Origin: Bacteroidia bacterium
GTDB taxonomy: Bacteria; Bacteroidota; Bacteroidia; Flavobacteriales; Schleiferiaceae
Length of the DNA: 64,000 nucleotides
Assembly (NCBI GenBank): GCA_030424545.1
Contig: JAUHWL010000003.1
Span: 1-64,000, forward strand
Reading direction: 5' to 3'
Part shown: positions 1-64,000 of the stretch, in pieces
Numbering within the stretch: the stretch's first letter is position 1
Layout of the letters: the number at the start of each line of letters is the position of its first letter
Position numbers and translations under genes: made by a program
The notes under the pieces: model-generated
Told to the model about the DNA's origin: nothing
Seen by the model: only the letters and a program-made list of their open reading frames with translations
Databases searched by the model: none

Positions 1-1
1 T

Positions 2-58
2 ATTGCAAATAGTTACAGTAAGCAGAAGAATTACCATAAAAAAGTAATTTTTAAATAA
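2..58 (+). CDS. C-terminal end of an upstream gene (partial)
   Basis: An open frame enters from the left edge and ends at TAA 56-58. The 18 visible residues end in HKKVIFK, a basic and hydrophobic ending like those that close T9SS sorting tails, so the upstream gene may encode a secreted protein. That reading is inference, because too little is visible. A strong terminator follows 9 nt later, which supports this being a real gene end. Confidence 0.45.
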   Translation: MANSYSKQKNYHKKVIFK

Positions 59-67
59 CCTTACCAA

Positions 68-103
68 AGCCCTGTTGCGTTATTTTGCAACAGGGCTTTT
101 TTT
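68..103 (+). terminator. Rho-independent terminator abutting the next start codon
   Basis: An 11-bp perfect stem (68-78 with 87-97) with an 8-nt loop is followed by an unbroken T tract from 97 to 103. The next base is the A of the ATG of the Smr-domain gene. It serves the gene entering from the left and leaves no room for a separate leader before the Smr gene. Confidence 0.9.
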
Positions 104-619
104 ATGTTTAAAATAGGAGACTACATAACGCCAATTGATGATACAGGACAATTTGAAATTGTGAGTATGAACAATGGATTAATTTATGCAAAAGATGCAG
201 CAGGCTTTGAACACGTGTTTAGCAAAGCAGAAGTTATTCCCGTTGTAAGCGATTGGGTAAACCTTAATATTAATGAAGATAGTTTTAGAAAAGGCAAACC
301 CATTATAAAAAAGAGAAGTGTTAAATCAAAAAGAAAAAAAGAAAAGCATGTTGTAGATCTGCATGCGGGTGTTATTTTAGAGAGTTTAGCAGGACTTACA
401 AACCATCAAATATTAATCAAACAACTCGAAGAAGCTAAAGATGCGTTAATTGAAGCACGTAAAAACAAAATGAATTACGTTGTTCTTATTCATGGTAAAG
501 GAAAAGGAAGGTTAAAAGAAGAATTACATTTATTCCTTAATTCTGTAGAACGCATAGAATACTATGATGCAGAATTTAGACTTTATAGTGGTGGTGCTAC
601 AGAGGTAAAATTATATTAA
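104..619 (+). CDS. Smr-domain protein (MutS2-like C-terminal domain)
   Basis: The protein has 171 residues. The C-terminal half, about residues 83-171, is an Smr domain with its three signature motifs: VDLH near residue 84, HGKG near 130, and the closing GATEV. Smr domains are DNA or RNA nicking modules found at the end of MutS2 and as stand-alone proteins. The N-terminal 50 residues look like a small beta-rich domain, and a lysine/arginine-rich linker (about 65-82) joins the halves, which fits nucleic-acid binding. There is no MutS-type ATPase, so this is a stand-alone Smr protein. The ATG lies directly after the T tract of a terminator, so the gene must be read by read-through, from a start inside the hairpin, or as a leaderless message. 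Its substrate cannot be told from sequence. Confidence 0.85.
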   Translation: MFKIGDYITPIDDTGQFEIVSMNNGLIYAKDAAGFEHVFSKAEVIPVVSDWVNLNINEDSFRKGKPIIKKRSVKSKRKKEKHVVDLHAGVILESLAGLTNHQILIKQLEEAKDALIEARKNKMNYVVLIHGKGKGRLKEELHLFLNSVERIEYYDAEFRLYSGGATEVKLY

Positions 620-654
620 TCTAACGTACATTTGCCTTGTTCTTTGAAGAAATT

Positions 655-1035
655 CGTACAAGTTGCCTTATCGCCTCAAACTTGCTTTGGGGAGGAAAGT
701 CCGGACAACATAGAGCACCGTGCTTTTTGTTAAAAGAAGGCTTTTGCTAAGAAATTAGTAATTGACAGACAGTGCCACAGAAAGGGAAACCACTCTATTT
801 TATAGAGAAAGGGTGAAAAGGTGGAGTAAGAGCCCACCAGTAGTACAAGCAATTGTACTAGCTTGGTAAACCTCGCGGGTTGAAATGCCATGTACATTGC
901 AGTTCTATACTCATTTAGACACCAGCGGCTCGTTGGCTTTAAATTTTAAATTTAAAATGCAAGGGGTAGGCAGACTAGATAAATGATAGGGAATGCGTTT
1001 AACGCAGAACAGAAACCGGCTTATAAACTTGTACA
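655..1035 (+). ncRNA. rnpB: RNase P RNA (class A)
   Basis: This is the catalytic RNA that trims the 5' leader of pre-tRNAs. The conserved core GAGGAAAGTCCGGAC is at 692-706, the ACAGTGCCACAGAAA-like segment at 769-783, and the 3' conserved block (GGGTAGGCAGACTAGATAAATG) runs from 963. The ends pair: GTACAAGT at 656-663 with ACTTGTAC at 1027-1034, forming helix P1, and this sets the boundaries. A terminator follows at once. Open frames crossing this region are by-products of the RNA gene. Confidence 0.96.
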
Positions 1036-1042
1036 ATTTTTT

Positions 1043-1084
1043 AGCCTCTGCATTAAAGCTTGCTTTATGGAGAGGCTTTTTATT
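1043..1084 (+). terminator. Terminator of rnpB
   Basis: AGCCTCT (1043-1049) pairs with AGAGGCT (1071-1077). An inner stem of CATTAAAGC with GCTTTATG carries one bulge, and a short T run follows. It lies 8 nt after the RNase P P1 helix. Confidence 0.85.
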
Positions 1085-1110
1085 AAGGATTTACAAAAGA
1101 AGTTTAAAAA

Positions 1111-1308
1111 TTGGGTTCACTATTTAAAAAAATTACGCCACGCTGGATTAGAAAGTACGTTGCTATTTATAAAGAGCAAGGTTTTAAAGCTGTTGTAAAA
1201 CAAGCAGGCTGGAAGGTAGTAGTGGGTATTATTGTCTATTATTTAGTTAGAGACACACTTTTGTATATCGTTATTCCATATTTAATTTACAAAAATGTAA
1301 GCCAGTAA
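1111..1308 (+). CDS. Small basic membrane protein, function unknown
   Basis: A 65-residue frame opens with TTG at 1111, directly after an in-frame TAA (1105-1107), so no upstream start is possible. Residues 1-33 are basic and amphipathic (KKITPRWIRKY). Residues 34-62 are strongly hydrophobic and could form one long or two short membrane helices. Having basic residues before the hydrophobic stretch and none after is typical of real small inner-membrane proteins and less likely in a random frame. I do not recognise a family. It sits between the rnpB terminator and the helicase gene. The TTG start is the weak point. Confidence 0.5.
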   Translation: MGSLFKKITPRWIRKYVAIYKEQGFKAVVKQAGWKVVVGIIVYYLVRDTLLYIVIPYLIYKNVSQ

Positions 1309-1349
1309 ATGAGCTTTAATTTTTCTCAGAATACTGTATACAAAGGGCT

Positions 1350-1357
1350 TACATTTG
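1350..1357 (+). promoter_or_regulatory. Possible promoter -7 box for the DEAD-box helicase
   Basis: TACATTTG matches the Bacteroidota -7 consensus TAnnTTTG and would give a leader of roughly 80 nt before the helicase start at 1443. I see no convincing -33 element, so this rests on one short motif. Confidence 0.3.
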
Positions 1358-1442
1358 CAGAAATTTTAAAAACAATAATTCCAGAAAATCGTAGTCGTAA
1401 ATAGCCTAATACTCTGGAAGTTATTTTCATCAATTTTTATAT

Positions 1443-3302
1443 ATGAATTTATTTGAACAACTAGGTTTAATACCTGAGCTTGTAGAGGCGGTTACTAAAC
1501 TGGGATTTGAAAAACCAACAGAAATACAAGAAAGAGCTATTCCTTCTTTGGTTGAAAAACCGATGGATATGATTGGACTTGCCCAGACGGGTACAGGAAA
1601 AACAGCAGCATTTGGATTGCCACTTCTGCAAAATTTTGAAAAACAAAAATTACCGTTTGGGTTAATAATGGCTCCAACTAGAGAGCTTTGTTTACAAATC
1701 ACTAAAGAACTTCAGAACTTTAGTAAAAACATGCCGCGCGTAAAAATTACGGCCATTTATGGTGGCGCTTCTGTTGGGCCACAAAGAAAAGAACTTGAGC
1801 AAGGCACTGATATTATTGTTGCTACTCCAGGAAGATTATTAGATATGATGCGCAGAGGCGCAGCTAAACTTGGCGATCTTAAAGTAGTGGTATTAGATGA
1901 GGCAGACGAAATGCTTCAAATGGGTTTTATAGATGATATCAGAACCATCTTGTCCGAAGCATCGCCAGAAAAAAATACGTGGCTGTTCTCGGCAACCATG
2001 CCGGATGCCATTAATAGAATCACCAAAGACTTTATGTCTAACCCACTTATGGTACAGGTGGGCCGTAGAAACGAAGGTTCGGAAAACGTTGAGCATTCTT
2101 ATTATCTCACCAATCGCGATAGCAGATTTAATGCTTTACGCAGATTATTAGATTCGGCACCAAACATTTACGGAATTGTTTTTTGTAACACAAAAGCAGA
2201 AACCCAACGTGTTGCAGATGATTTAATAAAATCAGGATATACTGCAAATGCGTTGCACGGAGATTTAACGCAGCAACAGCGCGATATGGTGATGAAGTCT
2301 TTCCGTACAAAATTAGTACGCGTATTAGTAGCTACAGATGTGGCCGCACGTGGTATTGATGTGGATGAAGTAACACACGTAATTCATTTTGGCTTACCAA
2401 ACGATTCTGAAGGATATACACATAGAAGTGGGCGTACAGGGCGTGCCGGTAAAAAAGGAGAGAGCTGGAACATTGTTACAAAAAAGGAAGCCACAAAAAT
2501 TCCGTTAATCCAAAAGAAAATTGGAAAAACAATTCAAAAGAAATTATTCCCAACCGGCACAGAAATATGTAAAAATCAAATTGGTGCCTTTGCTTATCGC
2601 GTGGCATCAACCTCTGCAGATGTAGATGTTGTAAAACCATTTTTAGAAGATTTACTTCCTATGTTCGAGAGCATGTCTAAAGAAGATGTGGTTTCTTATT
2701 TCTTAGCCGAAGAGTTTGATTCTTTGTTCCGTCACTACGAAAACTCGTCTGACTTAAACGTTGTTACAGAACGCGTGGTAAGAAACGAATATCGCTACAG
2801 CATTAACCTTGGCGAAGACCACGGTTTTACTTGGCCGAGTATGAAAGACTTTTTGCGCGATGCAGGGAACTTACAGAAATATGCCATAGAAGGTGTTGAT
2901 GTTTTTGGCGCGCAAAGCGAGTTTAGCATTAGAGCCGATGAAGAAGAAAAACTTGTAAAAGGATTAGAAGGTGCCACGTTTGAAGGCACAGTTTTAAAAC
3001 TTAAAAAATTAAAAGACGGAGGATCTAACCGAGGAAAAAAGAAAAGCTTTGGCGGCAGCAATAGCCGTGGAGGTGGATTTAAAAAGAGCGGTGGAAGTCG
3101 CAACAGTTCGGGTGGTAATCGCAGTTATGGCGGTAGCAAAAACGAAGGTGGGGGAAACCGCGAGAGAAGAAGCGGTGGAAAATCAGAAGGAGACAGCGGC
3201 AAAAGACGCTCTGCTGACAGAAGGCCTACGGGCACCAGCCAACCTGGACCACGTGCCAATAGTGGTGGTAGCAAAAGCAACTTTAGAAAGAAAAAGCGCT
3301 AG
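1443..3302 (+). CDS. DEAD-box ATP-dependent RNA helicase with Gly/Arg-rich tail
   Basis: The protein has 619 residues. Helicase core motifs appear in order: Q motif (residues 21-34), motif I AQTGTGKT (47-54), PTREL (78-82), TPGR (128-131), DEAD (152-155), SAT (183-185), HGD, ARGID and HRSGRTGRAG near 340. After the core, about residues 385-520 correspond to the conserved extension seen in longer bacterial DEAD-box proteins of the CsdA/DbpA type, with a probable RNA-binding fold. The last 85 residues are low-complexity Gly/Ser/Arg/Lys, which suggests nonspecific RNA binding or condensate behaviour (inference). It probably works in ribosome assembly or cold-stress RNA remodelling. Which DEAD-box subfamily it belongs to is not certain. 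Transcription ends at a strong hairpin shared with trxB. Confidence 0.95.
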   Translation: MNLFEQLGLIPELVEAVTKLGFEKPTEIQERAIPSLVEKPMDMIGLAQTGTGKTAAFGLPLLQNFEKQKLPFGLIMAPTRELCLQITKELQNFSKNMPRVKITAIYGGASVGPQRKELEQGTDIIVATPGRLLDMMRRGAAKLGDLKVVVLDEADEMLQMGFIDDIRTILSEASPEKNTWLFSATMPDAINRITKDFMSNPLMVQVGRRNEGSENVEHSYYLTNRDSRFNALRRLLDSAPNIYGIVFCNTKAETQRVADDLIKSGYTANALHGDLTQQQRDMVMKSFRTKLVRVLVATDVAARGIDVDEVTHVIHFGLPNDSEGYTHRSGRTGRAGKKGESWNIVTKKEATKIPLIQKKIGKTIQKKLFPTGTEICKNQIGAFAYRVASTSADVDVVKPFLEDLLPMFESMSKEDVVSYFLAEEFDSLFRHYENSSDLNVVTERVVRNEYRYSINLGEDHGFTWPSMKDFLRDAGNLQKYAIEGVDVFGAQSEFSIRADEEEKLVKGLEGATFEGTVLKLKKLKDGGSNRGKKKSFGGSNSRGGGFKKSGGSRNSSGGNRSYGGSKNEGGGNRERRSGGKSEGDSGKRRSADRRPTGTSQPGPRANSGGSKSNFRKKKR

Positions 3303-3332
3303 AAAATAATTTAGAACGCTTTTGTACATACT

Positions 3333-3366
3333 AAAACGGCCTCTTATTTTAAGAGGCCGTTTTTAT
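3333..3366. terminator. Bidirectional terminator between helicase and trxB
   Basis: A 14-bp near-perfect stem (AAAACGGCCTCTTA with its complement) has A and T tracts on both sides. It lies between two convergent genes and can serve both. Confidence 0.9.
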
Positions 3367-3397
3367 TTGTCGTGTATATATTGTTGAATGTTCATTC

Positions 3398-4342
3398 TTA
3401 CAATTCGGCTAAATAACGCTCAGCTTCTAGCGCACCCATACAGCCTGTACCTGCGGCAGTAACGGCTTGGCGGTATATTTTATCTTGTGCATCGCCAGTA
3501 GCAAAAACACCAGGGCGGTTGGTTTGTGTAGAATCTGCCTTGGTAATAAGGTAACCCACGTTATCCATATCCAACTGTCCTTTAAAAATATCGGTGTTTG
3601 GTTTATGGCCAATGGCAACAAAAAATCCTGTGGCAGGAATTACTTCTTCTTCGCCCGTTTGGTTGTTTTTCACACGTACACCTTCAACACCTTTTTCGCC
3701 TAAAACTTCAACGGTTTCGGTATTGTATTTAATCACAATATTGTCTGTGTTTTGCACACGGTGTTGCATTGCCTTACTCGCTCTCATTTCGTCTCTACGC
3801 ACTAGCATAGTAACTTTAGGGCAAAGTTTGGCAAGGTAGCTAGCCTCTTCTGCTGCGGTATCTCCAGCGCCTACTAAAACTACTTCTTGGCCTTTGTAAA
3901 AGAAACCATCACAAACTGCACAGGCAGAAACGCCAAAGCCCATTAATCTCTGCTCTGATTCTAAACCTAAATATTTGGCAGATGCACCTGTAGCAATAAT
4001 CACCGTTTTAGCATGAATTTCAGTTTTTTCGTCTACCCATACTTTATGATAGCCGCCAACTTCTTCACTTAATTCTGTTTTGGTTACGTAACCCCAGCGG
4101 ATGTCAGTTCCAAAGCGTTCTGCTTGGGCTTTTAGTTGTTCCATCATGGTTGGGCCGTCAATACCTTCGGGGTAGCCAGGAAAGTTATCTACTTCAGTGG
4201 TGGTAGTTAGTTGTCCGCCAGGCTCTAAACCCATATACATCACGGGTTTAAGGTCAGCACGTGCAGCATAAATGGCTGCGGTATATCCGGCAGGGCCAGA
4301 ACCAATAATTAGGCAATCTAATTTTTCTATGTTATCACTCAT
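3398..4342 (-). CDS. trxB: Thioredoxin-disulfide reductase
   Basis: The flavoenzyme passes electrons from NADPH to thioredoxin in the cytoplasm. The 314 residues match the usual length. Visible features are the FAD-binding GSGPAG at residues 14-19, the redox-active CAVC at 141-144, the NADPH-binding GAGDTAAEEA near residue 158, and the C-terminal ATGDAQD motif that contacts FAD. The start is set by the ATG at 4342, with a TAnnTTTG box 22 nt upstream. It is monocistronic and faces the helicase across a shared terminator. Confidence 0.97.
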   Translation of the reverse strand: MSDNIEKLDCLIIGSGPAGYTAAIYAARADLKPVMYMGLEPGGQLTTTTEVDNFPGYPEGIDGPTMMEQLKAQAERFGTDIRWGYVTKTELSEEVGGYHKVWVDEKTEIHAKTVIIATGASAKYLGLESEQRLMGFGVSACAVCDGFFYKGQEVVLVGAGDTAAEEASYLAKLCPKVTMLVRRDEMRASKAMQHRVQNTDNIVIKYNTETVEVLGEKGVEGVRVKNNQTGEEEVIPATGFFVAIGHKPNTDIFKGQLDMDNVGYLITKADSTQTNRPGVFATGDAQDKIYRQAVTAAGTGCMGALEAERYLAEL

Positions 4343-4364
4343 TATCTTATTTTTTAGAGGAAAG

Positions 4365-4372
4365 CAAATGTA
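4365..4372 (-). promoter_or_regulatory. Promoter -7 box of trxB
   Basis: Read on the minus strand the sequence is TACATTTG, an exact TAnnTTTG match, ending 22 nt before the trxB ATG. The position is right for a short normal leader. Confidence 0.6.
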
Positions 4373-4461
4373 AACTTATAGACCTTTTTAAACTATGATT
4401 TTATGGTTGAAAAAATCTATCAGCAAATTGACGAATGTTTAAAATGCACCTTACAGTTTTA

Positions 4462-4469
4462 TATATTTG
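4462..4469 (+). promoter_or_regulatory. Promoter -7 box of tRNA-Pro
   Basis: TATATTTG matches TAnnTTTG exactly and ends 23 nt before the first base of the tRNA, a usual distance for a tRNA promoter. Confidence 0.6.
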
Positions 4470-4492
4470 CCGCCCTCTATAAAAGAGAATAT

Positions 4493-4565
4493 CGGGATGT
4501 AGCTCAGTTGGTAGAGTGTCCGTCTGGGGGGCGGAAGGTCGCAAGTTCAAGTCTTGTCATTCCGA
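4493..4565 (+). tRNA. tRNA-Pro, anticodon GGG
   Basis: A 73-nt cloverleaf folds by eye. The acceptor is CGGGATG with CATTCCG, the D stem GCTC with GAGT, and the anticodon stem TCCGT with GCGGA. The seven-base anticodon loop CTGGGGG has GGG at positions 34-36. The T stem is GCAAG with CTTGT around the loop TTCAAGT. The discriminator is A4565, as expected for proline, and CCA is not encoded. It reads CCC and CCU codons. A terminator follows within 10 nt, so it is a single-gene unit. Confidence 0.95.
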
Positions 4566-4570
4566 CAAGT

Positions 4571-4601
4571 AAAGGTCAGCAGTTTTGCTGACCTTTTTTT
4601 T
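4571..4601 (+). terminator. Terminator of tRNA-Pro
   Basis: A 10-bp stem (4571-4580 with 4587-4596) is followed by an eight-T tract. It begins 5 nt after the tRNA discriminator base. Confidence 0.9.
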
Positions 4602-4765
4602 GCAATAGAGAATAAAGTCTGAATACCACGCCATAGGCTTGGAAGTTTAAGTTTTCATATTCTCAAGATATAGTAAAACGTAATGCTGGCCTTTTTTGTT
4701 TCTTGGCATTTCAAAAATGAAAGCAAGATTTTTTTCTAAAATGGTGCATTTGCAGATTGTAGTCA

Positions 4766-5305
4766 ATGATTGATCAAACTATTTTTTGTGATGGAATAAA
4801 CGTACATGCCACGTTTCGTAGCCGTGTAAACAAACGTGTAAAGTTTGCTCTGGTGGCGGCAAATGTTTTGTTGTACGGATTGTTAATATGGGGCATATCG
4901 CAAATTCCAGCTAACGAACTCAACACATTTATTTTTGTGATTTTTGGGTTGCCTTTTCTGTTGTTTTTTACTGTAACCCGATATACGCTCTGGAATTTAT
5001 TTGGAACAGAAACCATAATCATCAACACAAAATCGTTTAGTTACAAACATGATTTTGGTTGGTTTGGTCTGCCGCTAAAAACTTATCCTACCTCAAATGG
5101 TATTCGCTACGGTATTCAAGATGATTTTATGGAAAACGGCAAATTGTATGTGTCAATATATTTTGAGTTTTATGATGAAAATAATTTACCTCAAAAATTG
5201 TATACTACTGCTTTACGTACTGAAATTACATCATTTCATAAAATATGCGATTTCATTGACGACATCTATCGCCAAGAAGAAGTAAGCGGGTTTTCATTAA
5301 ATTGA
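4766..5305 (+). CDS. Membrane protein with two predicted helices, function unknown
   Basis: The protein has 179 residues. Two hydrophobic segments lie at about residues 26-47 and 52-72, separated by a short loop. A soluble beta-rich domain of about 100 residues follows (pattern TETIIINTKSFSYKHDF). This two-helix plus beta layout resembles small PH-like membrane proteins (DUF304/bPH), but I cannot assign the family. An ATTTGCAG stretch ends 13 nt before the ATG and is a near match to the -7 box. It stands alone, convergent with the GDSL lipoprotein gene. Confidence 0.7.
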   Translation: MIDQTIFCDGINVHATFRSRVNKRVKFALVAANVLLYGLLIWGISQIPANELNTFIFVIFGLPFLLFFTVTRYTLWNLFGTETIIINTKSFSYKHDFGWFGLPLKTYPTSNGIRYGIQDDFMENGKLYVSIYFEFYDENNLPQKLYTTALRTEITSFHKICDFIDDIYRQEEVSGFSLN

Positions 5306-5327
5306 TTCTATTTATAAAGAAAATGCA

Positions 5328-5389
5328 CCTGTTTTTCAGTTCTTTTAGAACTTTTCAATGCGCCCATCAAATTTTATTTGAAGAACAGG
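5328..5389. other. Three-way-junction-like inverted repeats in a convergent gap
   Basis: CCTGTT (5328-5333) pairs with AACAGG (5384-5389). Inside are two further perfect hairpins: AGTTC/GAACT (5338-5352) and TCAAAT/ATTTGA (5367-5381). The region lies between the stops of two convergent genes and has no clear T tract. It may be a weak transcription end, a small RNA or chance. Confidence 0.3.
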
Positions 5390-5421
5390 CATCTAAAGGC
5401 TTTTAACTAGCATTTGCTTAT

Positions 5422-6099
5422 TTAGTGAGGCAAAATGAGGTTTGATTTTTCTGTAAATTTCTCTACCCATAAATCATGCATTTGCCCAGAAAAGTGCAAC
5501 TGATCGGGAGCTACTAAATGTTGGTTTCCTAATGCTTGCCGGCTTATTGGGGTAATGTCTATATATTTAATTCCAACCGAATCGCAAATATGTTTGTTAA
5601 TAGCATTAAACTGATTAATGTCTTGAGCAATTTGATTTTTGTTAGAAACAGCTGCTGGGCAAACACCATAATCTGGAATGCTAAAAGCAATCACGTTGCT
5701 TTTATTGTTTGCCGCTAGGCTTATTGCTTTTTGTATAAGGTCCAAAAATTCAATATGGTATTCTTCTTTACTTAAATGTTGATATTGATTGTTTACACCT
5801 ATAAGCATTGTTACCAATTGAAATGGGCCTTGTGGTTTTTCATTGAGAATACCTTGACGCAAATCAGCGGTGGTCCAGCCGTTTTGCGCAATAATTTTTA
5901 ATGAAACATGGCTATTGGGTAACGAGTCTTGAATGCGATCAGCAATCTTGGTGGCATAACTATTTTTTTCGCCAATGGCCGTGCCAATGGTATAACTATC
6001 GCCTAAAGCTAAGTAGGTAAAAGTGTTTTCTTTTTTGTTGCATCCTAACAATACGCATGTGGCAAGGATGAAGCAAATAAATGTGGGTTTTCCCAACAT
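5422..6099 (-). CDS. SGNH/GDSL-family esterase lipoprotein
   Basis: The protein has 225 residues. A lipoprotein signal ends at LLGC with Cys20, so it should be anchored to a membrane facing the periplasm or cell surface. SGNH block I is GDSYTIG (33-39) with nucleophile Ser35. Block III is GVNNQY with the oxyanion Asn. Block V is DQLHF with Asp199 and His202. All catalytic residues are present, so it is probably an active esterase or acyl hydrolase with unknown substrate. Its ATG overlaps the stop codon of the upstream T9SS gene (TAATG at 6097-6101), so translation is likely coupled. The two products may act on the same surface substrate (inference). Confidence 0.88.
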   Translation of the reverse strand: MLGKPTFICFILATCVLLGCNKKENTFTYLALGDSYTIGTAIGEKNSYATKIADRIQDSLPNSHVSLKIIAQNGWTTADLRQGILNEKPQGPFQLVTMLIGVNNQYQHLSKEEYHIEFLDLIQKAISLAANNKSNVIAFSIPDYGVCPAAVSNKNQIAQDINQFNAINKHICDSVGIKYIDITPISRQALGNQHLVAPDQLHFSGQMHDLWVEKFTEKSNLILPH

Positions 6100-8201
6100 T
6101 AATCAACTTTTACAATTTTTTCTTCCATGCTAAAACCAGCACTTCCTTCTATACGTAGAATGTAGTTCCCGCTCGCCAAGGGATGGGTAGTAAAAATAAT
6201 TTCGTTTAATCCTTTTTTAGCAGGTTGATCTAAAATTAGAGACACCATTCGGCCAAGCTCATCATAGATTGTTGCTGTAATGGTTTGGTCTTGACTAAGC
6301 ACAAACTGGGCAACCATTTGGCCACTAAACGGATTTGGAAATGCAGCGGGTTGTTCTTTTGAGATGGTCTTTTCAAATACCTTTTGTGATTTAAATTGGC
6401 AACCTCGAGCATCTTCAACTAAAATATCAATGGTATCGCCACCGCAAATATTTTCAATAATGTTGAGCGCATTTAATGGCTCATTATTAAAACTAAATTG
6501 ATAGGGTGGTGTGCCACCATCGGGGTTCAACGTGATTTTACCCGTGCAGAACAAAGAATTTCCTTCTTGTAAAACATTAACATGTAAATGATTTGAATCT
6601 GGACTGAAAACTTCGGCAATCCAAGTAGTATTCTTTTTGGCAGAATTACCAAAATATCCCGCCATCCATACATTTTTAGGGTCATTCGCTTTGCGTTGAA
6701 TGCCAAAATAATCTCCCCAGCGTTCATAACTATCAGAGTGTCTATCCGTATAATTTTCTCCGTTTTTAAGATCTACGGCATCAGAGTAACTACTGTCATT
6801 GGCAAAATAAACTGTTCCTACGCCAGGAAAATCGGTTGGAGAGGTAAAGTTAAAACCAATTAGGGCTTCTATGTCGCAATCTTCATCGCCTGTCCATGCA
6901 ATGTTAGGATAACCATAATCACGCGCAGGGTGAGAGATAATATTGCCTTTGATTGAAGTTTGACCTATAGGATCAGTAATTATTCCGTGATAAATAGCTG
7001 CATATCCAGTAGTCGGATTGATGGTATTTGATACAAATTGGATTTGGTTATTTAAAGAAAATGCTCCTAAAACACGCGCATCATTGGTTTGTAACCCTTT
7101 TGTAGGGTCGTTTAGATCTGTATCGGCTTGTCTGCCATTGGGCGGCATACCATAATCTACATCTGTAGTTACTGCTTTTACGGTTAATGTGCTATTGTGG
7201 TCATCTTGTGTGCCCGTAACTTGTAGCACAAAAATGGTATCGTTGGTGATGTCAAAATTTCTATTGGAAAGAAAAAAGGAGTTTTCTGCTATACCTGCTG
7301 CACCTCTAACGGGGTGCATATTCCTGGTGTATTTACCATCATGCTTTATTTGCGAATACAGCGTATTGGTCAATACAGAATCGCCTGCGAAACCTTGAAA
7401 TTTATCGATTTGCCAAATAACCGAACCGTCAAATCCAACCTGCCAAGAAACGCCAGGAATAATCAGATTTCCCGTTATAAATAATTCATCCTTGGTTAGC
7501 GAGATGGCTGGGTAATCTGTCCATCTATTGTTGTTTAACGGGTTGCCAGGTAAAACATAGCTGTACCAAGGATCTGTCGGGTCGTTTGTACTTGAAAAAC
7601 AAACTTTTATTCGGCTGTTTGTTGGTAAATTATTCTGCAGATAAACCAGAATAAACCGGTCTGCATCCTCGTCATAAATTAATTTCGGATCAAAGTCATT
7701 ATTGGTGAGCGAACCTCCGCCAATTCCTCTAAGGGAAACAATAAAATTTTCAAATATGGTTGTATCCGTATTAGAATCGTAGCCCCAAACTGCCGAATTT
7801 ACGGCACAAAGAACAATCCCACTATCAGAAACAGCTAATGCATTATCATTTGGAATTCCCCCAAAAAAGTCGCCATAATTGCCATTAGAAATTCTGTACA
7901 TCCTTGTGCTTTTACCTAGAATTGGTTGTAAAGAATTTGTTTTGTTTGTTGAAGAAACGCCTGCTTTTTGTGGGAACTGCTTCCGCGATTTAATCTTTTG
8001 TTTGGCTAAAAAAGCGCGATAACTATCACCATCAGGAGAAGGAGCTTCTAAGTTGATTAGCTGTGCTTGAAAATCGTTTTTAGAGTCGGCAGGATTAATA
8101 ACCTCTACTTTTTGAGAGGTTATCACCTGTTTATTAAAAGTAGTTTGCGCATATGTTAATGAAGTAAAAATCAGGGTAGATAGAAGTAATTTTATTTTCA
8201 T
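6099..8201 (-). CDS. Secreted T9SS type A cargo protein, probable beta-propeller
   Basis: The protein has 700 residues. A signal peptide of about 18 residues ends at LTYAQ. The middle (about 110-520) carries repeated short motifs such as TDYPAISLTKDELF and RWGDYFGIQ that resemble blades of sialidase-like propellers, but this fold call is inference. The last 80 residues form a T9SS sorting tail: AFPNPF near the start, a YDELGRMV segment and an LASGNYILRIEG segment before the basic end. It should cross the outer membrane by T9SS and be anchored or released. The downstream GDSL lipoprotein gene starts inside its stop codon. A TATATTTA sequence about 20 nt upstream on the minus strand is one base off the promoter consensus. 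Confidence 0.85.
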   Translation of the reverse strand: MKIKLLLSTLIFTSLTYAQTTFNKQVITSQKVEVINPADSKNDFQAQLINLEAPSPDGDSYRAFLAKQKIKSRKQFPQKAGVSSTNKTNSLQPILGKSTRMYRISNGNYGDFFGGIPNDNALAVSDSGIVLCAVNSAVWGYDSNTDTTIFENFIVSLRGIGGGSLTNNDFDPKLIYDEDADRFILVYLQNNLPTNSRIKVCFSSTNDPTDPWYSYVLPGNPLNNNRWTDYPAISLTKDELFITGNLIIPGVSWQVGFDGSVIWQIDKFQGFAGDSVLTNTLYSQIKHDGKYTRNMHPVRGAAGIAENSFFLSNRNFDITNDTIFVLQVTGTQDDHNSTLTVKAVTTDVDYGMPPNGRQADTDLNDPTKGLQTNDARVLGAFSLNNQIQFVSNTINPTTGYAAIYHGIITDPIGQTSIKGNIISHPARDYGYPNIAWTGDEDCDIEALIGFNFTSPTDFPGVGTVYFANDSSYSDAVDLKNGENYTDRHSDSYERWGDYFGIQRKANDPKNVWMAGYFGNSAKKNTTWIAEVFSPDSNHLHVNVLQEGNSLFCTGKITLNPDGGTPPYQFSFNNEPLNALNIIENICGGDTIDILVEDARGCQFKSQKVFEKTISKEQPAAFPNPFSGQMVAQFVLSQDQTITATIYDELGRMVSLILDQPAKKGLNEIIFTTHPLASGNYILRIEGSAGFSMEEKIVKVD

Positions 8202-8247
8202 GCGCTAGTATTTTAGTTGTTAAATATACGGGCTACAATTCGGCTTT

Positions 8248-9882
8248 TCAAACCTGAATTATTCCTGGATTGTATGCTTTTTTTATTGGCGAATGATTGG
8301 CCATTTCTATACCCATGCTTATCCATTTTCTGGTTTCTAGTGGGTCTATAATAGCATCTACCCAAAGCCTAGAGGCGGCATAGTATGGAGACATTTGCTC
8401 GTTGTATCTATCGGTAATTTTTTTAAGTAGCAAATCTTCCGCTTCTTGGGTTATTTCTTCTCCGCGGCCTTTTGCACTTGCTTTTTCTATTTGTAACAAA
8501 ACTTTGGCCGCTTGGGCGCCACCCATTACGGCAAGTTTGGCATTGGGCCAGGCTACAATTAATCTAGGGTCATAGGCTTTACCATTCATGGCGTAGTTGC
8601 CCGCACCATAGCTGTTGCCTGTAATTACTGTAAATTTTGGAACAACAGAGTTGCTCACAGCATTAACCATTTTGGCTCCATCTTTAATAATGCCGCCATG
8701 TTCGCTGCGGCTGCCTACCATAAACCCGGTAACATCTTGTAGAAATACCAATGGTATTTTTTTCTGATTGCAATTGGCTATAAAACGGGTGGCTTTATCA
8801 GCACTATCAGAATAGATTACACCACCAAATTGCATTTCGCCTTTACCTGATTTTATTAACTCACGGTTATTGGCAACAATACCAACGGCCCAGCCATCTA
8901 TGCGGGCATATCCTGTAATAATGGTTTTGCCATACTCGGCTTTGTATTCTTCAATTTCAGAGTTATCTACCAGTCTTTTTATTACCTCTATGGTTTTGAA
9001 TGGTTTGCCATCTCGGGTTATTATACCGTAAATTTCATTTTCGTCAAGAGCGGGTTTGGCGGGTTTTATACGGTTAAATCCGGCCTTATCAAAACTGCCA
9101 ATTTTATCTACAATGTTTTTAATGGTAGATAAACACTCTTTGTCATCAGCACATTTATAGTCGGTAACACCGCTAATTTCTGAGTGTGTGGTTGCGCCAC
9201 CTAAAGTTTCATTGTCAATATCTTCACCAATGGCCGCTTTTACCAAGTACGATCCTGCAAGAAATATGCTTCCAGTTTTTTCTACAATCAAGGCTTCATC
9301 GCTCATGATGGGTAAATAGGCGCCACCAGCAACACAACTTCCCATAATGGCAGAAATTTGCGTAATGCCTTCGCTGCTCATAATGGCGTTGTTTCTAAAT
9401 ATGCGGCCAAAATTTTCTTTATCAGGAAAAATGTCTTCTTGCATAGGCAAAAACACACCTGCGCTATCTACCAAATAGATGATTGGAATGCGGTTTTCCA
9501 TGGCAATTTCTTGCGCGCGTAAATTTTTCTTACCGGTAATAGGGAACCAAGCACCTGCTTTTACTGTAGCGTCATTGGCCACTACCAAACACATTCTTTC
9601 TTTTATATAGCCAAGAATTACAACTACACCGCCTGCAGGGCAACCGCCATATTCTTTGTACATATTTAAGCCAGCAAATGCACCTATTTCTATTTGTAGT
9701 TTGTCTTCATCAAACAAAAACGCCAAACGCTCTCTAGCGGTTAATTTTCCTTGCGCGTGTTGCTTTTCTATTCTTTTTTTTCCGCCACCAAGCGCTATTT
9801 CTGCTAGTTTGAATTTTACATCGCTTACAAGCAATTTTAATTCGTCTTCATTTTTGTTAAACTCTAAATTGGTTTTGGCCAT
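8248..9882 (-). CDS. Acyl-CoA carboxylase, carboxyltransferase (beta) subunit
   Basis: The enzyme moves a carboxyl group from biotin to an acyl-CoA. Its 544 residues fit the methylcrotonyl-/propionyl-CoA carboxylase beta family. Recognisable landmarks are TARERLAFLFD near residue 48, the two oxyanion glycine pairs (SCVAGGAYLP near 183 and NSYGAGNYAM near 420), and WPNAKLAVMGGAQAA near 445, whose wording is closest to the methylcrotonyl-type branch. No alpha subunit or biotin carrier gene is adjacent, so the biotinylated partner must be encoded elsewhere. It follows the SH3-domain gene by 2 nt and is almost certainly co-transcribed with it. Substrate (methylcrotonyl-CoA versus propionyl-CoA) is not settled by the sequence I can read. 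Confidence 0.92.
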   Translation of the reverse strand: MAKTNLEFNKNEDELKLLVSDVKFKLAEIALGGGKKRIEKQHAQGKLTARERLAFLFDEDKLQIEIGAFAGLNMYKEYGGCPAGGVVVILGYIKERMCLVVANDATVKAGAWFPITGKKNLRAQEIAMENRIPIIYLVDSAGVFLPMQEDIFPDKENFGRIFRNNAIMSSEGITQISAIMGSCVAGGAYLPIMSDEALIVEKTGSIFLAGSYLVKAAIGEDIDNETLGGATTHSEISGVTDYKCADDKECLSTIKNIVDKIGSFDKAGFNRIKPAKPALDENEIYGIITRDGKPFKTIEVIKRLVDNSEIEEYKAEYGKTIITGYARIDGWAVGIVANNRELIKSGKGEMQFGGVIYSDSADKATRFIANCNQKKIPLVFLQDVTGFMVGSRSEHGGIIKDGAKMVNAVSNSVVPKFTVITGNSYGAGNYAMNGKAYDPRLIVAWPNAKLAVMGGAQAAKVLLQIEKASAKGRGEEITQEAEDLLLKKITDRYNEQMSPYYAASRLWVDAIIDPLETRKWISMGIEMANHSPIKKAYNPGIIQV

Positions 9883-9884
9883 AA

Positions 9885-11096
9885 TTATTCGCAGTTGTGA
9901 TTAAACCATTCAAATGCTTTGCGATAAAGCACATTATTTTTTCTTGTATCACTTACAAAGAATGTAAATGAAAGTCCGTTTTCTCCTGTAGAAAGAAATA
10001 TAACATCAGGATATAGATCTTGGTTTATATCACCAAACCAAAATATTTCTGGAATGCCGCATGTGCCTAAATCTGTAAACATTGGAGTAAGGTTTTGTAC
10101 GATTAAATCATCGTTCATTTCACCCGTTACCTGAATTTTATAATCGGTCATTTCTGGGCATAAGCCCACATTTGTTACGTTACCGGTAGCAAATAGTGTA
10201 ACGTTATGGATGTCGGCCACAGGGTCTTTGGCATAGATTTCAACCATTTGCCCGGGGTAAAGAGATTTGGGGTTTCTAACAAAAAAATCTACATCTTCTG
10301 TTACATACCAGTTCGTATCTAACCGTTTGCTAGATTGAATTAGAAAGGTTGGTTTTTCTCCTTTGTCGGCTTTAATGTCAAATTCTAACCCCGTACCCAA
10401 GCTGTATTTGCTTCTTAAAATGAGTATATCGGTTCTCTTTAAGAAGTATTCATTCCCTTTTTTGTAAATGCTATACCACAATTTACCAGGGTCTAATTCG
10501 GTAATATCACCACAGTAATTATAGGCTTCTGTAACCATTTTAAAATCAATTACAGGAATTTCTTTCACTTCTTCTTTTTCGGGAGTTTTTTCCTCCTCTG
10601 CAACAACTTCTGTTTCTTGCTCAAAATTAGATTCTTTGTCTTCTAGAGGAGGGCCAATAATTTTTTCGTAACCATTGTCTATAGCTACTTGGGTTAGGTA
10701 AGTTAAAACAGAATCTAGTTTACTTATATCTTGGGCAAGAATTTTATTGATAATCAGCAATTGGGCAATTTTAAAATCGCTTGTTTGTGCGGAAGTTGTA
10801 ACAGGAGCTAAAAAACCATCAAACATGTATCCGATTTTATTCTTGTAATTTACTTTTCTCCAATTTCCTTTTATGCCTTCATAGGTGGCTGGCGTAAACA
10901 AATCGGCACAAACTAATAATTCACTTTTTGCAGGTACGGTAGTTACAGTTGCATAGTTTGTTCCAGGGCCAGAGCGCATTTTTAAACCAGATTTTGTTAT
11001 TACTTTAAATGGTAAATCGGGGCTACACTCTTTATTCTGCGCATGAATATATATGGAACAGAATAAAATGAAACAGGTAAAAATTTTCTTTGTCAT
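9885..11096 (-). CDS. Exported protein with bacterial SH3 domain
   Basis: The protein has 403 residues. A signal peptide ends near HAQ (residues 1-19). Residues 30-95 form a bacterial SH3 domain (GLKMRSGPGTNYATV, ending in GYMFDGFLAP), usually a peptidoglycan- or ligand-binding module. A Glu/Lys-rich linker (about 155-185) follows. The C-terminal region (200-403) contains a calcium-loop-like DINQDLYPDVIF near residue 361, as in FG-GAP/VCBS repeats. It is probably periplasmic or surface-exposed, with unknown role. The carboxylase beta gene starts 2 nt after its stop, an unexpected partner for an exported protein. Confidence 0.8.
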   Translation of the reverse strand: MTKKIFTCFILFCSIYIHAQNKECSPDLPFKVITKSGLKMRSGPGTNYATVTTVPAKSELLVCADLFTPATYEGIKGNWRKVNYKNKIGYMFDGFLAPVTTSAQTSDFKIAQLLIINKILAQDISKLDSVLTYLTQVAIDNGYEKIIGPPLEDKESNFEQETEVVAEEEKTPEKEEVKEIPVIDFKMVTEAYNYCGDITELDPGKLWYSIYKKGNEYFLKRTDILILRSKYSLGTGLEFDIKADKGEKPTFLIQSSKRLDTNWYVTEDVDFFVRNPKSLYPGQMVEIYAKDPVADIHNVTLFATGNVTNVGLCPEMTDYKIQVTGEMNDDLIVQNLTPMFTDLGTCGIPEIFWFGDINQDLYPDVIFLSTGENGLSFTFFVSDTRKNNVLYRKAFEWFNHNCE

Positions 11097-11170
11097 GGAT
11101 GTTGTAAAGCTGGGCTAAAATAACGTGAAATGTGCAGATGCAAAAGGCATTTATAAGAGATTTCACCAGC

Positions 11171-11178
11171 TATATTTG
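11171..11178 (+). promoter_or_regulatory. Promoter -7 box of menE, near-leaderless
   Basis: TATATTTG matches TAnnTTTG exactly and ends only 5 nt before the menE ATG at 11184. With the usual distance to the transcription start, the message would begin at or very near the start codon. Confidence 0.55.
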
Positions 11179-11183
11179 TAGCC

Positions 11184-12257
11184 ATGAAATCTGCAAAAAA
11201 CCAGGATAAAACAAATTTTATTGTTGATGAAAAACGGTATTCTACCCATCAATTTTTGGCAGAAAACTTCTCTACACCTTGGCTAAATAAAATACAAGAA
11301 ACGGTTGCGTTTTGGTTTGGAAACAATGACCAGTTATGCGTAAAAACAAGTGGTTCTACTGGGGTGCCAAAAGATATTTGGTTAGACAAAAAAGTGCTTG
11401 CGCATAGCGCCATTACTACCCTAGAAACTTTACAGATTAAAAAAAACGGAACTGCGCTTTTGTTTTTGCCTTGTGATTTTATTGGCGGCAAAATGATGGT
11501 TTTTAGAGCTCTAGTTGGCGAGCTAGATTTATATCTTTTTGAACCTAAAGCTGCACTTCCAACTGCTATAGGCAAATTTGATTTTGTGGCACTAACACCT
11601 ATGCAAGCAGCCCTTTCAATTGCTGTATTACATAATTTTAAAAATATTTTATTGGGTGGAGGTAGCGTATCTACAGAATTAGAAGATTCATTAAATCAAC
11701 TTAAATGTGGCGTTTTTCATAGCTATGGAATGACCGAAACTGCTTCTCATGTGGCTTTGCGAAAGATAAACAGCCACAGCAAATCGGCAACGTATAATGC
11801 GCTAAACGGTGTATTGTTTTCTGTAGATGAAAGAAATTGCCTCATTATTAATGCCCCGAAATGGCATGTGCATAATCTTATTACCAATGATGTAGTAGAG
11901 CTTGTGAGCAATACTTGTTTTGTTTGGAAAGGAAGAGCCGATAATGTAATTAATACTGGTGGTGTAAAGGTTTTTCCGGAAGAGTTAGAAAAACAACTTG
12001 ATCAACACATAAACTACCCGTTTTTTATATCTAATGTGCCAGATAAAAAAACGGGTAGTAGAATCATTCTGATTGTGCAAAGCGAGATGGCCGTGGAAAT
12101 AGATTTTTCTTTTCTGCCCAAATCGCATCAACCTAAAGAGGTTTTTTTTCTGCCCAACTTTGTGCTTACAAAAACAGGGAAGTTAGACAGAAACAAATCA
12201 AAAGATTTGGCTATTTCTAGAGAATCATATCCAAATCACCAGACCCTTGACGAATAA
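11184..12257 (+). CDS. menE: o-Succinylbenzoate-CoA ligase (MenE-like AMP-binding enzyme)
   Basis: The enzyme activates o-succinylbenzoate with ATP and CoA in menaquinone synthesis. Its 357 residues are short for the ANL superfamily but normal for the compact Bacteroidota MenE. Motifs are KTSGSTGVPK at 54-63 (phosphate loop), SYGMTETASHVA near 186 (adenylate binding), WKGRADNVINTGGVKV near 255 (hinge), and the catalytic lysine in TKTGKLDR near 335. Other men genes are not in the window. The 3' end overlaps the convergent YciO/Sua5 gene by 41 bp. The assignment to MenE over a general acyl-CoA ligase rests on compact length and motif wording. Confidence 0.85.
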   Translation: MKSAKNQDKTNFIVDEKRYSTHQFLAENFSTPWLNKIQETVAFWFGNNDQLCVKTSGSTGVPKDIWLDKKVLAHSAITTLETLQIKKNGTALLFLPCDFIGGKMMVFRALVGELDLYLFEPKAALPTAIGKFDFVALTPMQAALSIAVLHNFKNILLGGGSVSTELEDSLNQLKCGVFHSYGMTETASHVALRKINSHSKSATYNALNGVLFSVDERNCLIINAPKWHVHNLITNDVVELVSNTCFVWKGRADNVINTGGVKVFPEELEKQLDQHINYPFFISNVPDKKTGSRIILIVQSEMAVEIDFSFLPKSHQPKEVFFLPNFVLTKTGKLDRNKSKDLAISRESYPNHQTLDE

Positions 12258-12843
12258 CTACAGGCGTATCTTGTGTTAAATCAACTACAGTAGAAGGAAT
12301 TAAAGAACCAATTCCGCCATCAATAACAACATCCACCAAATCTTTATAATCTTCAAAAATAAGTTCTGCGTTGCTAGGGTATTCTAGCAGTTCGTCATCA
12401 ATTTTAAATGATGTAACCGCAAGCGGCTCTCCTACAAGCTGGGTTAATTGGCGCGCAATGTTGTTGTCTGGCACGCGAATACCCACCGTTTTTTTCTTCT
12501 TTTTAAAGGCTTTAGAAAGTGTATTGCTGGCCTCCATGATAAAGGTAAATGGACCGGGCAATGCACGTTTCAAGAGTTTGTATGTTGCTGTATCAAACTG
12601 CTTGGTGTATGTAGCAAGATGTCTTAAATCGTTAAACAAGAAAGAAAATTTGGTTTTTTCTACCGTATCTTTTTTAAGTCTAGCCATTTTATCAAGCGCC
12701 TTACTATTGCTACTATCGCAAGCAAAAGCGTAAACGCTATCAGTAGGAATTACGGCAATACCGCCATTTTTTAAAATATTAGCAATACTTTCTAGTTGTT
12801 TTGTTTGAGGGTTTTCTGGATGTATTTTAATGAATTTGCCCAT
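12217..12843 (-). CDS. Sua5/YciO/TsaC-family protein (threonylcarbamoyl-AMP synthase family)
   Basis: The protein has 208 residues. The family fold binds ATP and makes threonylcarbamoyl-adenylate for the t6A modification of tRNAs. Visible motifs are IPTDSVYAFACD near residue 31, LPGPFTFI near 95, a KKKKTVGIRVPD stretch near 114, and the closing STVVDLTQD near 183. The wording is closer to the YciO branch than to full-length Sua5, and not every YciO protein has been shown to make t6A. Its last 41 bp lie antisense to the end of menE. It probably shares a transcript with the DUF456 gene 25 nt upstream. Confidence 0.88.
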   Translation of the reverse strand: MGKFIKIHPENPQTKQLESIANILKNGGIAVIPTDSVYAFACDSSNSKALDKMARLKKDTVEKTKFSFLFNDLRHLATYTKQFDTATYKLLKRALPGPFTFIMEASNTLSKAFKKKKKTVGIRVPDNNIARQLTQLVGEPLAVTSFKIDDELLEYPSNAELIFEDYKDLVDVVIDGGIGSLIPSTVVDLTQDTPVVIRQGSGDLDMIL

Positions 12844-12868
12844 ATCTTATTTTGAGTTTTAGTAAAAG

Positions 12869-13348
12869 TTAAAATAAAGCTTTGATGAAATAATAAGCAA
12901 CAAATCCACCATAAATAAGTTTTAGCCCAGTACCTAGTAAAAAGCCGGCAAACGAACCTAGCGCACTTTTAAAAGCTTTTTTTGTGTCTTCTTGATTGGC
13001 AATTAATTCGCCTATAAAGGCACCTACAAACGGACCGATGATGATACCAATGGGTGGAAATAAAAAGATACCAACTAACAAACCAATGGTACAGCCCCAA
13101 ACACCTGCTTTTGTGCCTCCTAATTTTTTTGTGCCCCAAATGGGTATATAAAAATCGAGCAACGTAATGGCCACCATGATTAGTGCCGAAACGGCTAAAA
13201 AGGTGAATGAATAATTGGCGTATGAAGAAAAATGTATAAATAACAAAGCGAGCCAAGACACGGGAGGGCCTGGCAATACAGGCAGTACAGACCCTGTAAG
13301 GCCTACGATAAGGCAGAGGCTTGCCAGAATGATTAAGAATATATCCAT
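12869..13348 (-). CDS. DUF456 family membrane protein
   Basis: The protein has 159 residues and four or five hydrophobic segments. It shows the family's characteristic GLTGSVLPVLPGPP at about residues 17-30, a GTKKLGGTKAGVWG segment near 73, and a glycine-rich small-residue pattern (GIFLFPPIGIIIGPFVGAFIGE near 92, as found in glycine-zipper helices). It is an inner-membrane protein of unknown function. It sits upstream of the YciO/Sua5 gene on the same strand. Confidence 0.9.
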   Translation of the reverse strand: MDIFLIILASLCLIVGLTGSVLPVLPGPPVSWLALLFIHFSSYANYSFTFLAVSALIMVAITLLDFYIPIWGTKKLGGTKAGVWGCTIGLLVGIFLFPPIGIIIGPFVGAFIGELIANQEDTKKAFKSALGSFAGFLLGTGLKLIYGGFVAYYFIKALF

Positions 13349-13404
13349 TGCAATACGTTAAGGTGTGTAAAACTCAAAAGCCGTGGCAACATAGTGTTTC
13401 GATT

Positions 13405-13770
13405 TTAAATTTTATCCAAATTTAACTTGGTTTTTTCGGTTTTAACATTGCCTGTATTAAGTGTTGTGGCTGGCTCAAACAATAAAACCGAAGCCTCGGT
13501 ATTTGTAACAGGCCTGTGTTCTACACCTTTTGGGATGATGATAAACTCACCCGGAAAAAGCGGTATGTCTTTATCGCGGAGTTGCATGGTAAATTCGCCT
13601 TCAAGCACCAAAAACATTTCGTCTTCGTGGGTGTGGCTGTGCCAATCAAACTCGCCTTTAAATTTAGCTAGCTTAACCTGTTGTTGGTTTAATTCGCCCA
13701 CTATTCTGGGATGCCAATAATCGGCAAACTGATTTAATTTTTCTTTTAGAATAACTTTTTCAACGTTCAT
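13405..13770 (-). CDS. Small cupin-domain protein
   Basis: The protein has 121 residues from the ATG at 13770. A longer frame upstream is open but would run into the next gene's promoter and lacks family character. Cupin motif 1 is HSHTHEDEMFLVLEGEF with its two His and Glu metal ligands, and motif 2 is PLFPGEFIIIPKGVEHRP with the last metal-binding His. All four metal ligands are present. Small cupins of this kind are metal-dependent isomerases, dioxygenases or sensors, and the sequence does not say which. It is divergent from the exonuclease/GIY-YIG gene across 67 nt. Confidence 0.88.
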   Translation of the reverse strand: MNVEKVILKEKLNQFADYWHPRIVGELNQQQVKLAKFKGEFDWHSHTHEDEMFLVLEGEFTMQLRDKDIPLFPGEFIIIPKGVEHRPVTNTEASVLLFEPATTLNTGNVKTEKTKLNLDKI

Positions 13771-13824
13771 AAGGAATGAGTATAAGTTGTGTTGCGGTGT
13801 ACAAGAATGGCATAAATATCTCAC

Positions 13825-13832
13825 TATTTTTG
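13825..13832 (+). promoter_or_regulatory. Promoter -7 box, near-leaderless
   Basis: TATTTTTG matches TAnnTTTG and ends 5 nt before the ATG at 13838 of the exonuclease/GIY-YIG gene, predicting a start of transcription at or next to the start codon. Confidence 0.5.
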
Positions 13833-13837
13833 AAGCA

Positions 13838-15184
13838 ATGAAACCTATAAAATTTGCGGTTATTGATGTAGAAACCACCGGTGGATATGCTTCTGGGCAT
13901 AGAGTTACAGAGGTAGGGATTGCAGTTACCGATGGCCAAACAATCTTAGCAGAATATCAAACGTTTGTAAATCCACAATGCGAGATACCACATTTTATAA
14001 CCACCCTTACCGGCATTACAAACCAAATGGTTGCCAATGCTCCATTGTTTGCAGAGGTGGCCGAAGAAATAAAATCTTACCTAGATAATGCGGTTTTTGT
14101 GGCGCATAATGTAGATTTTGATTTTTCGTTTATCCGCAACGAAATGAAGTTGGCGGGTATAGATTTTAGGGCGAGAAAATTGTGCACGGTAAGGTATGCA
14201 AGGGGATTGCTAAAAGACCAACCAAAATTTGGTCTGGCACGGTTGGCCCAGCGGTTTAACATTGTCAATAAAAATCCGCACCGCGCTTTGTCTGATGCGT
14301 TAACAACAGCACAACTTTTACATCGTTTAATTGAAATTGATGGAGGTAAAATCATCCATAAAAAAATTACCAAACTGGCCACAGAAATTAAAATTCCTGC
14401 GGCCTTACCACCAGAAAAATTTCATGATTTACCACATGCCCCAGGCGTATATTTTTTTTATGGGGCCAATGGTAAGCCTCTTTATATTGGCAAGGCTAAA
14501 GATTTAAAAGCGCGCGTAACTACCCATTTTCGTCAAGCAGAAACAGCGCGCGGGCAAGCATTTATGCGCAACATTGTAAACATAGAAACATACCAAACCG
14601 GTAGTGAATTGTTAGCGCTTATTAAAGAAGATGTTGAAATTAGAAAGTATTGGCCACCGCACAATAGCGCACAAAAAAGAGCAAATGTGAGTTTCCACAT
14701 CATTACCTATTTAGACCAAAATAAGGGGATTAGGCTAGGGGTAAAAAAAGCTAGAATTGCGGCAGATGCTATTAAAACGTTTCAAACATTGCGCGCGGCA
14801 AAAAGTTGGTTGCATGAGCAAGTTAAGTTATATGAGTTATTGCCAACGTTTTGTATGATGCCTGAAGTATGGTACGATTATGAATTGCCAAGCTTAGAAG
14901 AACATAACGAGCGTATTGGCTTGTTGCTAGAAGAGCTAAATGCAAGCCAAGGCGAATTTTTAATATTAGAAAAAGGCAGAAAAAATATTGAGAAAGGTTT
15001 TGTTTGGGTAAAATCGGGGAGTGTTACTGCCATGGGATTTGCTCCTAGAAATATAGAGTGGAACAATATGGATGCGTTGATGGAATATGCCGAGCATGTT
15101 TATACAAGCCCAACATTAGAACAGGTGGTTTCAACCTATTTAATTTCTGCACTTCAACCTGAGGTTATCGTATTAAACCAATAA
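13838..15184 (+). CDS. DnaQ-like 3'-5' exonuclease fused to a GIY-YIG nuclease domain
   Basis: The protein has 448 residues from the ATG at 13838, chosen because the DEDD domain starts immediately (KFAVIDVETTGG). Residues 5-165 are a DEDDh exonuclease: DVETTG, VAHNVDFDFSF and HRALSDA hold the acidic and His residues. Residues about 195-275 are a GIY-YIG domain as in UvrC and Cho: APGVYFFYG, then PLYIGKAKDLKARV with the catalytic Arg. A C-terminal region of about 170 residues has no motif I recognise. UvrC-like helix-hairpin-helix repeats are absent. Fusions of an epsilon-type exonuclease with a UvrC/Cho-type incision domain are known in several phyla and are thought to act in DNA repair, but their role is poorly defined. 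Confidence 0.9.
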   Translation: MKPIKFAVIDVETTGGYASGHRVTEVGIAVTDGQTILAEYQTFVNPQCEIPHFITTLTGITNQMVANAPLFAEVAEEIKSYLDNAVFVAHNVDFDFSFIRNEMKLAGIDFRARKLCTVRYARGLLKDQPKFGLARLAQRFNIVNKNPHRALSDALTTAQLLHRLIEIDGGKIIHKKITKLATEIKIPAALPPEKFHDLPHAPGVYFFYGANGKPLYIGKAKDLKARVTTHFRQAETARGQAFMRNIVNIETYQTGSELLALIKEDVEIRKYWPPHNSAQKRANVSFHIITYLDQNKGIRLGVKKARIAADAIKTFQTLRAAKSWLHEQVKLYELLPTFCMMPEVWYDYELPSLEEHNERIGLLLEELNASQGEFLILEKGRKNIEKGFVWVKSGSVTAMGFAPRNIEWNNMDALMEYAEHVYTSPTLEQVVSTYLISALQPEVIVLNQ

Positions 15185-15280
15185 TATTTATTTGGGTACA
15201 TCTTGGCACAACACAAAAGAGAATATTTTTGGTTAAATTAATTGCGGGTTATAAAAGCTCAATGTCCTAATAATAGTACC

Positions 15281-16108
15281 ATGAAAAAACTACTTTTTAT
15301 TGCTTTAATTTTTCCGTTCTGCGCGCTTTTTGCGCAAAATACTTGTTGTTCTGCAACGTCCAATTTTGCCAATCTTGCATCAAATACAGGTTTTGTAGAT
15401 GTGCATCAATTGCCAAAAACAGCAAACAAAATGCAGGCAATGGGTAAATGGGTAGAGTTTGAAACACCTGATGAAAGCACAGGTCGTGCCTACGTTGTTA
15501 GAATTAATGCAAAAAGCAATAATTATTTATTTGTTTTTCATGAGTGGTGGGGACTAAACGAGAATGTTCTAGAAGAAGCTGATAAATGGGCGAGAGAGTT
15601 GGGCGATGTGAACATTGTAGCATTAGATTTATACGATGGTAAAGTAGCAACAACGCGCGAAGCCGCTGCCGAGTTGATGCAAGAAGCAGACGAAACAAGA
15701 ATACGCAGCATAATAGAAGGGGCTACAGATTTTGCCGGGCCGCATGCGGAAATTGCAACTTTAGGATGGTGTTTTGGAGGAGGTTGGAGCATGCAAGCTG
15801 CTTTACAACTTGGTGATCAAGCGAAAGGTTGCATTATTTATTACGGAATGCCAGAGAAAGACCCAGAAAAATTAGAAGCTTTAAATTGTAAAGTGCTTGG
15901 AATTTTTGCGGAAAAAGACCAGTGGATAAACAGAAAAGTTGTGGGTGAATATGAAAAAGCAATGCGCTTAGAAGAAAAACCTTTTGAAACCCATTGGTTT
16001 AATGCCGAGCATGCTTTTGCAAACCCTAGTAATCCAATCTATAATGAAGAAGCTGCGCAATTGGCCAATGAAAAAACAAGAAATTTTCTTCATACCGTCT
16101 TTGAATAA
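15281..16108 (+). CDS. Exported dienelactone hydrolase-family protein
   Basis: The protein has 275 residues from the ATG at 15281. The upstream 13 codons are open but precede a clear signal peptide (KKLLFIALIFPFCALFAQ), so the shorter start is right. It is an alpha/beta hydrolase with the DLH-type nucleophile motif GWCFGGGWS (Cys instead of Ser), an Asp in the EKDQW segment and the His in NAEHAFANP. The oxyanion segment VFHEWWGLN is also visible. It probably cleaves small esters or lactones in the periplasm, with unknown substrate. A TATTTTTG box lies at 15224-15231, 49 nt upstream. Confidence 0.88.
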   Translation: MKKLLFIALIFPFCALFAQNTCCSATSNFANLASNTGFVDVHQLPKTANKMQAMGKWVEFETPDESTGRAYVVRINAKSNNYLFVFHEWWGLNENVLEEADKWARELGDVNIVALDLYDGKVATTREAAAELMQEADETRIRSIIEGATDFAGPHAEIATLGWCFGGGWSMQAALQLGDQAKGCIIYYGMPEKDPEKLEALNCKVLGIFAEKDQWINRKVVGEYEKAMRLEEKPFETHWFNAEHAFANPSNPIYNEEAAQLANEKTRNFLHTVFE

Positions 16109-16139
16109 TTGACGTATTTCGCCAAAATTTAATAAGGAA

Positions 16140-16910
16140 ATGGATTTAACTTTTTATAAGTATCACGGTACGGGAAACGATTTTGTCATGATTGATAACC
16201 GTGAAAAAAAAATTAAATTATCCACCAAAGAGATAAAAAATATTTGCCACCGCAGATTTGGCGTGGGCGCAGACGGATTAATTCTGCTGCAAAACACACC
16301 AGAAGCTAATTTTAAAATGGTGTATTACAACGCAGACGGAAACCAAAGCACCATGTGTGGCAATGGCGGAAGATGCATTGTAAAATTTGCTCAACAACTC
16401 GGCATCATACAAAACAAAGCAACTTTTATTGCCATAGATGGTTTGCACGAAGCCACAATTGATGAAGATGGACGTGTGAGTTTAAAGATGATAAACACCC
16501 CTTTGGCCGAAGAAAAAAACGGAGGCATGTTTGTAAATACGGGTTCGCCACACCACGTTAAGCAAGTAGATGATGTTACCCATTTTGATGTTTTTAGCGA
16601 AGGAAAAAAACTAAGAAATGCGTATGGGGCCGAAGGTTCTAACGTAAACTTTGTAGAAATTTTAAACGATGGCATCTCGGTACGCACCTACGAAAGAGGT
16701 GTAGAAGACGAAACGTATTCTTGTGGAACGGGAGTTACGGCATCTGCAATTATTGCCTACCAAAACAATTGGATTGATACAGATTTTGTTTCAATAAAAA
16801 CCCCGGGTGGTGCCTTGGCTGTATCGTTTACAAAAAGTAAAAATGGCTACGAGAATGTTTGGCTGCACGGCCCAGCACAATTTGTGTATAACGGAAAAAT
16901 TACGGTTTAA
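16140..16910 (+). CDS. dapF: Diaminopimelate epimerase
   Basis: The enzyme converts LL- to meso-diaminopimelate for lysine and peptidoglycan synthesis. Its 256 residues are close to the family norm. Both catalytic cysteines are present: Cys73 in MCGNGGRC and Cys195 in SCGTGVTASA. The N-terminal GTGNDFVMIDN motif and NADGNQS near residue 64 are also intact. The GNAT gene begins inside its stop codon (TAATG at 16908-16912), so the two are translationally coupled. Confidence 0.97.
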   Translation: MDLTFYKYHGTGNDFVMIDNREKKIKLSTKEIKNICHRRFGVGADGLILLQNTPEANFKMVYYNADGNQSTMCGNGGRCIVKFAQQLGIIQNKATFIAIDGLHEATIDEDGRVSLKMINTPLAEEKNGGMFVNTGSPHHVKQVDDVTHFDVFSEGKKLRNAYGAEGSNVNFVEILNDGISVRTYERGVEDETYSCGTGVTASAIIAYQNNWIDTDFVSIKTPGGALAVSFTKSKNGYENVWLHGPAQFVYNGKITV

Positions 16911-17422
16911 TGTTGGTTGCTAAAACATGTTATTTAAGAGCAATAGAGCCAGACGATTTAGATTTTTTGTACGATGCAGAAAATGAATCGGACCTATGGC
17001 ACGTTGGCGAATTAAAGCAACCACTTAGTTTACATACCATACAAGCTTATTTAGATAACGCCCACCAACCCATTGATGAGGCTAAACAAGCGCGCTTTGT
17101 TATTTGCACGCAAAACCATATCAGGGTGGGCATGGTAGATCTTTTTGATTATGATGCAAAAAACCAAAGAGCAGGTATTGGCATTGTTATTTTAAAAGAA
17201 TGTAGAGAAAAAGGATTTGCCAAAGAGGCCATTTTGTGTACGTTAGATTATGCCAAAAAGCATTTACTCTTGCACCAATTGCATTGCCAGATACAAGAAA
17301 GCAATACCAAGAGCGTAGCTTTGTTTTCTAAATGTGGTTTTACAATTATGGGCACTTTTATAGATTGGCAAAGAACCAAATCGGGTTTCGAAAATGTTTT
17401 ATTCATGCAATGCATACTTTAA
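16910..17422 (+). CDS. GNAT-family N-acetyltransferase
   Basis: The protein has 170 residues. It shows the RimJ/SpeG-type layout: LRAIEPDDLDFLYD near residue 9, the acetyl-CoA loop region CREKGFAKEAI near 98, and ESNTKSVALFSKCGF near 129. The substrate cannot be told, though this subgroup often acetylates polyamines or protein N-termini. It overlaps dapF by one base and the cytochrome gene by 13 bases, so it belongs to a tightly packed unit of dapF, GNAT, cytochrome and mltG. Confidence 0.88.
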   Translation: MLVAKTCYLRAIEPDDLDFLYDAENESDLWHVGELKQPLSLHTIQAYLDNAHQPIDEAKQARFVICTQNHIRVGMVDLFDYDAKNQRAGIGIVILKECREKGFAKEAILCTLDYAKKHLLLHQLHCQIQESNTKSVALFSKCGFTIMGTFIDWQRTKSGFENVLFMQCIL

Positions 17423-19380
17423 CCAAACGCACATATCGGGTGCTTTTTGGCGTTGTCGTTCTCATTATTCTGGTGGCAAATTGCACAGAGCAGCCTAAAA
17501 AACCAGAACTAGAAGTTGCAAAAACCTATTTAAATTTAGGCGATTCTGCCCAATACGTTGGGAAAAGTGTTTGCGCGCAATGCCATGCAGGGCATGCCGA
17601 AACTTTTTCGCATACGGGCATGGGGCAAAGTTTTGATACCGTTTCTAAAGCAAAAAGCAAATTGGCTGGCCATGTCGTTTTGTTCGATGAATTTTCGGGA
17701 TTCTCATATTTTCCGTTTTGGAAAGGCGACTCGTTGCTGATTAAAGAATTTAGGCTAGAAAACTCAGATACGGTTTACAAACGCATTCAATCTATAAACT
17801 ACATCATTGGTAGCGGTCAACACACCAATTCTCACATTTTTGCCGAGAACGGATATTTATATCAAGCCCCTTTTACGGTTTATACACAAAGCGGAAAATT
17901 AGATTTTCCTCCCGGTTTCGAGCATGGAAATAACTCGCGCTTTAGCCGCCCCATTGGCTTAGAATGCATGAGCTGCCACAACGCAATGCCAACTAAATTT
18001 GTGGCAGGTAGCGAGAATAAATTCAACATTGTAGAACGAGGCATAGATTGCGAAAGATGCCATGGCCCCGGTAGTTTGCACGTAGAAAAAATTGGCCGTG
18101 GCGATATAACAGATACCGCAACGGAGGTTGATTGGAGCATTGTTAATCCGAAAAAATTAGGTGCCGAGTTGCAGTTTCAGCTGTGCCAAAGATGCCATTT
18201 GCAAGGCAACGCGGTTTTGGCAAAAAACAAGAGTTTTTTAGATTTTAAACCGGGCATGTATTTAGATTCTGTAATGGATGTTTTTTTGCCACGCTACCAA
18301 AACAGCGATGATGAATTTATCATGGCTAGTCATGCCGATCGGTTAAAACAAAGCGAATGTTTTAAGTTAAGCAACGGGAGTTTTAACTGTATTTCTTGTC
18401 ATAATCCTCATGTTTCTGTACAAAATACAAACACCGAAATTTTTAATACAACGTGCAAAAGTTGCCACAGCAATCAAGAAACAAACTTTGATTGTACGCG
18501 CATTGTAGAAGATTTGGATGACAATAACTGTGTAAAATGCCACATGCCCAAAAGTGGAAGTATAGATATTCCGCATGTTACGGTGCACGATCATTTTATT
18601 AGAAAACCACAATTGGCCAACATTGCCGCGGTAGAAAAAGGTGAGTTTTTAGGGCTGAAGTCAATTAACAATCCGGCACCATCTCCTCGAAGCCGGGCAA
18701 TAGCCTATTTGCAACAGTTTGAGCGATTTGAAAAAAACAGCATTTATTTAGATTCGGCCGAGCAAATTTTAAGTACGCAAAACAAAATGGTGTTTTGGCA
18801 AGAGTGGGTTCATTTTTATTATTTAAAAAATAACCCATCGGGCATTTTAAAATTTTTAGAAGAAAACGGTAAAAAATCTGATTGGCTAACCAAGCTAAAG
18901 CGCACAAGTTTAAGCAATACGGATGCATGGGTAGCGTATAGAATTGCAGAGTCTTATCGCCAATTTAACGATTACGAAACAGCACTTTTGTATGCCAAAG
19001 TAGCGGTAGATTTAGCGCCTTATCACTTAGAATTTAAAATTAAGCAGAGCAGCATTTTTGCAATTAATAAAGATTTTAAAAATGCCGAAAAGGGTTATTT
19101 GTTTGTTATTAAACAAAACAAATTGTTGCCCGAAGCATGGAGTGATTTGGGCTATGTGCAACTGGCGCAAAACAATTTTTTTGATGCCGAAAACGCGTGT
19201 AAAACAGCCTTAAAATTAGACCCAGATTATACAAAAGCAAAGGTAAATTTGGCATCGGTGTATTTGGCGCAAGAAAACTTTGTTTTGGCCAGAAAATGGT
19301 TGGAAGAAATATTGAGAACAGAACCCAATAATCTGCGTGTAAAAGGCACATTAGATTATTTAAACGAAAATAATTTGTAA
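17410..19380 (+). CDS. Seven-heme c-type cytochrome with C-terminal TPR repeats
   Basis: The protein has 656 residues from the ATG at 17410. An open frame continues upstream inside the GNAT gene but lacks a signal peptide. Residues 8-25 are a signal or anchor ending at VANC. Asn just before the Cys is unusual for a lipobox, so lipidation is uncertain. Seven CxxCH motifs follow: CAQCH (55-59), then CMSCH, CERCH, CQRCH, CISCH, CKSCH and CVKCH by about residue 380. The last 160 residues contain TPR-like helices (for example AWSDLGYVQLAQNNFFDAENACKTAL in pieces). It is probably an extracytoplasmic electron carrier or a cytochrome c554-like enzyme that docks a partner through its TPRs. No oxidoreductase or quinol partner is adjacent. 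Confidence 0.88.
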   Translation: MHTLTKRTYRVLFGVVVLIILVANCTEQPKKPELEVAKTYLNLGDSAQYVGKSVCAQCHAGHAETFSHTGMGQSFDTVSKAKSKLAGHVVLFDEFSGFSYFPFWKGDSLLIKEFRLENSDTVYKRIQSINYIIGSGQHTNSHIFAENGYLYQAPFTVYTQSGKLDFPPGFEHGNNSRFSRPIGLECMSCHNAMPTKFVAGSENKFNIVERGIDCERCHGPGSLHVEKIGRGDITDTATEVDWSIVNPKKLGAELQFQLCQRCHLQGNAVLAKNKSFLDFKPGMYLDSVMDVFLPRYQNSDDEFIMASHADRLKQSECFKLSNGSFNCISCHNPHVSVQNTNTEIFNTTCKSCHSNQETNFDCTRIVEDLDDNNCVKCHMPKSGSIDIPHVTVHDHFIRKPQLANIAAVEKGEFLGLKSINNPAPSPRSRAIAYLQQFERFEKNSIYLDSAEQILSTQNKMVFWQEWVHFYYLKNNPSGILKFLEENGKKSDWLTKLKRTSLSNTDAWVAYRIAESYRQFNDYETALLYAKVAVDLAPYHLEFKIKQSSIFAINKDFKNAEKGYLFVIKQNKLLPEAWSDLGYVQLAQNNFFDAENACKTALKLDPDYTKAKVNLASVYLAQENFVLARKWLEEILRTEPNNLRVKGTLDYLNENNL

Positions 19381-19385
19381 AAAAA

Positions 19386-20435
19386 ATGTTGAAGAAATTA
19401 CTCGTAATAACGTTTGGTGTACTGCTTCCGCTGGCATTAATTATTACTGTATTTATTGGGTATGGATGGGTTTTCGATAATAACGTAAAACTGCCGGAAG
19501 GCGAGGAGCTTGTTGTGTTGGTTTATCCAGAGCAAAATCCTAGAGATATTTACCAGTTTTTGGTAGACAACGAAGTGCTAGAAAATGAGAAGAGTTTCAT
19601 TTTTGTGGCGCAGCAAAAAAAATGGAATACCGCCAAAACGGGCCGATACGTTGTAAAAAAAGGCATGAGCAATGATGATTTGGTGAATATGTTTCGTGCC
19701 GGATTGCAAGAGCCTTTAAACGTTACACTAAACAATATTTCTAGCATTGCCGATTTGGCGGGTATGGCTTCTCATCAGCTAATGGAAGATTCTACCGCAA
19801 TATTTGAGGCCTTTGTAAACCAAGAATTCTTGCAAGAAAATAATGTGGATTTTGCAACGGTACGCAGTTTGGTAATTCCCAACACGTTTGAGTTTTACTG
19901 GAATGTTACGGCCGATGATTTTAGAGACAGGTTGGTAAAAGCTTACCATGAATTTTGGAACGAAACACGATTGGCGCAAGCAAAAAAAATAAACCTTTCG
20001 CCTTTGCAAGTTGCTGTTTTGGCCAGCATTGTGCAAAAAGAAACCGCACAGTTTGATGAAATGCCTGTTGTGGCCGGCTTGTATTTAAATCGTTTAAAGC
20101 AGGGAATTTTGCTGCAAAGCGACCCAACGGTAATTTACGCCAAGCAATTGCAAGAAGGCATGGATTTAAAAATCTCGCGTGTTTTGTATGCCGATTTAAA
20201 AATAGATTCGCCTTACAATACGTATAAATATGCCGGATTGCCACCTGCGCCAATCACCATTGCAACGTCTCAAGCCATAGATGCGGTGTTGCAAGCAGAC
20301 AATCATAAATACATATTTATGTGTGCAAACCCAGATAATCCGGGGTATCACAGTTTTGCGGAAACGTTGCGCCAGCACAACATCAACAAAGAAAAATATG
20401 TACGTTGGTTGAATAAAAATAACATCAAACGCTAA
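19386..20435 (+). CDS. mltG: Endolytic murein transglycosylase
   Basis: The protein has 349 residues. One transmembrane helix lies at about residues 5-26 with the rest periplasmic. The YceG/MltG domain carries the catalytic Glu219 in ASIVQKETAQ, followed by VAGLYLNRL, LQSDPTVIYA and PYNTYKYAGLPPAPI. It cuts nascent glycan strands and sets their length. It starts 5 nt after the cytochrome gene's stop and is likely co-transcribed. Confidence 0.95.
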   Translation: MLKKLLVITFGVLLPLALIITVFIGYGWVFDNNVKLPEGEELVVLVYPEQNPRDIYQFLVDNEVLENEKSFIFVAQQKKWNTAKTGRYVVKKGMSNDDLVNMFRAGLQEPLNVTLNNISSIADLAGMASHQLMEDSTAIFEAFVNQEFLQENNVDFATVRSLVIPNTFEFYWNVTADDFRDRLVKAYHEFWNETRLAQAKKINLSPLQVAVLASIVQKETAQFDEMPVVAGLYLNRLKQGILLQSDPTVIYAKQLQEGMDLKISRVLYADLKIDSPYNTYKYAGLPPAPITIATSQAIDAVLQADNHKYIFMCANPDNPGYHSFAETLRQHNINKEKYVRWLNKNNIKR

Positions 20436-20470
20436 CTAGCACAGATGCTTTTACCAAAGAAATAAAGATT

Positions 20471-21382
20471 TTGAAAGCTAAAATTGCCCTTTTACTGGTT
20501 TTAATATCATCCCTTTTTGTAAAGGCGCAATTGCGAGATTCTACCTTTTTTCAGGTTTCGCCACAGCTTAACAAAACACGCGTAAATACGGTTGCTATTG
20601 GCGGTGGAGGCTTGGCCATAGGTTCTTTAGCCGGACTTTATTTTGCATGGTATGCAGATTATCCGCAAAGCAAGTTTCATTTTGTAAATGATAATAACAA
20701 TTGGGGGTTGATGGATAAAATTGGCCACATGACAACTACCTACAACGTTGGTTTAATTGGTTACGATATGCTAAAATGGAGTGGTGTTTCGGAAAACAAA
20801 TCAGTTTGGTATGGCGGTTTAAGTGGGTTTACTTATTTAACCATTGTTGAGGTGATGGATGGTTTTAGCGAGAATTGGGGTTTTAGTTGGGGCGATATGG
20901 CCTTTAATACCATGGGTGCTGCTTCGTTTATTGCGCAACAAAAAATCTGGAAAGAGCAGAGGATAATGTTTAAATTTTCTGTGCATATGTCAGAATACGC
21001 GCAGTATAACCCTGCATTATTGGGCGATGGATGGCAAGAACAATGGCTAAAAGATTACAATGGCCAAACCTATTGGTTGAGCGTAAATCCGTGGAGTTTT
21101 ACAAAAAACGAGAATAACTGGTGGCCCAGATGGTTAAACATTGCGGGCGGTTATGGCATAGATGGGTACGTGTCGGCCGATGGCAGCAACCCAAATTATC
21201 CGGATATAATTTCGCAGAGCCAATACTATTTAAGTTTAGATGTTGATTTAAGAAGAATTAAAGTGAAGAACGATTTTTTAAGGACAGTGCTTCATACCAT
21301 TAGCTTTATTAAAATCCCTGCACCAGCCATAGAGTTTAACCAGAAGAGTGGTGGCACACGATTTCACTGGTTGTATTTTTAA
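20471..21382 (+). CDS. DUF2279 family exported protein
   Basis: The protein has 303 residues. It opens at TTG 20471. I see no in-frame ATG nearby, and the residues that follow form a good signal peptide ending at VKAQ, so TTG is the probable start. A glycine-rich membrane-like segment (AIGGGGLAIGSLAGLYFAWY) at about 42-61 and the family motif DKIGHMTTTYNVG near 85 match DUF2279 (YfiM-like). It probably sits in the outer membrane or periplasm, with unknown function. It lies 36 nt after mltG, possibly in the same transcript. Confidence 0.8.
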   Translation: MKAKIALLLVLISSLFVKAQLRDSTFFQVSPQLNKTRVNTVAIGGGGLAIGSLAGLYFAWYADYPQSKFHFVNDNNNWGLMDKIGHMTTTYNVGLIGYDMLKWSGVSENKSVWYGGLSGFTYLTIVEVMDGFSENWGFSWGDMAFNTMGAASFIAQQKIWKEQRIMFKFSVHMSEYAQYNPALLGDGWQEQWLKDYNGQTYWLSVNPWSFTKNENNWWPRWLNIAGGYGIDGYVSADGSNPNYPDIISQSQYYLSLDVDLRRIKVKNDFLRTVLHTISFIKIPAPAIEFNQKSGGTRFHWLYF

Positions 21383-21409
21383 CGGCTAAACCTTACGGGT
21401 TGTAAGAGT

Positions 21410-21754
21410 TTACTTTTTCTTTTTAGAGGCTTTCGCTAGCGGATTGTACGCTAGGCAAACATCAACCCAAAAGGCCAAATCGTTGTCGGCATCCCAACCC
21501 TCATCGTTTATAAATAAAAAACCTTTCATTCTTTTTCCGGTAAAATCCATGGGGGCAGCTCCGGGTTTTTGCAACAATTTTTCGCCATCATCCGGATTAG
21601 ACCGAACCATTAAATTGTCTTTTACAACACCCACACACATTTTATCATCAATCATAAAACAAATGCCCCCAAACATTTTTTTTGCTTCAAAGGCAACTTG
21701 TTTTCTGTTTAATTCTATCGTTACTCGTTCTGCGAGATGGGTGTTGTAGGCCAT
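21410..21754 (-). CDS. TfoX/Sxy N-terminal-domain protein
   Basis: The protein has 114 residues from the ATG at 21754. A longer frame exists but its extra 18 codons lie within the clpB terminator hairpin, so the shorter start is chosen. The KKMFGGICFMIDDKMCVGV segment (residues 24-42) and the closing FWVDVCLAYNPLAKA match the TfoX N-terminal domain. Stand-alone TfoX-N proteins are common in Bacteroidota and are not known to control competence there. A lysine tail ends the protein. It may be transcribed by read-through from clpB. Confidence 0.88.
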   Translation of the reverse strand: MAYNTHLAERVTIELNRKQVAFEAKKMFGGICFMIDDKMCVGVVKDNLMVRSNPDDGEKLLQKPGAAPMDFTGKRMKGFLFINDEGWDADNDLAFWVDVCLAYNPLAKASKKKK

Positions 21755-21773
21755 AATATTTTTTTTTAAAAAT

Positions 21774-21801
21774 AAAAAACCCTGCGGTATGCAGGGTTTT
21801 T
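21774..21801 (-). terminator. Terminator of clpB
   Basis: AAAACCCTGC pairs with GCAGGGTTTT around a 5-nt loop, with A/T tracts on both sides. It lies 21 nt after the clpB stop. Confidence 0.85.
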
Positions 21802-21821
21802 CGTTCACTTTAATTCTTAGA

Positions 21822-24440
21822 TTAATCTTGGTAGCTTTCTGGGCTAGCCGTAACGTTCTGAAAATCTATCTTTCCGTCTTTCTCATCAATTAAGATGATG
21901 CTTTCTGGGGTAACAGTTCCGCCAATGATGGCTTTAGAAAGCTGGTTAAGCACTTCTTTTTGTATGGTTCTTTTTACCGGACGTGCACCAAATTGCGGAT
22001 CAAAACCATGTTGTGCAATAAGTTTAACTGCCTTGTTTGTACAATCTATGGTGATGTCTTGTTTTAGCAATCGCTTTTTTAAATCCTTAAGCTGTATGCG
22101 TACAATTTGCTCTATTTGATCTTTCTTTAGCGGGCTAAACATAATGGTTTCGTCTATGCGGTTTAAAAACTCTGGGCGAATGGTGCTTTTTAGCAGCGCC
22201 ATAACTTTCGCTTTTGTTTCTTCATAAACTTCATCGCTGTTTTTATCCGTCATCTGCTCAAAACCTTCTTGTATAATGTGCGAGCCAATGTTAGACGTCA
22301 TGATGATGATGGTGTTTTTAAAATTCACCAATCGGCCTTTGTTGTCGGTTAAACGTCCATCATCAAGCACTTGCAACAGTATGTTAAACGTATCTGGATG
22401 CGCTTTTTCAATTTCGTCTAGCAAAACAACAGAGTAGGGGCGTCTTCTTACAGCTTCGGTAAGCTGGCCGCCTTCATCAAAACCAACATATCCGGGAGGC
22501 GCGCCAATTAGGCGGCTTACGGCATGGCGTTCTTGATATTCGCTCATGTCTATGCGCGTCATGGCGTGTTCGTCATTAAAGAGGTATTCGGCCAAAGCCC
22601 TTGCCAACTCGGTTTTACCAACCCCGGTAGTACCAAGGAAAATAAACGAACCAATTGGTTTTTTCTCGTCACTTAATCCGGCTCTACTTCTACGAATAGC
22701 GTCCGAAACGGCTTCAATGGCATCGTCTTGCCCAACAACGCGTTTGTGCAATTCATCTTCTAGTTTTAGCAGTTTTTCTCTTTCGCTCTCTAGCATTTTG
22801 GTAACGGGAATTCCGGTCCAGCGGCTAACCACATCGGCAATATCTTCTGCGGTAACTTCTTCCTTAATAAGGGGCGAGTTGGTTTGCATTTCGGCCAATT
22901 GGCTTTCAAACGATTTTAATTTTTCGTCAGCCTCTTTAATTTTACCATAACGCAATTCTGCCACGCGTCCGTAGTCTCCGCTACGCTCTGCTTGATCGGC
23001 TTCGTGCCTCAGATTTTCAATGTCTTCTTTGGCTTTTTGTATGCCCTCAACAATTTGCTTTTCGCTTTCCCACTTAGCTTGCAACGCATTGCGCTGTTCG
23101 CGAAGGTTAGCTAAATCTTCTTTAATAAAAGCAAGTTTTTTCTTGTCGTTTTCTCTTTTAATGGCCTCTTGCTCAATTTCTAACTGCATTATTTTTCTAT
23201 CCAGAACATCAATTTCTTCTGGTTTAGAATTTATTTCCATGCGAAGTTTAGAGGCAGATTCGTCCATCAAATCAATGGCCTTGTCTGGTAAAAAGCGGTC
23301 GGCAATGTAACGCTGACTTAAATCTACAGCAGCAATTACAGCTTCGTCTTTAATACGCACTTTGTGGTGAGCTTCGTATTTTTCTTTAATACCGCGTAAA
23401 ATGCTTATCGAAGATTCTCTATCGGGTTCTTCAACCATTACTTTTTGAAACCTTCTTTCTAAAGCTTTGTCTTTCTCAAAATATTTTTGATACTCATCTA
23501 GAGTTGTAGCACCAATGGCTCTTAACTCGCCTCGTGCCAAAGCAGGTTTTAGAATATTGGCGGCATCCATGGCGCCTTGTCCGCCACCGGCACCCACCAA
23601 AGTGTGAATTTCATCGATAAACAAAACTATTTCACCTTCGGCAGAAATTACTTCTTTTACAACGGCTTTTAGGCGCTCTTCAAATTCTCCTTTGTATTTG
23701 GCACCGGCTATAAGCGCACCCATATCTAAAGAGTAAATGGTTTTGTTCTTTAAGTTTTCGGGCACATCTTCTTGTACAATTCTGTGTGCTAAACCTTCGG
23801 CAATGGCTGTTTTACCAACTCCGGGTTCTCCAATAAGTATGGGGTTGTTTTTGGTTCTTCTAGAAAGAATTTGTAGCACTCTTCTAATTTCTTCATCACG
23901 GCCAATAACAGGGTCTAGCTTATTTTGCTGCGCTAACTGATTTAAATTTTTGGCGTATTTGTTTAAAGAATTGTAGTTGTCTTCGGCACTTGCACTAGTT
24001 ACTTTTTCGCCTTTTCTCATTTCTGCAATGGCAAGCTTTAATTCTTTTTCAGAAACACCTGCATCTTTAATCAGTTGTGCAACTTGGTCTCCCGAAGCCA
24101 AAATTCCAAGCAATAGAATTTCTAAAGACACAAATTCGTCTTTCATGTCTTTAGCAAATTTGGTAGCCTTGTTTAGGGCATCTTGCGCAGATCTGCTTAA
24201 CATTTGTTGACCGCCCGTAACTTTAGGGTAGCCATCTACCATTTTATCAATGGCGGTTTTTACGATGGATGTATTTACCCCCATTTTATTAAATAGGTGA
24301 GCTATTATGTTGTTGTCGTCAGATAATATTCCTTTTAGAATGTGCCCGTTTTCTATGGCTTGATTGGAATATTCTGAAGCCAGCTGTTGCGCATCTTGTA
24401 GCGCTTGCTGTGTTTTAATGGTGAGATTATCTATATTCAT
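21822..24440 (-). CDS. clpB: ATP-dependent disaggregase ClpB
   Basis: The protein has 872 residues from the ATG at 24440. A frame 10 codons longer is open, but [18 protein letters not shown] is the family start. The order is an N-domain with two Clp repeats (1-145), then AAA1 with Walker A GEPGVGKT near 203 and FIDEIHT. The ClpB-specific coiled coil (about 400-520) follows, then AAA2 with Walker A GTTGVGKT near 598 and LLDEIEKAH. It extracts proteins from aggregates together with DnaK. The coiled coil separates it from ClpA and ClpC. No CIRCE-like repeat was seen upstream. Confidence 0.97.
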
Positions 24441-24549
24441 TTTGTATTGTTTTATTGATTCTACATCCATTTTATCAAAAGCAAAGCCAATGGCCTTTGC
24501 TAAGTCATTATGTCGCGAAACTCATATTATTTCTGACTATATGTCAAAA

Positions 24550-24580
24550 AAAATCCCCTTGAGGTTATCAAGGGGATTTT
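24550..24580 (-). terminator. Terminator of the 1598-residue T9SS gene
   Basis: A 12-bp stem (24551-24562 with 24568-24579) with a 5-nt loop is flanked by A and T tracts. It lies 22 nt after the stop of the T9SS gene on the minus strand. Confidence 0.88.
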
Positions 24581-24601
24581 AAATATTAAGAAGGCTAATG
24601 A

Positions 24602-27600
24602 TTATCTAACCATCATTTTCTTGGTGATTTGTTCGCCATTAACTTGAATCGCTACAACATACATTCCAGGTGCCCAACCAGTAACATCAAATTCTAAGCT
24701 ATTCACGCCAATTTCAGAACGATCTGCAAACGATAGCATTTCTTGTCCTAGCATATTATAGATACTTACTTTAAGGTCAGCTGGGGTATTCATAAAGTAA
24801 GGAATACGCGTAAGTCCATTTGATGGGTTTGGAATTATATTTCCAACATCAATAAAGTCTAGGCTATTCATTTCTTCTACACCAATAAAGTCATCTGGCG
24901 TATCAGTACCATCTCTTTGTTTCATACAGAAATCATCAATGGCCCATCCTTGATATTCGAAAGATTGATCTGAGGCAAAACGGAAACGCAACACTGATTT
25001 ACGATCTTGATCAAACTGAATAGTTAATCCTGATTTAATCCATCCACCAGACTCACCAGACCATCCTGGGTTTAAGATGTCTAATGAAGTAACATGGTTG
25101 GTATTGTACCAGTGTACTGAGGTATCAGGGAATACATACCCAATTGTTCTCCAATTAATACCTCCATCAAAGGTGACATCTATTGTTCCACCATCATGAT
25201 ATAGTTCTGTTTTAAAGTTATGCCAGAAGCTAATGTCATAAAGTTTGAAAGAATCAGTCACAAATACTGGTGTAAACAAGCTAGAACTATCTCTAAGTTT
25301 ATAGTTGTTGTTCAATTTCGTCATCCAGGCATTGGGCGCACTATGCGCACCAATAATTGGTGCTTGATTTGGTGTGCCTTTTTCCCAAGAAACTAGGCCA
25401 CTTTTCTTTGATGTATTAATTTCAATCCAATCAATTTGATTTGGGTCATCAAAATTATTACAGTAATCAGGATCTGCAGCCGTAAAAGTAATTTCATCCA
25501 AAACTTTAAATACTTCACACAAAGTATCATCTGGTGTAAAGTTGTCTTGTTTATTATTTGGACGAGACGTGGCTACACAAATGGTATGTGGACCGCTAAT
25601 TGGATTTTGCCATTTTATATTAAAATCTACCCAATCAGAAATTTTTCCTGTTATTAGGTTAGGAGAGAAGACTACTTTTTGAGGTGTTGTCCATACTCCG
25701 TCTATGGCGTAAGAAACCATACACGAATCAAGCTTTTTAGCCCCTGTATTTTGTACTCTAGCCTGAACTGTTGCCGGTTGATTTGGCATAAGCAGGTATT
25801 CTTTGGTCTCAATAGCGTAAGGTGCGGCACTGTTCTGTGGAGGGATTCTAATCTCCACGTTATCAACACCCCAACCAGTAGATCCACCACCGGCAGAAAT
25901 ATGATTCCATCGTAAGATTAATGGAGAGCTAGACCAGTTATAGATATTCAAAGGCCACATACTTGTAATCCATCCGTTTGTGCTACCTGGAAGAGCTGCT
26001 GAATTTTGAACAAAACCAGCCCCATTATTAGCTGCTGGGATGTTTGCTCCATTGTACCAATTAATACCAATTTCGTCATCAGGATCGTCAAAGCCCAATG
26101 GTAGCCAATTTGCTCCCGTTTGATATTCTACTACACCTACATCATTGCTACCAAAATTAAATTTATGGCTAAACCATAGTTGAGCACCAACAATGGTATC
26201 AAATCCCATAAACCTAGGAGCGTTTAAGTACTCATTAGAACTTGGATAAGACGTATAAGGCCAGTACAATGAGTTATATGAGTTCGGTGTACTTGCTGGT
26301 GTTGCGGTAGATTCTATCTTAAATATTCTGTAATCTCCACGTTGCCAAAAACCAGAAGCCGTTCCTCCATTACAATTGTCAAAATCTTCGCTAAACCCTG
26401 TTTGAATGGAGGTCATAGGCCATCCAACAGAACGTTTACAGAATGAATTATTAAAAGAATATGTATCTCCTGTTTTGTTAGTAGATGCACAGATTTCAAA
26501 ATCGCCAATAGGGTAATTTGGCATTGCTGAGGCTGGAACAGCATAAGCATATTCTGCTCCTGCTGCAATTGTACCTGTATAGGTAGTGTTATAGGTTACA
26601 GATATACCAGCATTTGGCCCACAAGTAGGGGTAATGGTATATGTAATTGGTACACCGGTAACCGAGTTTTTTCCAAAGTTTCTAATTACAAACACGGGAA
26701 CATCAGGGTTTGCGGTATCTACACGCTGTGAAGGGCCGTTAAAATTGATAATACCTACATCTGTATTTATTTTATCATAAATACGAATGTTATCGATAGC
26801 AATATCGGAAGCACTTCCTAAGCCTGTTTTTTGTGCAACAAAACGCACTTTAACAACTTGTCCTGCCCAACTGCTTAAGTCAGCACTTAGGTAATTCCAG
26901 TCTTTTACTGAGCTTGTTTGCATTTGACTTGGTTGCGTAACTCCAACTCCAGGAATGGCTACCCATGCGTTTGAGCCATTGGGTACAATTTGCATTGCTA
27001 AAGCACCGATATCTGTTCCGTACATATGGTACATAAAATCTAAAACAGGACTTGTTAATCCAGTAAGATCAAAACATTTAGATACAAATAGTGCGCTTGT
27101 AGGACTGGTTCCATAATTCCCTTCTGTATAGAGGTAATTTCCATCTCCGCTTGAAGAATAATCTGTTCTTGGACCTGTAGCAGCAGATGGTGTTTTTTGT
27201 GTTTTTACGTGGAATGCATATGATGCTGTTGTTGGGTCTGGAATTCTTTCCCAATCATCATTACCAACAGTTCCAGGGTTATTATTTGTACCGTTTCCAG
27301 GAACAGTTGTTGGGCCATCAAAATCTAAAATATAAGGGAAGCCCGAAAATGGTTGGTTATGTACGATTGTATATGCGTTTGTTGTATCATTTCCATTTAC
27401 TGTATCGCCAGGAACATCAGAATAAATCCAAAGTTTGTAAGTTCCATATGCACTTAAGTTAGCAGTAGGAGTAAAAGTGAAAGTGGTATCATCACCTAAA
27501 CCGAAACTACCAAAGATTGTATCTCTAATAAAAGTAGGAGGATTTGGAATAGTAGTTCCTGGTGGTGTACGTTGTATTTTACATACAACCGGCACAGCAG

Positions 27601-29398
27601 TAAGCGTTTGACATCCTAAATTTTGAAATCTTCCGCTCACAACTTCGGCATTGCTGTAACCACAATATCCATTTTTTGGAGTGTAGTAATTTGTTGCCTC
27701 AACATCAACTGGAGTAGGTTCAAAGATGCGAATGTCATCAATAGCCATGTCATTTTTATCATTGGCAACAGAAGTATTTTTTCTAGCTAAAAAGCGAATT
27801 CTGATGATTTTACCAGCAAACTGCTCTAAGCTAACAAAAGCTTTAGTGTATCCGGCATTGCTGCTGTTTTGTTGTTGATCTTTAACTATAAAAATGTTGT
27901 TTACATAGCTACTTACCGTGGTTCCTGTATCAACATCAATTCTAATTCTGTCAACATCAGCCCCATACATGTGGTAGTAAAACTCTAAAGCTGCACAGCC
28001 AACAGTACCAAGGTCTATACAAGGCGTAATTGCTTGTGTAAACTTGGGTGATCCTGATCCATTACCTTGACTAGCTTCTGTATAAATATATTTTCCAGAA
28101 CCAGTTGTATGGTCTCCATTTGGACCTGTATTGTTTGTTGATGTTCCACCAGATCGGATAGACCATGCAAAACCTGTAGATGTTGCATTTGGTGCGACTT
28201 CCCAATTTAATCCAGTGGGTGTATTATCTGTGGGCCAGACACCTCGATGCGCGGTTCCAGTGGCTCCCGTTCCTGTACCGGGTGTCCAATAGGCATTGCT
28301 TTCAAAATCTTCTACCCAAGGAAAAGATTGAATTACTAAGGGGAATGAATTAGGATATGCGGCTCCACAAATTGGGGGCGGGGCTAAATCTCGCCAAAAT
28401 GTATAATAATTTGGGATGGTACTCATATTTGGGTCTCTGGTCATGTTCGGACATGCACAGTCATAGATTTCTACATACCAATCTATAGTATCGTAAAGGT
28501 TGATGTTTGTCCAATTATGCGTAAACTCAATAGAATCAGGACAGCTAGTTGGCGTAGTCATAGTATCTACGGTCCATGGGCCTTTGTTTAATCTCCAATA
28601 TACCAGCATGCTGTCAATACCTGTGTTATCACGCACTCTAATCTTCATTTGTTGAGAGGCATTGTATCGCGCACCAATTGGTTTTCTAAACGGAATTACA
28701 TTGTAGGTAAGAGTTGGAGGCTCAAGCTCACAAGGAGCAGCTTCTACCAAAAGGTTATCTACATACCAACCCGATAAAGTAAAAGGCGCACTTAATTGAT
28801 GCACAACTATAAATCTAATCTTACAGTTTGGATACCCGTTTGTTCCACCAAGAATAGAAGAAACATCAAAAGTTTCTTCACTCCACCAATTGTTTGTAGG
28901 GTTTACAATATTGGTGGGAGAAGTAGTTGGTCCATGCCAATAAGGTGTAATTTGTGGTGATGGATAACTCAATTCGTTAAAATAGCCAACCGAAGAAAAC
29001 TGCGGGCTATTTCCTTGGTACATAGGGCCAGTAACGTTTGACCAAGTAGTTCCACCATCATTACTAGCTTGGATGTATCCGCGTTGACCGAAATAAATTT
29101 TACATATTTGATTGAACTTAAATCGGATAAAGATATTTCCAACCGTTGAAAAATTGTCAGTTTCAAATATTACAGAATCAAAAGGAACAACTCTTGAATG
29201 ATAACTCATCGGTGAACTTACCCACAAATGGTTGGTATCGTTCCACTCAGAATTTAATATTGCACTTGTGTTGTACGTTGAAACACTATCGGGGCCAGAG
29301 GGCGGGTCAAAATTCTCTGAATACACGGTAGTAACTTGAGCCGAACCAATTAAACAAAATAATGTTCCAAATAAAGTTGCGAGTATCTTTTTTCTCAT
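24602..29398 (-). CDS. Very large T9SS type A cargo protein with MAM-like modules
   Basis: The protein has 1598 residues with a signal peptide ending at IGSAQ (about residue 20). At least two long modules repeat the same pattern. Each opens with a 'DFE/DFDGP...W' segment, contains 'GPxxDxxxGxGxYxYTE', then 'LxFxYHMYGxDI', and ends 'VRFxAxK...DxAIDxIRIY' (around residues 360-560 and 690-890). This is the layout of MAM/jelly-roll adhesion domains. Between them are CARDB-like stretches (VPVVCKIQ, VPITYTI). The end is a T9SS tail (NIIPNPSNGLTRI, YNMLGQEM, and a basic MVR terminus). It is probably a surface adhesin or a secreted enzyme scaffold. No catalytic motif was seen. Confidence 0.88.
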   Translation of the reverse strand: MRKKILATLFGTLFCLIGSAQVTTVYSENFDPPSGPDSVSTYNTSAILNSEWNDTNHLWVSSPMSYHSRVVPFDSVIFETDNFSTVGNIFIRFKFNQICKIYFGQRGYIQASNDGGTTWSNVTGPMYQGNSPQFSSVGYFNELSYPSPQITPYWHGPTTSPTNIVNPTNNWWSEETFDVSSILGGTNGYPNCKIRFIVVHQLSAPFTLSGWYVDNLLVEAAPCELEPPTLTYNVIPFRKPIGARYNASQQMKIRVRDNTGIDSMLVYWRLNKGPWTVDTMTTPTSCPDSIEFTHNWTNINLYDTIDWYVEIYDCACPNMTRDPNMSTIPNYYTFWRDLAPPPICGAAYPNSFPLVIQSFPWVEDFESNAYWTPGTGTGATGTAHRGVWPTDNTPTGLNWEVAPNATSTGFAWSIRSGGTSTNNTGPNGDHTTGSGKYIYTEASQGNGSGSPKFTQAITPCIDLGTVGCAALEFYYHMYGADVDRIRIDVDTGTTVSSYVNNIFIVKDQQQNSSNAGYTKAFVSLEQFAGKIIRIRFLARKNTSVANDKNDMAIDDIRIFEPTPVDVEATNYYTPKNGYCGYSNAEVVSGRFQNLGCQTLTAVPVVCKIQRTPPGTTIPNPPTFIRDTIFGSFGLGDDTTFTFTPTANLSAYGTYKLWIYSDVPGDTVNGNDTTNAYTIVHNQPFSGFPYILDFDGPTTVPGNGTNNNPGTVGNDDWERIPDPTTASYAFHVKTQKTPSAATGPRTDYSSSGDGNYLYTEGNYGTSPTSALFVSKCFDLTGLTSPVLDFMYHMYGTDIGALAMQIVPNGSNAWVAIPGVGVTQPSQMQTSSVKDWNYLSADLSSWAGQVVKVRFVAQKTGLGSASDIAIDNIRIYDKINTDVGIINFNGPSQRVDTANPDVPVFVIRNFGKNSVTGVPITYTITPTCGPNAGISVTYNTTYTGTIAAGAEYAYAVPASAMPNYPIGDFEICASTNKTGDTYSFNNSFCKRSVGWPMTSIQTGFSEDFDNCNGGTASGFWQRGDYRIFKIESTATPASTPNSYNSLYWPYTSYPSSNEYLNAPRFMGFDTIVGAQLWFSHKFNFGSNDVGVVEYQTGANWLPLGFDDPDDEIGINWYNGANIPAANNGAGFVQNSAALPGSTNGWITSMWPLNIYNWSSSPLILRWNHISAGGGSTGWGVDNVEIRIPPQNSAAPYAIETKEYLLMPNQPATVQARVQNTGAKKLDSCMVSYAIDGVWTTPQKVVFSPNLITGKISDWVDFNIKWQNPISGPHTICVATSRPNNKQDNFTPDDTLCEVFKVLDEITFTAADPDYCNNFDDPNQIDWIEINTSKKSGLVSWEKGTPNQAPIIGAHSAPNAWMTKLNNNYKLRDSSSLFTPVFVTDSFKLYDISFWHNFKTELYHDGGTIDVTFDGGINWRTIGYVFPDTSVHWYNTNHVTSLDILNPGWSGESGGWIKSGLTIQFDQDRKSVLRFRFASDQSFEYQGWAIDDFCMKQRDGTDTPDDFIGVEEMNSLDFIDVGNIIPNPSNGLTRIPYFMNTPADLKVSIYNMLGQEMLSFADRSEIGVNSLEFDVTGWAPGMYVVAIQVNGEQITKKMMVR

Positions 29399-29448
29399 AT
29401 TGATTTTTCTAAATCTTTAATTCTAACTAATGGTGAAACGTTAGCGAA

Positions 29449-29456
29449 CAAATATA
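29449..29456 (-). promoter_or_regulatory. Promoter -7 box of the large T9SS gene
   Basis: On the minus strand the sequence is TATATTTG, an exact consensus match 50 nt before the ATG at 29398. Confidence 0.5.
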
Positions 29457-29506
29457 TAAAAGTAGACCGTTGAAACGGCCTTGCTTGAGCATTAGTGCAA
29501 TAGTTT

Positions 29507-30118
29507 TTATTTAACGTTAATGTTAAGCAGTAAATCTGAGTCTATAAATCCTTTTAAATGATCATTCGGTTTTACAGAGCCGACCCCCGCGGGAGTGCCC
29601 GTATAAATTAAATCGCCAATTTTAAGGGTGAAGTATTTAGAGGCTTCGGCAATAATTTGGTTTACCGTAAAAAGCATGTTTTTTGTATGGCCATCTTGTA
29701 CAACTTGGCCGTTTTGCTCTAGTTTAAAATTGATGTCTTGTATATCTTTAAACTTATTTTTATCTACAAACTTTCCAACGGCCGCAGAGCCATCAAAGGC
29801 TTTTGCACGCTCCCAGGGTAGTTTTTTTTCTTTTAATGTGGCTTGTAAATCACGGGCTGTAAAATCTAATCCAACACTTATTTCGTTGTAATATTTGTGT
29901 GCAAAGCGCTCTTCTATGTGTTTTCCTAAACGGTTAATTTTCACAACCAATTCAATTTCGTAATGCACATCGTTGCTAAAATCTGGGATAAAAAACGGGT
30001 GTCTTTTTAGCAGAAGTGCCGTTTCTGGTTTTAAAAAAAGAACAGGTTCTGTAGGGATGTTATTGTTTAATTCTTTGGCGTGGTCTGCATAGTTTCTGCC
30101 AATACAGATTATTTTCAT
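29507..30118 (-). CDS. Fumarylacetoacetate hydrolase (FAH) family protein
   Basis: The protein has 203 residues, the compact single-domain FAH length. Metal ligands are visible in HYEIELVVKI (two Glu) and VGLDFTARDLQ (Asp). FDGSAAVGKF and LIYTGTPAGVGSV complete the family pattern. Members hydrolyse or decarboxylate beta-keto acids, including oxaloacetate and acylpyruvates, so the exact substrate is open. It starts 8 nt after the exonuclease gene on the same strand. Confidence 0.92.
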   Translation of the reverse strand: MKIICIGRNYADHAKELNNNIPTEPVLFLKPETALLLKRHPFFIPDFSNDVHYEIELVVKINRLGKHIEERFAHKYYNEISVGLDFTARDLQATLKEKKLPWERAKAFDGSAAVGKFVDKNKFKDIQDINFKLEQNGQVVQDGHTKNMLFTVNQIIAEASKYFTLKIGDLIYTGTPAGVGSVKPNDHLKGFIDSDLLLNINVK

Positions 30119-30126
30119 GGCTTGAT

Positions 30127-30897
30127 TTATTTATTAAAACTGCGCAATTTTATTGCGGTTAGCACTTTTTTGGTGTACAGTGGGAAATCAGATTTTTGTA
30201 TCCAACCATAATAACCGGGATCTTGTACCAAAACATCTTCTACCAATTTACCCTTGTGTTTGCCAAAGGTTATAATTTCTTGGTTGTCTTGATTGTAAGC
30301 AATAAATCCGGCAAAATCTACCACCTTTTGTCTGTTGCTAAATTCGCTTAAAAATTGGGTGTTGTTTTCAAGATCTTTGGGGTAGCGGTCTAGTTGAGAT
30401 TTTAAGATTTCGTAAGTCGCTCTAACGTCAGCTTCGGCACTGTGCGCGTTTTCTAGGTTTTTCTCACAATAAAATTTATATGCGGCACTTAATGTTCTTT
30501 GTTCCATACGGTGAAAAATATTCTGAACATCTACGGCCACGCGTTTGCCCATATCAAAATCAATATCAACACGTAAAAACTCTTCGGCCAACAGGGGAAT
30601 ATCAAATTTATTGCTGTTGTAGCCGGCCAAATCAGAATCTGATACAAGCTCATAAACGCGTTTGCTTATTTCTTTAAATGTGGGTTTATCGGCCACATCG
30701 GCATCGTATATACCGTGTATTTCGCTTGTTTCTGGCGGTATGGGGCGTTCTGGATTTACGCGCCATGTGTGACTTTCTTCTTCGCCACTTGGGTGAATTT
30801 TTAATAACGAGATTTCTACAATTCGGTCTTTTACAACATCTACCCCAGTTGTTTCTAAATCAAAAAATACAATGGGTCTTTTTAATTTTAATTCCAT
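30127..30897 (-). CDS. DEDDh 3'-5' exonuclease (DnaQ/ExoX-like)
   Basis: The protein has 256 residues. The exonuclease domain spans 7-190: FFDLETTG (Asp and Glu), YNSNKFDIPLLAEEF, and HSAEADVRAT with the catalytic His and Asp. Residues 215-256 carry FGKHKGKLVEDV followed by YYGWI, a short module found at the end of ExoX-like exonucleases. It is probably a DNA repair or RNA-trimming nuclease. It shares a transcript with the FAH-family gene. It begins immediately downstream of the E2 gene terminator. Confidence 0.9.
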   Translation of the reverse strand: MELKLKRPIVFFDLETTGVDVVKDRIVEISLLKIHPSGEEESHTWRVNPERPIPPETSEIHGIYDADVADKPTFKEISKRVYELVSDSDLAGYNSNKFDIPLLAEEFLRVDIDFDMGKRVAVDVQNIFHRMEQRTLSAAYKFYCEKNLENAHSAEADVRATYEILKSQLDRYPKDLENNTQFLSEFSNRQKVVDFAGFIAYNQDNQEIITFGKHKGKLVEDVLVQDPGYYGWIQKSDFPLYTKKVLTAIKLRSFNK

Positions 30898-30902
30898 GGC
30901 TT

Positions 30903-30941
30903 AAAAATAAAAATCCCGCCCCGAAATTTTTCGAAGCGGGA
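30903..30941 (-). terminator. Terminator of the E2 gene
   Basis: On the minus strand, TCCCGC and GCGGGA (30936-30941 with 30914-30919) form the stem base around a CGAAA/TTTCG inner arm, followed by a T-rich run. It lies 39 nt after the E2 stop codon. Confidence 0.75.
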
Positions 30942-30979
30942 GTGATTTTACTATTTTTTATTAACGTTTGTGGTTGTTT

Positions 30980-32326
30980 TTAAAACTCACGGTTTACATC
31001 CCATTGTTCTAAATAATCGGCAACGCGTCTTACAAACATTCCACCAAGTGCACCATCTACAACGCGGTGGTCGTAGCTATGGCTTAAAAACATTTTATGG
31101 CGGATGGCAATTACATCGCCTTCTGGAGTTTCTATAACCGCTGGTTTTTTAACAATTGCACCCATGGCCATAATGGCCACCTGTGGTTGGTTAATAATAG
31201 GTGTGCCTAGTACATTGCCAAAGGTTCCTACGTTAGTAAGTGTGTAAGTTCCACCAGAAATTTCGTCTGGTTTTAATTGGTTGTTTCTTGCACGGTTGGC
31301 TAAATCGTTAACGGCTTTGGTTAATCCAACCAAATTTAATTGGTCTGCATTTTTAATTACAGGTACAATTAAGTTTCCGCTAGGCAATGCTGCTGCCATA
31401 CCTATATTAATAGGTTTGTGTTTTACAATTTTAGTTCCGTCTAGACTAATATTAATCATCGGGAAATCTTTAATTGCTTTTACAATTGCTTCTATAAAGA
31501 TTGGGGTGAAAGTAATTTTTTCGCCTTCTCTTTTTTGGAAGTTGTCTTTAACCTTACTTCTCCAACGGAAAATATTGGTAACATCGGCTTCTACAAAGCT
31601 TGTTACGTGCGGAGATGTATGCTTACTCATAACCATGTGGTCTGAGATAATTTTGCGCATACGATCCATTTCTATGATTTCATCGCCAGGGAAAACCGGA
31701 ACGTTTACAGATCCTGCATCGGCTGGTTTTGCTGCTGGAGCACTTGGTTTTGCCGGTGCAGCTGGTGCTGCCGGAGCCGCGGCTTGTGGTGCTGCTGCTG
31801 GTGCAGTGCCTCTTGTAGCTACATAAGCAAGAATGTCTTTTTTGGTAACACGGCCATCTTGTCCGGTACCTGTAAGCGCATCTAGCTCTGCTTGGCCAAT
31901 GCCTTCGGTTTTAGCAATACTGCGTACTAGCGGAGAATAAAAATTCCCGTTAGATGATTTTGCAACCTCTGCTACAACCGTATTTGCTGTAGATGCTGCC
32001 ATAGCCACAGTTTCTTCTACTGCCGCAACTTCTGCTGGTTTTTCTTCTTTCTTAACTGCTCCGTTATCAGAGGCAGCATCTGCACCACCGGTGTTTATAA
32101 TAGCAATTGCTTGTCCAACTTGAACAACGTCATTCTCGTTAAAAAGCTTTTTTACTAAAACGCCTTCTACAGGCGAAGGAACCTCAGAATCTACTTTATC
32201 TGTGGCAATTTCTAATACAGATTCGTCTGCATCAATTGTATCACCTTCGTTTTTCAACCAGTTGGTAATTGTTGCTTCTGCAACACTCTCGCCCATTTTG
32301 GGCATAATTAATTCATACTGCGCCAT
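30980..32326 (-). CDS. 2-oxo acid dehydrogenase complex E2 (dihydrolipoamide acyltransferase)
   Basis: The protein has 448 residues. The lipoyl domain (1-78) carries the attachment Lys44 in ATDKVDSEV. An Ala-rich linker follows. The E3/E1-binding domain is near 127-165 (YSPLVRSIAKTEGI, GRVTKKDIL). An Ala/Pro hinge (about 170-205) leads to the acyltransferase domain (215-448), with HSYDHRVVDGALGG near 418. DKVDSEVPS is typical of the branched-chain and mixed E2 of Bacteroidota, so pyruvate, 2-oxoglutarate or branched-chain acids are all possible. No E1 or E3 gene is adjacent, and it stands alone. Confidence 0.93.
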   Translation of the reverse strand: MAQYELIMPKMGESVAEATITNWLKNEGDTIDADESVLEIATDKVDSEVPSPVEGVLVKKLFNENDVVQVGQAIAIINTGGADAASDNGAVKKEEKPAEVAAVEETVAMAASTANTVVAEVAKSSNGNFYSPLVRSIAKTEGIGQAELDALTGTGQDGRVTKKDILAYVATRGTAPAAAPQAAAPAAPAAPAKPSAPAAKPADAGSVNVPVFPGDEIIEMDRMRKIISDHMVMSKHTSPHVTSFVEADVTNIFRWRSKVKDNFQKREGEKITFTPIFIEAIVKAIKDFPMINISLDGTKIVKHKPINIGMAAALPSGNLIVPVIKNADQLNLVGLTKAVNDLANRARNNQLKPDEISGGTYTLTNVGTFGNVLGTPIINQPQVAIMAMGAIVKKPAVIETPEGDVIAIRHKMFLSHSYDHRVVDGALGGMFVRRVADYLEQWDVNREF

Positions 32327-32440
32327 TGGTATGTATTTAGCTGAATTTTGGGTTGCGAATTTAGCGAAAGAAAACGGTTTGAAAACCTAAAAATATGCTT
32401 TAGGGCAACTGATTGATAATGAATGAAACTCGGTTTAAAC

Positions 32441-32448
32441 TACATTTG
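32441..32448 (+). promoter_or_regulatory. Promoter -7 box of ruvX, near-leaderless
   Basis: TACATTTG matches TAnnTTTG and ends 4 nt before the ruvX ATG at 32453. Confidence 0.55.
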
Positions 32449-32452
32449 TTGC

Positions 32453-32863
32453 ATGGCTAAAATACTTGCATTTGATATTGGTAAAAAGAGAACGGGCGTG
32501 GCCGAAACAGACCCGTTGCAAATTATTGCTACAGGTTTGCCTACGGTAGATACGCAGCAACTTTTAAAATTTTTAAAAAAATATGTAGCGCAAGAAAATC
32601 CGGAATTGCTTATAGTAGGCGAGCCCAAACGCTTGCACGGAGAGCCCAGCGAAGTAGAAGGCTTTATTTTAAATTGGATTTCTATTTTTAAAAAACACTT
32701 TCCAAACTTACCTGTACAGCGTGTAGACGAGCGTTTTACCAGCAAGATGGCATCGTCTGTAATTGCCCAAAGTGGTTTGCCAAAAACAAAGCGGCAACAA
32801 AAAGGTTTGGTAGACGAGGTTAGCGCAGTAATTATCTTGCAAACGTATATGGATAGAAAATAA
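32453..32863 (+). CDS. ruvX: RuvX/YqgF-family Holliday junction resolvase-like protein
   Basis: The protein has 136 residues from the ATG at 32453. An upstream 10-codon extension is open but crosses the promoter box and is not family-like. The RNase H-like fold shows AFDIGKKRTGVA (residues 5-16) with the catalytic Asp, VGEPKRLHGEPSE near 62, DERFTSK near 96 and VDEVSAVIILQTY at the end. YqgF proteins act in 16S rRNA 5' end processing and were named as resolvases. It heads a same-strand cluster with def and mazG. Confidence 0.95.
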   Translation: MAKILAFDIGKKRTGVAETDPLQIIATGLPTVDTQQLLKFLKKYVAQENPELLIVGEPKRLHGEPSEVEGFILNWISIFKKHFPNLPVQRVDERFTSKMASSVIAQSGLPKTKRQQKGLVDEVSAVIILQTYMDRK

Positions 32864-32940
32864 AAATCTACCATACATTATATATATAGTAAGAATTCAC
32901 ATTTGCATACTATGCGCTTAAACTCATCCATTCATTAAAT

Positions 32941-32948
32941 TATATTTG
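32941..32948 (+). promoter_or_regulatory. Promoter -7 box of def
   Basis: TATATTTG matches TAnnTTTG exactly and ends 23 nt before the def ATG at 32972, giving an ordinary short leader and a second promoter inside the cluster. Confidence 0.55.
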
Positions 32949-32971
32949 CAGCCCTAAAAAAAATGGCATAG

Positions 32972-33541
32972 ATGATTTTACCCATTGTAGCATATGGCGA
33001 CCCAATTTTAAAAAAGGAATGCGAAGACATTACTGCAGAGTACCCAGGTTTGCAGCAACTAATTGCAAATATGTTTGAAACCATGTATGCCGCACATGGC
33101 GTAGGTTTGGCAGCTCCGCAAATAAATAAAGCAATACGCTTGTTTATTATAGATGCTAGTGGTTTTGTAAAAGAGGGCGATGAAGATTACGAAGAGTTAA
33201 AAGACCTTAAAAAAGTTTTTATAAACCCCATAATTGCCGATGAAGAAGGCGAAGAATGGGCATTTGAAGAAGGTTGCCTAAGCATACCCGATATACGCGA
33301 AGATGTGTATAGAAGGCCAGATATTACGATTACCTATTTGGATGAAAACTTTAAAAAACATACCGAAAAATATTCGGGACTTGGCGCACGCGTTATACAG
33401 CATGAGTACGACCATATAGAAGGTATATTGTTTACAGATTACCTTTCTCCGCTGCGTAAAAGAATGTTAAAAGGGCGATTGAATAATATCACAAAAGGAA
33501 AAGTTTCCGTTGATTATAGAATGAAATTCCCAACAAAATGA
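32972..33541 (+). CDS. def: Peptide deformylase
   Basis: The enzyme removes the formyl group from new polypeptides. All three motifs are present in its 189 residues: GVGLAAPQ (43-50), EEGCLSIP with the metal ligand Cys102, and QHEYDHIEG with ligands His144 and His148 and catalytic Glu145. The lipoprotein gene starts inside its stop (ATGA at 33538-33541), which indicates coupled translation. Confidence 0.97.
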   Translation: MILPIVAYGDPILKKECEDITAEYPGLQQLIANMFETMYAAHGVGLAAPQINKAIRLFIIDASGFVKEGDEDYEELKDLKKVFINPIIADEEGEEWAFEEGCLSIPDIREDVYRRPDITITYLDENFKKHTEKYSGLGARVIQHEYDHIEGILFTDYLSPLRKRMLKGRLNNITKGKVSVDYRMKFPTK

Positions 33542-34095
33542 AATATATCTCTTACCTAATTTTTAGCGTACTCTTTTTATCGGCTTGCCAAGACAATGCA
33601 GAAGTAGTAACCGTAGGCAATAAACCAGATACATCGGTAGTTTGGCTAGAAAAATTAGATAGTATAGATAGAGATTTGTTGGCCGATGAAACCATGAATA
33701 CCGAGAAAGGCTGGAAAGCTTTTACGGCATTTAGAAAATTTGCAAGAGAAAATCCAGATCATCCGTTGGCGCCCGTTTACCACATGAAAGCTGCATCTAT
33801 TGCGCGAAACATACCGGGCAAAACATTAATGGCCATAGAAGAGTACATGACCGTTTATAAAGAATATCCAACCGATTCTTTGGCACCACAAGCACAATTT
33901 TTAGTCGGTTTTACTTTCGATCAGAATTTAAACGATGCCGAAAGAGCCATTAAAGCTTACACGCTTTTTATAAACAATTATCCAGATCACCCACTGGCCA
34001 ACCAAGCAACAGATTTGGTGTCTATTTTAAAATCTTCAGAAACAGATTTGGAGCAAGTTAAAGAGTGGGAAAACCAAGCAAAAGCTAAAAAATAA
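33538..34095 (+). CDS. TPR-like lipoprotein
   Basis: The protein has 185 residues. The lipoprotein signal ends at LSAC with Cys17. The remainder is helical with paired-helix repeats resembling TPR or YbgF/BamD-type repeats (AIEEYMTVYKEYPTDSLAPQ, and AIKAYTLFINNYPDHP). The alternation of aromatic and 'YPDHPLA' endings is typical of outer-membrane biogenesis adaptors. Its partner is unknown. It overlaps def by 4 nt, and this gene order around def and mazG recurs in Flavobacteriia (from memory, not checked). Confidence 0.85.
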   Translation: MKYISYLIFSVLFLSACQDNAEVVTVGNKPDTSVVWLEKLDSIDRDLLADETMNTEKGWKAFTAFRKFARENPDHPLAPVYHMKAASIARNIPGKTLMAIEEYMTVYKEYPTDSLAPQAQFLVGFTFDQNLNDAERAIKAYTLFINNYPDHPLANQATDLVSILKSSETDLEQVKEWENQAKAKK

Positions 34096-34111
34096 TTACA
34101 TTTTAATAGAT

Positions 34112-34570
34112 ATGAATTTAAAAGAAATTCTTTCAATTTCAGGCAAACCAGGCTTGTACAAATTAATCAGCCAAAGCCGCAATGGTGTTATTGTAGAGTC
34201 AATTTTAGACGGAAAAAGATTTCCAGTGATTGCTAGCCAAAACGTAAGCACATTGGGCGACATTGCCATTTATACCTACGCAGAAGAAGTGCCTTTGGCC
34301 GAGGTTTTTAAAACCATTATGGAAAAAGAAAATAGCGGAGAAGCCCTTAGCCACAAAGCAAGTGGTAATGAATTAACCGACTATTTTTTAACCATTCTGC
34401 CAGAGTTTGATCGCGAACGCGTGTACACATCAGACATTAAAAAAGTATTAAACTGGTATAACCTTCTACAAAAAAACAACCTGCTTAATTTAGAAGAAGA
34501 AGCAGAAGAAGTTGAAGCTGCAGCACCAGAAGACGCAGAAAGTAAAAAAGATACCAAAGAGGCAGAATAA
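34112..34570 (+). CDS. DUF5606 family protein
   Basis: The protein has 152 residues. The N-terminal LKEILSISGKPGLYKLI and RFPVIASQNVSTLGDIAIYT patterns mark the DUF5606 family, which is essentially confined to Bacteroidota. The last 30 residues are an acidic tail of Glu, Ala and Asp. Function is unknown. Its stop overlaps the mazG start (TAATG at 34568-34572), so the two are translationally coupled. Confidence 0.9.
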   Translation: MNLKEILSISGKPGLYKLISQSRNGVIVESILDGKRFPVIASQNVSTLGDIAIYTYAEEVPLAEVFKTIMEKENSGEALSHKASGNELTDYFLTILPEFDRERVYTSDIKKVLNWYNLLQKNNLLNLEEEAEEVEAAAPEDAESKKDTKEAE

Positions 34571-35343
34571 TGAATAGCATGGCTAGCAAGCTCGAAGCTT
34601 TTGAGCGCCTCTTAAACATAATGGACGATTTGCGCGAAGGTTGCCCGTGGGATATGAAACAAACCATGGAAACGCTACGCCATCTTACCATAGAGGAAAC
34701 CTACGAGCTAGGCGATGCCATTCTAGAAAACGATATGGAAGAAATCAAGAAGGAGCTTGGCGATGTCATGCTCCATCTTGTTTTTTATAGCCGTATAGCC
34801 AGCGAAACCAAACACTTTGATGTGGCCGATGTGCTCAACAGCATTTGCGAAAAACTCATCAGTCGCCACCCACATATTTATGGCGATGTAAAAGTGGCCA
34901 ACGAAGAAGAAGTAAAGCAAAACTGGGAAGCGCTTAAACTTAAAGAAGGCAAAAAAAGTGTGCTAGAAGGCGTGCCCAAAAGTTTGCCTGCTATGGTAAA
35001 AGCCACCCGCATACAAGACAAAGCACGTGGTGTGGGCTTTGATTGGGAGCACCCCGAACAAGTGTGGGAAAAAGTGCAAGAAGAGATGCACGAGTTTAAA
35101 GAAGCGGTAGAAGAGGGCGATGCCAACCAAATAGAAAATGAGTTTGGCGACATACTTTTTTCTTTAATTAACTACGCCCGCTTTAAAGATATAGACCCTG
35201 AATTGGCGCTAGAACGTACCAATAAAAAATTCATCAAAAGGTTTCAATACTTAGAAACCGAAGCCGCCAAAGCTGGCAAAAAACTGCACGACATGACGCT
35301 GGACGAAATGGACGTGCATTGGAATGCTGCGAAGTTTTTGTAA
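34570..35343 (+). CDS. mazG: Nucleoside triphosphate pyrophosphohydrolase
   Basis: The enzyme hydrolyses NTPs to NMPs and helps clear aberrant nucleotides. Its 257 residues contain two MazG domains. The first has GCPWDMKQT near 22, EETYELGDAI near 38 and ELGDVMLHLVFY near 56. The second has FKEAVEEGD and EFGDILFSLINYARF near 190-205. The start at 34570 overlaps DUF5606. A second ATG at 34579 is also possible. Confidence 0.96.
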   Translation: MNSMASKLEAFERLLNIMDDLREGCPWDMKQTMETLRHLTIEETYELGDAILENDMEEIKKELGDVMLHLVFYSRIASETKHFDVADVLNSICEKLISRHPHIYGDVKVANEEEVKQNWEALKLKEGKKSVLEGVPKSLPAMVKATRIQDKARGVGFDWEHPEQVWEKVQEEMHEFKEAVEEGDANQIENEFGDILFSLINYARFKDIDPELALERTNKKFIKRFQYLETEAAKAGKKLHDMTLDEMDVHWNAAKFL

Positions 35344-35361
35344 AGGAAGGATCCCCTTAAA

Positions 35362-36246
35362 TTATTGAATCACAACTTTTTTTGAGGTAACAAAGTCAGC
35401 GTGATTTATAGAAATATAATATATGCCGGCTGGAAGATGTGCAACGCTAATTTGTTGTTTCTTTTCGTTTAATACTTCATGCAATGCACGTTGGCCAAGT
35501 GCATTGTAAAAATCAATTTCACCATTGTTAAATTCACTTTCTACAGTTATAAAATTAGTTGCCGGATTTGGATAAATTTTAATTTCTGGAGAAGAGAATT
35601 GTTCTTGTAAGCCGATGTAGTTTTTTAGATCGCAACTGCCATAAATTAACGTGTCGCGATCTTTAAAAGCACATTTTAGTTGGCTGCTGTATAAAGAATA
35701 ATGAGGGCTGAGCTGACCCTGAGGAACCGATTCTGAAAATAGCATGAAGTTGTTAAAAAAATCGGGCACGTCTGTGTAAAATGTTTTTATTGATTTTCCA
35801 TCTATAATCATAGAACTGGTTGTTGTTATTTTTCGCCATTCCCAAGGAGAGTTTTGATATGGAAAATAACCTCTAGTTAAAATAGAGTCTCCAGCTTCAA
35901 GGTTAAAATTGTATAGCACCTGCTCTGTATTATAGTATGTAGAATCTGGATATGCATCTAAAACGTATTGATAGACAATTTTAGCATTGGTATCTTCTCG
36001 CATCAATAAACATACATAAGCATTTTTATTAGGATCTTGAACGGAATAGTACCATAGTTTGTCATATACCTTATTTTTAATTGTTGTGTCGTTTTTAAAA
36101 AAATAATGATACGTATGAGTGCCTGATGGTAGACCTTCATCTAAGAAAAGAGTGAATTGTTTTCCTGGAGTAATAAATGGCTGATAACTTTGAGCATGGT
36201 TCGTGTAGCCAATAAATACGAGTAGGGTAGAGGTTAAGATTTTCAT
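35362..36246 (-). CDS. Secreted T9SS type A cargo protein
   Basis: The protein has 294 residues. A signal peptide ends near NHAQ (about residue 19). The central region (25-205) is beta-rich with many aromatic residues and no recognised motif. The last 80 residues form a T9SS tail: IKIYPNPATNFITV, FYNALGQRAL, LPAGIYYISI and the basic end KKVVIQ. It converges on mazG with 18 nt between stops. Its upstream region shows TAATTTAG, one base off the -7 consensus. Confidence 0.82.
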   Translation of the reverse strand: MKILTSTLLVFIGYTNHAQSYQPFITPGKQFTLFLDEGLPSGTHTYHYFFKNDTTIKNKVYDKLWYYSVQDPNKNAYVCLLMREDTNAKIVYQYVLDAYPDSTYYNTEQVLYNFNLEAGDSILTRGYFPYQNSPWEWRKITTTSSMIIDGKSIKTFYTDVPDFFNNFMLFSESVPQGQLSPHYSLYSSQLKCAFKDRDTLIYGSCDLKNYIGLQEQFSSPEIKIYPNPATNFITVESEFNNGEIDFYNALGQRALHEVLNEKKQQISVAHLPAGIYYISINHADFVTSKKVVIQ

Positions 36247-36307
36247 AGCTTATTGTTTATTATTGGTAGCTAAATTACAACATGGTTGCTTAGCATTTAT
36301 AAAAAAG

Positions 36308-36649
36308 ATGATGAACGAAGTTGATGCTTACATAAAAACATTTGCTCCAGAAATACAAGAAAGACTAATGGAAATTCGCGCTGCAATACAAGAAACAGCT
36401 CCAAATGCGGTAGAAGGAATTAGTTACGGCATGCCAGCGTACAAGCTAAACGGCAAAGTGTTGGTGTATTTTGCAGGCTACAAAAATCATGTTGGGTTTT
36501 ACGCCACGCCAACCGGCCACGAAGCTTTTAAAACAGAATTGGCTGGCTATAAACAAGGAAAAGGTTCGGTACAATTTCCCAACAATCATAAATTACCGCT
36601 CAATTTGATAAAAAGAATTGTTGCCTTTCGGGTTAAAACAATGAGCTAA
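36308..36649 (+). CDS. DUF1801 (YdhG-like) family protein
   Basis: The protein has 113 residues from the ATG at 36308 (a second ATG follows at 36311). The family pattern ETAPNAVEGISYGMPAYKLNGK, and YKNHVGFYATPTG with the closing LNLIKRIVAFRV, match the DUF1801/YdhG group. One member has been proposed as an iron chaperone, but the function is not settled. It is divergent from the T9SS gene to its left. Confidence 0.9.
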   Translation: MMNEVDAYIKTFAPEIQERLMEIRAAIQETAPNAVEGISYGMPAYKLNGKVLVYFAGYKNHVGFYATPTGHEAFKTELAGYKQGKGSVQFPNNHKLPLNLIKRIVAFRVKTMS

Positions 36650-36657
36650 TTTTTTAC

Positions 36658-36670
36658 CCCCCTTTGGGGG
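36658..36670. repeat. GC-rich hairpin in a convergent gap
   Basis: CCCCC-TTT-GGGGG forms a 5-bp all-GC hairpin, followed by more G-rich sequence to 36681. There is no T tract on either strand, so it is not a standard terminator. Its composition is unlike the AT-rich surroundings. Confidence 0.4.
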
Positions 36671-36685
36671 CGGGCGTGGGGACTT

Positions 36686-37834
36686 TTACATCGTTACATT
36701 CTCCACAATATGTAAACCATAACCCTCAATACCTACGCGTTTTATGGGGTTGTTGGTAAGCAAGCGTACCTGGCTAACGCCCAGCTGGCGTAAGATTTGC
36801 GCTCCTATACCAAAATCGCGATTGTCCTTTTTAAAACTCATTTTTTTAGGAATTTCGCTGCCTTCGTTTTGCGCATCTTTAAACTTACGCAAACGTTCTA
36901 AAAGGCTATTGTTCATCTTTTCCTGATTCATATAAACAATTACTCCGCTGCCGGTTTCTTGCACTTTTTTCATCGCTTTGCGCAATTGAGAAACGGTATT
37001 GTTTGTAAGCATATGAAAAATATCGTGCTCCGTACCTAAGCTGTGCATACGCACGAGCACGGGATCTTCTTTTTTCCATTCGCCCAGAGTTAGCGCAAGA
37101 TGTATTTGACCGTTTGTGGTTTGCTCAAACGCATGCAACATAAAGGTGCCGTACTCGGTATCTAGCGGAAATTCTTCACGCAGCTCTACAAGGCTTTCTT
37201 CGGCCATGCGGTAGGCTACCAAATCTTCTATCGAAATTATTTTTAAATCAAGGCGCTTGGCAATTTTTAGTAGTTCTGGCAAACGCGCCATAGTGCCGTC
37301 TTCATTCATCACCTCTACAATAACACCTGCGGGATATAGACCAGCCAAACGGGCTAAATCTATAGCCGCTTCGGTATGTCCGGTTCTGCGCAATACGCCA
37401 CCTGGCTTTGCAATAAGTGGGAAAATGTGGCCTGGGCGAGCGAAGTGTTTTGCTGTTTTGTCTGGGTTTATGAGGGCTTGTACCGTTTTGGCCCTATCGG
37501 CTGCAGAGATTCCTGTGGTTACGCCATCGCCCATTAAATCTATGCTTACCGTGAAATTAGTATGATGTGGATCTGTATTGTTGGTAACCATGGGTTGCAA
37601 ATCCAATTCTTTACAACGGTTTTCTACCAACGGAGTACAAATTAATCCGCGGCCTTCTGTGGCCATAAAGTTGATCATTTCTGGCGTGGCCATTTCTGCT
37701 GCTGCAACAAAATCGCCTTCGTTTTCTCTGTCTTCATCATCAACCACAATAACAACTTTACCGGCTTTAATATCGGCAATGGCTTCTTGTATTGTGTTTA
37801 AACTACTGGTTGCGTTTTGTGGGTTGCCAAACAT
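36686..37834 (-). CDS. ribB: 3,4-Dihydroxy-2-butanone 4-phosphate synthase with degenerate GTP cyclohydrolase II domain
   Basis: The protein has 382 residues from the ATG at 37834, with the start inside the preceding GT2 gene. The N-terminal half is an intact RibB domain: DDEDRENEGDF near 33, GDGVTTGISAADRA, the HxGHTEAAIDLARLAG segment and MNEDGTMAR. It makes the four-carbon unit of riboflavin. The C-terminal half aligns with RibA, but the zinc-binding cysteines and the RCDCG motif are gone: the place reads LGTEHDIFHMLTNN, and the catalytic Asp/Arg region is also altered. The RibA half therefore looks inactive, and another ribA must exist elsewhere. Such degenerate fusions are known in flavobacteria. 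Confidence 0.92.
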   Translation of the reverse strand: MFGNPQNATSSLNTIQEAIADIKAGKVVIVVDDEDRENEGDFVAAAEMATPEMINFMATEGRGLICTPLVENRCKELDLQPMVTNNTDPHHTNFTVSIDLMGDGVTTGISAADRAKTVQALINPDKTAKHFARPGHIFPLIAKPGGVLRRTGHTEAAIDLARLAGLYPAGVIVEVMNEDGTMARLPELLKIAKRLDLKIISIEDLVAYRMAEESLVELREEFPLDTEYGTFMLHAFEQTTNGQIHLALTLGEWKKEDPVLVRMHSLGTEHDIFHMLTNNTVSQLRKAMKKVQETGSGVIVYMNQEKMNNSLLERLRKFKDAQNEGSEIPKKMSFKKDNRDFGIGAQILRQLGVSQVRLLTNNPIKRVGIEGYGLHIVENVTM

Positions 37835-38975
37835 TGCTTTTAACTCCTTTAGTGTACTTAATAAACCCAACAAGTAGTGCAAGGTTCATCATGATAAAAT
37901 GATTGATAAATCTCAATAAGCCGGTGTGCATATTTTTTTTGAGAAGCAGAAAATCTAGTGGTAAAAGCAAGACTACAATGCCGAAAATCATGATTAAGGC
38001 GCTGTAAATATTGCCGGGCGCTGCCAACATAAATGCCATTCCAAACGAAAATATAAACAGAAACGGGGTAAACCAGCGTAAGATTTTATGGATGAAAAAG
38101 GCCATTCCGATGGGGAAGAAATTGGTAAAAATCAATCCAGAAAAACGGCTTAAGTTTTGCCAATTACCAATACTAATTCTTACTTTTCGTTTAAATTCTT
38201 CCGAAATTTCTGTAGACACATCTTCGTAGCAATGAGCCGATTCTTCAAACCAAACTTTACCACCTTTATGTAGAACTGCCATGGTGATATAGAAGTCTTC
38301 CATAAAGGTGAGTTTGGGTATTTCTGAAAAAGCTCTTTTACGGATGGCGTAGCAACCACCTTCTACACCTAGTGCAATCCACCAGTGCTTGCTTTCGGCT
38401 TGTTTAATGCGGTTTTCCCAATTCAAATAAAGATTTTCTTGACTAGATATGCCCGTATTTTTGATGGCTTGGTAAATAATATTGCCGCCTACTAAGTTTA
38501 TTTTTGGCTCTTTAAACCTTTTTATAAGGTTAAATATGGTGTCTTCATCAAACAGAATATTGGCATCTGTAGCAATAAGTAAATCGGTTTTACAGTGTGC
38601 CACCAATGTATTAATAATACCCGATTTACCCGTGCGGTTTTTAAATTGAACCAATTGTAGATTGGGATATTCTCTACTTAAGTCTAATACAATTTGGTTT
38701 GTTGCATCTGTAGAATTATCAGATCCTACTAAAACCGAAATTTTATTTGCGGGATAATGGGTATTAAATACACTTTCTAGTTTAGATTTAATAACAGCTT
38801 CTTCATTATAAGCAGCCATTATTATGGTTACTTCTGGCAAATCATCTTCTACATCAAAGCATACTGGTGTTTTTCGCTTGCTAGGCAAGTAAATAATTAA
38901 AGCAGGATAAATAATGTAGCTGAGTAAAATAAGGCCTGTTGCTAGCCAAAATAATACTTCTAAGATGTTTGCCAT
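37803..38975 (-). CDS. Family 2 glycosyltransferase, membrane-bound
   Basis: The protein has 390 residues. One N-terminal helix (about 5-27) is followed by the GT-A domain: VTIIMAAYNEEAVI near 50, the VGSDNSTDATNQI motif near 83, and TDANILFDED as the metal-binding aspartates near 137. Two or more C-terminal helices (about 290-370) anchor it. This is the layout of processive or lipid-linked GT2 enzymes. It overlaps the GT4 gene by 16 nt and the ribB gene by 32 nt. It probably adds a sugar to a surface polysaccharide or glycolipid, and acceptor and donor are unknown. Confidence 0.9.
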   Translation of the reverse strand: MANILEVLFWLATGLILLSYIIYPALIIYLPSKRKTPVCFDVEDDLPEVTIIMAAYNEEAVIKSKLESVFNTHYPANKISVLVGSDNSTDATNQIVLDLSREYPNLQLVQFKNRTGKSGIINTLVAHCKTDLLIATDANILFDEDTIFNLIKRFKEPKINLVGGNIIYQAIKNTGISSQENLYLNWENRIKQAESKHWWIALGVEGGCYAIRKRAFSEIPKLTFMEDFYITMAVLHKGGKVWFEESAHCYEDVSTEISEEFKRKVRISIGNWQNLSRFSGLIFTNFFPIGMAFFIHKILRWFTPFLFIFSFGMAFMLAAPGNIYSALIMIFGIVVLLLPLDFLLLKKNMHTGLLRFINHFIMMNLALLVGFIKYTKGVKSNVWQPTKRNQ

Positions 38976-40150
38976 ACCGAACTGTAGAATGCCACTAACT
39001 TGCTTGCCAGGTTATTATTCATAAAATTTTCAGACGCCAAATTTGCAGCATTTTTTCCGATTGATTCGCATTTTTCGATATTATTCGCGAGGAGCAACAT
39101 GGCCTCGGCAAATTCTTGCGCAGAATCGGCTAAAATCATTTCTTTTCCTTGCGTTGCATCTATGCCTTCTGCGCCAATAGATGTTGATATGACTGGGATT
39201 CCTTCCGCTATTCCTTCAATAATTTTAATTCTAATTCCGCTGCCAGCCAAAAGTGGTACAAGCATGATTCCGTATTTGGCTCTAAAGGTTTTTGCGTTTT
39301 CAATTTCGCCATGTACTTGAATGCCTTCTTGTTTTAAATGTAGAAGTTTATCATCCATGGCACGTCCGGCCAAATGCAAGGTTAGTTTACTGTTTGCGGC
39401 ATAAACTATGGGCCAAACTTCATTTACTAGCCAATTAACACCCTGTTTATTGGGCATCCAATCCATAGCACCTAAATGAAAGAAATGGTGGTTGTTTATG
39501 TGATCTATAGGACGAACATTTGGAATACCGCATGGAATAGTAATGCTATGCGGATTTAATTTTTTAAAATAGTTCTCGTCATTAATACTGATGGCAACAA
39601 TAAAGTCGGCTTCTTTGGCGCACCAATTTTCATAGCGAATTAGTTTTTTGGTTTGCGTTTTTAAAAAAACTTTAAGAACGTGTTGGGTGGTGTTTTCAAT
39701 AGCCCGTTGCCAAATTTGATGCTCTATATTGTGTGTGCGCAGGGCAATTTTTGCCGAGCTTTTTTCTCTAATCAGTTTTAGGTAGGGCATCATAAAAATG
39801 CCTTCAATTTGTACAATATCAAATTCCTGCTCGGTTAAAAGTTGTTCTAATTTAAGCGCAACTTCTGCTTGATAAAACCGATTAACATGAAAAGGTAACT
39901 TCTGAAATAAGTTAGCAAATGCACCTCTCGCTGTAGGGTTTGTGTTTACATCAATGATAGAAAAATGGGCTTTATCTAAGACTTCTTTCGGAATGTTGTT
40001 GGCATCTTTAAAGTGCTTTTTTGTGTTTAAACTAAGCACAGAAACATGGCAATTTTGAGAGATAAAACCTTCAATCATTCTGGCGATGGCGATGCTGCTG
40101 CCATCATTCGTAGGGTACGGAAGTTTGTTACAGAGTAAAAGTATTTTCAT
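38960..40150 (-). CDS. Family 4 (GT-B) glycosyltransferase
   Basis: The protein has 396 residues. The N-terminal LLLCNKLPYPTNDGSSIAI resembles the sugar-acceptor domain of GT4 enzymes. The C-terminal GSGIRIKIIEGIAEGIPVIST is the nucleotide-sugar-binding E-x7-E region. It is cytoplasmic or membrane-associated, with unknown substrate. It overlaps both neighbours (4 nt with the permease and 16 nt with GT2), so the pair of transferases was inherited as a block. Confidence 0.9.
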   Translation of the reverse strand: MKILLLCNKLPYPTNDGSSIAIARMIEGFISQNCHVSVLSLNTKKHFKDANNIPKEVLDKAHFSIIDVNTNPTARGAFANLFQKLPFHVNRFYQAEVALKLEQLLTEQEFDIVQIEGIFMMPYLKLIREKSSAKIALRTHNIEHQIWQRAIENTTQHVLKVFLKTQTKKLIRYENWCAKEADFIVAISINDENYFKKLNPHSITIPCGIPNVRPIDHINNHHFFHLGAMDWMPNKQGVNWLVNEVWPIVYAANSKLTLHLAGRAMDDKLLHLKQEGIQVHGEIENAKTFRAKYGIMLVPLLAGSGIRIKIIEGIAEGIPVISTSIGAEGIDATQGKEMILADSAQEFAEAMLLLANNIEKCESIGKNAANLASENFMNNNLASKLVAFYSSVWQTS

Positions 40151-41589
40151 GCGCTAGCTTTATCTTTTTTCCGCTTGAATAAGGAAACGACAAAACGAAC
40201 AATTTTAGTATAAAATTCAGAGTTTAGAATTGAGGAATCTGTGGCCGCCTTGTAGGTGAGTAAAAACCCAAATGGTGCTAAAATGAGTGTGCCAATCCAG
40301 ACAGCGGCCCAGGGTTCTATCACCATTTCTCTTCCTGTTTTTTCAAAAGATGTGTTTATAATGTGGTAAGTAATAAAAACTAAAAAACTAATGACTACGG
40401 GCATACCAATGCCACCTTTTCTAATAATTGCACCCAATGGTGCTCCAATAAAAAATAAGACAAAGCAGGCAATGCTTAACGAGAACTTTTTGTGCCATTC
40501 TAAAAAGTGGCGTGTAATGTTTCTTTCGCGCCAATCATACTCTTCTATTTTTTGGTTAAGAAACTCTGTGTTGCTTCTAGCTAATCTAAGCGCATTTTCT
40601 ACGGCCCTTTTTTTCATGGCCATGCTTTCTAAATTGGCCAAGATTGTTGGGTTTACATGTTGCGGTTTTGCAGTATCTAGGGTTACTTGAGAAAAATAGT
40701 ATTTGTCTGAAAAGTTTTTGGCAAACTCATCTTTTACCCAATTGGTAAGATTTATTAAAGAATCTGCCGCATGGTCCAATTGGTTTACATTCATCATGTA
40801 AAAGGTGCGGCTGTTGCTTTCTCTTAAATCGCCCGTTTGAAATTGCCTTAAATCAAAGCGAATTATTGCTTCATCAAAACTTGCTTTAATGAAAGGCTTT
40901 TTTTCTCGTTCTTGTCTGGTTTTGGCTTTTACTTCTTCATACGCATGACCATCGTATAAGAAAATTTCCATGTACCTGCTATCTTCTGTAATGGCCATTA
41001 ACCCTGTTTTTGCAATGGTCATTTTTGTGTTTCCGCTGTTGTCGGTATGGTCGTAGATGATGATGTTTTCTAGGTTGTTGCCATCTTCACCTGTTTTGTT
41101 ACCCACCTTAATGCTGTAGTTCTCTATATCAGCATTAAAAATACCTTGGCGTATGTTTAGTGCGGGTTTTTGCTTGCTGATGTTTCTAACAAGTGCTTCG
41201 CTTTTTAGGTTGGCCACGGGAATAACAAAGTTGTAAAAGAGAAAAGCACCAATGCTTAAAAAGAAAATAAACACAATAAGGGGACGCATAATTCTAAACA
41301 ACGGAATGCCGGCAGATTTCATGGCGGCCAGCTCGTTATTCTCGCCAAATGTGCCAAATGTTGTAAGGCTACTAAGCAACACAGATATGGGCAAAGCAAT
41401 GGGCAATACACCTGCCGACCAATAAAATAAAAGTTCTAAAATGTAGTACCACTCTATACCGCGGCCGGCTAAATCATCAATATACATCCATACCATCTGC
41501 ATTAAAAAAAACAGAATCATTACCAAAAAAGTTGGTAAAAACGGTCGTAAAAACGACTGGATAACGAGTATATCTAATTTTTTAATCAC
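40147..41589 (-). CDS. LptF/LptG-family permease
   Basis: The protein has 480 residues. It shows the YjgP/YjgQ pattern: N-terminal helix pair (about 15-75), a large periplasmic jelly-roll domain (about 110-355), then three C-terminal helices. LDILVIQSFLRPFLPTFLVMI opens the protein and GENNELAAMKSAGI near residue 83 is the coupling motif. It forms the channel that extracts lipopolysaccharide from the inner membrane with LptB. The Bacteroidota copy cannot be labelled F or G from sequence alone. It starts 15 nt after lolA and shares a stop/start overlap (ATGA) with the GT4 gene. Confidence 0.93.
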   Translation of the reverse strand: MIKKLDILVIQSFLRPFLPTFLVMILFFLMQMVWMYIDDLAGRGIEWYYILELLFYWSAGVLPIALPISVLLSSLTTFGTFGENNELAAMKSAGIPLFRIMRPLIVFIFFLSIGAFLFYNFVIPVANLKSEALVRNISKQKPALNIRQGIFNADIENYSIKVGNKTGEDGNNLENIIIYDHTDNSGNTKMTIAKTGLMAITEDSRYMEIFLYDGHAYEEVKAKTRQEREKKPFIKASFDEAIIRFDLRQFQTGDLRESNSRTFYMMNVNQLDHAADSLINLTNWVKDEFAKNFSDKYYFSQVTLDTAKPQHVNPTILANLESMAMKKRAVENALRLARSNTEFLNQKIEEYDWRERNITRHFLEWHKKFSLSIACFVLFFIGAPLGAIIRKGGIGMPVVISFLVFITYHIINTSFEKTGREMVIEPWAAVWIGTLILAPFGFLLTYKAATDSSILNSEFYTKIVRFVVSLFKRKKDKASA

Positions 41590-41604
41590 AAAGGCAGGAA
41601 TAAA

Positions 41605-42252
41605 TTATTCCTCAAAAAGTTCGTATGCTCTAAATTCTGGAGATTGAATAGAAAACAACTCGTCTTTCATGGCTTTGTTTACTTCGTAAGTAACTACTTC
41701 AAACGTGGTAATTACGCCATCTTGCCCAAATTGCTTAAACGAAAAAAGTCGGCTGTTAACCACATCAATGCCTACAATAATTTCTTTTACTTCGGCACTA
41801 GCTTTAGGCTTTAAACGTACATATTGAATGGTTTTGCCCTTAACGGTTTCCTTGCCTGCCATGGCATAGCTAAAGCCTTTTTGGTAATTGGCTAAGATGC
41901 TAGAGGGGGTAAGGTTTAAGGTGCCTTCACTATCGCTTAAACTATTAATTTCTTCTTCACTGGGATAAACAATGAATGATTTTTTTCCATCGTTTAATAG
42001 AATCATATCATCCAATTCTATTCTAAACATTTTACCTTTTACCAAGGCTTTTCCGCTACTTTTTCTTTGATTCCTAGGTGATGCGGTATTGCCTGTGGGC
42101 GCATCTAAAATGTTGGTGAATGTGATTTTTTGTGTGGCAAAAGATTCCGTGTTTTTACGCACTTTATTGAGTAATTTTTCGGCTTCTTTATTGCTTTGGC
42201 TAAAGCCACAAGTGGCAGAAATAAATAGCACGGATAATAGGATATATTTCAT
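41605..42252 (-). CDS. lolA: LolA-like outer-membrane lipoprotein carrier
   Basis: The protein has 215 residues. A signal peptide ends near CGFSQ (about residue 19). The rest fits the LolA fold: a closed beta barrel with the NTESFATQKITFTN start and the SGKALVKGKMFRIELDD strand. It carries lipoproteins across the periplasm from LolCDE to the outer membrane. It sits between ftsK (17 nt) and the Lpt permease, a layout known in Bacteroidota. Confidence 0.88.
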   Translation of the reverse strand: MKYILLSVLFISATCGFSQSNKEAEKLLNKVRKNTESFATQKITFTNILDAPTGNTASPRNQRKSSGKALVKGKMFRIELDDMILLNDGKKSFIVYPSEEEINSLSDSEGTLNLTPSSILANYQKGFSYAMAGKETVKGKTIQYVRLKPKASAEVKEIIVGIDVVNSRLFSFKQFGQDGVITTFEVVTYEVNKAMKDELFSIQSPEFRAYELFEE

Positions 42253-42269
42253 CTTAAATTATTGTAAAA

Positions 42270-44672
42270 TTAATTCTCATTCGTTCCATTCAAAAGTCGT
42301 TCCAAGCTTGCTTCGTCAGGTATTAAAACTTGGCGAGCTTTGCTTCCCTCAAAAGGGCCAATAATGCCAGCAGCTTCTAATTGGTCTACAATACGGCCAG
42401 CACGGTTGTAACCCAATTTAAGTTTTCGTTGTAATAATGATGCCGAACCTTGTTGATGTATAACAATAACTCGGGCGGCATCTTCAAACAAAGCGTCTCT
42501 ATCGCTGGCATCTAAACCATCTATAGAGCTGCCGCTTTCTTCGCCAACATACTCTGGTAACTCATAAGCGTTACTATAGCCCTGTTGTCCGCCAATATAG
42601 TCGCAAATTTTTTCAACTTCTGGCGTATCTAAAAACGCACATTGTATACGTATAAGCTCGTTACCACTGCTAAAAAGCATATCTCCTTTACCAATTAATT
42701 GGTCTGCACCACCGGCATCTAAAATGGTTCTAGAATCTATTTTACTAGTAACCCTAAATGCAATTCTTGCCGGGAAGTTTGCTTTAATAATACCCGTAAT
42801 TACGTTTACAGATGGACGTTGTGTGGCAATAATCAGGTGTATACCAATGGCTCTGGCCAATTGTGCCAAACGCGCAATAGGGGTTTCTACCTCTTTGCCC
42901 GCAGTCATAATTAAATCGGCAAACTCATCTATAACCAATACAATGTAAGGTAAATATCGATGCCCATTTTCGGGGTTTAATTTTCGCTGTACAAATTTGT
43001 GATTGTACTCTTTAATGTTTCTAACCATGGCCGTTTTCAGTAAATCGTACCGTTGGTCCATTTCTATACACAAAGAGTTTAATGTAGCTACAACCTTGCT
43101 GGTATCAGTAATAATGGGTTCTTCGCTATCGGGCAACTTGGCTAAATAATGCCTTTCTATATGGTTAAATAAAGTAAGCTCAACCTTTTTAGGGTCTACC
43201 AACACAAACTTTACTTGGCTTGGATGTTTTTTATATAAAATAGAAGCAAGGATGGCGTTTAATCCAACCGATTTACCTTGCCCTGTTGCACCGGCCATAA
43301 GCAAGTGCGGCATTTTGGCAAGATCTGTAACTAAGGTTTCGTTGCTAATGGTTTTACCCAACGCTATGGGCAACTCCATTTTAGAATTTTGAAACTTTTC
43401 TGAGGCCAACACATTGCGCATAGAAACCATTTGCGGCTTTTTGTTTGGAACCTCAATACCAATGGTTCCGCGGCCCGGAATTGGTGCAATAATGCGTATG
43501 CCCAATGCCGATAAACTCAGCGCAATATCATCTTCTAGATTTTTTATTTTGCTAATTCTAACCCCTGCAGCAGGTACAATTTCGTACAAGGTAACCGTTG
43601 GACCAATGGTGGCTTTTATTTTGGCAATCTCAATTTTGTAGTTGTTAAGTGTTTCTACAATTCTGTTTTTATTGGCCTCAAGTTCGTCTTGATCTATGGT
43701 AATGTTGCTGCCGCCATAGTCATTCAACAAATCAATGGTAGGTAATTTAAAACGAGATAATTCTAACGTAGGGTCGTATTCGCCAAAATCTTTTAGTTTT
43801 TTGTTGATTTCAGATTCGCTTACTTCCTTGTCTTCATGCGCCTCAACAATAACTTCTAAATCGCTTTCTTCCTCAACAGCTTTTGCTGGTTCTGGTTTTT
43901 TCTCAGGTACGGTATGCTGTACCTCAATGGTTGCTGAAGTTTTACCCTCAGTTTTTATAGGTTCCTCTTCGGGTTCTTCTTCAAAATTTACTTGGATTGG
44001 ATCGGGCTCCTCTTCTGGAATCAAAGGTGCCGCATCTTCTGGAATGGTGTTTTTTAATTTTCGTTTGGGAATAAGGCCTGCAAGAACCTCGGGGGTAGCT
44101 CTAAAATAAACAACCAAATAGGTGCCTAATACAAAAAACAAAACGATACCCGTGCCAACGAAACCTAGCGTATTATTGAGCCATTTGTTTGCATAAAAGC
44201 CGATTCCACCAGAAAGCACGGTGTACTTACCTCCCGCGGCAAATGCTATGGTAACCATTAGCCAGAGTACCCAAAAACTGGCATTGCGTAAAAACGTAAC
44301 AAGTTTTACAAGCTTAGCCTGAAAGGAAATGCGCAAGCCTACTAGGGCAATAAAAATGGCAACGAGTAGGGCTGCAGCGCCAAACCATTTGTAAACAAAC
44401 GTATATGCCAAGGCAAAACCAAAATTGCCAAAGATGTTTTTTGCTTTTAAATCAGGATTTTTAAGTAAATCGGAAAAAGAATAATGACTGAAGTTAAAAT
44501 CGCTTTGCCAATTAAACAAAAACGAAATGCTTGCAGATAGCAAAGCAATGGCAAAAAACAAGATAACAAGGCCTGCCGCAGCATGCGTTGTTTTGTTTTG
44601 CACAAAATCTTTTACTTGATTAATGAAATTGCGGATGGCTCCCGCCTTCGCTGATTTACTTTTCTTGGCCAT
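42270..44672 (-). CDS. ftsK: FtsK/SpoIIIE DNA translocase
   Basis: The protein has 800 residues. Four or five transmembrane helices (about 30-210) are followed by an acidic, Pro/Glu-rich linker (about 225-300). The motor comes next, with Walker A GATGQGKS near 459 and LVIDEFADLI near 580, then GAD/IGKGDMLF. The last 65 residues are the gamma winged-helix domain (GSASLLQRKLKLGYNRAG), which reads KOPS-like sequences. It pumps chromosome dimers apart at the septum with XerCD. The linker is shorter than in E. coli FtsK. It heads the envelope operon. Confidence 0.97.
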   Translation of the reverse strand: MAKKSKSAKAGAIRNFINQVKDFVQNKTTHAAAGLVILFFAIALLSASISFLFNWQSDFNFSHYSFSDLLKNPDLKAKNIFGNFGFALAYTFVYKWFGAAALLVAIFIALVGLRISFQAKLVKLVTFLRNASFWVLWLMVTIAFAAGGKYTVLSGGIGFYANKWLNNTLGFVGTGIVLFFVLGTYLVVYFRATPEVLAGLIPKRKLKNTIPEDAAPLIPEEEPDPIQVNFEEEPEEEPIKTEGKTSATIEVQHTVPEKKPEPAKAVEEESDLEVIVEAHEDKEVSESEINKKLKDFGEYDPTLELSRFKLPTIDLLNDYGGSNITIDQDELEANKNRIVETLNNYKIEIAKIKATIGPTVTLYEIVPAAGVRISKIKNLEDDIALSLSALGIRIIAPIPGRGTIGIEVPNKKPQMVSMRNVLASEKFQNSKMELPIALGKTISNETLVTDLAKMPHLLMAGATGQGKSVGLNAILASILYKKHPSQVKFVLVDPKKVELTLFNHIERHYLAKLPDSEEPIITDTSKVVATLNSLCIEMDQRYDLLKTAMVRNIKEYNHKFVQRKLNPENGHRYLPYIVLVIDEFADLIMTAGKEVETPIARLAQLARAIGIHLIIATQRPSVNVITGIIKANFPARIAFRVTSKIDSRTILDAGGADQLIGKGDMLFSSGNELIRIQCAFLDTPEVEKICDYIGGQQGYSNAYELPEYVGEESGSSIDGLDASDRDALFEDAARVIVIHQQGSASLLQRKLKLGYNRAGRIVDQLEAAGIIGPFEGSKARQVLIPDEASLERLLNGTNEN

Positions 44673-44688
44673 AGTTTACGTAACGCGC

Positions 44689-44696
44689 CAAAAATA
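44689..44696 (-). promoter_or_regulatory. Promoter -7 box of the ftsK operon
   Basis: On the minus strand the sequence is TATTTTTG, an exact TAnnTTTG match 16 nt before the ftsK ATG. The six genes downstream, to ribB, overlap or lie within 17 nt of each other and probably depend on it. Confidence 0.5.
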
Positions 44697-44782
44697 GGAA
44701 TATTTGAGGCCATCTTTTCATGTTTTTAAGAGATGTTTCAACAACATATAAAGAGGTGTTTTAATTAGGTGTTTCGGTGAAA

Positions 44783-45277
44783 TTATCTCTTTCCTAATTC
44801 TACAACTTCTAGGTCTTTAATTTCGTCACCATCAATGGCAAAACGCAAAAATGTGCGCACCTTATGAAAGCCGCTTTTTCCGGCTGCGCCCGGATTCATG
44901 TGCAAGCAGTTTAGTTTTTTATCGAACATAACTTTTAAAATATGGCTATGACCGCTTATAAAAAGTTTTGGCGGATTGCGTTGTATTTCCTCACGAATGC
45001 GCACATCATAATGGTTGGGGTAGCCGCCAATGTGGGTAATCCAAACATCTACATTTTCACAAAAAAATCTATTGTTTTCGGGGAACTGGGCTCTTGCTTT
45101 TGTGCCATCTATATTGCCCCAAACGGCCCGCAATGGCTTGTGTTTTTTAAGCGTATCGGTTACGGCAATATTGCCAATATCGCCTGCGTGCCAAACTTCA
45201 TCGCAAGGTTCTATTAGGCGAAGAATTTGGTCGTCAATATAACCGTGGGTATCAGAAATTAGGGCAATACGGGTCAT
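44783..45277 (-). CDS. Metallophosphoesterase, YfcE/MJ0936 type
   Basis: The protein has 164 residues. The di-metal phosphodiesterase motifs are SDTHG (8-12), GDIGN near 33, GNIDGT near 54, and GHSH near 114. The compact length matches YfcE-like phosphodiesterases that act on cyclic or bis-p-nitrophenyl phosphate in vitro; the natural substrate is not known. It is divergent from the YiiX-like gene. Confidence 0.93.
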   Translation of the reverse strand: MTRIALISDTHGYIDDQILRLIEPCDEVWHAGDIGNIAVTDTLKKHKPLRAVWGNIDGTKARAQFPENNRFFCENVDVWITHIGGYPNHYDVRIREEIQRNPPKLFISGHSHILKVMFDKKLNCLHMNPGAAGKSGFHKVRTFLRFAIDGDEIKDLEVVELGKR

Positions 45278-45309
45278 GCTAGATGTTTACTTTTGCGTGG
45301 CAACGAAGA

Positions 45310-45317
45310 TACATTTG
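45310..45317 (+). promoter_or_regulatory. Promoter -7 box of the YiiX/truA/ABC unit, near-leaderless
   Basis: TACATTTG matches TAnnTTTG and ends 7 nt before the ATG at 45325, predicting a start of transcription at or close to the start codon. Confidence 0.5.
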
Positions 45318-45324
45318 AGATTAA

Positions 45325-46023
45325 ATGTTAGGCTACCGAAAAAGTAGATTACAAAAATATTCTTGGACACTTATAATTCTAGCCCTTTTGGGGTTTGCGT
45401 TCTCGTACGCTATTGCGTTTTATGCTAAGGGTACATTTGGCATTACAGAAAAAAGCATTGCCGCAAAATTGCAAAACCAAGTTGTAAAGGAGGGCGATAT
45501 TATTTTTCAAACTTCGCGATCTGGCCAGAGCAAAGCCATACAATTGGCTACGCAATCGGTGTACAGCCACATGGGCGTAATTTTTAAATTAGAGGATGAT
45601 TTTTACGTTTTTGAAGCTGTACAACCTGTAAAATTTACCTTGTTAGAAAGCTGGATAAAACGAGGAAAAGATGGGCATTTTGTCCTGAAGCGATTGAAAA
45701 ATTCGGATGAACTTCTAACTCCGCAAAACATTGAAAAAATGAAAGTGATTGGAAAATCTTTTCTAAACAAAAATTACGATGGCACCTTTGAGTGGAGCGA
45801 TGAGAAAATGTATTGTTCTGAATTGGTTTGGAAGATTTACAACCGCGGAATTGACGTAAATATTGGCGAATTACAAACGCTAAAAGAATTTGATTTAACC
45901 CATCAGGCCGTAAAAGAAAAAATAAAGCAACGCTACGGAGATAACATTCCTTGGGAAGAAAAAGTAATTTCGCCAGCTCGGATGTTTAACGCAGAACAAT
46001 TGTATACCATTCTCGAAAATTAA
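45325..46023 (+). CDS. YiiX/YebB-like NlpC/P60 cysteine hydrolase with N-terminal membrane anchor
   Basis: The protein has 232 residues. One helix (about 14-35) leads to a permuted papain-like domain: the KEGDIIFQTS start, then YSHMGVIF with the catalytic His near residue 90, and MYCSELVWK with the catalytic Cys near 172. The order (His before Cys) marks the permuted YiiX group. These act as amidases on lipids, peptides or cell-wall fragments. The substrate is unknown. The truA ATG overlaps its stop. Confidence 0.88.
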   Translation: MLGYRKSRLQKYSWTLIILALLGFAFSYAIAFYAKGTFGITEKSIAAKLQNQVVKEGDIIFQTSRSGQSKAIQLATQSVYSHMGVIFKLEDDFYVFEAVQPVKFTLLESWIKRGKDGHFVLKRLKNSDELLTPQNIEKMKVIGKSFLNKNYDGTFEWSDEKMYCSELVWKIYNRGIDVNIGELQTLKEFDLTHQAVKEKIKQRYGDNIPWEEKVISPARMFNAEQLYTILEN

Positions 46024-46772
46024 TGCGCTACTTTATTCAACTTTCTTACAATGGCACCCATTTTTGTGGATGGCAAATTCAGCCCGATAGCCCATCGGTG
46101 CAAGAAGAATTAAATAAAGCTTTAAGTACGTTGTTGCGCCAAGAAATACTTGTAGTAGGTGCCGGAAGAACAGATACCGGTGTGCATGCCAAGCAAATGT
46201 TTGCGCATTTCGAATCTACAATTGATATTGATGTAGAAGATTTGGCTTTTCGGTTAAACCGCTTATTGGTGCCCGATATTGCCATACAAAATATAACTAC
46301 AGTTGATGCCGATGCCCATGCGCGGTTTAGTGCAACATCCAGAAGTTACCAGTATTTTGTCTCAGCAAAAAAAGACCCGTTTCTTGTAGATTGGTCTTGG
46401 CAAATAGAACGAAAGTTAAATCTTGAAGCCATGAATAATTGCGCCAAGGCGCTTTTGGGCGAGCAAGATTTTAGCTGTTTTAGCAAGAGCAAAACCCAAA
46501 CAAAAACAAATTTGTGCACCGTAGAAACTGCTTTTTGGGAAGAAAAAGAAGGGCTCTTAATTTTCAACATTACCGCCAACAGATTTTTACGCAATATGGT
46601 ACGCGCCATTGTGGGCACCTTAGTAGATGTTGGATTAAACAAATTAGATTATAACGGGTTTGTTTCTATAATCGAACAAAAAAACAGGGAAAATGCAGGA
46701 CTTTCTGCGCCCGCAAAAGGTTTGTATTTAACCCAAGTAAAATACCCAGAAACAATTAAATTAAATGTCTGA
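46023..46772 (+). CDS. truA: tRNA pseudouridine(38-40) synthase
   Basis: The enzyme modifies anticodon-stem uridines in several tRNAs. Its 249 residues carry the catalytic Asp51 in GAGRTDTGVHA and the conserved NRFLRNMVRAIVGT near residue 190. The open frame overlaps the hydrolase by one base and the ABC exporter by 8 bases. Confidence 0.97.
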   Translation: MRYFIQLSYNGTHFCGWQIQPDSPSVQEELNKALSTLLRQEILVVGAGRTDTGVHAKQMFAHFESTIDIDVEDLAFRLNRLLVPDIAIQNITTVDADAHARFSATSRSYQYFVSAKKDPFLVDWSWQIERKLNLEAMNNCAKALLGEQDFSCFSKSKTQTKTNLCTVETAFWEEKEGLLIFNITANRFLRNMVRAIVGTLVDVGLNKLDYNGFVSIIEQKNRENAGLSAPAKGLYLTQVKYPETIKLNV

Positions 46773-48534
46773 AGTTACCGGCCGCGCCTTTGAGTTTAAG
46801 CTTTTTAGAAAAGTATTGGCGTACGCTTTACCGTATAAAAAAGTATTTGCCTCGGCAATTGTTCTCACGGTATTGTTGGGTGCTTTTGGTACCGCAAGGC
46901 CCATATTAATCCGCACAGCCATGGATGAGTACATTCTTGGTTTTGATGGGCCCGGACTAACAAACATTACCATTTTGTTGGTACTGCTTTTGGTTCTAGA
47001 GTCGGTGTTTCATTTTGCATTTATGTATGCCACTAACTATTTGGGGCAGGCCATTATCAAAGATATTCGGGTTAAATTATTCAACCATCTTTTAAAGCTT
47101 AAGCTTTCTTTTTTCGATCGCACCCCCATTGGCACCTTGGTAACTCGCGCAGTGTCAGATATAGAAAGTTTGGCGTCAATTTTCTCAGAAGGCATTCTCA
47201 CCATTATTGGCGATTTATTTAAAATCGTTGTTATGGTAGCGGCCATGTTTTGGTTTTTCGATTGGAAATTGGTATTGATTTCACTTTCGGTCATTCCCAT
47301 CCTTTTTTACGCCACACGCTGGTTTCAAAAAAATATTAAAAAAGCGTTTCAAGATGTGCGCAACGAAATTTCTAACCTAAATGCGTTTGTGCAAGAACAC
47401 ATTGTGGGCATGAGCATTGTGCAGCTGTTTAATAGAGAAGATGCTGAGCTTAAAAAGTTTAAAGAAATAAACGACAGACATAGAAAAGCAAACGTTAGAA
47501 GCATTTGGTATTACAGTATTTTCTTTCCCATCATCGAAATTCTCTCGGCCATCTCTATAGGTTTGGCGGTTTGGTATGGTGGCTTGCAAGCAGCAAAAGG
47601 TGTAGATGTAACCATTGGCGATTTAACCGCTATGATTATTTTCATCAATATGCTATATCGGCCTTTGCGCCAATTGGCCGACCGATTTAACACCTTGCAA
47701 ATGGGTATGGTGGCTAGCGAACGGGTATTAAAACTATTGGCCAACCAAGATGATGTAGAGCATTTTGGTATAGAAACTATTGATAATGTTAAAGGCCAAA
47801 TTGAGTTTAAAGATGTAGAGTTTTGGTACAAAGAAAACGAGCCCATTTTGCGTGGTGTAAGTTTTCATGTAAAGCTTGGAGAACGCTTGGCTATTGTGGG
47901 TGCCACCGGTGCCGGCAAAACCACCATCATAAGTTTGTTAATGGGTTTTTATGCCTATCAAAAAGGGCAGATTTTGCTTGATGGCAAAGAGCTTTCTACA
48001 CTAGATTTAAAGGCGCTGCGCAGTCAGTTTGCGTTGGTATTGCAAGATGTATTCTTGTTTTCTGATACCATTTTAAACAACATTACCATGAAGGAAGAAA
48101 TGGATGTTGAAGAGGTGATAGCAGCCAGCAAGGAAATAGGTGTGCATGAATTTGTAAAAGATTTGCCGGGCGAGTATGATTATGATGTAAAAGAGCGCGG
48201 AGGCATGCTAAGCGCGGGGCAGCGCCAGCTATTGAGTTTGTTGCGTGCGTATTTAACCAATCCGCCCATTTTAATTTTAGATGAAGCAACAAGCAGCATA
48301 GATACCCACACCGAAGAATTAATACAACGGGCCACCGATGTACTTACCGAAAACAGAACCAGCATTATTATTGCCCATAGGTTAAGCACCATACAAAGAG
48401 CTGATACCATTTTGGTGATGGATAAAGGCAAAGTAGTAGAGCAGGGCAAGCATGAAGAACTGCTAGCACTTGGCGGTTACTACGCCAATCTGTACGAAAT
48501 GCAGTTTAAAGAAGCCGAACAAAAGGCAAGCTGA
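46765..48534 (+). CDS. ABC exporter, fused permease and ATPase
   Basis: The protein has 589 residues. The transmembrane domain (about 20-315, six helices) is followed by an ATPase with Walker A GATGAGKTT near 381, the signature LSAGQRQLL near 481, Walker B ILILDEATSS near 501, and an AHRLS switch. This is the half-transporter layout of MsbA and of lipid or drug exporters. Which cargo it moves cannot be read from the sequence. It starts inside the end of truA. It converges with rlmD with 8 nt between the two stops and no terminator seen. Confidence 0.95.
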   Translation: MSEVTGRAFEFKLFRKVLAYALPYKKVFASAIVLTVLLGAFGTARPILIRTAMDEYILGFDGPGLTNITILLVLLLVLESVFHFAFMYATNYLGQAIIKDIRVKLFNHLLKLKLSFFDRTPIGTLVTRAVSDIESLASIFSEGILTIIGDLFKIVVMVAAMFWFFDWKLVLISLSVIPILFYATRWFQKNIKKAFQDVRNEISNLNAFVQEHIVGMSIVQLFNREDAELKKFKEINDRHRKANVRSIWYYSIFFPIIEILSAISIGLAVWYGGLQAAKGVDVTIGDLTAMIIFINMLYRPLRQLADRFNTLQMGMVASERVLKLLANQDDVEHFGIETIDNVKGQIEFKDVEFWYKENEPILRGVSFHVKLGERLAIVGATGAGKTTIISLLMGFYAYQKGQILLDGKELSTLDLKALRSQFALVLQDVFLFSDTILNNITMKEEMDVEEVIAASKEIGVHEFVKDLPGEYDYDVKERGGMLSAGQRQLLSLLRAYLTNPPILILDEATSSIDTHTEELIQRATDVLTENRTSIIIAHRLSTIQRADTILVMDKGKVVEQGKHEELLALGGYYANLYEMQFKEAEQKAS

Positions 48535-48542
48535 GCTTAAGA

Positions 48543-49970
48543 TTACTTCAATTTTAGCAATACCACATTTTCTATGTGGTGGGTTTGCGGAAACATATCT
48601 ACAGCACGAGATTTTACCAATGTGTATTTTTCGCCCAAGGCTTCTAAATCGCGGGCTTGCGTTGCGGGGTTACAACTTACGTACACAATTTTTGGCGCGT
48701 TTAGCGATAGTATTTTTTGCACCACTTTGGCATGCATCCCGTCTCTTGGTGGGTCGGTTACAATTACATCAGGTTTGCCGTGCTTGGCAATAAACGCATC
48801 GTTAAGCTCGTCTTTCATATCGCCAGCCACAAAAAGTGCGTTTTCTATGCCGTTAAGTTTTGCGTTTTCTCGGGCATCATGCACAGCCTCGGGTACCGAT
48901 TCTATACCAATAACTTTTGTTGCTTTTTGTGCCATAAATAAGGCAATGGTTCCAGTGCCTGTGTATAAATCGTACACGTTCTCGCCTTCTTTTAAATCGG
49001 CAAAATCTAATGTGGTTTTGTAAAGCTCAAAGGCTTGTTTAGAGTTGGTTTGGTAAAAAGATTTTGGTCCAATTCTAAAATTTAGCGGTTTGTTGCCTGC
49101 GTAATAAGCGGGCATTTCTTCTAGAATAAAAGATTTCTCAGAAAACGGAATAATATCTAAATCGTAAATAGAATCGTTTTGTTTCTCGTTAATGGCGTAC
49201 TGAAGTGACGTGATTTCTGGAAAATCCGTTGCCATTTGGTTGATTATGAGGTTAATCCATTCTTTATGGTCTTCGCCAAACTGAAAAACAACCATAATCT
49301 CTCCGGTGCTCGAAGTTCTAACCATCATGGTACGTAAAAAGCCCTGTTTTTCGCGGATGTTGTAAAAGGTCATTTCGTTTTCAAAAGCAATTTCGCGTAC
49401 TCGGTTGCGAATGGCATTGCTTGGGTTTTCTTGCAAATGACATTGGTTTACATCAAGCACCTTGTCCCAAAAACCAGGTATGTGAAAACCTACACCATTG
49501 CGATTTTTAAACTCTTTACCGCTTTCTAGCTGTTCTTGCGTAAGCCAATAATTATTGGTGAAAGAAAATTCTAATTTATTGCGATAAAAATACTGTTCGG
49601 TACAACCTAAAATGGGCAGAGCTTCTTCGGGTTCTAAATGAGCTATTTTTTTGATGTTGCTCAACACATAATTTTCCTTGTATTTAAGCTGAGCATCATA
49701 GCTTAAATTTTGCCATTTGCATCCTCCGCAAACTCCAAAATGATCGCAAACGGGTTTTACCCTATCGGGCGATAAAGAATGAAAATGTACAGCTTTACCC
49801 TCGGCAAAGTTTTTTCTTTTCTTCTGTATTTGAACATCAACAACATCTCCGGGAACTGCGCCCGTAACAAAAAAAACTGCAGAATCTTTTTTTCCTACAG
49901 CTTTTCCCTTTGCACCAAGATCTACAATGGTAACCTTAGTTTCTATTTTGTTTTTATTTCTTCTGCCCAT
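48543..49970 (-). CDS. rlmD: 23S rRNA (uracil-C5)-methyltransferase RlmD family
   Basis: The protein has 475 residues. A TRAM domain lies at about 8-65. The [4Fe-4S] cysteines are C75, C81, C84 (CDHFGVCGGC) and C177 (VNQCHLQ). The Rossmann methyltransferase domain has DLYTGTGTIALF, TDPPRDGMH, and the catalytic Cys in YVSCNPATQARD. The family methylates U747 or U1939 in 23S rRNA or U54 in tRNA, so the exact base is open. A TAnnTTTG box ends 4 nt before the ATG. Confidence 0.94.
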   Translation of the reverse strand: MGRRNKNKIETKVTIVDLGAKGKAVGKKDSAVFFVTGAVPGDVVDVQIQKKRKNFAEGKAVHFHSLSPDRVKPVCDHFGVCGGCKWQNLSYDAQLKYKENYVLSNIKKIAHLEPEEALPILGCTEQYFYRNKLEFSFTNNYWLTQEQLESGKEFKNRNGVGFHIPGFWDKVLDVNQCHLQENPSNAIRNRVREIAFENEMTFYNIREKQGFLRTMMVRTSSTGEIMVVFQFGEDHKEWINLIINQMATDFPEITSLQYAINEKQNDSIYDLDIIPFSEKSFILEEMPAYYAGNKPLNFRIGPKSFYQTNSKQAFELYKTTLDFADLKEGENVYDLYTGTGTIALFMAQKATKVIGIESVPEAVHDARENAKLNGIENALFVAGDMKDELNDAFIAKHGKPDVIVTDPPRDGMHAKVVQKILSLNAPKIVYVSCNPATQARDLEALGEKYTLVKSRAVDMFPQTHHIENVVLLKLK

Positions 49971-49974
49971 GCCG

Positions 49975-49982
49975 CAAAAATA
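49975..49982 (-). promoter_or_regulatory. Promoter -7 box of rlmD, near-leaderless
   Basis: On the minus strand the sequence is TATTTTTG, a consensus match ending 4 nt before the rlmD ATG at 49970. Confidence 0.5.
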
Positions 49983-50020
49983 GTTTTCTTACCAACCTAC
50001 AAGAGCAGAAAAAACGGGAT

Positions 50021-52066
50021 TTATTCTATAATTAATTTTTTAGTGATTACTTGTTGAGGAATGGCCACATGTACCATGTAAACCCCTTTGGCAAGTTGTG
50101 ATGTATTTAACGAAATCAAGTTGTTACCAGCTTTAGTTTGGGCCGTTTGGGTTGATGTAATTTGCCCGGTAATATTAATGATTTGAATTGTTGCTTCTGT
50201 AGATAAATGGGTTTGCAACAAGAGTGTAGCTTGGTCCTTGGCAGGGTTTGGATACACTTGTGCATGAAAACCTTCCAAAGGCATTTCATTCAAACCAATA
50301 GTAAATGCGGCTTCAGAGGCTTGATATACTTCTTTGGTAACTTCATCTTGCAACCAAGCTGATACACCTAAATCGTTAAAGTCTTCTATGGTATGTCTGG
50401 TACTAAGGTTTACTGGTTGAGTTCCATTGGGCGGCAAAATGTATGTTCCTTTAAATGTAAAACACAAATTTTCTATATGTGCTTGACCAGAAACCAAACT
50501 GCTTATTGAAGTGCCGTTGCCATTGGGCATCATTTTTTTCATCACATGATAAAACTCTAAATCTCCGCTAGATTTAGTGTTTGCAAGCGATTTTTTCTCG
50601 TAAATAGCTACATACAGTTTTAGGTTGGGATTGCTAATATCAACCAGCGGATTTAGTTCTATTTCTGTACAAACTTCTTGGCCATTCACATAAAACTTAG
50701 ACGTCATGTTTAACAAGGCAATTTTTTCCCGTGCAGTATTTAGCGTGTTGGCCGCAAGCATATAATTGTATTTCGCCCAATCTTCACCATTTACTTGCAA
50801 GTTTGGCACGGTAGAAACACCATAAAATTGCCTTCTTGCACCACCTTCGTTGGTATAATATGGGTCGCCAGTACCGGGCCAATTCATAGGGTATTTAATG
50901 TGTACATAAGGCAACGATTGTTGGTCTAAAACATTTTTTAGTTGGTCGTTTAAATTTTTGCTTTGTGCACTTGTGCTGCTTGTAAAAGATTCTAACAAAG
51001 GCACACGTGGCGCAGATTGTTGCAATACAATAATTGATTTTTTTGCTGTGTCATTTAAATTGTTCTGATCAGTGTTTCCGTTTAAGTTGGTTGCCCAAGC
51101 TTTTAAAACTGTTGTAGAGGCGTTTGGCGACCATGATTGAGGGTGAACAACCGTATCGATTTGCCATGGCAATAAATTTAAATTGGTGAGATTTCCTGTT
51201 ACAATACCAGTAGCACTCGTATAGTTTAAATCAAGTGATTGTATTGTATCACTCCCTCTATTCTCTAAAATTACTTTAATGTCAAAAGGTCCTTTCGGGG
51301 CAGCAATGATATCATCTAGCAATATAGCCGTTGTGGTAATGTCTCTGTTGGGTAAGTTTCCTGGGTGAAAAGTATATACAGTATTGTCTGTTCTAGTTGG
51401 GCTGTTGCTAGATGCTGAACTTATTTGAGGAGACCCAGCAACGTTAAAAGCCGTGGTATTATTTATTTGAATGCCTAATGTTAAAGCTTGAGTAAGGTTG
51501 GTACTGGTGCGTTGATCTACTATATAAATGCTGTTGGTAGATTCTTCTAGCACAATGCTCCAATATGTGTAATGGCTATTAAAAATAGCAGGCATAGAGT
51601 AGTCATTAAAAGTAATCCAATGTTGTCTGTTTGGCGCGGTTCCAAAGGTTTTGGTTACAATTTTGTCATTGCTCCCTTTGCCAGAAATACCCCAAACACA
51701 AATAGAATTATTGGGGATTGAATTTTTAGGTAAAAGGTAGTTTATGCTTGTAGGAGCTGATGTAGCCCCTGCCAAAGTAGTAAATGTAAGTACGCCTGAA
51801 GTTGAGACGATGTACTGTGTTTCTGCAACTCCGTTAAACAGAAAATTAAAAGGAATATTTTGTACAGGTGTCCAGTTGGGTGTGCTCTGATTTCCAGCAT
51901 GTATTACTGTCCAGCCAGAGGGTAAGCCTCCATTAACAGGATATTCTAAATCTTCTAGATTTATGTTATTTGGGTTTCCGGTTTGTACGGGTGTGCTATA
52001 ATATTGTGCATTGGCCAAATTGATAACAGCAACCAAAGCTGTGGTAAAAAGTAAATGTGCTTTCAT
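50021..52066 (-). CDS. T9SS-exported Omp28-like paralogue with the CxxC lost
   Basis: The protein has 681 residues from the ATG at 52066. The seven upstream codons in frame are not signal-like. A signal peptide ends at LANAQ. Residues about 25-215 form an N-terminal beta domain (FGTAPNRQHWITF, YWSIVLEESTNSIYI) shared with the 676-residue paralogue. A CARDB-like stretch follows. The Omp28/thioredoxin-like domain starts at LLESFTSSTSAQSKN, where the two paralogues have TFTSSTCGPC or TFTSSTCAPC. Both redox cysteines are thus replaced, and the fold remains (WPGTGDPYYTNEGGARR). A T9SS tail ends the protein. It probably lacks thiol chemistry and may bind a ligand or partner instead. Confidence 0.88.
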   Translation of the reverse strand: MKAHLLFTTALVAVINLANAQYYSTPVQTGNPNNINLEDLEYPVNGGLPSGWTVIHAGNQSTPNWTPVQNIPFNFLFNGVAETQYIVSTSGVLTFTTLAGATSAPTSINYLLPKNSIPNNSICVWGISGKGSNDKIVTKTFGTAPNRQHWITFNDYSMPAIFNSHYTYWSIVLEESTNSIYIVDQRTSTNLTQALTLGIQINNTTAFNVAGSPQISSASSNSPTRTDNTVYTFHPGNLPNRDITTTAILLDDIIAAPKGPFDIKVILENRGSDTIQSLDLNYTSATGIVTGNLTNLNLLPWQIDTVVHPQSWSPNASTTVLKAWATNLNGNTDQNNLNDTAKKSIIVLQQSAPRVPLLESFTSSTSAQSKNLNDQLKNVLDQQSLPYVHIKYPMNWPGTGDPYYTNEGGARRQFYGVSTVPNLQVNGEDWAKYNYMLAANTLNTAREKIALLNMTSKFYVNGQEVCTEIELNPLVDISNPNLKLYVAIYEKKSLANTKSSGDLEFYHVMKKMMPNGNGTSISSLVSGQAHIENLCFTFKGTYILPPNGTQPVNLSTRHTIEDFNDLGVSAWLQDEVTKEVYQASEAAFTIGLNEMPLEGFHAQVYPNPAKDQATLLLQTHLSTEATIQIINITGQITSTQTAQTKAGNNLISLNTSQLAKGVYMVHVAIPQQVITKKLIIE

Positions 52067-52423
52067 CTCAAGAATTGTTTCGTTCAACCCTTGAAACTAC
52101 CTCACAATCAAGTTAAAGCGCGTTTTGTATAAAATAGAAATAACCAATGCATTGTTGAAAACCCTGTTATTTGTTAATAACTGCGTAAAACCTTGTGAAC
52201 TAAAACTTTGTACATTATTTAGGTGCGGACGTTGGTTTTTCATGCTGCACCCTTGTAAGAGCAATCTTGCAAATACGGTTGTTAAACAAGTGTTTAAGGT
52301 ATAGCGCTTTTTCGGAATCTTTATTTTCGACCTCTTTTTTTGAGAATAAATGTGAGCAAACCGACAATGTTGGCCAAAAAAAATCCCAGAATAAACTGGG
52401 ATTTTTTAATACTCGGATTGAGT
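52067..52423. other. Largest gene-poor gap after rnpB (357 bp)
   Basis: This gap holds the terminator of the 351-residue paralogue (52377-52408) and the unseen promoter of the 681-residue one. A 48-codon frame on the minus strand (52097-52243, ATG to TAG) is open but has no recognised relative. TGTTAATAAC at 52171-52180 is DnaA-box-like but isolated. I see no RNA gene. Confidence 0.3.
52377..52408 (-). terminator. Terminator of the 351-residue Omp28-like gene
   Basis: A 12-bp stem (52378-52389 with 52396-52407, loop AATAAA) with A and T tracts on the flanks lies 15 nt after the stop on the minus strand. Confidence 0.9.
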
Positions 52424-53479
52424 TTATTGAACCGTTAATTTTTTAATCTGTAGGTTTTTCTCTATTTCAACTTTAACAAAATAAATGCCTGCGGCAAAAT
52501 TCATGGTTTCAAGTTTAATTTTATTTATTCCTTTTTCTACATGTTTTGTTTCGGCATACATTGTTTGCCCTAATGCGTTTACTACAGATATTTTGGCAAC
52601 CGAATTTTTTGGAGATTCTATGGCAAGTGTAGAATAGTCTGATGCCGGGTTAGGATAAACTTCTAATTTGGTTTGCTCTAAATCACGGTCATCAACACTT
52701 AGCACATATACGGCATTGGCAGCTTGGTACACTTCTTTTGTGCTTCTTCTTTGCAACCATACGGCAACAGAAATGTCATTAAAATCTTCTACGCTGTGTT
52801 CTGTTGCATGATTTATAGGGTCGCTAGCATTGCCAGGCAAACGATAGCTTCCGTTAAACGTATAGCAGTATGAGTAATTTACTTTTTGTCCTTTTACAAG
52901 TGGTGGCATTGTTTTGCCAATCCAATCTGGGGCAAGTTTTTTCATGACATCAAAAAACTCTGTTTCTCCATTGGTCTTTACATTGGCTGTCGTTCTGTTT
53001 TCTTTTATGCCTATAAACAGTTTTAAGTTGGTAAAGTTGATGTCTTCTAGCGGATTTAATTCTACATCCACACAAACTGTTTGCCCTGAAATGCTGTAAA
53101 CGGCATCTATTTCTAACACAGAAGGTACATTTTTATATTGGTTGTAAATAGCTTGCGTTAGATTGTTACCATTGTTGTTCCAACCGCCATCTATAGCCAC
53201 ATTAGGCACAGAATTTACATTGTAGTAATTTCTTCTTACGCCTCCTTCTGTAGTGTAATATGGGTCACCTGTTCCTGGCCAACTCATTTGGTATTTTATA
53301 GAAACATGTCCGCCTGGATTATTTGCAAAAAGTGTTTCCATAGTAGAATTGGCAGGTGTACAAGGGCCACACGTAGAGCTCGTAAATGTTTCAAAAAGGG
53401 GCAAGCGGGTGGTAGTGGTTTGCGCCAAGGCTATAAACCCAACCAATATTGTAGAAAGTAAAAATGTAATTTTTTTCAT
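52424..53479 (-). CDS. T9SS-exported Omp28/thioredoxin-like protein with CGPC
   Basis: The protein has 351 residues. A signal peptide ends at IALAQ (about 20). The Omp28-like thioredoxin domain begins at once, with TFTSSTCGPC and its redox pair C37 and C40, then the WPGTGDPYYTTEGG and RRNYYNVNSVPNVAIDGG segments. The ending is a T9SS tail (LEVYPNPASDYSTL, VNALGQTM, and a basic end). It lacks the N-terminal domain of its larger neighbours. The CGPC pair suggests an extracellular disulfide reductase or oxidase role (inference). It sits in tandem with the two larger paralogues, each with its own terminator. Confidence 0.9.
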   Translation of the reverse strand: MKKITFLLSTILVGFIALAQTTTTRLPLFETFTSSTCGPCTPANSTMETLFANNPGGHVSIKYQMSWPGTGDPYYTTEGGVRRNYYNVNSVPNVAIDGGWNNNGNNLTQAIYNQYKNVPSVLEIDAVYSISGQTVCVDVELNPLEDINFTNLKLFIGIKENRTTANVKTNGETEFFDVMKKLAPDWIGKTMPPLVKGQKVNYSYCYTFNGSYRLPGNASDPINHATEHSVEDFNDISVAVWLQRRSTKEVYQAANAVYVLSVDDRDLEQTKLEVYPNPASDYSTLAIESPKNSVAKISVVNALGQTMYAETKHVEKGINKIKLETMNFAAGIYFVKVEIEKNLQIKKLTVQ

Positions 53480-53501
53480 AATATGTTATTTAAATATAGA
53501 G

Positions 53502-53509
53502 CAAAAATA
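53502..53509 (-). promoter_or_regulatory. Promoter -7 box of the 351-residue Omp28-like gene
   Basis: On the minus strand the sequence is TATTTTTG, a consensus match ending 22 nt before the ATG at 53479. Confidence 0.5.
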
Positions 53510-53534
53510 GAGGAATTGTACCGATGTAAAAGAA

Positions 53535-53566
53535 AAAAGCCCAAAGGATTAATCCTTTGGGCTTTT
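53535..53566 (-). terminator. Terminator of the 676-residue Omp28-like gene
   Basis: A perfect 16-bp palindrome (53535-53550 with 53551-53566) closes on a small ATTAAT loop and has A and T tracts at the base. It lies 24 nt after the stop on the minus strand. Confidence 0.9.
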
Positions 53567-53589
53567 AAATGATTAAACGAGAATATCGC

Positions 53590-55620
53590 TTATTGAACTG
53601 TTAATTTAACGGTTTGAGTGCTACCATCAATATCAACAATTACAAAATACATTCCGGCTGTTAAACCATCTGTAGTAAGGTTTACTTTGTTGTTTCCAGA
53701 AACTAAAGATTCTGAAACATTCATTACTGTTTGACCTAAAGCATTAACAACGCTAATGTTTGCAACGGCATTTTTAGTCATATCAATATTTACAGATGTA
53801 AAGTCTTTAGCAGGGTTAGGATAAACCAACAAACCAAAAGGTTGTGTGTTATAATCATCAATGCTTAACACTTGTGCAGCTTCTGCAGCTTGATAAACTT
53901 GCTTAGTACCTGCACTTTGTAACCATACAGCCACTGCTAAATCGCTAAATTCTTCTACAGAATGCTCGGTAGCATGGTTAATAGGGTCAGATGCATTGTT
54001 CGGTAATCTAAAGTTTCCGTTAAAAGTATAGCTAAACGAATATTTTACCTGATTGCCACTAACCAAACCTGAAATATTAGTTCCATTTTCATTCGGCACC
54101 ATTTTTTTCATCACATTATGAAACTCAGTTTCGCCATTTGTTTTTATATTTTGAGTAGTTAATTTTTCTTTGATGGCTACATGTAATGTTAAATCACTAG
54201 CGCTAATGTTAGCCGTAGGATTAATCATAACATCAACATAAACTGTTTGACCGCTAATTGAGTAAAGCGCTTCCATTTCTACTGTAGTAGACACTTTTTT
54301 ATAGCTTGTATAGATTGCTTGAGTCAAGCTGTTTCCATTATTATTCCAACCACCATCGATGGCAACATTAGGTACAGAGTTAACACTATAATAGGTTCTT
54401 CTTGCATTTCCTTCGGTTGTGTAATATGGGTCACCCGTTCCCGGCCAGCTCATTTGATATTTTAATGAAACGTGGTTAGGATTGTCACCAAAAATAGCTT
54501 CCATGTTTGTATTGGCCGGAGTACATGGTGCGCAGGTAGAGCTTGTAAATGTTTCGTATAAGCTAAATCTTTCTATTCCTTGAATGATTTCAACAGATTT
54601 AGACACTTTATCATTTACAGTATTTAAATCGGCATTTCCGTTTAAGTTGCTTAACCAAACTTCAACAGTATGAACACCTACACTACCATTACTCCATTTT
54701 GTAGGGCTAGAAAGTTCAACTTTAGCATTAGAAGCAATATTTAATCCTGTTAAGTTTGAAGTTACTGTGGCGCCACCATCAATTTTATAATTGATATCTG
54801 CAGATGTAATGGTTGCCGCACCTTGATTATAAAATTCTCCTTTTATTGTGAAAGGTGCTTTAGAAGTATATAGCAAAGAATTGGTTGTTACTTTTTCACC
54901 TTTCATATCAAACTGTGGCTGTGGGCCAGGTAAGAATGCGTAGTAAAAGTTGTCTGAAGAAGTTTCACTTGCTCCAGAAAGACATCCAACATTTGGAGAT
55001 CCTGCAACAGAATAGGCTAAAGTAGAACTAATTTGAACTCCTAAAGTAGCAGATAATGTACCGTTAGCATTACGTTGGTCAACAATATAAATGGCATTAG
55101 AAGATTCTTCTAAAACAATACTCCAATATGTCCATGAGCTAGCAGCTCCGGGCATTGTATAAGAAGTAAAGAAAATCCAGTGCTGACGATTTGGAGAAGT
55201 TCCAAATGTTTTAACAGTAATTTGGTCGCTAGCACCTGTTCCAGTAATACCCCATACCATGATTGAATTGTCTGGAATAGACGCACTAGGAATTACAGCT
55301 GGAGTTTGTGGAATTGTTGCAGAAGACGCAACATCAAAAGTTAATACACCATTGCTATTTACTTTAAACTGAGTAACAGGAATTCCATTAAAATTAAAAG
55401 CAAAAGGAATAGATTGTGTAGTTGTCCAAGTTCCTGTAGCTGGTTGACTACCAGGTAAAATACTTGTCCAAGATGGATCTAATCCACTTCCAACAGGATA
55501 TTCTACATCTGTATTTAATCCACCAGGATTACCAGGTGCAGGAGGTAAATAGTAATAGTTTTGCGCGCTCGCTACAAAACCAAATACTAGAAATAAAATT
55601 AACGTAATGTTTTTCATCAT
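53590..55620 (-). CDS. T9SS-exported Omp28-like protein with CAPC and an extra N-terminal domain
   Basis: The protein has 676 residues. A signal peptide ends at VASAQ (about 20). The N-terminal beta domain (20-215; FGTSPNRQHWIFF, YWSIVLEESSNAIYI) is shared with the 681-residue paralogue. It is followed by a CARDB-like stretch and the Omp28/thioredoxin-like domain with TFTSSTCAPC and WPGTGDPYYTTEG. A T9SS tail ends the protein. The segment after the CxxC is close to identical to the 351-residue paralogue, which points to a recent tandem duplication or gene conversion (inference). Confidence 0.9.
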   Translation of the reverse strand: MMKNITLILFLVFGFVASAQNYYYLPPAPGNPGGLNTDVEYPVGSGLDPSWTSILPGSQPATGTWTTTQSIPFAFNFNGIPVTQFKVNSNGVLTFDVASSATIPQTPAVIPSASIPDNSIMVWGITGTGASDQITVKTFGTSPNRQHWIFFTSYTMPGAASSWTYWSIVLEESSNAIYIVDQRNANGTLSATLGVQISSTLAYSVAGSPNVGCLSGASETSSDNFYYAFLPGPQPQFDMKGEKVTTNSLLYTSKAPFTIKGEFYNQGAATITSADINYKIDGGATVTSNLTGLNIASNAKVELSSPTKWSNGSVGVHTVEVWLSNLNGNADLNTVNDKVSKSVEIIQGIERFSLYETFTSSTCAPCTPANTNMEAIFGDNPNHVSLKYQMSWPGTGDPYYTTEGNARRTYYSVNSVPNVAIDGGWNNNGNSLTQAIYTSYKKVSTTVEMEALYSISGQTVYVDVMINPTANISASDLTLHVAIKEKLTTQNIKTNGETEFHNVMKKMVPNENGTNISGLVSGNQVKYSFSYTFNGNFRLPNNASDPINHATEHSVEEFSDLAVAVWLQSAGTKQVYQAAEAAQVLSIDDYNTQPFGLLVYPNPAKDFTSVNIDMTKNAVANISVVNALGQTVMNVSESLVSGNNKVNLTTDGLTAGMYFVIVDIDGSTQTVKLTVQ

Positions 55621-55835
55621 TAAATTTTTTGAGTTTAGGGCGTGAATATACTATTTAGCCCGTTTAATCTATTGTTTTTATTGTCAAAAAATTGATTTTT
55701 TCATGTTAAAGTTTTATTGTTTAGTATTATGTCATATAAATTTTTAAATGCAGTAAGTTTTATCGCTCATTAAAATGAAATGGTTCTTACCCAAAAGCTA
55801 AATATTTCTATTCAGTTTTGGCATAAAGAGGATTG

Positions 55836-55843
55836 TATATTTG
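55836..55843 (+). promoter_or_regulatory. Promoter -7 box of rocD
   Basis: TATATTTG matches TAnnTTTG exactly and ends 23 nt before the rocD ATG. A TTTG at 55817-55820 lies a little closer than the usual -33 distance. Confidence 0.6.
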
Positions 55844-55866
55844 CCACCCAAATAAAAAAACAGAAC

Positions 55867-57111
55867 ATGAGTACAGTTGCAGAAAAAAATAGTAATACAG
55901 CCCATTACATAGCCCTAGAAGACAAATATGGGGCGCATAATTATCACCCGCTTCCTGTTGTTTTAGAAAAAGGAAAAGGCGTTCATGTTTGGGATGTGGA
56001 TGGCAAACAATACTTTGATTTTCTTTCTGCATATTCTGCTGTAAACCAAGGCCATTGTCACCCAAAAATTATTGGTGCTTTGCAAGAACAAGCCAATACA
56101 TTAACCTTAACTTCTAGAGCGTTTTATAGCGCGCAACTTGGTCCGTTTGAAGAGTACATTGCAAATTACTTTGGCTTTGATAAAGTTTTGCCCATGAATT
56201 CTGGAGCCGAAGCAGTAGAAACGGCCATTAAGATCTGTAGAAAATGGGGATATGAGAAAAAGGGAATTGAAGAGAACAGAGGTAAAATAATAGTTTGTGA
56301 AAATAATTTTCACGGACGCACAACTACCATTATTTCTTTTAGCAACGATGAGGTTGCCAGAAAAAACTTTGGCCCTTATACAGATGGTTTTATCCGCATA
56401 CCTTATAATGATTTAGATGCCTTAGCACATGTCTTAAAAGATAATGATGTTGCCGGATTTTTAGTAGAACCCATACAAGGCGAAGCAGGCGTTTTTGTAC
56501 CAGATGAAGGATTCTTGTCGGGTGCACAAAAACTTTGTAACCAAGCCAACGTACTTTTTATTGCAGATGAAGTGCAAACCGGTGTTGCCCGCACAGGCAA
56601 GTTGCTAGCCGTAGATTATGAAAATGTAAAACCAGATGTTCTTATTCTAGGTAAAGCGCTCTCGGGAGGTGTATATCCCGTATCGGCAGTGTTGGCCAAC
56701 AATGGCATAATGGAGGTGATTAAGCCTGGTCAACATGGCTCTACTTTTGGCGGTAACCCATTGGCAGCAAAAGTAGCTATGGCTGCACTAGATGTAATTA
56801 AAGAGGAAAACCTTGCTGAAAACGCCTACAGATTAGGCGAAATTTTTAGAAGTAAAATTCAAGAATTGGTAGATAGCAGCGATTTATTGTTGCAAGTGCG
56901 CGGCAAAGGATTGCTAAACGCATTGTTAATTAATGATACCGAAGACAGTTCTACCGCTTGGGATATTTGTGTTGCGCTTAAAAACAACGGATTGTTGGCC
57001 AAGCCAACACATGGTAATATTATCAGGTTTGCGCCACCATTGGTGATTACAGAACAAGAACTTTTAGAATGCATTGCTATTATCAAAAAAACAATAGAGT
57101 CGTTTAAATAA
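55867..57111 (+). CDS. rocD: Ornithine aminotransferase
   Basis: This PLP enzyme transfers the delta-amino group of ornithine to 2-oxoglutarate, linking arginine and proline metabolism. It has 414 residues from the ATG at 55867. The open frame 29 codons longer crosses the promoter and is not family-like. Motifs are [14 protein letters not shown] near residue 20, [11 protein letters not shown] near 110, [14 protein letters not shown] near 148, and the PLP Lys263 in [17 protein letters not shown] terminator follows within 25 nt. Confidence 0.95.
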
Positions 57112-57133
57112 ATGAAGCATTTTTTAATCGTGT

Positions 57134-57169
57134 AAAAAGCCTCAGTATGCAAGTTCTGGGGCTTTTTTT
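57134..57169 (+). terminator. Terminator of rocD
   Basis: AAAAGCCTCAG (with one G-T pair) pairs with CTGGGGCTTTT around a 10-nt loop, followed by a T tract. It lies 23 nt after the rocD stop. Confidence 0.85.
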
Positions 57170-57221
57170 GTGGTATGTAATTGTACTGACAATCGTCATG
57201 TAGTTCTCAGTTTTGAGATTC

Positions 57222-57229
57222 TACTTTTG
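57222..57229 (+). promoter_or_regulatory. Possible promoter -7 box of the WCGD thioredoxin gene
   Basis: TACTTTTG matches TAnnTTTG and lies 55 nt before the ATG at 57285. This would give a longer leader than at most genes here. Confidence 0.4.
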
Positions 57230-57284
57230 CTGTAAGTTTTAGGAATTAAAAGAGTCTAAACCAGAACTAAAAAGTAAAATTAAG

Positions 57285-57890
57285 ATGAATGATATTATTT
57301 TAAACGCACTGAAATACGCATTGAGTTATGAGGATTATAGAGCGCTGCACCAAGAGCAGGTGCGCGATAAATTAACCAGTGGCACCAATCAAATAGATTC
57401 GTTAGTTGAGTTTACAAAACTGAATAACTCTAGAACTAGACGCTGGGAAAAACGCTACACCCCAGAAACAAATTTTGCCAACCTTAATCCAAGCGAAAAA
57501 GAAATTTGGTTGATTATTTCTGAAACGTGGTGCGGAGATGCGGCACAAAATATTCCTGTAATACAGAAAATTGCAGATCAAATGCCGCATGTAAAAACAC
57601 GTTACGTTTTTAGAGACGAAAACTTAGAGTTGATGGATAAATTCTTAACCAATGGAGGAAGAAGTATCCCGAAATTAGTTAGAATTATAGAGGAAAGTTT
57701 AGAAGTATTAGGTACTTGGGGACCTCGCCCAGCGGCATCGGGCTTTTTGTTAGAAAAGTATAAAAATGATGAGGCGTATACCAAAGAGATGTATAGCGAA
57801 GATTTAGCAAAATGGTACGTAGATGATCACGGCAAGAGTATTGAAGATGAATTTGCAAAACTCTTAGATCATCAAACAGTGGCTTCTTAG
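57285..57890 (+). CDS. Thioredoxin-like protein with a WCGD motif
   Basis: The protein has 201 residues. A helical N-terminal extension (1-60) is followed by a thioredoxin fold (about 68-170). The active site reads ETWCGDAAQNIP: the second Cys of the usual WCxxC is absent, so only one cysteine remains. SIPKLV near 125 keeps the cis-Pro loop. This variant is common in Bacteroidota and Firmicutes and may form mixed disulfides or bind thiols without full thioredoxin chemistry. No signal peptide is present, so it is cytoplasmic. Confidence 0.88.
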   Translation: MNDIILNALKYALSYEDYRALHQEQVRDKLTSGTNQIDSLVEFTKLNNSRTRRWEKRYTPETNFANLNPSEKEIWLIISETWCGDAAQNIPVIQKIADQMPHVKTRYVFRDENLELMDKFLTNGGRSIPKLVRIIEESLEVLGTWGPRPAASGFLLEKYKNDEAYTKEMYSEDLAKWYVDDHGKSIEDEFAKLLDHQTVAS

Positions 57891-57913
57891 TTTATTTAAA
57901 AACTATATTCCAT

Positions 57914-57950
57914 AAAAAATGCCCTTGCAAAGTTGCAAGGGCATTTTTTT
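57914..57950. terminator. Bidirectional terminator between the WCGD gene and pckA
   Basis: A long stem (57914-57930 with 57933-57949) with A and T tracts on both sides lies between the stops of two convergent genes. Confidence 0.9.
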
Positions 57951-57968
57951 ACTAATTGAATTTTGTTT

Positions 57969-59591
57969 TTACAGTTGAGGTCCGGCAGCCACTAAAGCTT
58001 TTCCTTCCTCGTTGTCTGTATATTTCTCAAAATTGGCAACAAACATCTCTGCTAATTTTTTCGCTTTTTCGTGCCACTGGTCGGCATCAGCATAGGTGTC
58101 TATCGGATTTAAAATTCCGGTATCAACACCTTTTAAGCTAGTAGGAATGTTTAAGTTGAAATAAGGAGTTTTTTCAAACTCAGCCTCATCTATGCTACCA
58201 TCTAATATAGCGTTAATGATGCCGCGAGTATCTTTAATAGAAATGCGTTTTCCGCTTCCGTTCCAACCGGTGTTCACCAAGTAGGCTTGTGCGCCATGCT
58301 GCTCCATTTTCTTAACCAATTCCTGACCATATTTGGTTGGGTGAAGTGTTAAAAATGCGGCACCAAAGCAAGCTGAGAAAGTAGGAGTAGGCTCAGTAAT
58401 ACCTCTTTCTGTTCCAGCCAATTTTGCGGTAAACCCACTTAAGAAGTGGTATTTGGTTTGGTCTGGTGTTAATTTAGATACAGGAGGCAAAACACCAAAA
58501 GCATCGGCTGTTAAAAAGATTACTTTCTTGGCGTGACCCGCTTTGCTAGGTACTTGTATGTTGTCTATATGATAAATTGGGTAAGAAACACGCGTGTTTT
58601 CTGTAACAGAATTATCGCTAAAATCTATTTTACCATTTTCATCAACAGTAACGTTTTCTAGTAGTGCATCTCTTTTAATAGCATTCCAGATTTCGGGTTC
58701 GCTATTTTTATCAAGGTTAATTGTTTTGGCGTAGCATCCACCTTCAAAGTTAAATACACCGTTATCGTCCCAACCGTGCTCATCATCGCCAATAAGTGCG
58801 CGGCTAGCGTCAGTACTTAAGGTAGTTTTTCCGGTGCCAGAAAGGCCAAAGAAAATAGCTACATCACCTTTTTTACCAACGTTGGCAGAGCAGTGCATGC
58901 TGGCCATACCGTTTAAGGGTAGGTAGTAGTTCATCATGGCAAAAAGTCCTTTTTTCATTTCGCCACCATACCATGTACCGCCAATAATTTGAATTTTTTC
59001 TGTTAAGTTAAAGGCTACAAAATTCTCAGAATTTAAACCTTGTTCTTTCCAGTTTTTGTTTGTTGTTTTTGATCCATTCATCACAACAAAATCAGGCTCA
59101 CCATAGCTGGCAAGTTCTTTTTCTGTTGGGCGAATAAACATATTGGTTACAAAATGAGCTTGCCACGCAACTTCGGTTATAAACCTCACTTTTAAGCGCG
59201 TATCTTCATTAGCACCACAAAAAGCATCAACAACAAATAATCTTTTGTTGGTAAGTTGGTCAGAAACAGTGTGTTTTAACTCGCTCCAAACCGATTGGCT
59301 AATTTTTTTATTGTCGTTTTTTGCTTTGTCTGATGTCCACCAAATGGTGTCTCTGGTTACATCATCTTCTACAATCCATTTGTCTTTAGGAGATCTTCCG
59401 GTAAAAATTCCGGTCATTACATTAATAGCACCCATTTCAGATACTACACCTTTTTCAAAACCTTCTAAATTAGGTTTTGTTTCTTCATCATAAAGAACAT
59501 CGTAACTTGGGTTATGAATAATTTCTTGTGCATTCAAGATACCGTATTGTTCTAAATTAATAGCTTGAGTTGTTATATCTAAGCTCGTCAT
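57969..59591 (-). CDS. pckA: Phosphoenolpyruvate carboxykinase (ATP)
   Basis: The enzyme converts oxaloacetate to phosphoenolpyruvate at the start of gluconeogenesis. Its 540 residues match the ATP-type family. Motifs are GRSPKDK (65-71), [12 protein letters not shown] near 204 with the metal-binding Lys, the kinase loop GLSGTGKT (249-256), the DDEHGWDD stretch near 266, and NTRVSYPI near 330. A TAnnTTTG box lies 29 nt upstream. It is monocistronic. Confidence 0.97.
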
Positions 59592-59620
59592 AAATGATTT
59601 TTTTTCAGAATTGAGGGCCG

Positions 59621-59628
59621 CAAAGTTA
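59621..59628 (-). promoter_or_regulatory. Promoter -7 box of pckA
   Basis: On the minus strand the sequence is TAACTTTG, a consensus match ending 29 nt before the pckA ATG. Confidence 0.5.
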
Positions 59629-59668
59629 AGAGGATAGAATTAATATTAATTGATGATTATCATTTTTC

Positions 59669-60058
59669 TTAACCGCCCTTGTTAGTAATAAGTTTTACAA
59701 GAAATACACACCAACCAATAATCATAAAAAGGCCTCCGAGTGGGGTTACAGGCCCAAGAAAGCTCATTTTTACATTTAACACATCTTGAAACGAGAGCAA
59801 ATAAATAGAGCAAGAGAACAATAAAACGCCAATAACAATGAAGTTTTTAACACTTTTAAGTTTTACATCCGGATTTAATTGCGCAAATAGGCCAAGAAAA
59901 AGCAGAAAAAGCGCGTGGTACATTTGATATCTAACGCCTACCAAAAAGCTAGCAAGTTCTTGTTCAGTTAAAAATTGTTTTAAGGCATGTGCCCCAAAAG
60001 CTCCTAGAATAATAGATGTTAGGCCAAAAATACTGGCCCAGATTAACGTGTTCTTCAC
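59669..60058 (-). CDS. DUF423 family membrane protein
   Basis: The protein has 129 residues and four hydrophobic segments. Family marks are GAFGAHALKQFL near residue 21, YQMYHALFLLF near 45, and GPVTPLGGLFMIIGW near 101. It is an inner-membrane protein of unknown function. Its start overlaps the upstream gene's stop (ATGA at 60055-60058). Confidence 0.93.
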   Translation of the reverse strand: MKNTLIWASIFGLTSIILGAFGAHALKQFLTEQELASFLVGVRYQMYHALFLLFLGLFAQLNPDVKLKSVKNFIVIGVLLFSCSIYLLSFQDVLNVKMSFLGPVTPLGGLFMIIGWCVFLVKLITNKGG

Positions 60059-60660
60059 TTGTCAATATTTAAGATGGTGCTCCTCATTTCTGGGGCAACC
60101 GTTTGTTCAAGTAATTTTAAGCATTCTGTTGGTATGCTTTCTATATGGTCGTTGATTAATGTAATTCGGCTAGCATCAAATTTTAAACACAAAAGCAGTT
60201 CTTTAAATGTCTCGCAGCTTGGTGCTTTGGTGGCAATTTCTTTTCTAATCTTTTCGCTTTTTTCCCATTCGTAAGGCAAGGCGTTTATTTCTATAATTAT
60301 AGCATTCCAAGCCGTGTTATTGTTGGTTTTGGCTTCAGGTTTTGTAGAGGTTCTATCTAACAACTTTAACGTGTCTGCTTTTTGAGTTGCTAGGTTTGGC
60401 CGGTATCGGACTTTGTTGTTTTCTATAACATAGTACGGTTTTGCAATCGGCATGTTCATCTGTCTATACAGATTTTTACCATTTGCCAAGGCAATTTCTA
60501 CATAAATAGTGTCCTCTGTTGAGTTGATCCAAATAGCCTTTGTTTTAATTGGAGTTGTTGTATTTGTAATGGTAAAATCTTGGTCGCTTTGTAAAAAAAT
60601 ATACTGGCCTCTTACCATTAAAACGGAGAAAACAAACGATAAAAAAAGTATCACTTTCAT
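60055..60660 (-). CDS. Exported protein of unknown function
   Basis: The protein has 201 residues with a signal peptide ending near VRGQ (about 19). The first half is beta-rich. The last 95 residues are helical and rich in Lys and Glu, with two cysteines at about 153 and 161, and recall the DUF4476 type of C-terminal domain, but I am not sure of that. It is translationally coupled to the DUF423 gene. Confidence 0.72.
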   Translation of the reverse strand: MKVILFLSFVFSVLMVRGQYIFLQSDQDFTITNTTTPIKTKAIWINSTEDTIYVEIALANGKNLYRQMNMPIAKPYYVIENNKVRYRPNLATQKADTLKLLDRTSTKPEAKTNNNTAWNAIIIEINALPYEWEKSEKIRKEIATKAPSCETFKELLLCLKFDASRITLINDHIESIPTECLKLLEQTVAPEMRSTILNIDK

Positions 60661-60745
60661 TTGGCGAATATGCGTGTAAAATATTTACTGAGAAATAGAA
60701 GAACGCAAAAACCAAGGTGCTTTATTGCTTAAAAAACAGGGCGAT

Positions 60746-60874
60746 ATGTTTAAAGATGAACATAATATTAGGCATAAAACAGTTTGCGTTTTTTATAGAA
60801 TTATTGTGCTCATTATGGCTGTTTTTGCACTTGTCATTGCTACTTTCGTTACCGTTTTTAGAATTAAATTTTAG
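60746..60874 (+). CDS. Possible 42-residue single-pass membrane peptide
   Basis: This frame runs from ATG 60746 to TAG 60874. The first 17 residues are polar and basic (MFKDEHNIRHK), then comes one clean helix of about 20 residues (FYRIIVLIMAVFALVIATFV) and a basic end (RIKF). This is a proper topology for a small inner-membrane protein. It ends 2 nt before the next ATG. It has no recognised family, and a competing longer frame in another register overlaps the next gene's start. It remains plausible but unproven. Confidence 0.38.
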   Translation: MFKDEHNIRHKTVCVFYRIIVLIMAVFALVIATFVTVFRIKF

Positions 60875-60876
60875 CA

Positions 60877-62226
60877 ATGAAAAGCATACTCATAATAGGT
60901 GCAGGTAGGTCTGCAACAACCCTCATAGATTATTTAGTAGAAAATGCCAAAGCGCATCATTGGCAACTAACCATAGCAGATTTAAACGTTGCTGCTTTTG
61001 CCGAAAAATTCTTAGGTGTTGATTTTGTAAATACTCAAGTATTAAACATTACACATAAAGAAGCAAGGGAAGCCGCTATAAACAATGCAGATCTTGTTAT
61101 TTCTATGCTACCCGCCCATATGCACGTTGTAGTTGCCCAAGATTGTATTCGTATGAAAAAGCATATGGTAACGGCCTCATACATCAGCGCAGAAATGGGA
61201 GCTTTACATGAAAAAGCAAAACAAGCAGGCGTTGTTATCATGAATGAGATAGGCGTAGATCCCGGCATAGATCATTTATCGGCCATGAAGGTAATTGATG
61301 AAATACGAGATGAAGGAGGGAAAATGTTGCTTTTTGAATCGTTTACAGGAGGGTTGATTTCTCCAGAATGTGTAAAAGATAATCCGTGGGAATATAAATT
61401 TACTTGGAACCCGCGTAATGTAGTTCTTGCAGGCGCAGGAGGTGCGGTAAAATTTAAGCAAGAAGGGTTATACAAATACATACCATATCACCAAGTATTT
61501 AGGCGCACAGAAATTATAGAAATAGAAGGTTATGGCCGGTTTGAAGGCTACGCGAACCGCGACTCTTTAATGTATAGAAATGATTATGGATTAAATGATA
61601 TACCTACTATATATAGAGGCACGCTGCGTAAACCAGGTTTTTGTAGAGCGTGGGATGTATTTGTAAAATTAGGGATGACTGATGATTCTTATACCTTAGA
61701 GAATTCTGCACAAATGACCTTTAGAGATTTTACCAATACATTTTTGGCGTATTCTCTTTCGGATAGCGTAGAATTAAAAATGATGCATTATCTGCAAATA
61801 CCGCAAGATTCTGAAATCATGGAAAAACTAATGTGGTTAGGCATTTTTGATAAAACGCCTATACCTTTAGAAAATGCCTCTCCAGCCCAAATTTTACAAT
61901 ACATTTTAGAGAAGAAATGGACCTTGAATAAAGATGATATAGACATGATTGTTATGCATCATAAATTTGGATATCAAATAAATGGTGAAAAGAAAATGTT
62001 GGAATCTTCTATGGTTGCAAAAGGCAAAAGCTCTGTGCACACAGCTATGGCCAGAACAGTAGGGTTGCCGGTAGCTATAACCGCAAAATTGATTTTAACA
62101 GGAAAAATTGTGACCCCCGGAGTACACAGGCCTATAACCAAAGAAATATATCTACCGGTGTTAAAAGAGCTAGAGGAGCATGGAATTGTATTTACTGAAA
62201 AAGAGATTCCCTATTTGGGATATTGA
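60877..62226 (+). CDS. Saccharopine dehydrogenase-family oxidoreductase
   Basis: The protein has 449 residues. The N-terminal Rossmann motif GAGRSATTLIDYL and the NADLVISMLPAHMH segment near 70 are followed by IGVDPGIDHLSAMKVI near 125 and SFTGGLISPE near 155. The enzyme is NAD(P)-dependent and acts on amino-acid/keto-acid conjugates, either in lysine degradation or in a carboxynorspermidine-type reaction. The exact substrate is not clear from sequence. No partner lysine gene is adjacent. Confidence 0.92.
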   Translation: MKSILIIGAGRSATTLIDYLVENAKAHHWQLTIADLNVAAFAEKFLGVDFVNTQVLNITHKEAREAAINNADLVISMLPAHMHVVVAQDCIRMKKHMVTASYISAEMGALHEKAKQAGVVIMNEIGVDPGIDHLSAMKVIDEIRDEGGKMLLFESFTGGLISPECVKDNPWEYKFTWNPRNVVLAGAGGAVKFKQEGLYKYIPYHQVFRRTEIIEIEGYGRFEGYANRDSLMYRNDYGLNDIPTIYRGTLRKPGFCRAWDVFVKLGMTDDSYTLENSAQMTFRDFTNTFLAYSLSDSVELKMMHYLQIPQDSEIMEKLMWLGIFDKTPIPLENASPAQILQYILEKKWTLNKDDIDMIVMHHKFGYQINGEKKMLESSMVAKGKSSVHTAMARTVGLPVAITAKLILTGKIVTPGVHRPITKEIYLPVLKELEEHGIVFTEKEIPYLGY

Positions 62227-62355
62227 TTTTCTATTCAAAAAAACGCAATACATATCCGTATAAATTAAAGGAACGTGTTACCAAAACTTTAATATTTAGC
62301 ACACATTATTAATTATCTATAATTAATGCTATTTTTCTGCCTACAAATTGGGTAT

Positions 62356-62853
62356 ATGAAAACACTTTTTTTGGTAAGACATGCAAAATCTTCTTGGGAA
62401 TATGATGGTGTTCATGATTATGACAGGCCGTTAAAAGGAAGTGGTATTAGAGATGCACATATTGTTTCTCAATATTTAGCAAATCGCGTAGATTCTCCTC
62501 AAAAATTAATTAGCAGTGCGGCTACCAGAGCTTTGCATACCGCTATGATTTTTGCTAGAAATTTAAACTACCCTTTCTCTAAAATAGAAATTCATGAGGA
62601 GCTCTATTTATGTAGTCATAAAGAGATGTTGAGTTTTGTAAAAACATTAGATGATAGTGTTGATTCTGCCATGGTATTTTGCCATAACCCAACCATCACC
62701 AATTTTGTAAATAAGTGCATAGATCAAAGTATAGATAACGTGCCAACAACCGGAGTGGCAAGTTTTAATTTTGATATATCTTCTTGGAAAGACGCCACAT
62801 TTAATGCGCGTTTAGCTTTATTTGAGTATCCTAAAAAGCACAAAAAAGAATAG
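62356..62853 (+). CDS. sixA: SixA-type histidine phosphatase
   Basis: The protein has 165 residues from the ATG at 62356. The open frame upstream is not family-like. The phosphatase motif RHAKSSWE lies at about residues 8-15, with the second His in FCHNPTITNFV near 117 and YDRPLKGSG near 24. It is a small phosphohistidine phosphatase-like protein. The ppk1 gene begins 12 nt after its stop, a pairing seen in many Bacteroidota and suggestive of shared control. Confidence 0.9.
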   Translation: MKTLFLVRHAKSSWEYDGVHDYDRPLKGSGIRDAHIVSQYLANRVDSPQKLISSAATRALHTAMIFARNLNYPFSKIEIHEELYLCSHKEMLSFVKTLDDSVDSAMVFCHNPTITNFVNKCIDQSIDNVPTTGVASFNFDISSWKDATFNARLALFEYPKKHKKE

Positions 62854-62865
62854 TAGTAGAACTTT

Positions 62866-64000
62866 ATGAGTCTTAAAAAAAAATACATCAACCGCGATAA
62901 AAGCTGGTTGCAATTTAATGCACGCGTTTTGCAAGAAGCGGCAGATAAAAAAACACCGTTAATAGAGCGGATGCGTTTTTTAGGTATTCACAGTAATAAC
63001 TTAGATGAGTTTTTTAGGGTGCGCTACGCCAGTATAAGGCGCATGAGCGGTTTAAAAGGCAAAAAAATAATGCATGAGTTGGGTGGTTATACGGCCAATG
63101 AGTTATTGCCAGAATTAACCGATTTGGTAATAGACCAGCAAAAAAGATCTCAAGAAATTTACGACAGTTTAATTGAAGAGTTGCGTGAAAATGAGATTTT
63201 TATGATTGACGAAAAGAGCTTGACTGCAAGCCAGCAAGACTTTGTACGAAAATATTATGTAGAAAAAATTAGCCCATCTGTTTTTAATTTAATTCTTAGT
63301 CCAGAAAGGGCTTTTCCAGAACTTAAAGATAAAAGCATTTACCTAGCCATAAAGCTAGAAAACAAGAAAGAGCTTGAAAACCCAGTCTATTCGCTCATAG
63401 AAGTGCCCAGCGAATTAAACGGTCGTTTTGTGATTTTGCCCAAATATGGCAAGCATTACATCATGTATTTAGACGATTTAATTCGATTTAATTTAAATTA
63501 TGTTTTCTTCATTTTTAAGTTTGATCAAATAAGCGCTCATACCATAAAAATTACGCGAGATGCCGAAATGAATATTGACGATGACTTGAGTAAAAGTTTT
63601 TTAGAAAAAATACAGAAAGGAATAAAAGATAGAAAGCAGGCCGACCCCGTTCGTTTTATTTATGATAGAAATATTGATGAGGATGTTTTTGATAAAATAA
63701 AAAAAGGCATGGGCCTAACTCAATATGATAGTTTAATTGCTGGTGGAAAATATCACAACAAAAAAGATTTGATGAAATTTCCCAATGTGGGAGGGCCAGA
63801 GCTTGAATTTGGAAGCCATGAACCAGTAGCTCATCCAGATTTAGACATGGATCACAGCATCTTAAGTGTGCTTGATAAAAAAGACGTGCTTCTTTTTTTG
63901 CCGTACCACTCGTTTTCATTCATCATCCGTTTTATTCGCGAAGCCGCAATAGACCCCAAGGTAGTAAGCATAAACATATCATTGTACAGACTTGCAACCG
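62866..64000 (+). CDS. ppk1: Polyphosphate kinase 1 (5' part, truncated by the window end)
   Basis: This is an open frame of 378 complete codons with no stop before the right edge. It starts at ATG 62866. The N-terminal NRDKSWLQFNARVLQEA and LGIHSNNLDEFFRVRYA match PPK1, and the last visible residues (VVSINISLYRLAT) belong to the conserved catalytic core. The enzyme makes polyphosphate from ATP. The rest of the gene lies beyond the window. Its neighbour sixA is on the same strand. Confidence 0.95.
   Translation, partial: MSLKKKYINRDKSWLQFNARVLQEAADKKTPLIERMRFLGIHSNNLDEFFRVRYASIRRMSGLKGKKIMHELGGYTANELLPELTDLVIDQQKRSQEIYDSLIEELRENEIFMIDEKSLTASQQDFVRKYYVEKISPSVFNLILSPERAFPELKDKSIYLAIKLENKKELENPVYSLIEVPSELNGRFVILPKYGKHYIMYLDDLIRFNLNYVFFIFKFDQISAHTIKITRDAEMNIDDDLSKSFLEKIQKGIKDRKQADPVRFIYDRNIDEDVFDKIKKGMGLTQYDSLIAGGKYHNKKDLMKFPNVGGPELEFGSHEPVAHPDLDMDHSILSVLDKKDVLLFLPYHSFSFIIRFIREAAIDPKVVSINISLYRLAT

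Follow-up and report, generated by a model that had tools for sequence, protein, structure and literature searches.

The stretch of DNA analysed here (the window, 64,000 nucleotides) carries on its minus strand three tandem genes in the order C676, B351 and A681, each name consisting of a letter and the protein length. A divergent gene for ornithine aminotransferase (OAT) and the gene for the 23S rRNA methyltransferase RlmD lie at opposite sides of the locus and serve as syntenic anchors. The features are the following:

55780..57111, plus strand: ornithine aminotransferase (OAT), divergent neighbour and syntenic anchor (TIGR01885, 655.8 bits against a cut-off of 378.4)
53590..55620, minus strand: C676, 676 aa, with signal peptide (by eye), N-terminal module, thioredoxin-fold domain, Omp28/Ig-like domain and T9SS tail
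54523..54534, minus strand: C676 redox site CAPC (TCAPC), residues 363-366, with Cys 363 and Cys 366
53535..53566, minus strand: terminator-like hairpin after C676, 14 pairs and a T run
52424..53479, minus strand: B351, 351 aa, short paralogue of HBP35 size without the N-terminal module
53360..53371, minus strand: B351 redox site CGPC (TCGPC), residues 37-40, with Cys 37 and Cys 40
53072..53074, minus strand: B351 Cys136, counterpart of A681 Cys466
52865..52867, minus strand: B351 Cys205, counterpart of A681 Cys535
50021..52066, minus strand: A681, full-length paralogue without redox cysteines, intact 2-kb frame
50960..50971, minus strand: A681 site SAQS (TSAQS) replacing CxxC, residues 366-369, with Ser 366 and Ser 369
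50669..50671, minus strand: A681 Cys466, first of a cysteine pair confined to A681 and B351
50462..50464, minus strand: A681 Cys535, second of this pair
48543..49970, minus strand: RlmD 23S rRNA methyltransferase, anchor on the opposite side (TIGR00479, 331.7 bits against a cut-off of 183.55)

The coordinates, lengths and motifs listed in a first-pass annotation of this DNA, with CxxC in the 351- and 676-residue proteins and SAQS in the 681-residue protein, have been confirmed. A681 has 681 aa when translated from the ATG and 688 aa if started at an upstream TTG. As that annotation had also described, the two large proteins share an N-terminal domain that B351 lacks. This module is about 340 residues long (C676 and A681 are 42.8% identical over 670 aligned positions), and no function was found for it; B351 starts almost directly at the thioredoxin-like domain. 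The hairpin found after C676, together with a second one after B351 noticed by eye only, suggests that the three genes are transcribed separately, and co-expression is not implied; the hairpin scan as a whole gave 3 structures versus 4.6 in shuffled sequences, that is, no excess.

The T9SS sorting domain (Por_Secre_tail) was detected in A681, B351 and C676 with 58.6, 49.1 and 45.3 bits, respectively, above the Pfam cut-off of 27, and the cut-off of TIGR04183 was also reached by the three proteins. Since the window genome contains SprA (SprA_N, 1.5e-165) and 140 sorting-tail matches, among which the tail of A681 ranks third by score, type IX export of the three proteins is credible. Signal peptides were assigned by eye at their N-termini, and A681, B351 and C676 are probable cell-surface thioredoxin-like proteins.

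The earlier description of these proteins as T9SS-exported Omp28-like paralogues was borne out for the sorting tails, but the cut-off of the Pfam Omp28 family (PF11551, 34.9 bits) was not reached by A681 (16.0), B351 (26.8) or C676 (25.9), and with the NCBIfam Omp28 lipoprotein model (NF033782, cut-off 150) B351 scored 13.7 and A681 and C676 had no match listed, so that the term holds, from these searches, as remote homology only. A profile of 41 CxxC domains drawn from the window genome and other genomes matched the Omp28 domain of 2r2c (7.3e-7), the DUF1223-type structure 2axo (4.3e-6), thioredoxin 1fo5 (2.1e-4) and HBP35 5y1a (0.02, profile positions 2-206 of 215). Single members at E ≤0.1 matched Pfam Omp28 in 37 of the 41 cases and DUF1223 in 23, and in a smaller profile alignment of 15 rows both the CxxC and a proline further on line up with their 1fo5 counterparts. 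The structure 5Y1A is named as that of HBP35 in a published source (PMC11285876). Structural models of low confidence (pLDDT 53.7 for C676 and 46.5 for A681), both obtained from one four-sequence set mixing CxxC and SxxS proteins and therefore not mutually independent, were used only for whole-fold comparison. Among the first 1000 chains given by Foldseek, HBP35 was the top match of C676 (Z 15.8, 272 residues, rmsd 8.2, model residues 346-676), and for A681 the Omp28 domain (Z 11.5, 106 residues) was followed by HBP35 (Z 11.3, 269 residues, rmsd 7.7); the unrelated rows that came next reached Z 10.9-11.5 in the C676 comparison and 9.4 in that of A681. Taken together, the sequence profile and the fold comparisons place the redox site in a predicted thioredoxin domain that precedes the Omp28/Ig-like domain, which is the architecture of HBP35. 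The remote Omp28-like domain of the first-pass annotation is thus retained, but the cysteines would belong to the domain ahead of it.

At the redox site, A681 has the codons AGT GCA CAA AGC. A sequencing error is very unlikely, because two separate codons differ and the same state has been found in a second genus, in a protein of the genome G024 described below. Conservation outside the site was scored against 38 near CxxC relatives, several of them mutually close, with the motifs CGPC (18), CAPC (12) and CPPC (8). Of the 29 invariant columns, A681 and the G024 SxxS protein each preserve 23; of the 41 columns with at least 95% conservation, A681 preserves 31, with 10 lost, and the G024 protein 33. 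The cis-proline is retained in A681 and its region has been lost in the G024 protein (INS for VPN). A681 also carries Cys123, and its Cys466/Cys535 pair looks like a structural disulfide: cysteines occupy both columns in two of 51 aligned rows (A681 and B351) and a single column in none. The G024 SxxS protein lacks this pair, and its only cysteine beyond the signal peptide sits in the N-terminal module.

A census of the site was carried out with loci from family, order and phylum searches and with fetched stretches, keeping the 177 domain rows that passed E 1e-12 and start by profile position 5 (later-starting or worse-scoring rows were dropped), which correspond, by genome position, to 154 genes in 111 genomes; it is an incomplete census, with candidates scored per genome up to 22 (family), 3 (order) and 7 (phylum). 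CxxC was found in 151 of the 154 genes, SxxS in two (A681 and the G024 gene) and SxxC in one (L238, in genome G567), and conservation of CxxC in the wider family is thereby supported. At the family level, 56 CxxC and 2 SxxS genes were read; they come from 47 of the 88 genomes, and no row was read from the remaining 41. The window genome was the sole representative of its genus in the family search. Counting distinct rows (151) or clusters defined by shared 25-mers (123) again gave 2 SxxS, 1 SxxC and the remainder CxxC; the count by genome position is preferred, as 25-mer clustering fuses genes from different genomes. Adjacent short (281-345 aa frame) and long (665-771 aa frame) members occur in six genomes (G415, G510, G524, G614, G639 and G714), and all 12 sites of these tandem pairs are CxxC; therefore, pairing by itself does not bring cysteine loss. 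A scan of named genomes with A681, from which records of or near the window genome were possibly excluded, gave no confirmed relative, and a second scan of named genomes with an alignment including the G024 protein gave nothing beyond a contig identical to that of G024.

In the domain tree B351 and C676 are sisters (support 99/96). Their cores had been called nearly identical, which is an overstatement: the two show 62% identity in protein and 69% in DNA, with no more than 85% in the 40-position windows tried. Recent duplication or conversion had also been proposed, and this part of the earlier reading is not supported. Codons are identical at 91 of 196 identical residues versus 91.8 expected by chance, with 29 of 60 (28.1 expected) in the core and 62 of 136 (63.7 expected) outside it, which rules out a recent gene conversion. 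Because synonymous codons coincide only as often as codon usage alone would give, the B351/C676 duplication is, by this sequence measure, an old one, and constraint accounts for the strong similarity of the thioredoxin core (identity up to 85%).

The second SxxS gene belongs to G024, a MAG of the Schleiferiaceae, the family of the window (f1), in another genus; its contig is identical to JAOARK010000063.1 ("MAG: Schleiferiaceae bacterium isolate McBI.9"). This contig contains the start of a divergent OAT gene, the intact gene of a protein of 675 aa whose site reads TSPTS and the gene of a 696-aa T9SS protein with TGTWCGWCP. Its end and that of contig C441, on which RlmD is the next gene, have 81 identical bases in common, and the two overlapping contigs point to the order OAT, SxxS, WCGWC, RlmD. 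SxxS thus recurs at one locus, between OAT and RlmD, in a second genus and is not a one-off, this being the one further case found with 41 of the 88 family genomes unread; each of the two SxxS genes lies in tandem with a gene that carries CxxC, in G024 as WCGWC. A single family gene, always CxxC, lies between OAT and RlmD in the 10 fetched loci of genus g18 that hold both anchors, versus three in the window. The RlmD tree groups G024, the window and g18 (86/84), and the window with g18 (97/95).

In our judgement a single loss is the likelier origin of both SxxS genes, and their common ancestry is favoured, not proven. The tree of the N-terminal module joins A681 and the G024 protein (98/87), and so does the tree of the whole proteins computed after removal of the site columns (86/96), with the caution that long branches meet in both trees, as indicated by a warning of the tree program, and attraction may occur. 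The G024 protein is the one with which A681 shares the largest number of private residues, in the N-terminal part (7, next 5) and in the C-terminal part (4, next 3), where the count from the G024 side ties with another row. Two losses are suggested by the domain tree without the site columns, in which the two proteins remain unjoined, by leave-one-out trees, in which omitting either SxxS gene sends the other elsewhere, and by the private cysteine pair, which ties A681 to B351 and is lacking in the G024 protein. With trees that disagree and a conflicting cysteine pair, secure orthology of the two genes was not reached.

The locus would encode three HBP35-type proteins that leave the cell by the type IX route, each with a thioredoxin fold followed by an Omp28/Ig-like domain and ending in a sorting tail. 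HBP35 of Porphyromonas gingivalis (PDB 5Y1A) is similarly a T9SS cargo with a thioredoxin domain, an Ig-like fold and a CTD, and has 344 aa versus 351 aa of B351. It differs in its motif, WCGYCPGG, nearer to the WCGWC neighbour of G024, in the lack of a long N-terminal module and in a weak sequence match (E 0.02). The CxxC of the HBP35 type is present in C676 and B351 and absent from A681, which for this reason is not classed among the active members. Judged from their motifs, C676 and B351 are probable surface thiol-disulfide oxidoreductases, and in A681, with serines at both redox positions, no thiol-disulfide exchange would be expected at the site. As published (PMC2907840), HBP35 reduces insulin, and its C48S/C51S form, an engineered mimic of the A681 site, loses thioredoxin activity and still binds hemin, as does a fragment from residue 135 onward. 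This precedent and the family columns retained by A681 favour, by a little over an even chance, that A681 is a surface thioredoxin that only binds, and it would hold a family-type ligand or client beside copies able to act on it. The analysis shows that the motif is lost, that such a loss is rare, that it recurs at a common locus, that A681 retains family residues and that its fold resembles that of the family. We infer, in this proposal, that the CxxC copies are redox-active, that A681 is not, that A681 binds, and that the proteins may cooperate. HBP35 combines thioredoxin activity and hemin binding in vitro, and a natural set of CxxC and cysteine-free proteins in one genome lets these roles be separated. 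A681 is a candidate bacterial surface pseudoenzyme recurring at one chromosomal position, and in a literature search of titles and abstract openings, with few subscription journals, no report of a cysteine-free T9SS thioredoxin cargo was found.

It is unlikely that A681 is simply a duplicate under relaxed constraint, heading to decay, with a cysteine loss of no further meaning. The long end branch of A681 (0.79 to 1 changes per column), the loss of 10 of 41 strongly conserved columns and the finding of just two SxxS genes among 154 speak for such a decay, but the A681 frame is intact over 2 kb with the third-best T9SS tail of the genome, the G024 gene is likewise intact in another genus, and each protein retains 23 of the 29 invariant columns. 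About equally improbable is that the CxxC of the family is a structural disulfide only, in which case its loss would not turn an enzyme into a non-enzyme: no assay of the subfamily was found in the literature search, but CGPC, CAPC or CPPC stands where thioredoxin has its motif, and a proline follows; CxxC is near-universal (151/154 genes), and the thioredoxin activity of HBP35 requires its cysteines (PMC2907840). Thiol chemistry of A681 through its other cysteines (Cys123, Cys466 and Cys535), as in the Escherichia coli chaperedoxin CnoX with its SxxC motif and separate cysteine, is slightly less likely again, since Cys466/Cys535 is a both-or-neither pair confined to A681 and B351 (2/51 rows) that looks like a structural disulfide, and the G024 SxxS protein lacks the pair and has its sole cysteine outside the signal peptide in the N-terminal module. 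CnoX is described as having a thioredoxin domain minus one catalytic cysteine and no insulin reduction (PMC8129009); with SxxC and not SxxS, a fusion to TPR repeats and GroEL as partner, it offers an analogy only.

The first-pass annotation, which suggested an enzyme and an inactive partner, is thus supported in part: CxxC is the rule and SxxS recurs beside a CxxC neighbour, but a recent duplication or conversion is not supported, and the active and inactive proteins are functional partners only as a possibility. It is doubtful that a cysteine-free pseudoenzyme has been kept since before the two genera parted, working with its CxxC tandem relative as a client-binding or regulatory subunit in a T9SS-exported pseudo-oxidoreductase/oxidoreductase pair.

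Hemin as the ligand of A681 is a lead by analogy with HBP35. What A681 binds may not be what the CxxC copies bind, given the loss of 10 of 41 conserved columns and the long branch, and A681 and the G024 protein may bind unalike, because the latter has lost its cis-proline region. HBP35-like redox and iron roles are proposed for a Muribaculaceae T9SS thioredoxin in a preprint (PMC13404670). Window proteins differ from the Omp28 family (PF11551; P. gingivalis Omp28, PDB 2R2C) in scoring below the Pfam and NCBIfam cut-offs and in having a T9SS tail; what they have in common with it is distant homology in the domain that follows the thioredoxin fold. A Paraprevotella protein, T9SS-dependent, annotated as "Omp28-related" and compared here by description and not by homology, is reported to recruit trypsin while having no protease activity itself (PMC9477747), which shows, as an analogy for A681, that T9SS cargo of this sort can do its work by binding.

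Among 51 aligned rows, A681 and B351 (the 681- and 351-residue paralogues) alone carry a pair of cysteines in their Omp28/Ig-like domain, and the two cysteines were found together or not at all:

window 50462-50671, minus-strand gene, cysteine pair of A681
window 52865-53074, minus-strand gene, cysteine pair of B351

This distribution is in conflict with the tree, which groups B351 and C676 (the 676-residue paralogue) as sisters, unless C676 has lost the pair or the pair has been copied between neighbouring genes.

The N-terminal module of A681 and C676 was also found in two other proteins:

L106:2540-3859, 439-residue T9SS protein on contig C29 from the genome of the window
L049:2525-4615, WCGWC neighbour of the SxxS gene in G024, a Schleiferiaceae genome of another genus

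The 439-residue protein, 51% identical to residues 1-347 of C676, consists of this module and a sorting tail and lacks the thioredoxin part; it is the counterpart of B351, which has only the thioredoxin part. The WCGWC neighbour matched the Porphyromonas thioredoxin HBP35 weakly at the redox site (E 0.55).

A further protein of note is encoded on the far side of the aminotransferase gene:

window 57285-57890, 201-residue protein with WCGD

The WCGD motif occupies the position of the thioredoxin WCxxC, and an NCBIfam search at 1e-10 gave no match. In ten loci of the related genus g18, a relative of this protein is likewise located past the aminotransferase.

A domain variant with SxxC, the pattern of the Escherichia coli chaperedoxin CnoX, was observed at locus L238 of genome G567, which carries three further copies, each with CxxC. 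Short and long members of the domain family, both with CxxC, adjoin each other repeatedly in Bacteroidota:

G415, L168/L244
G510, L166/L223
G524, L175
G614, L171/L229
G639, L202
G714, L172/L194
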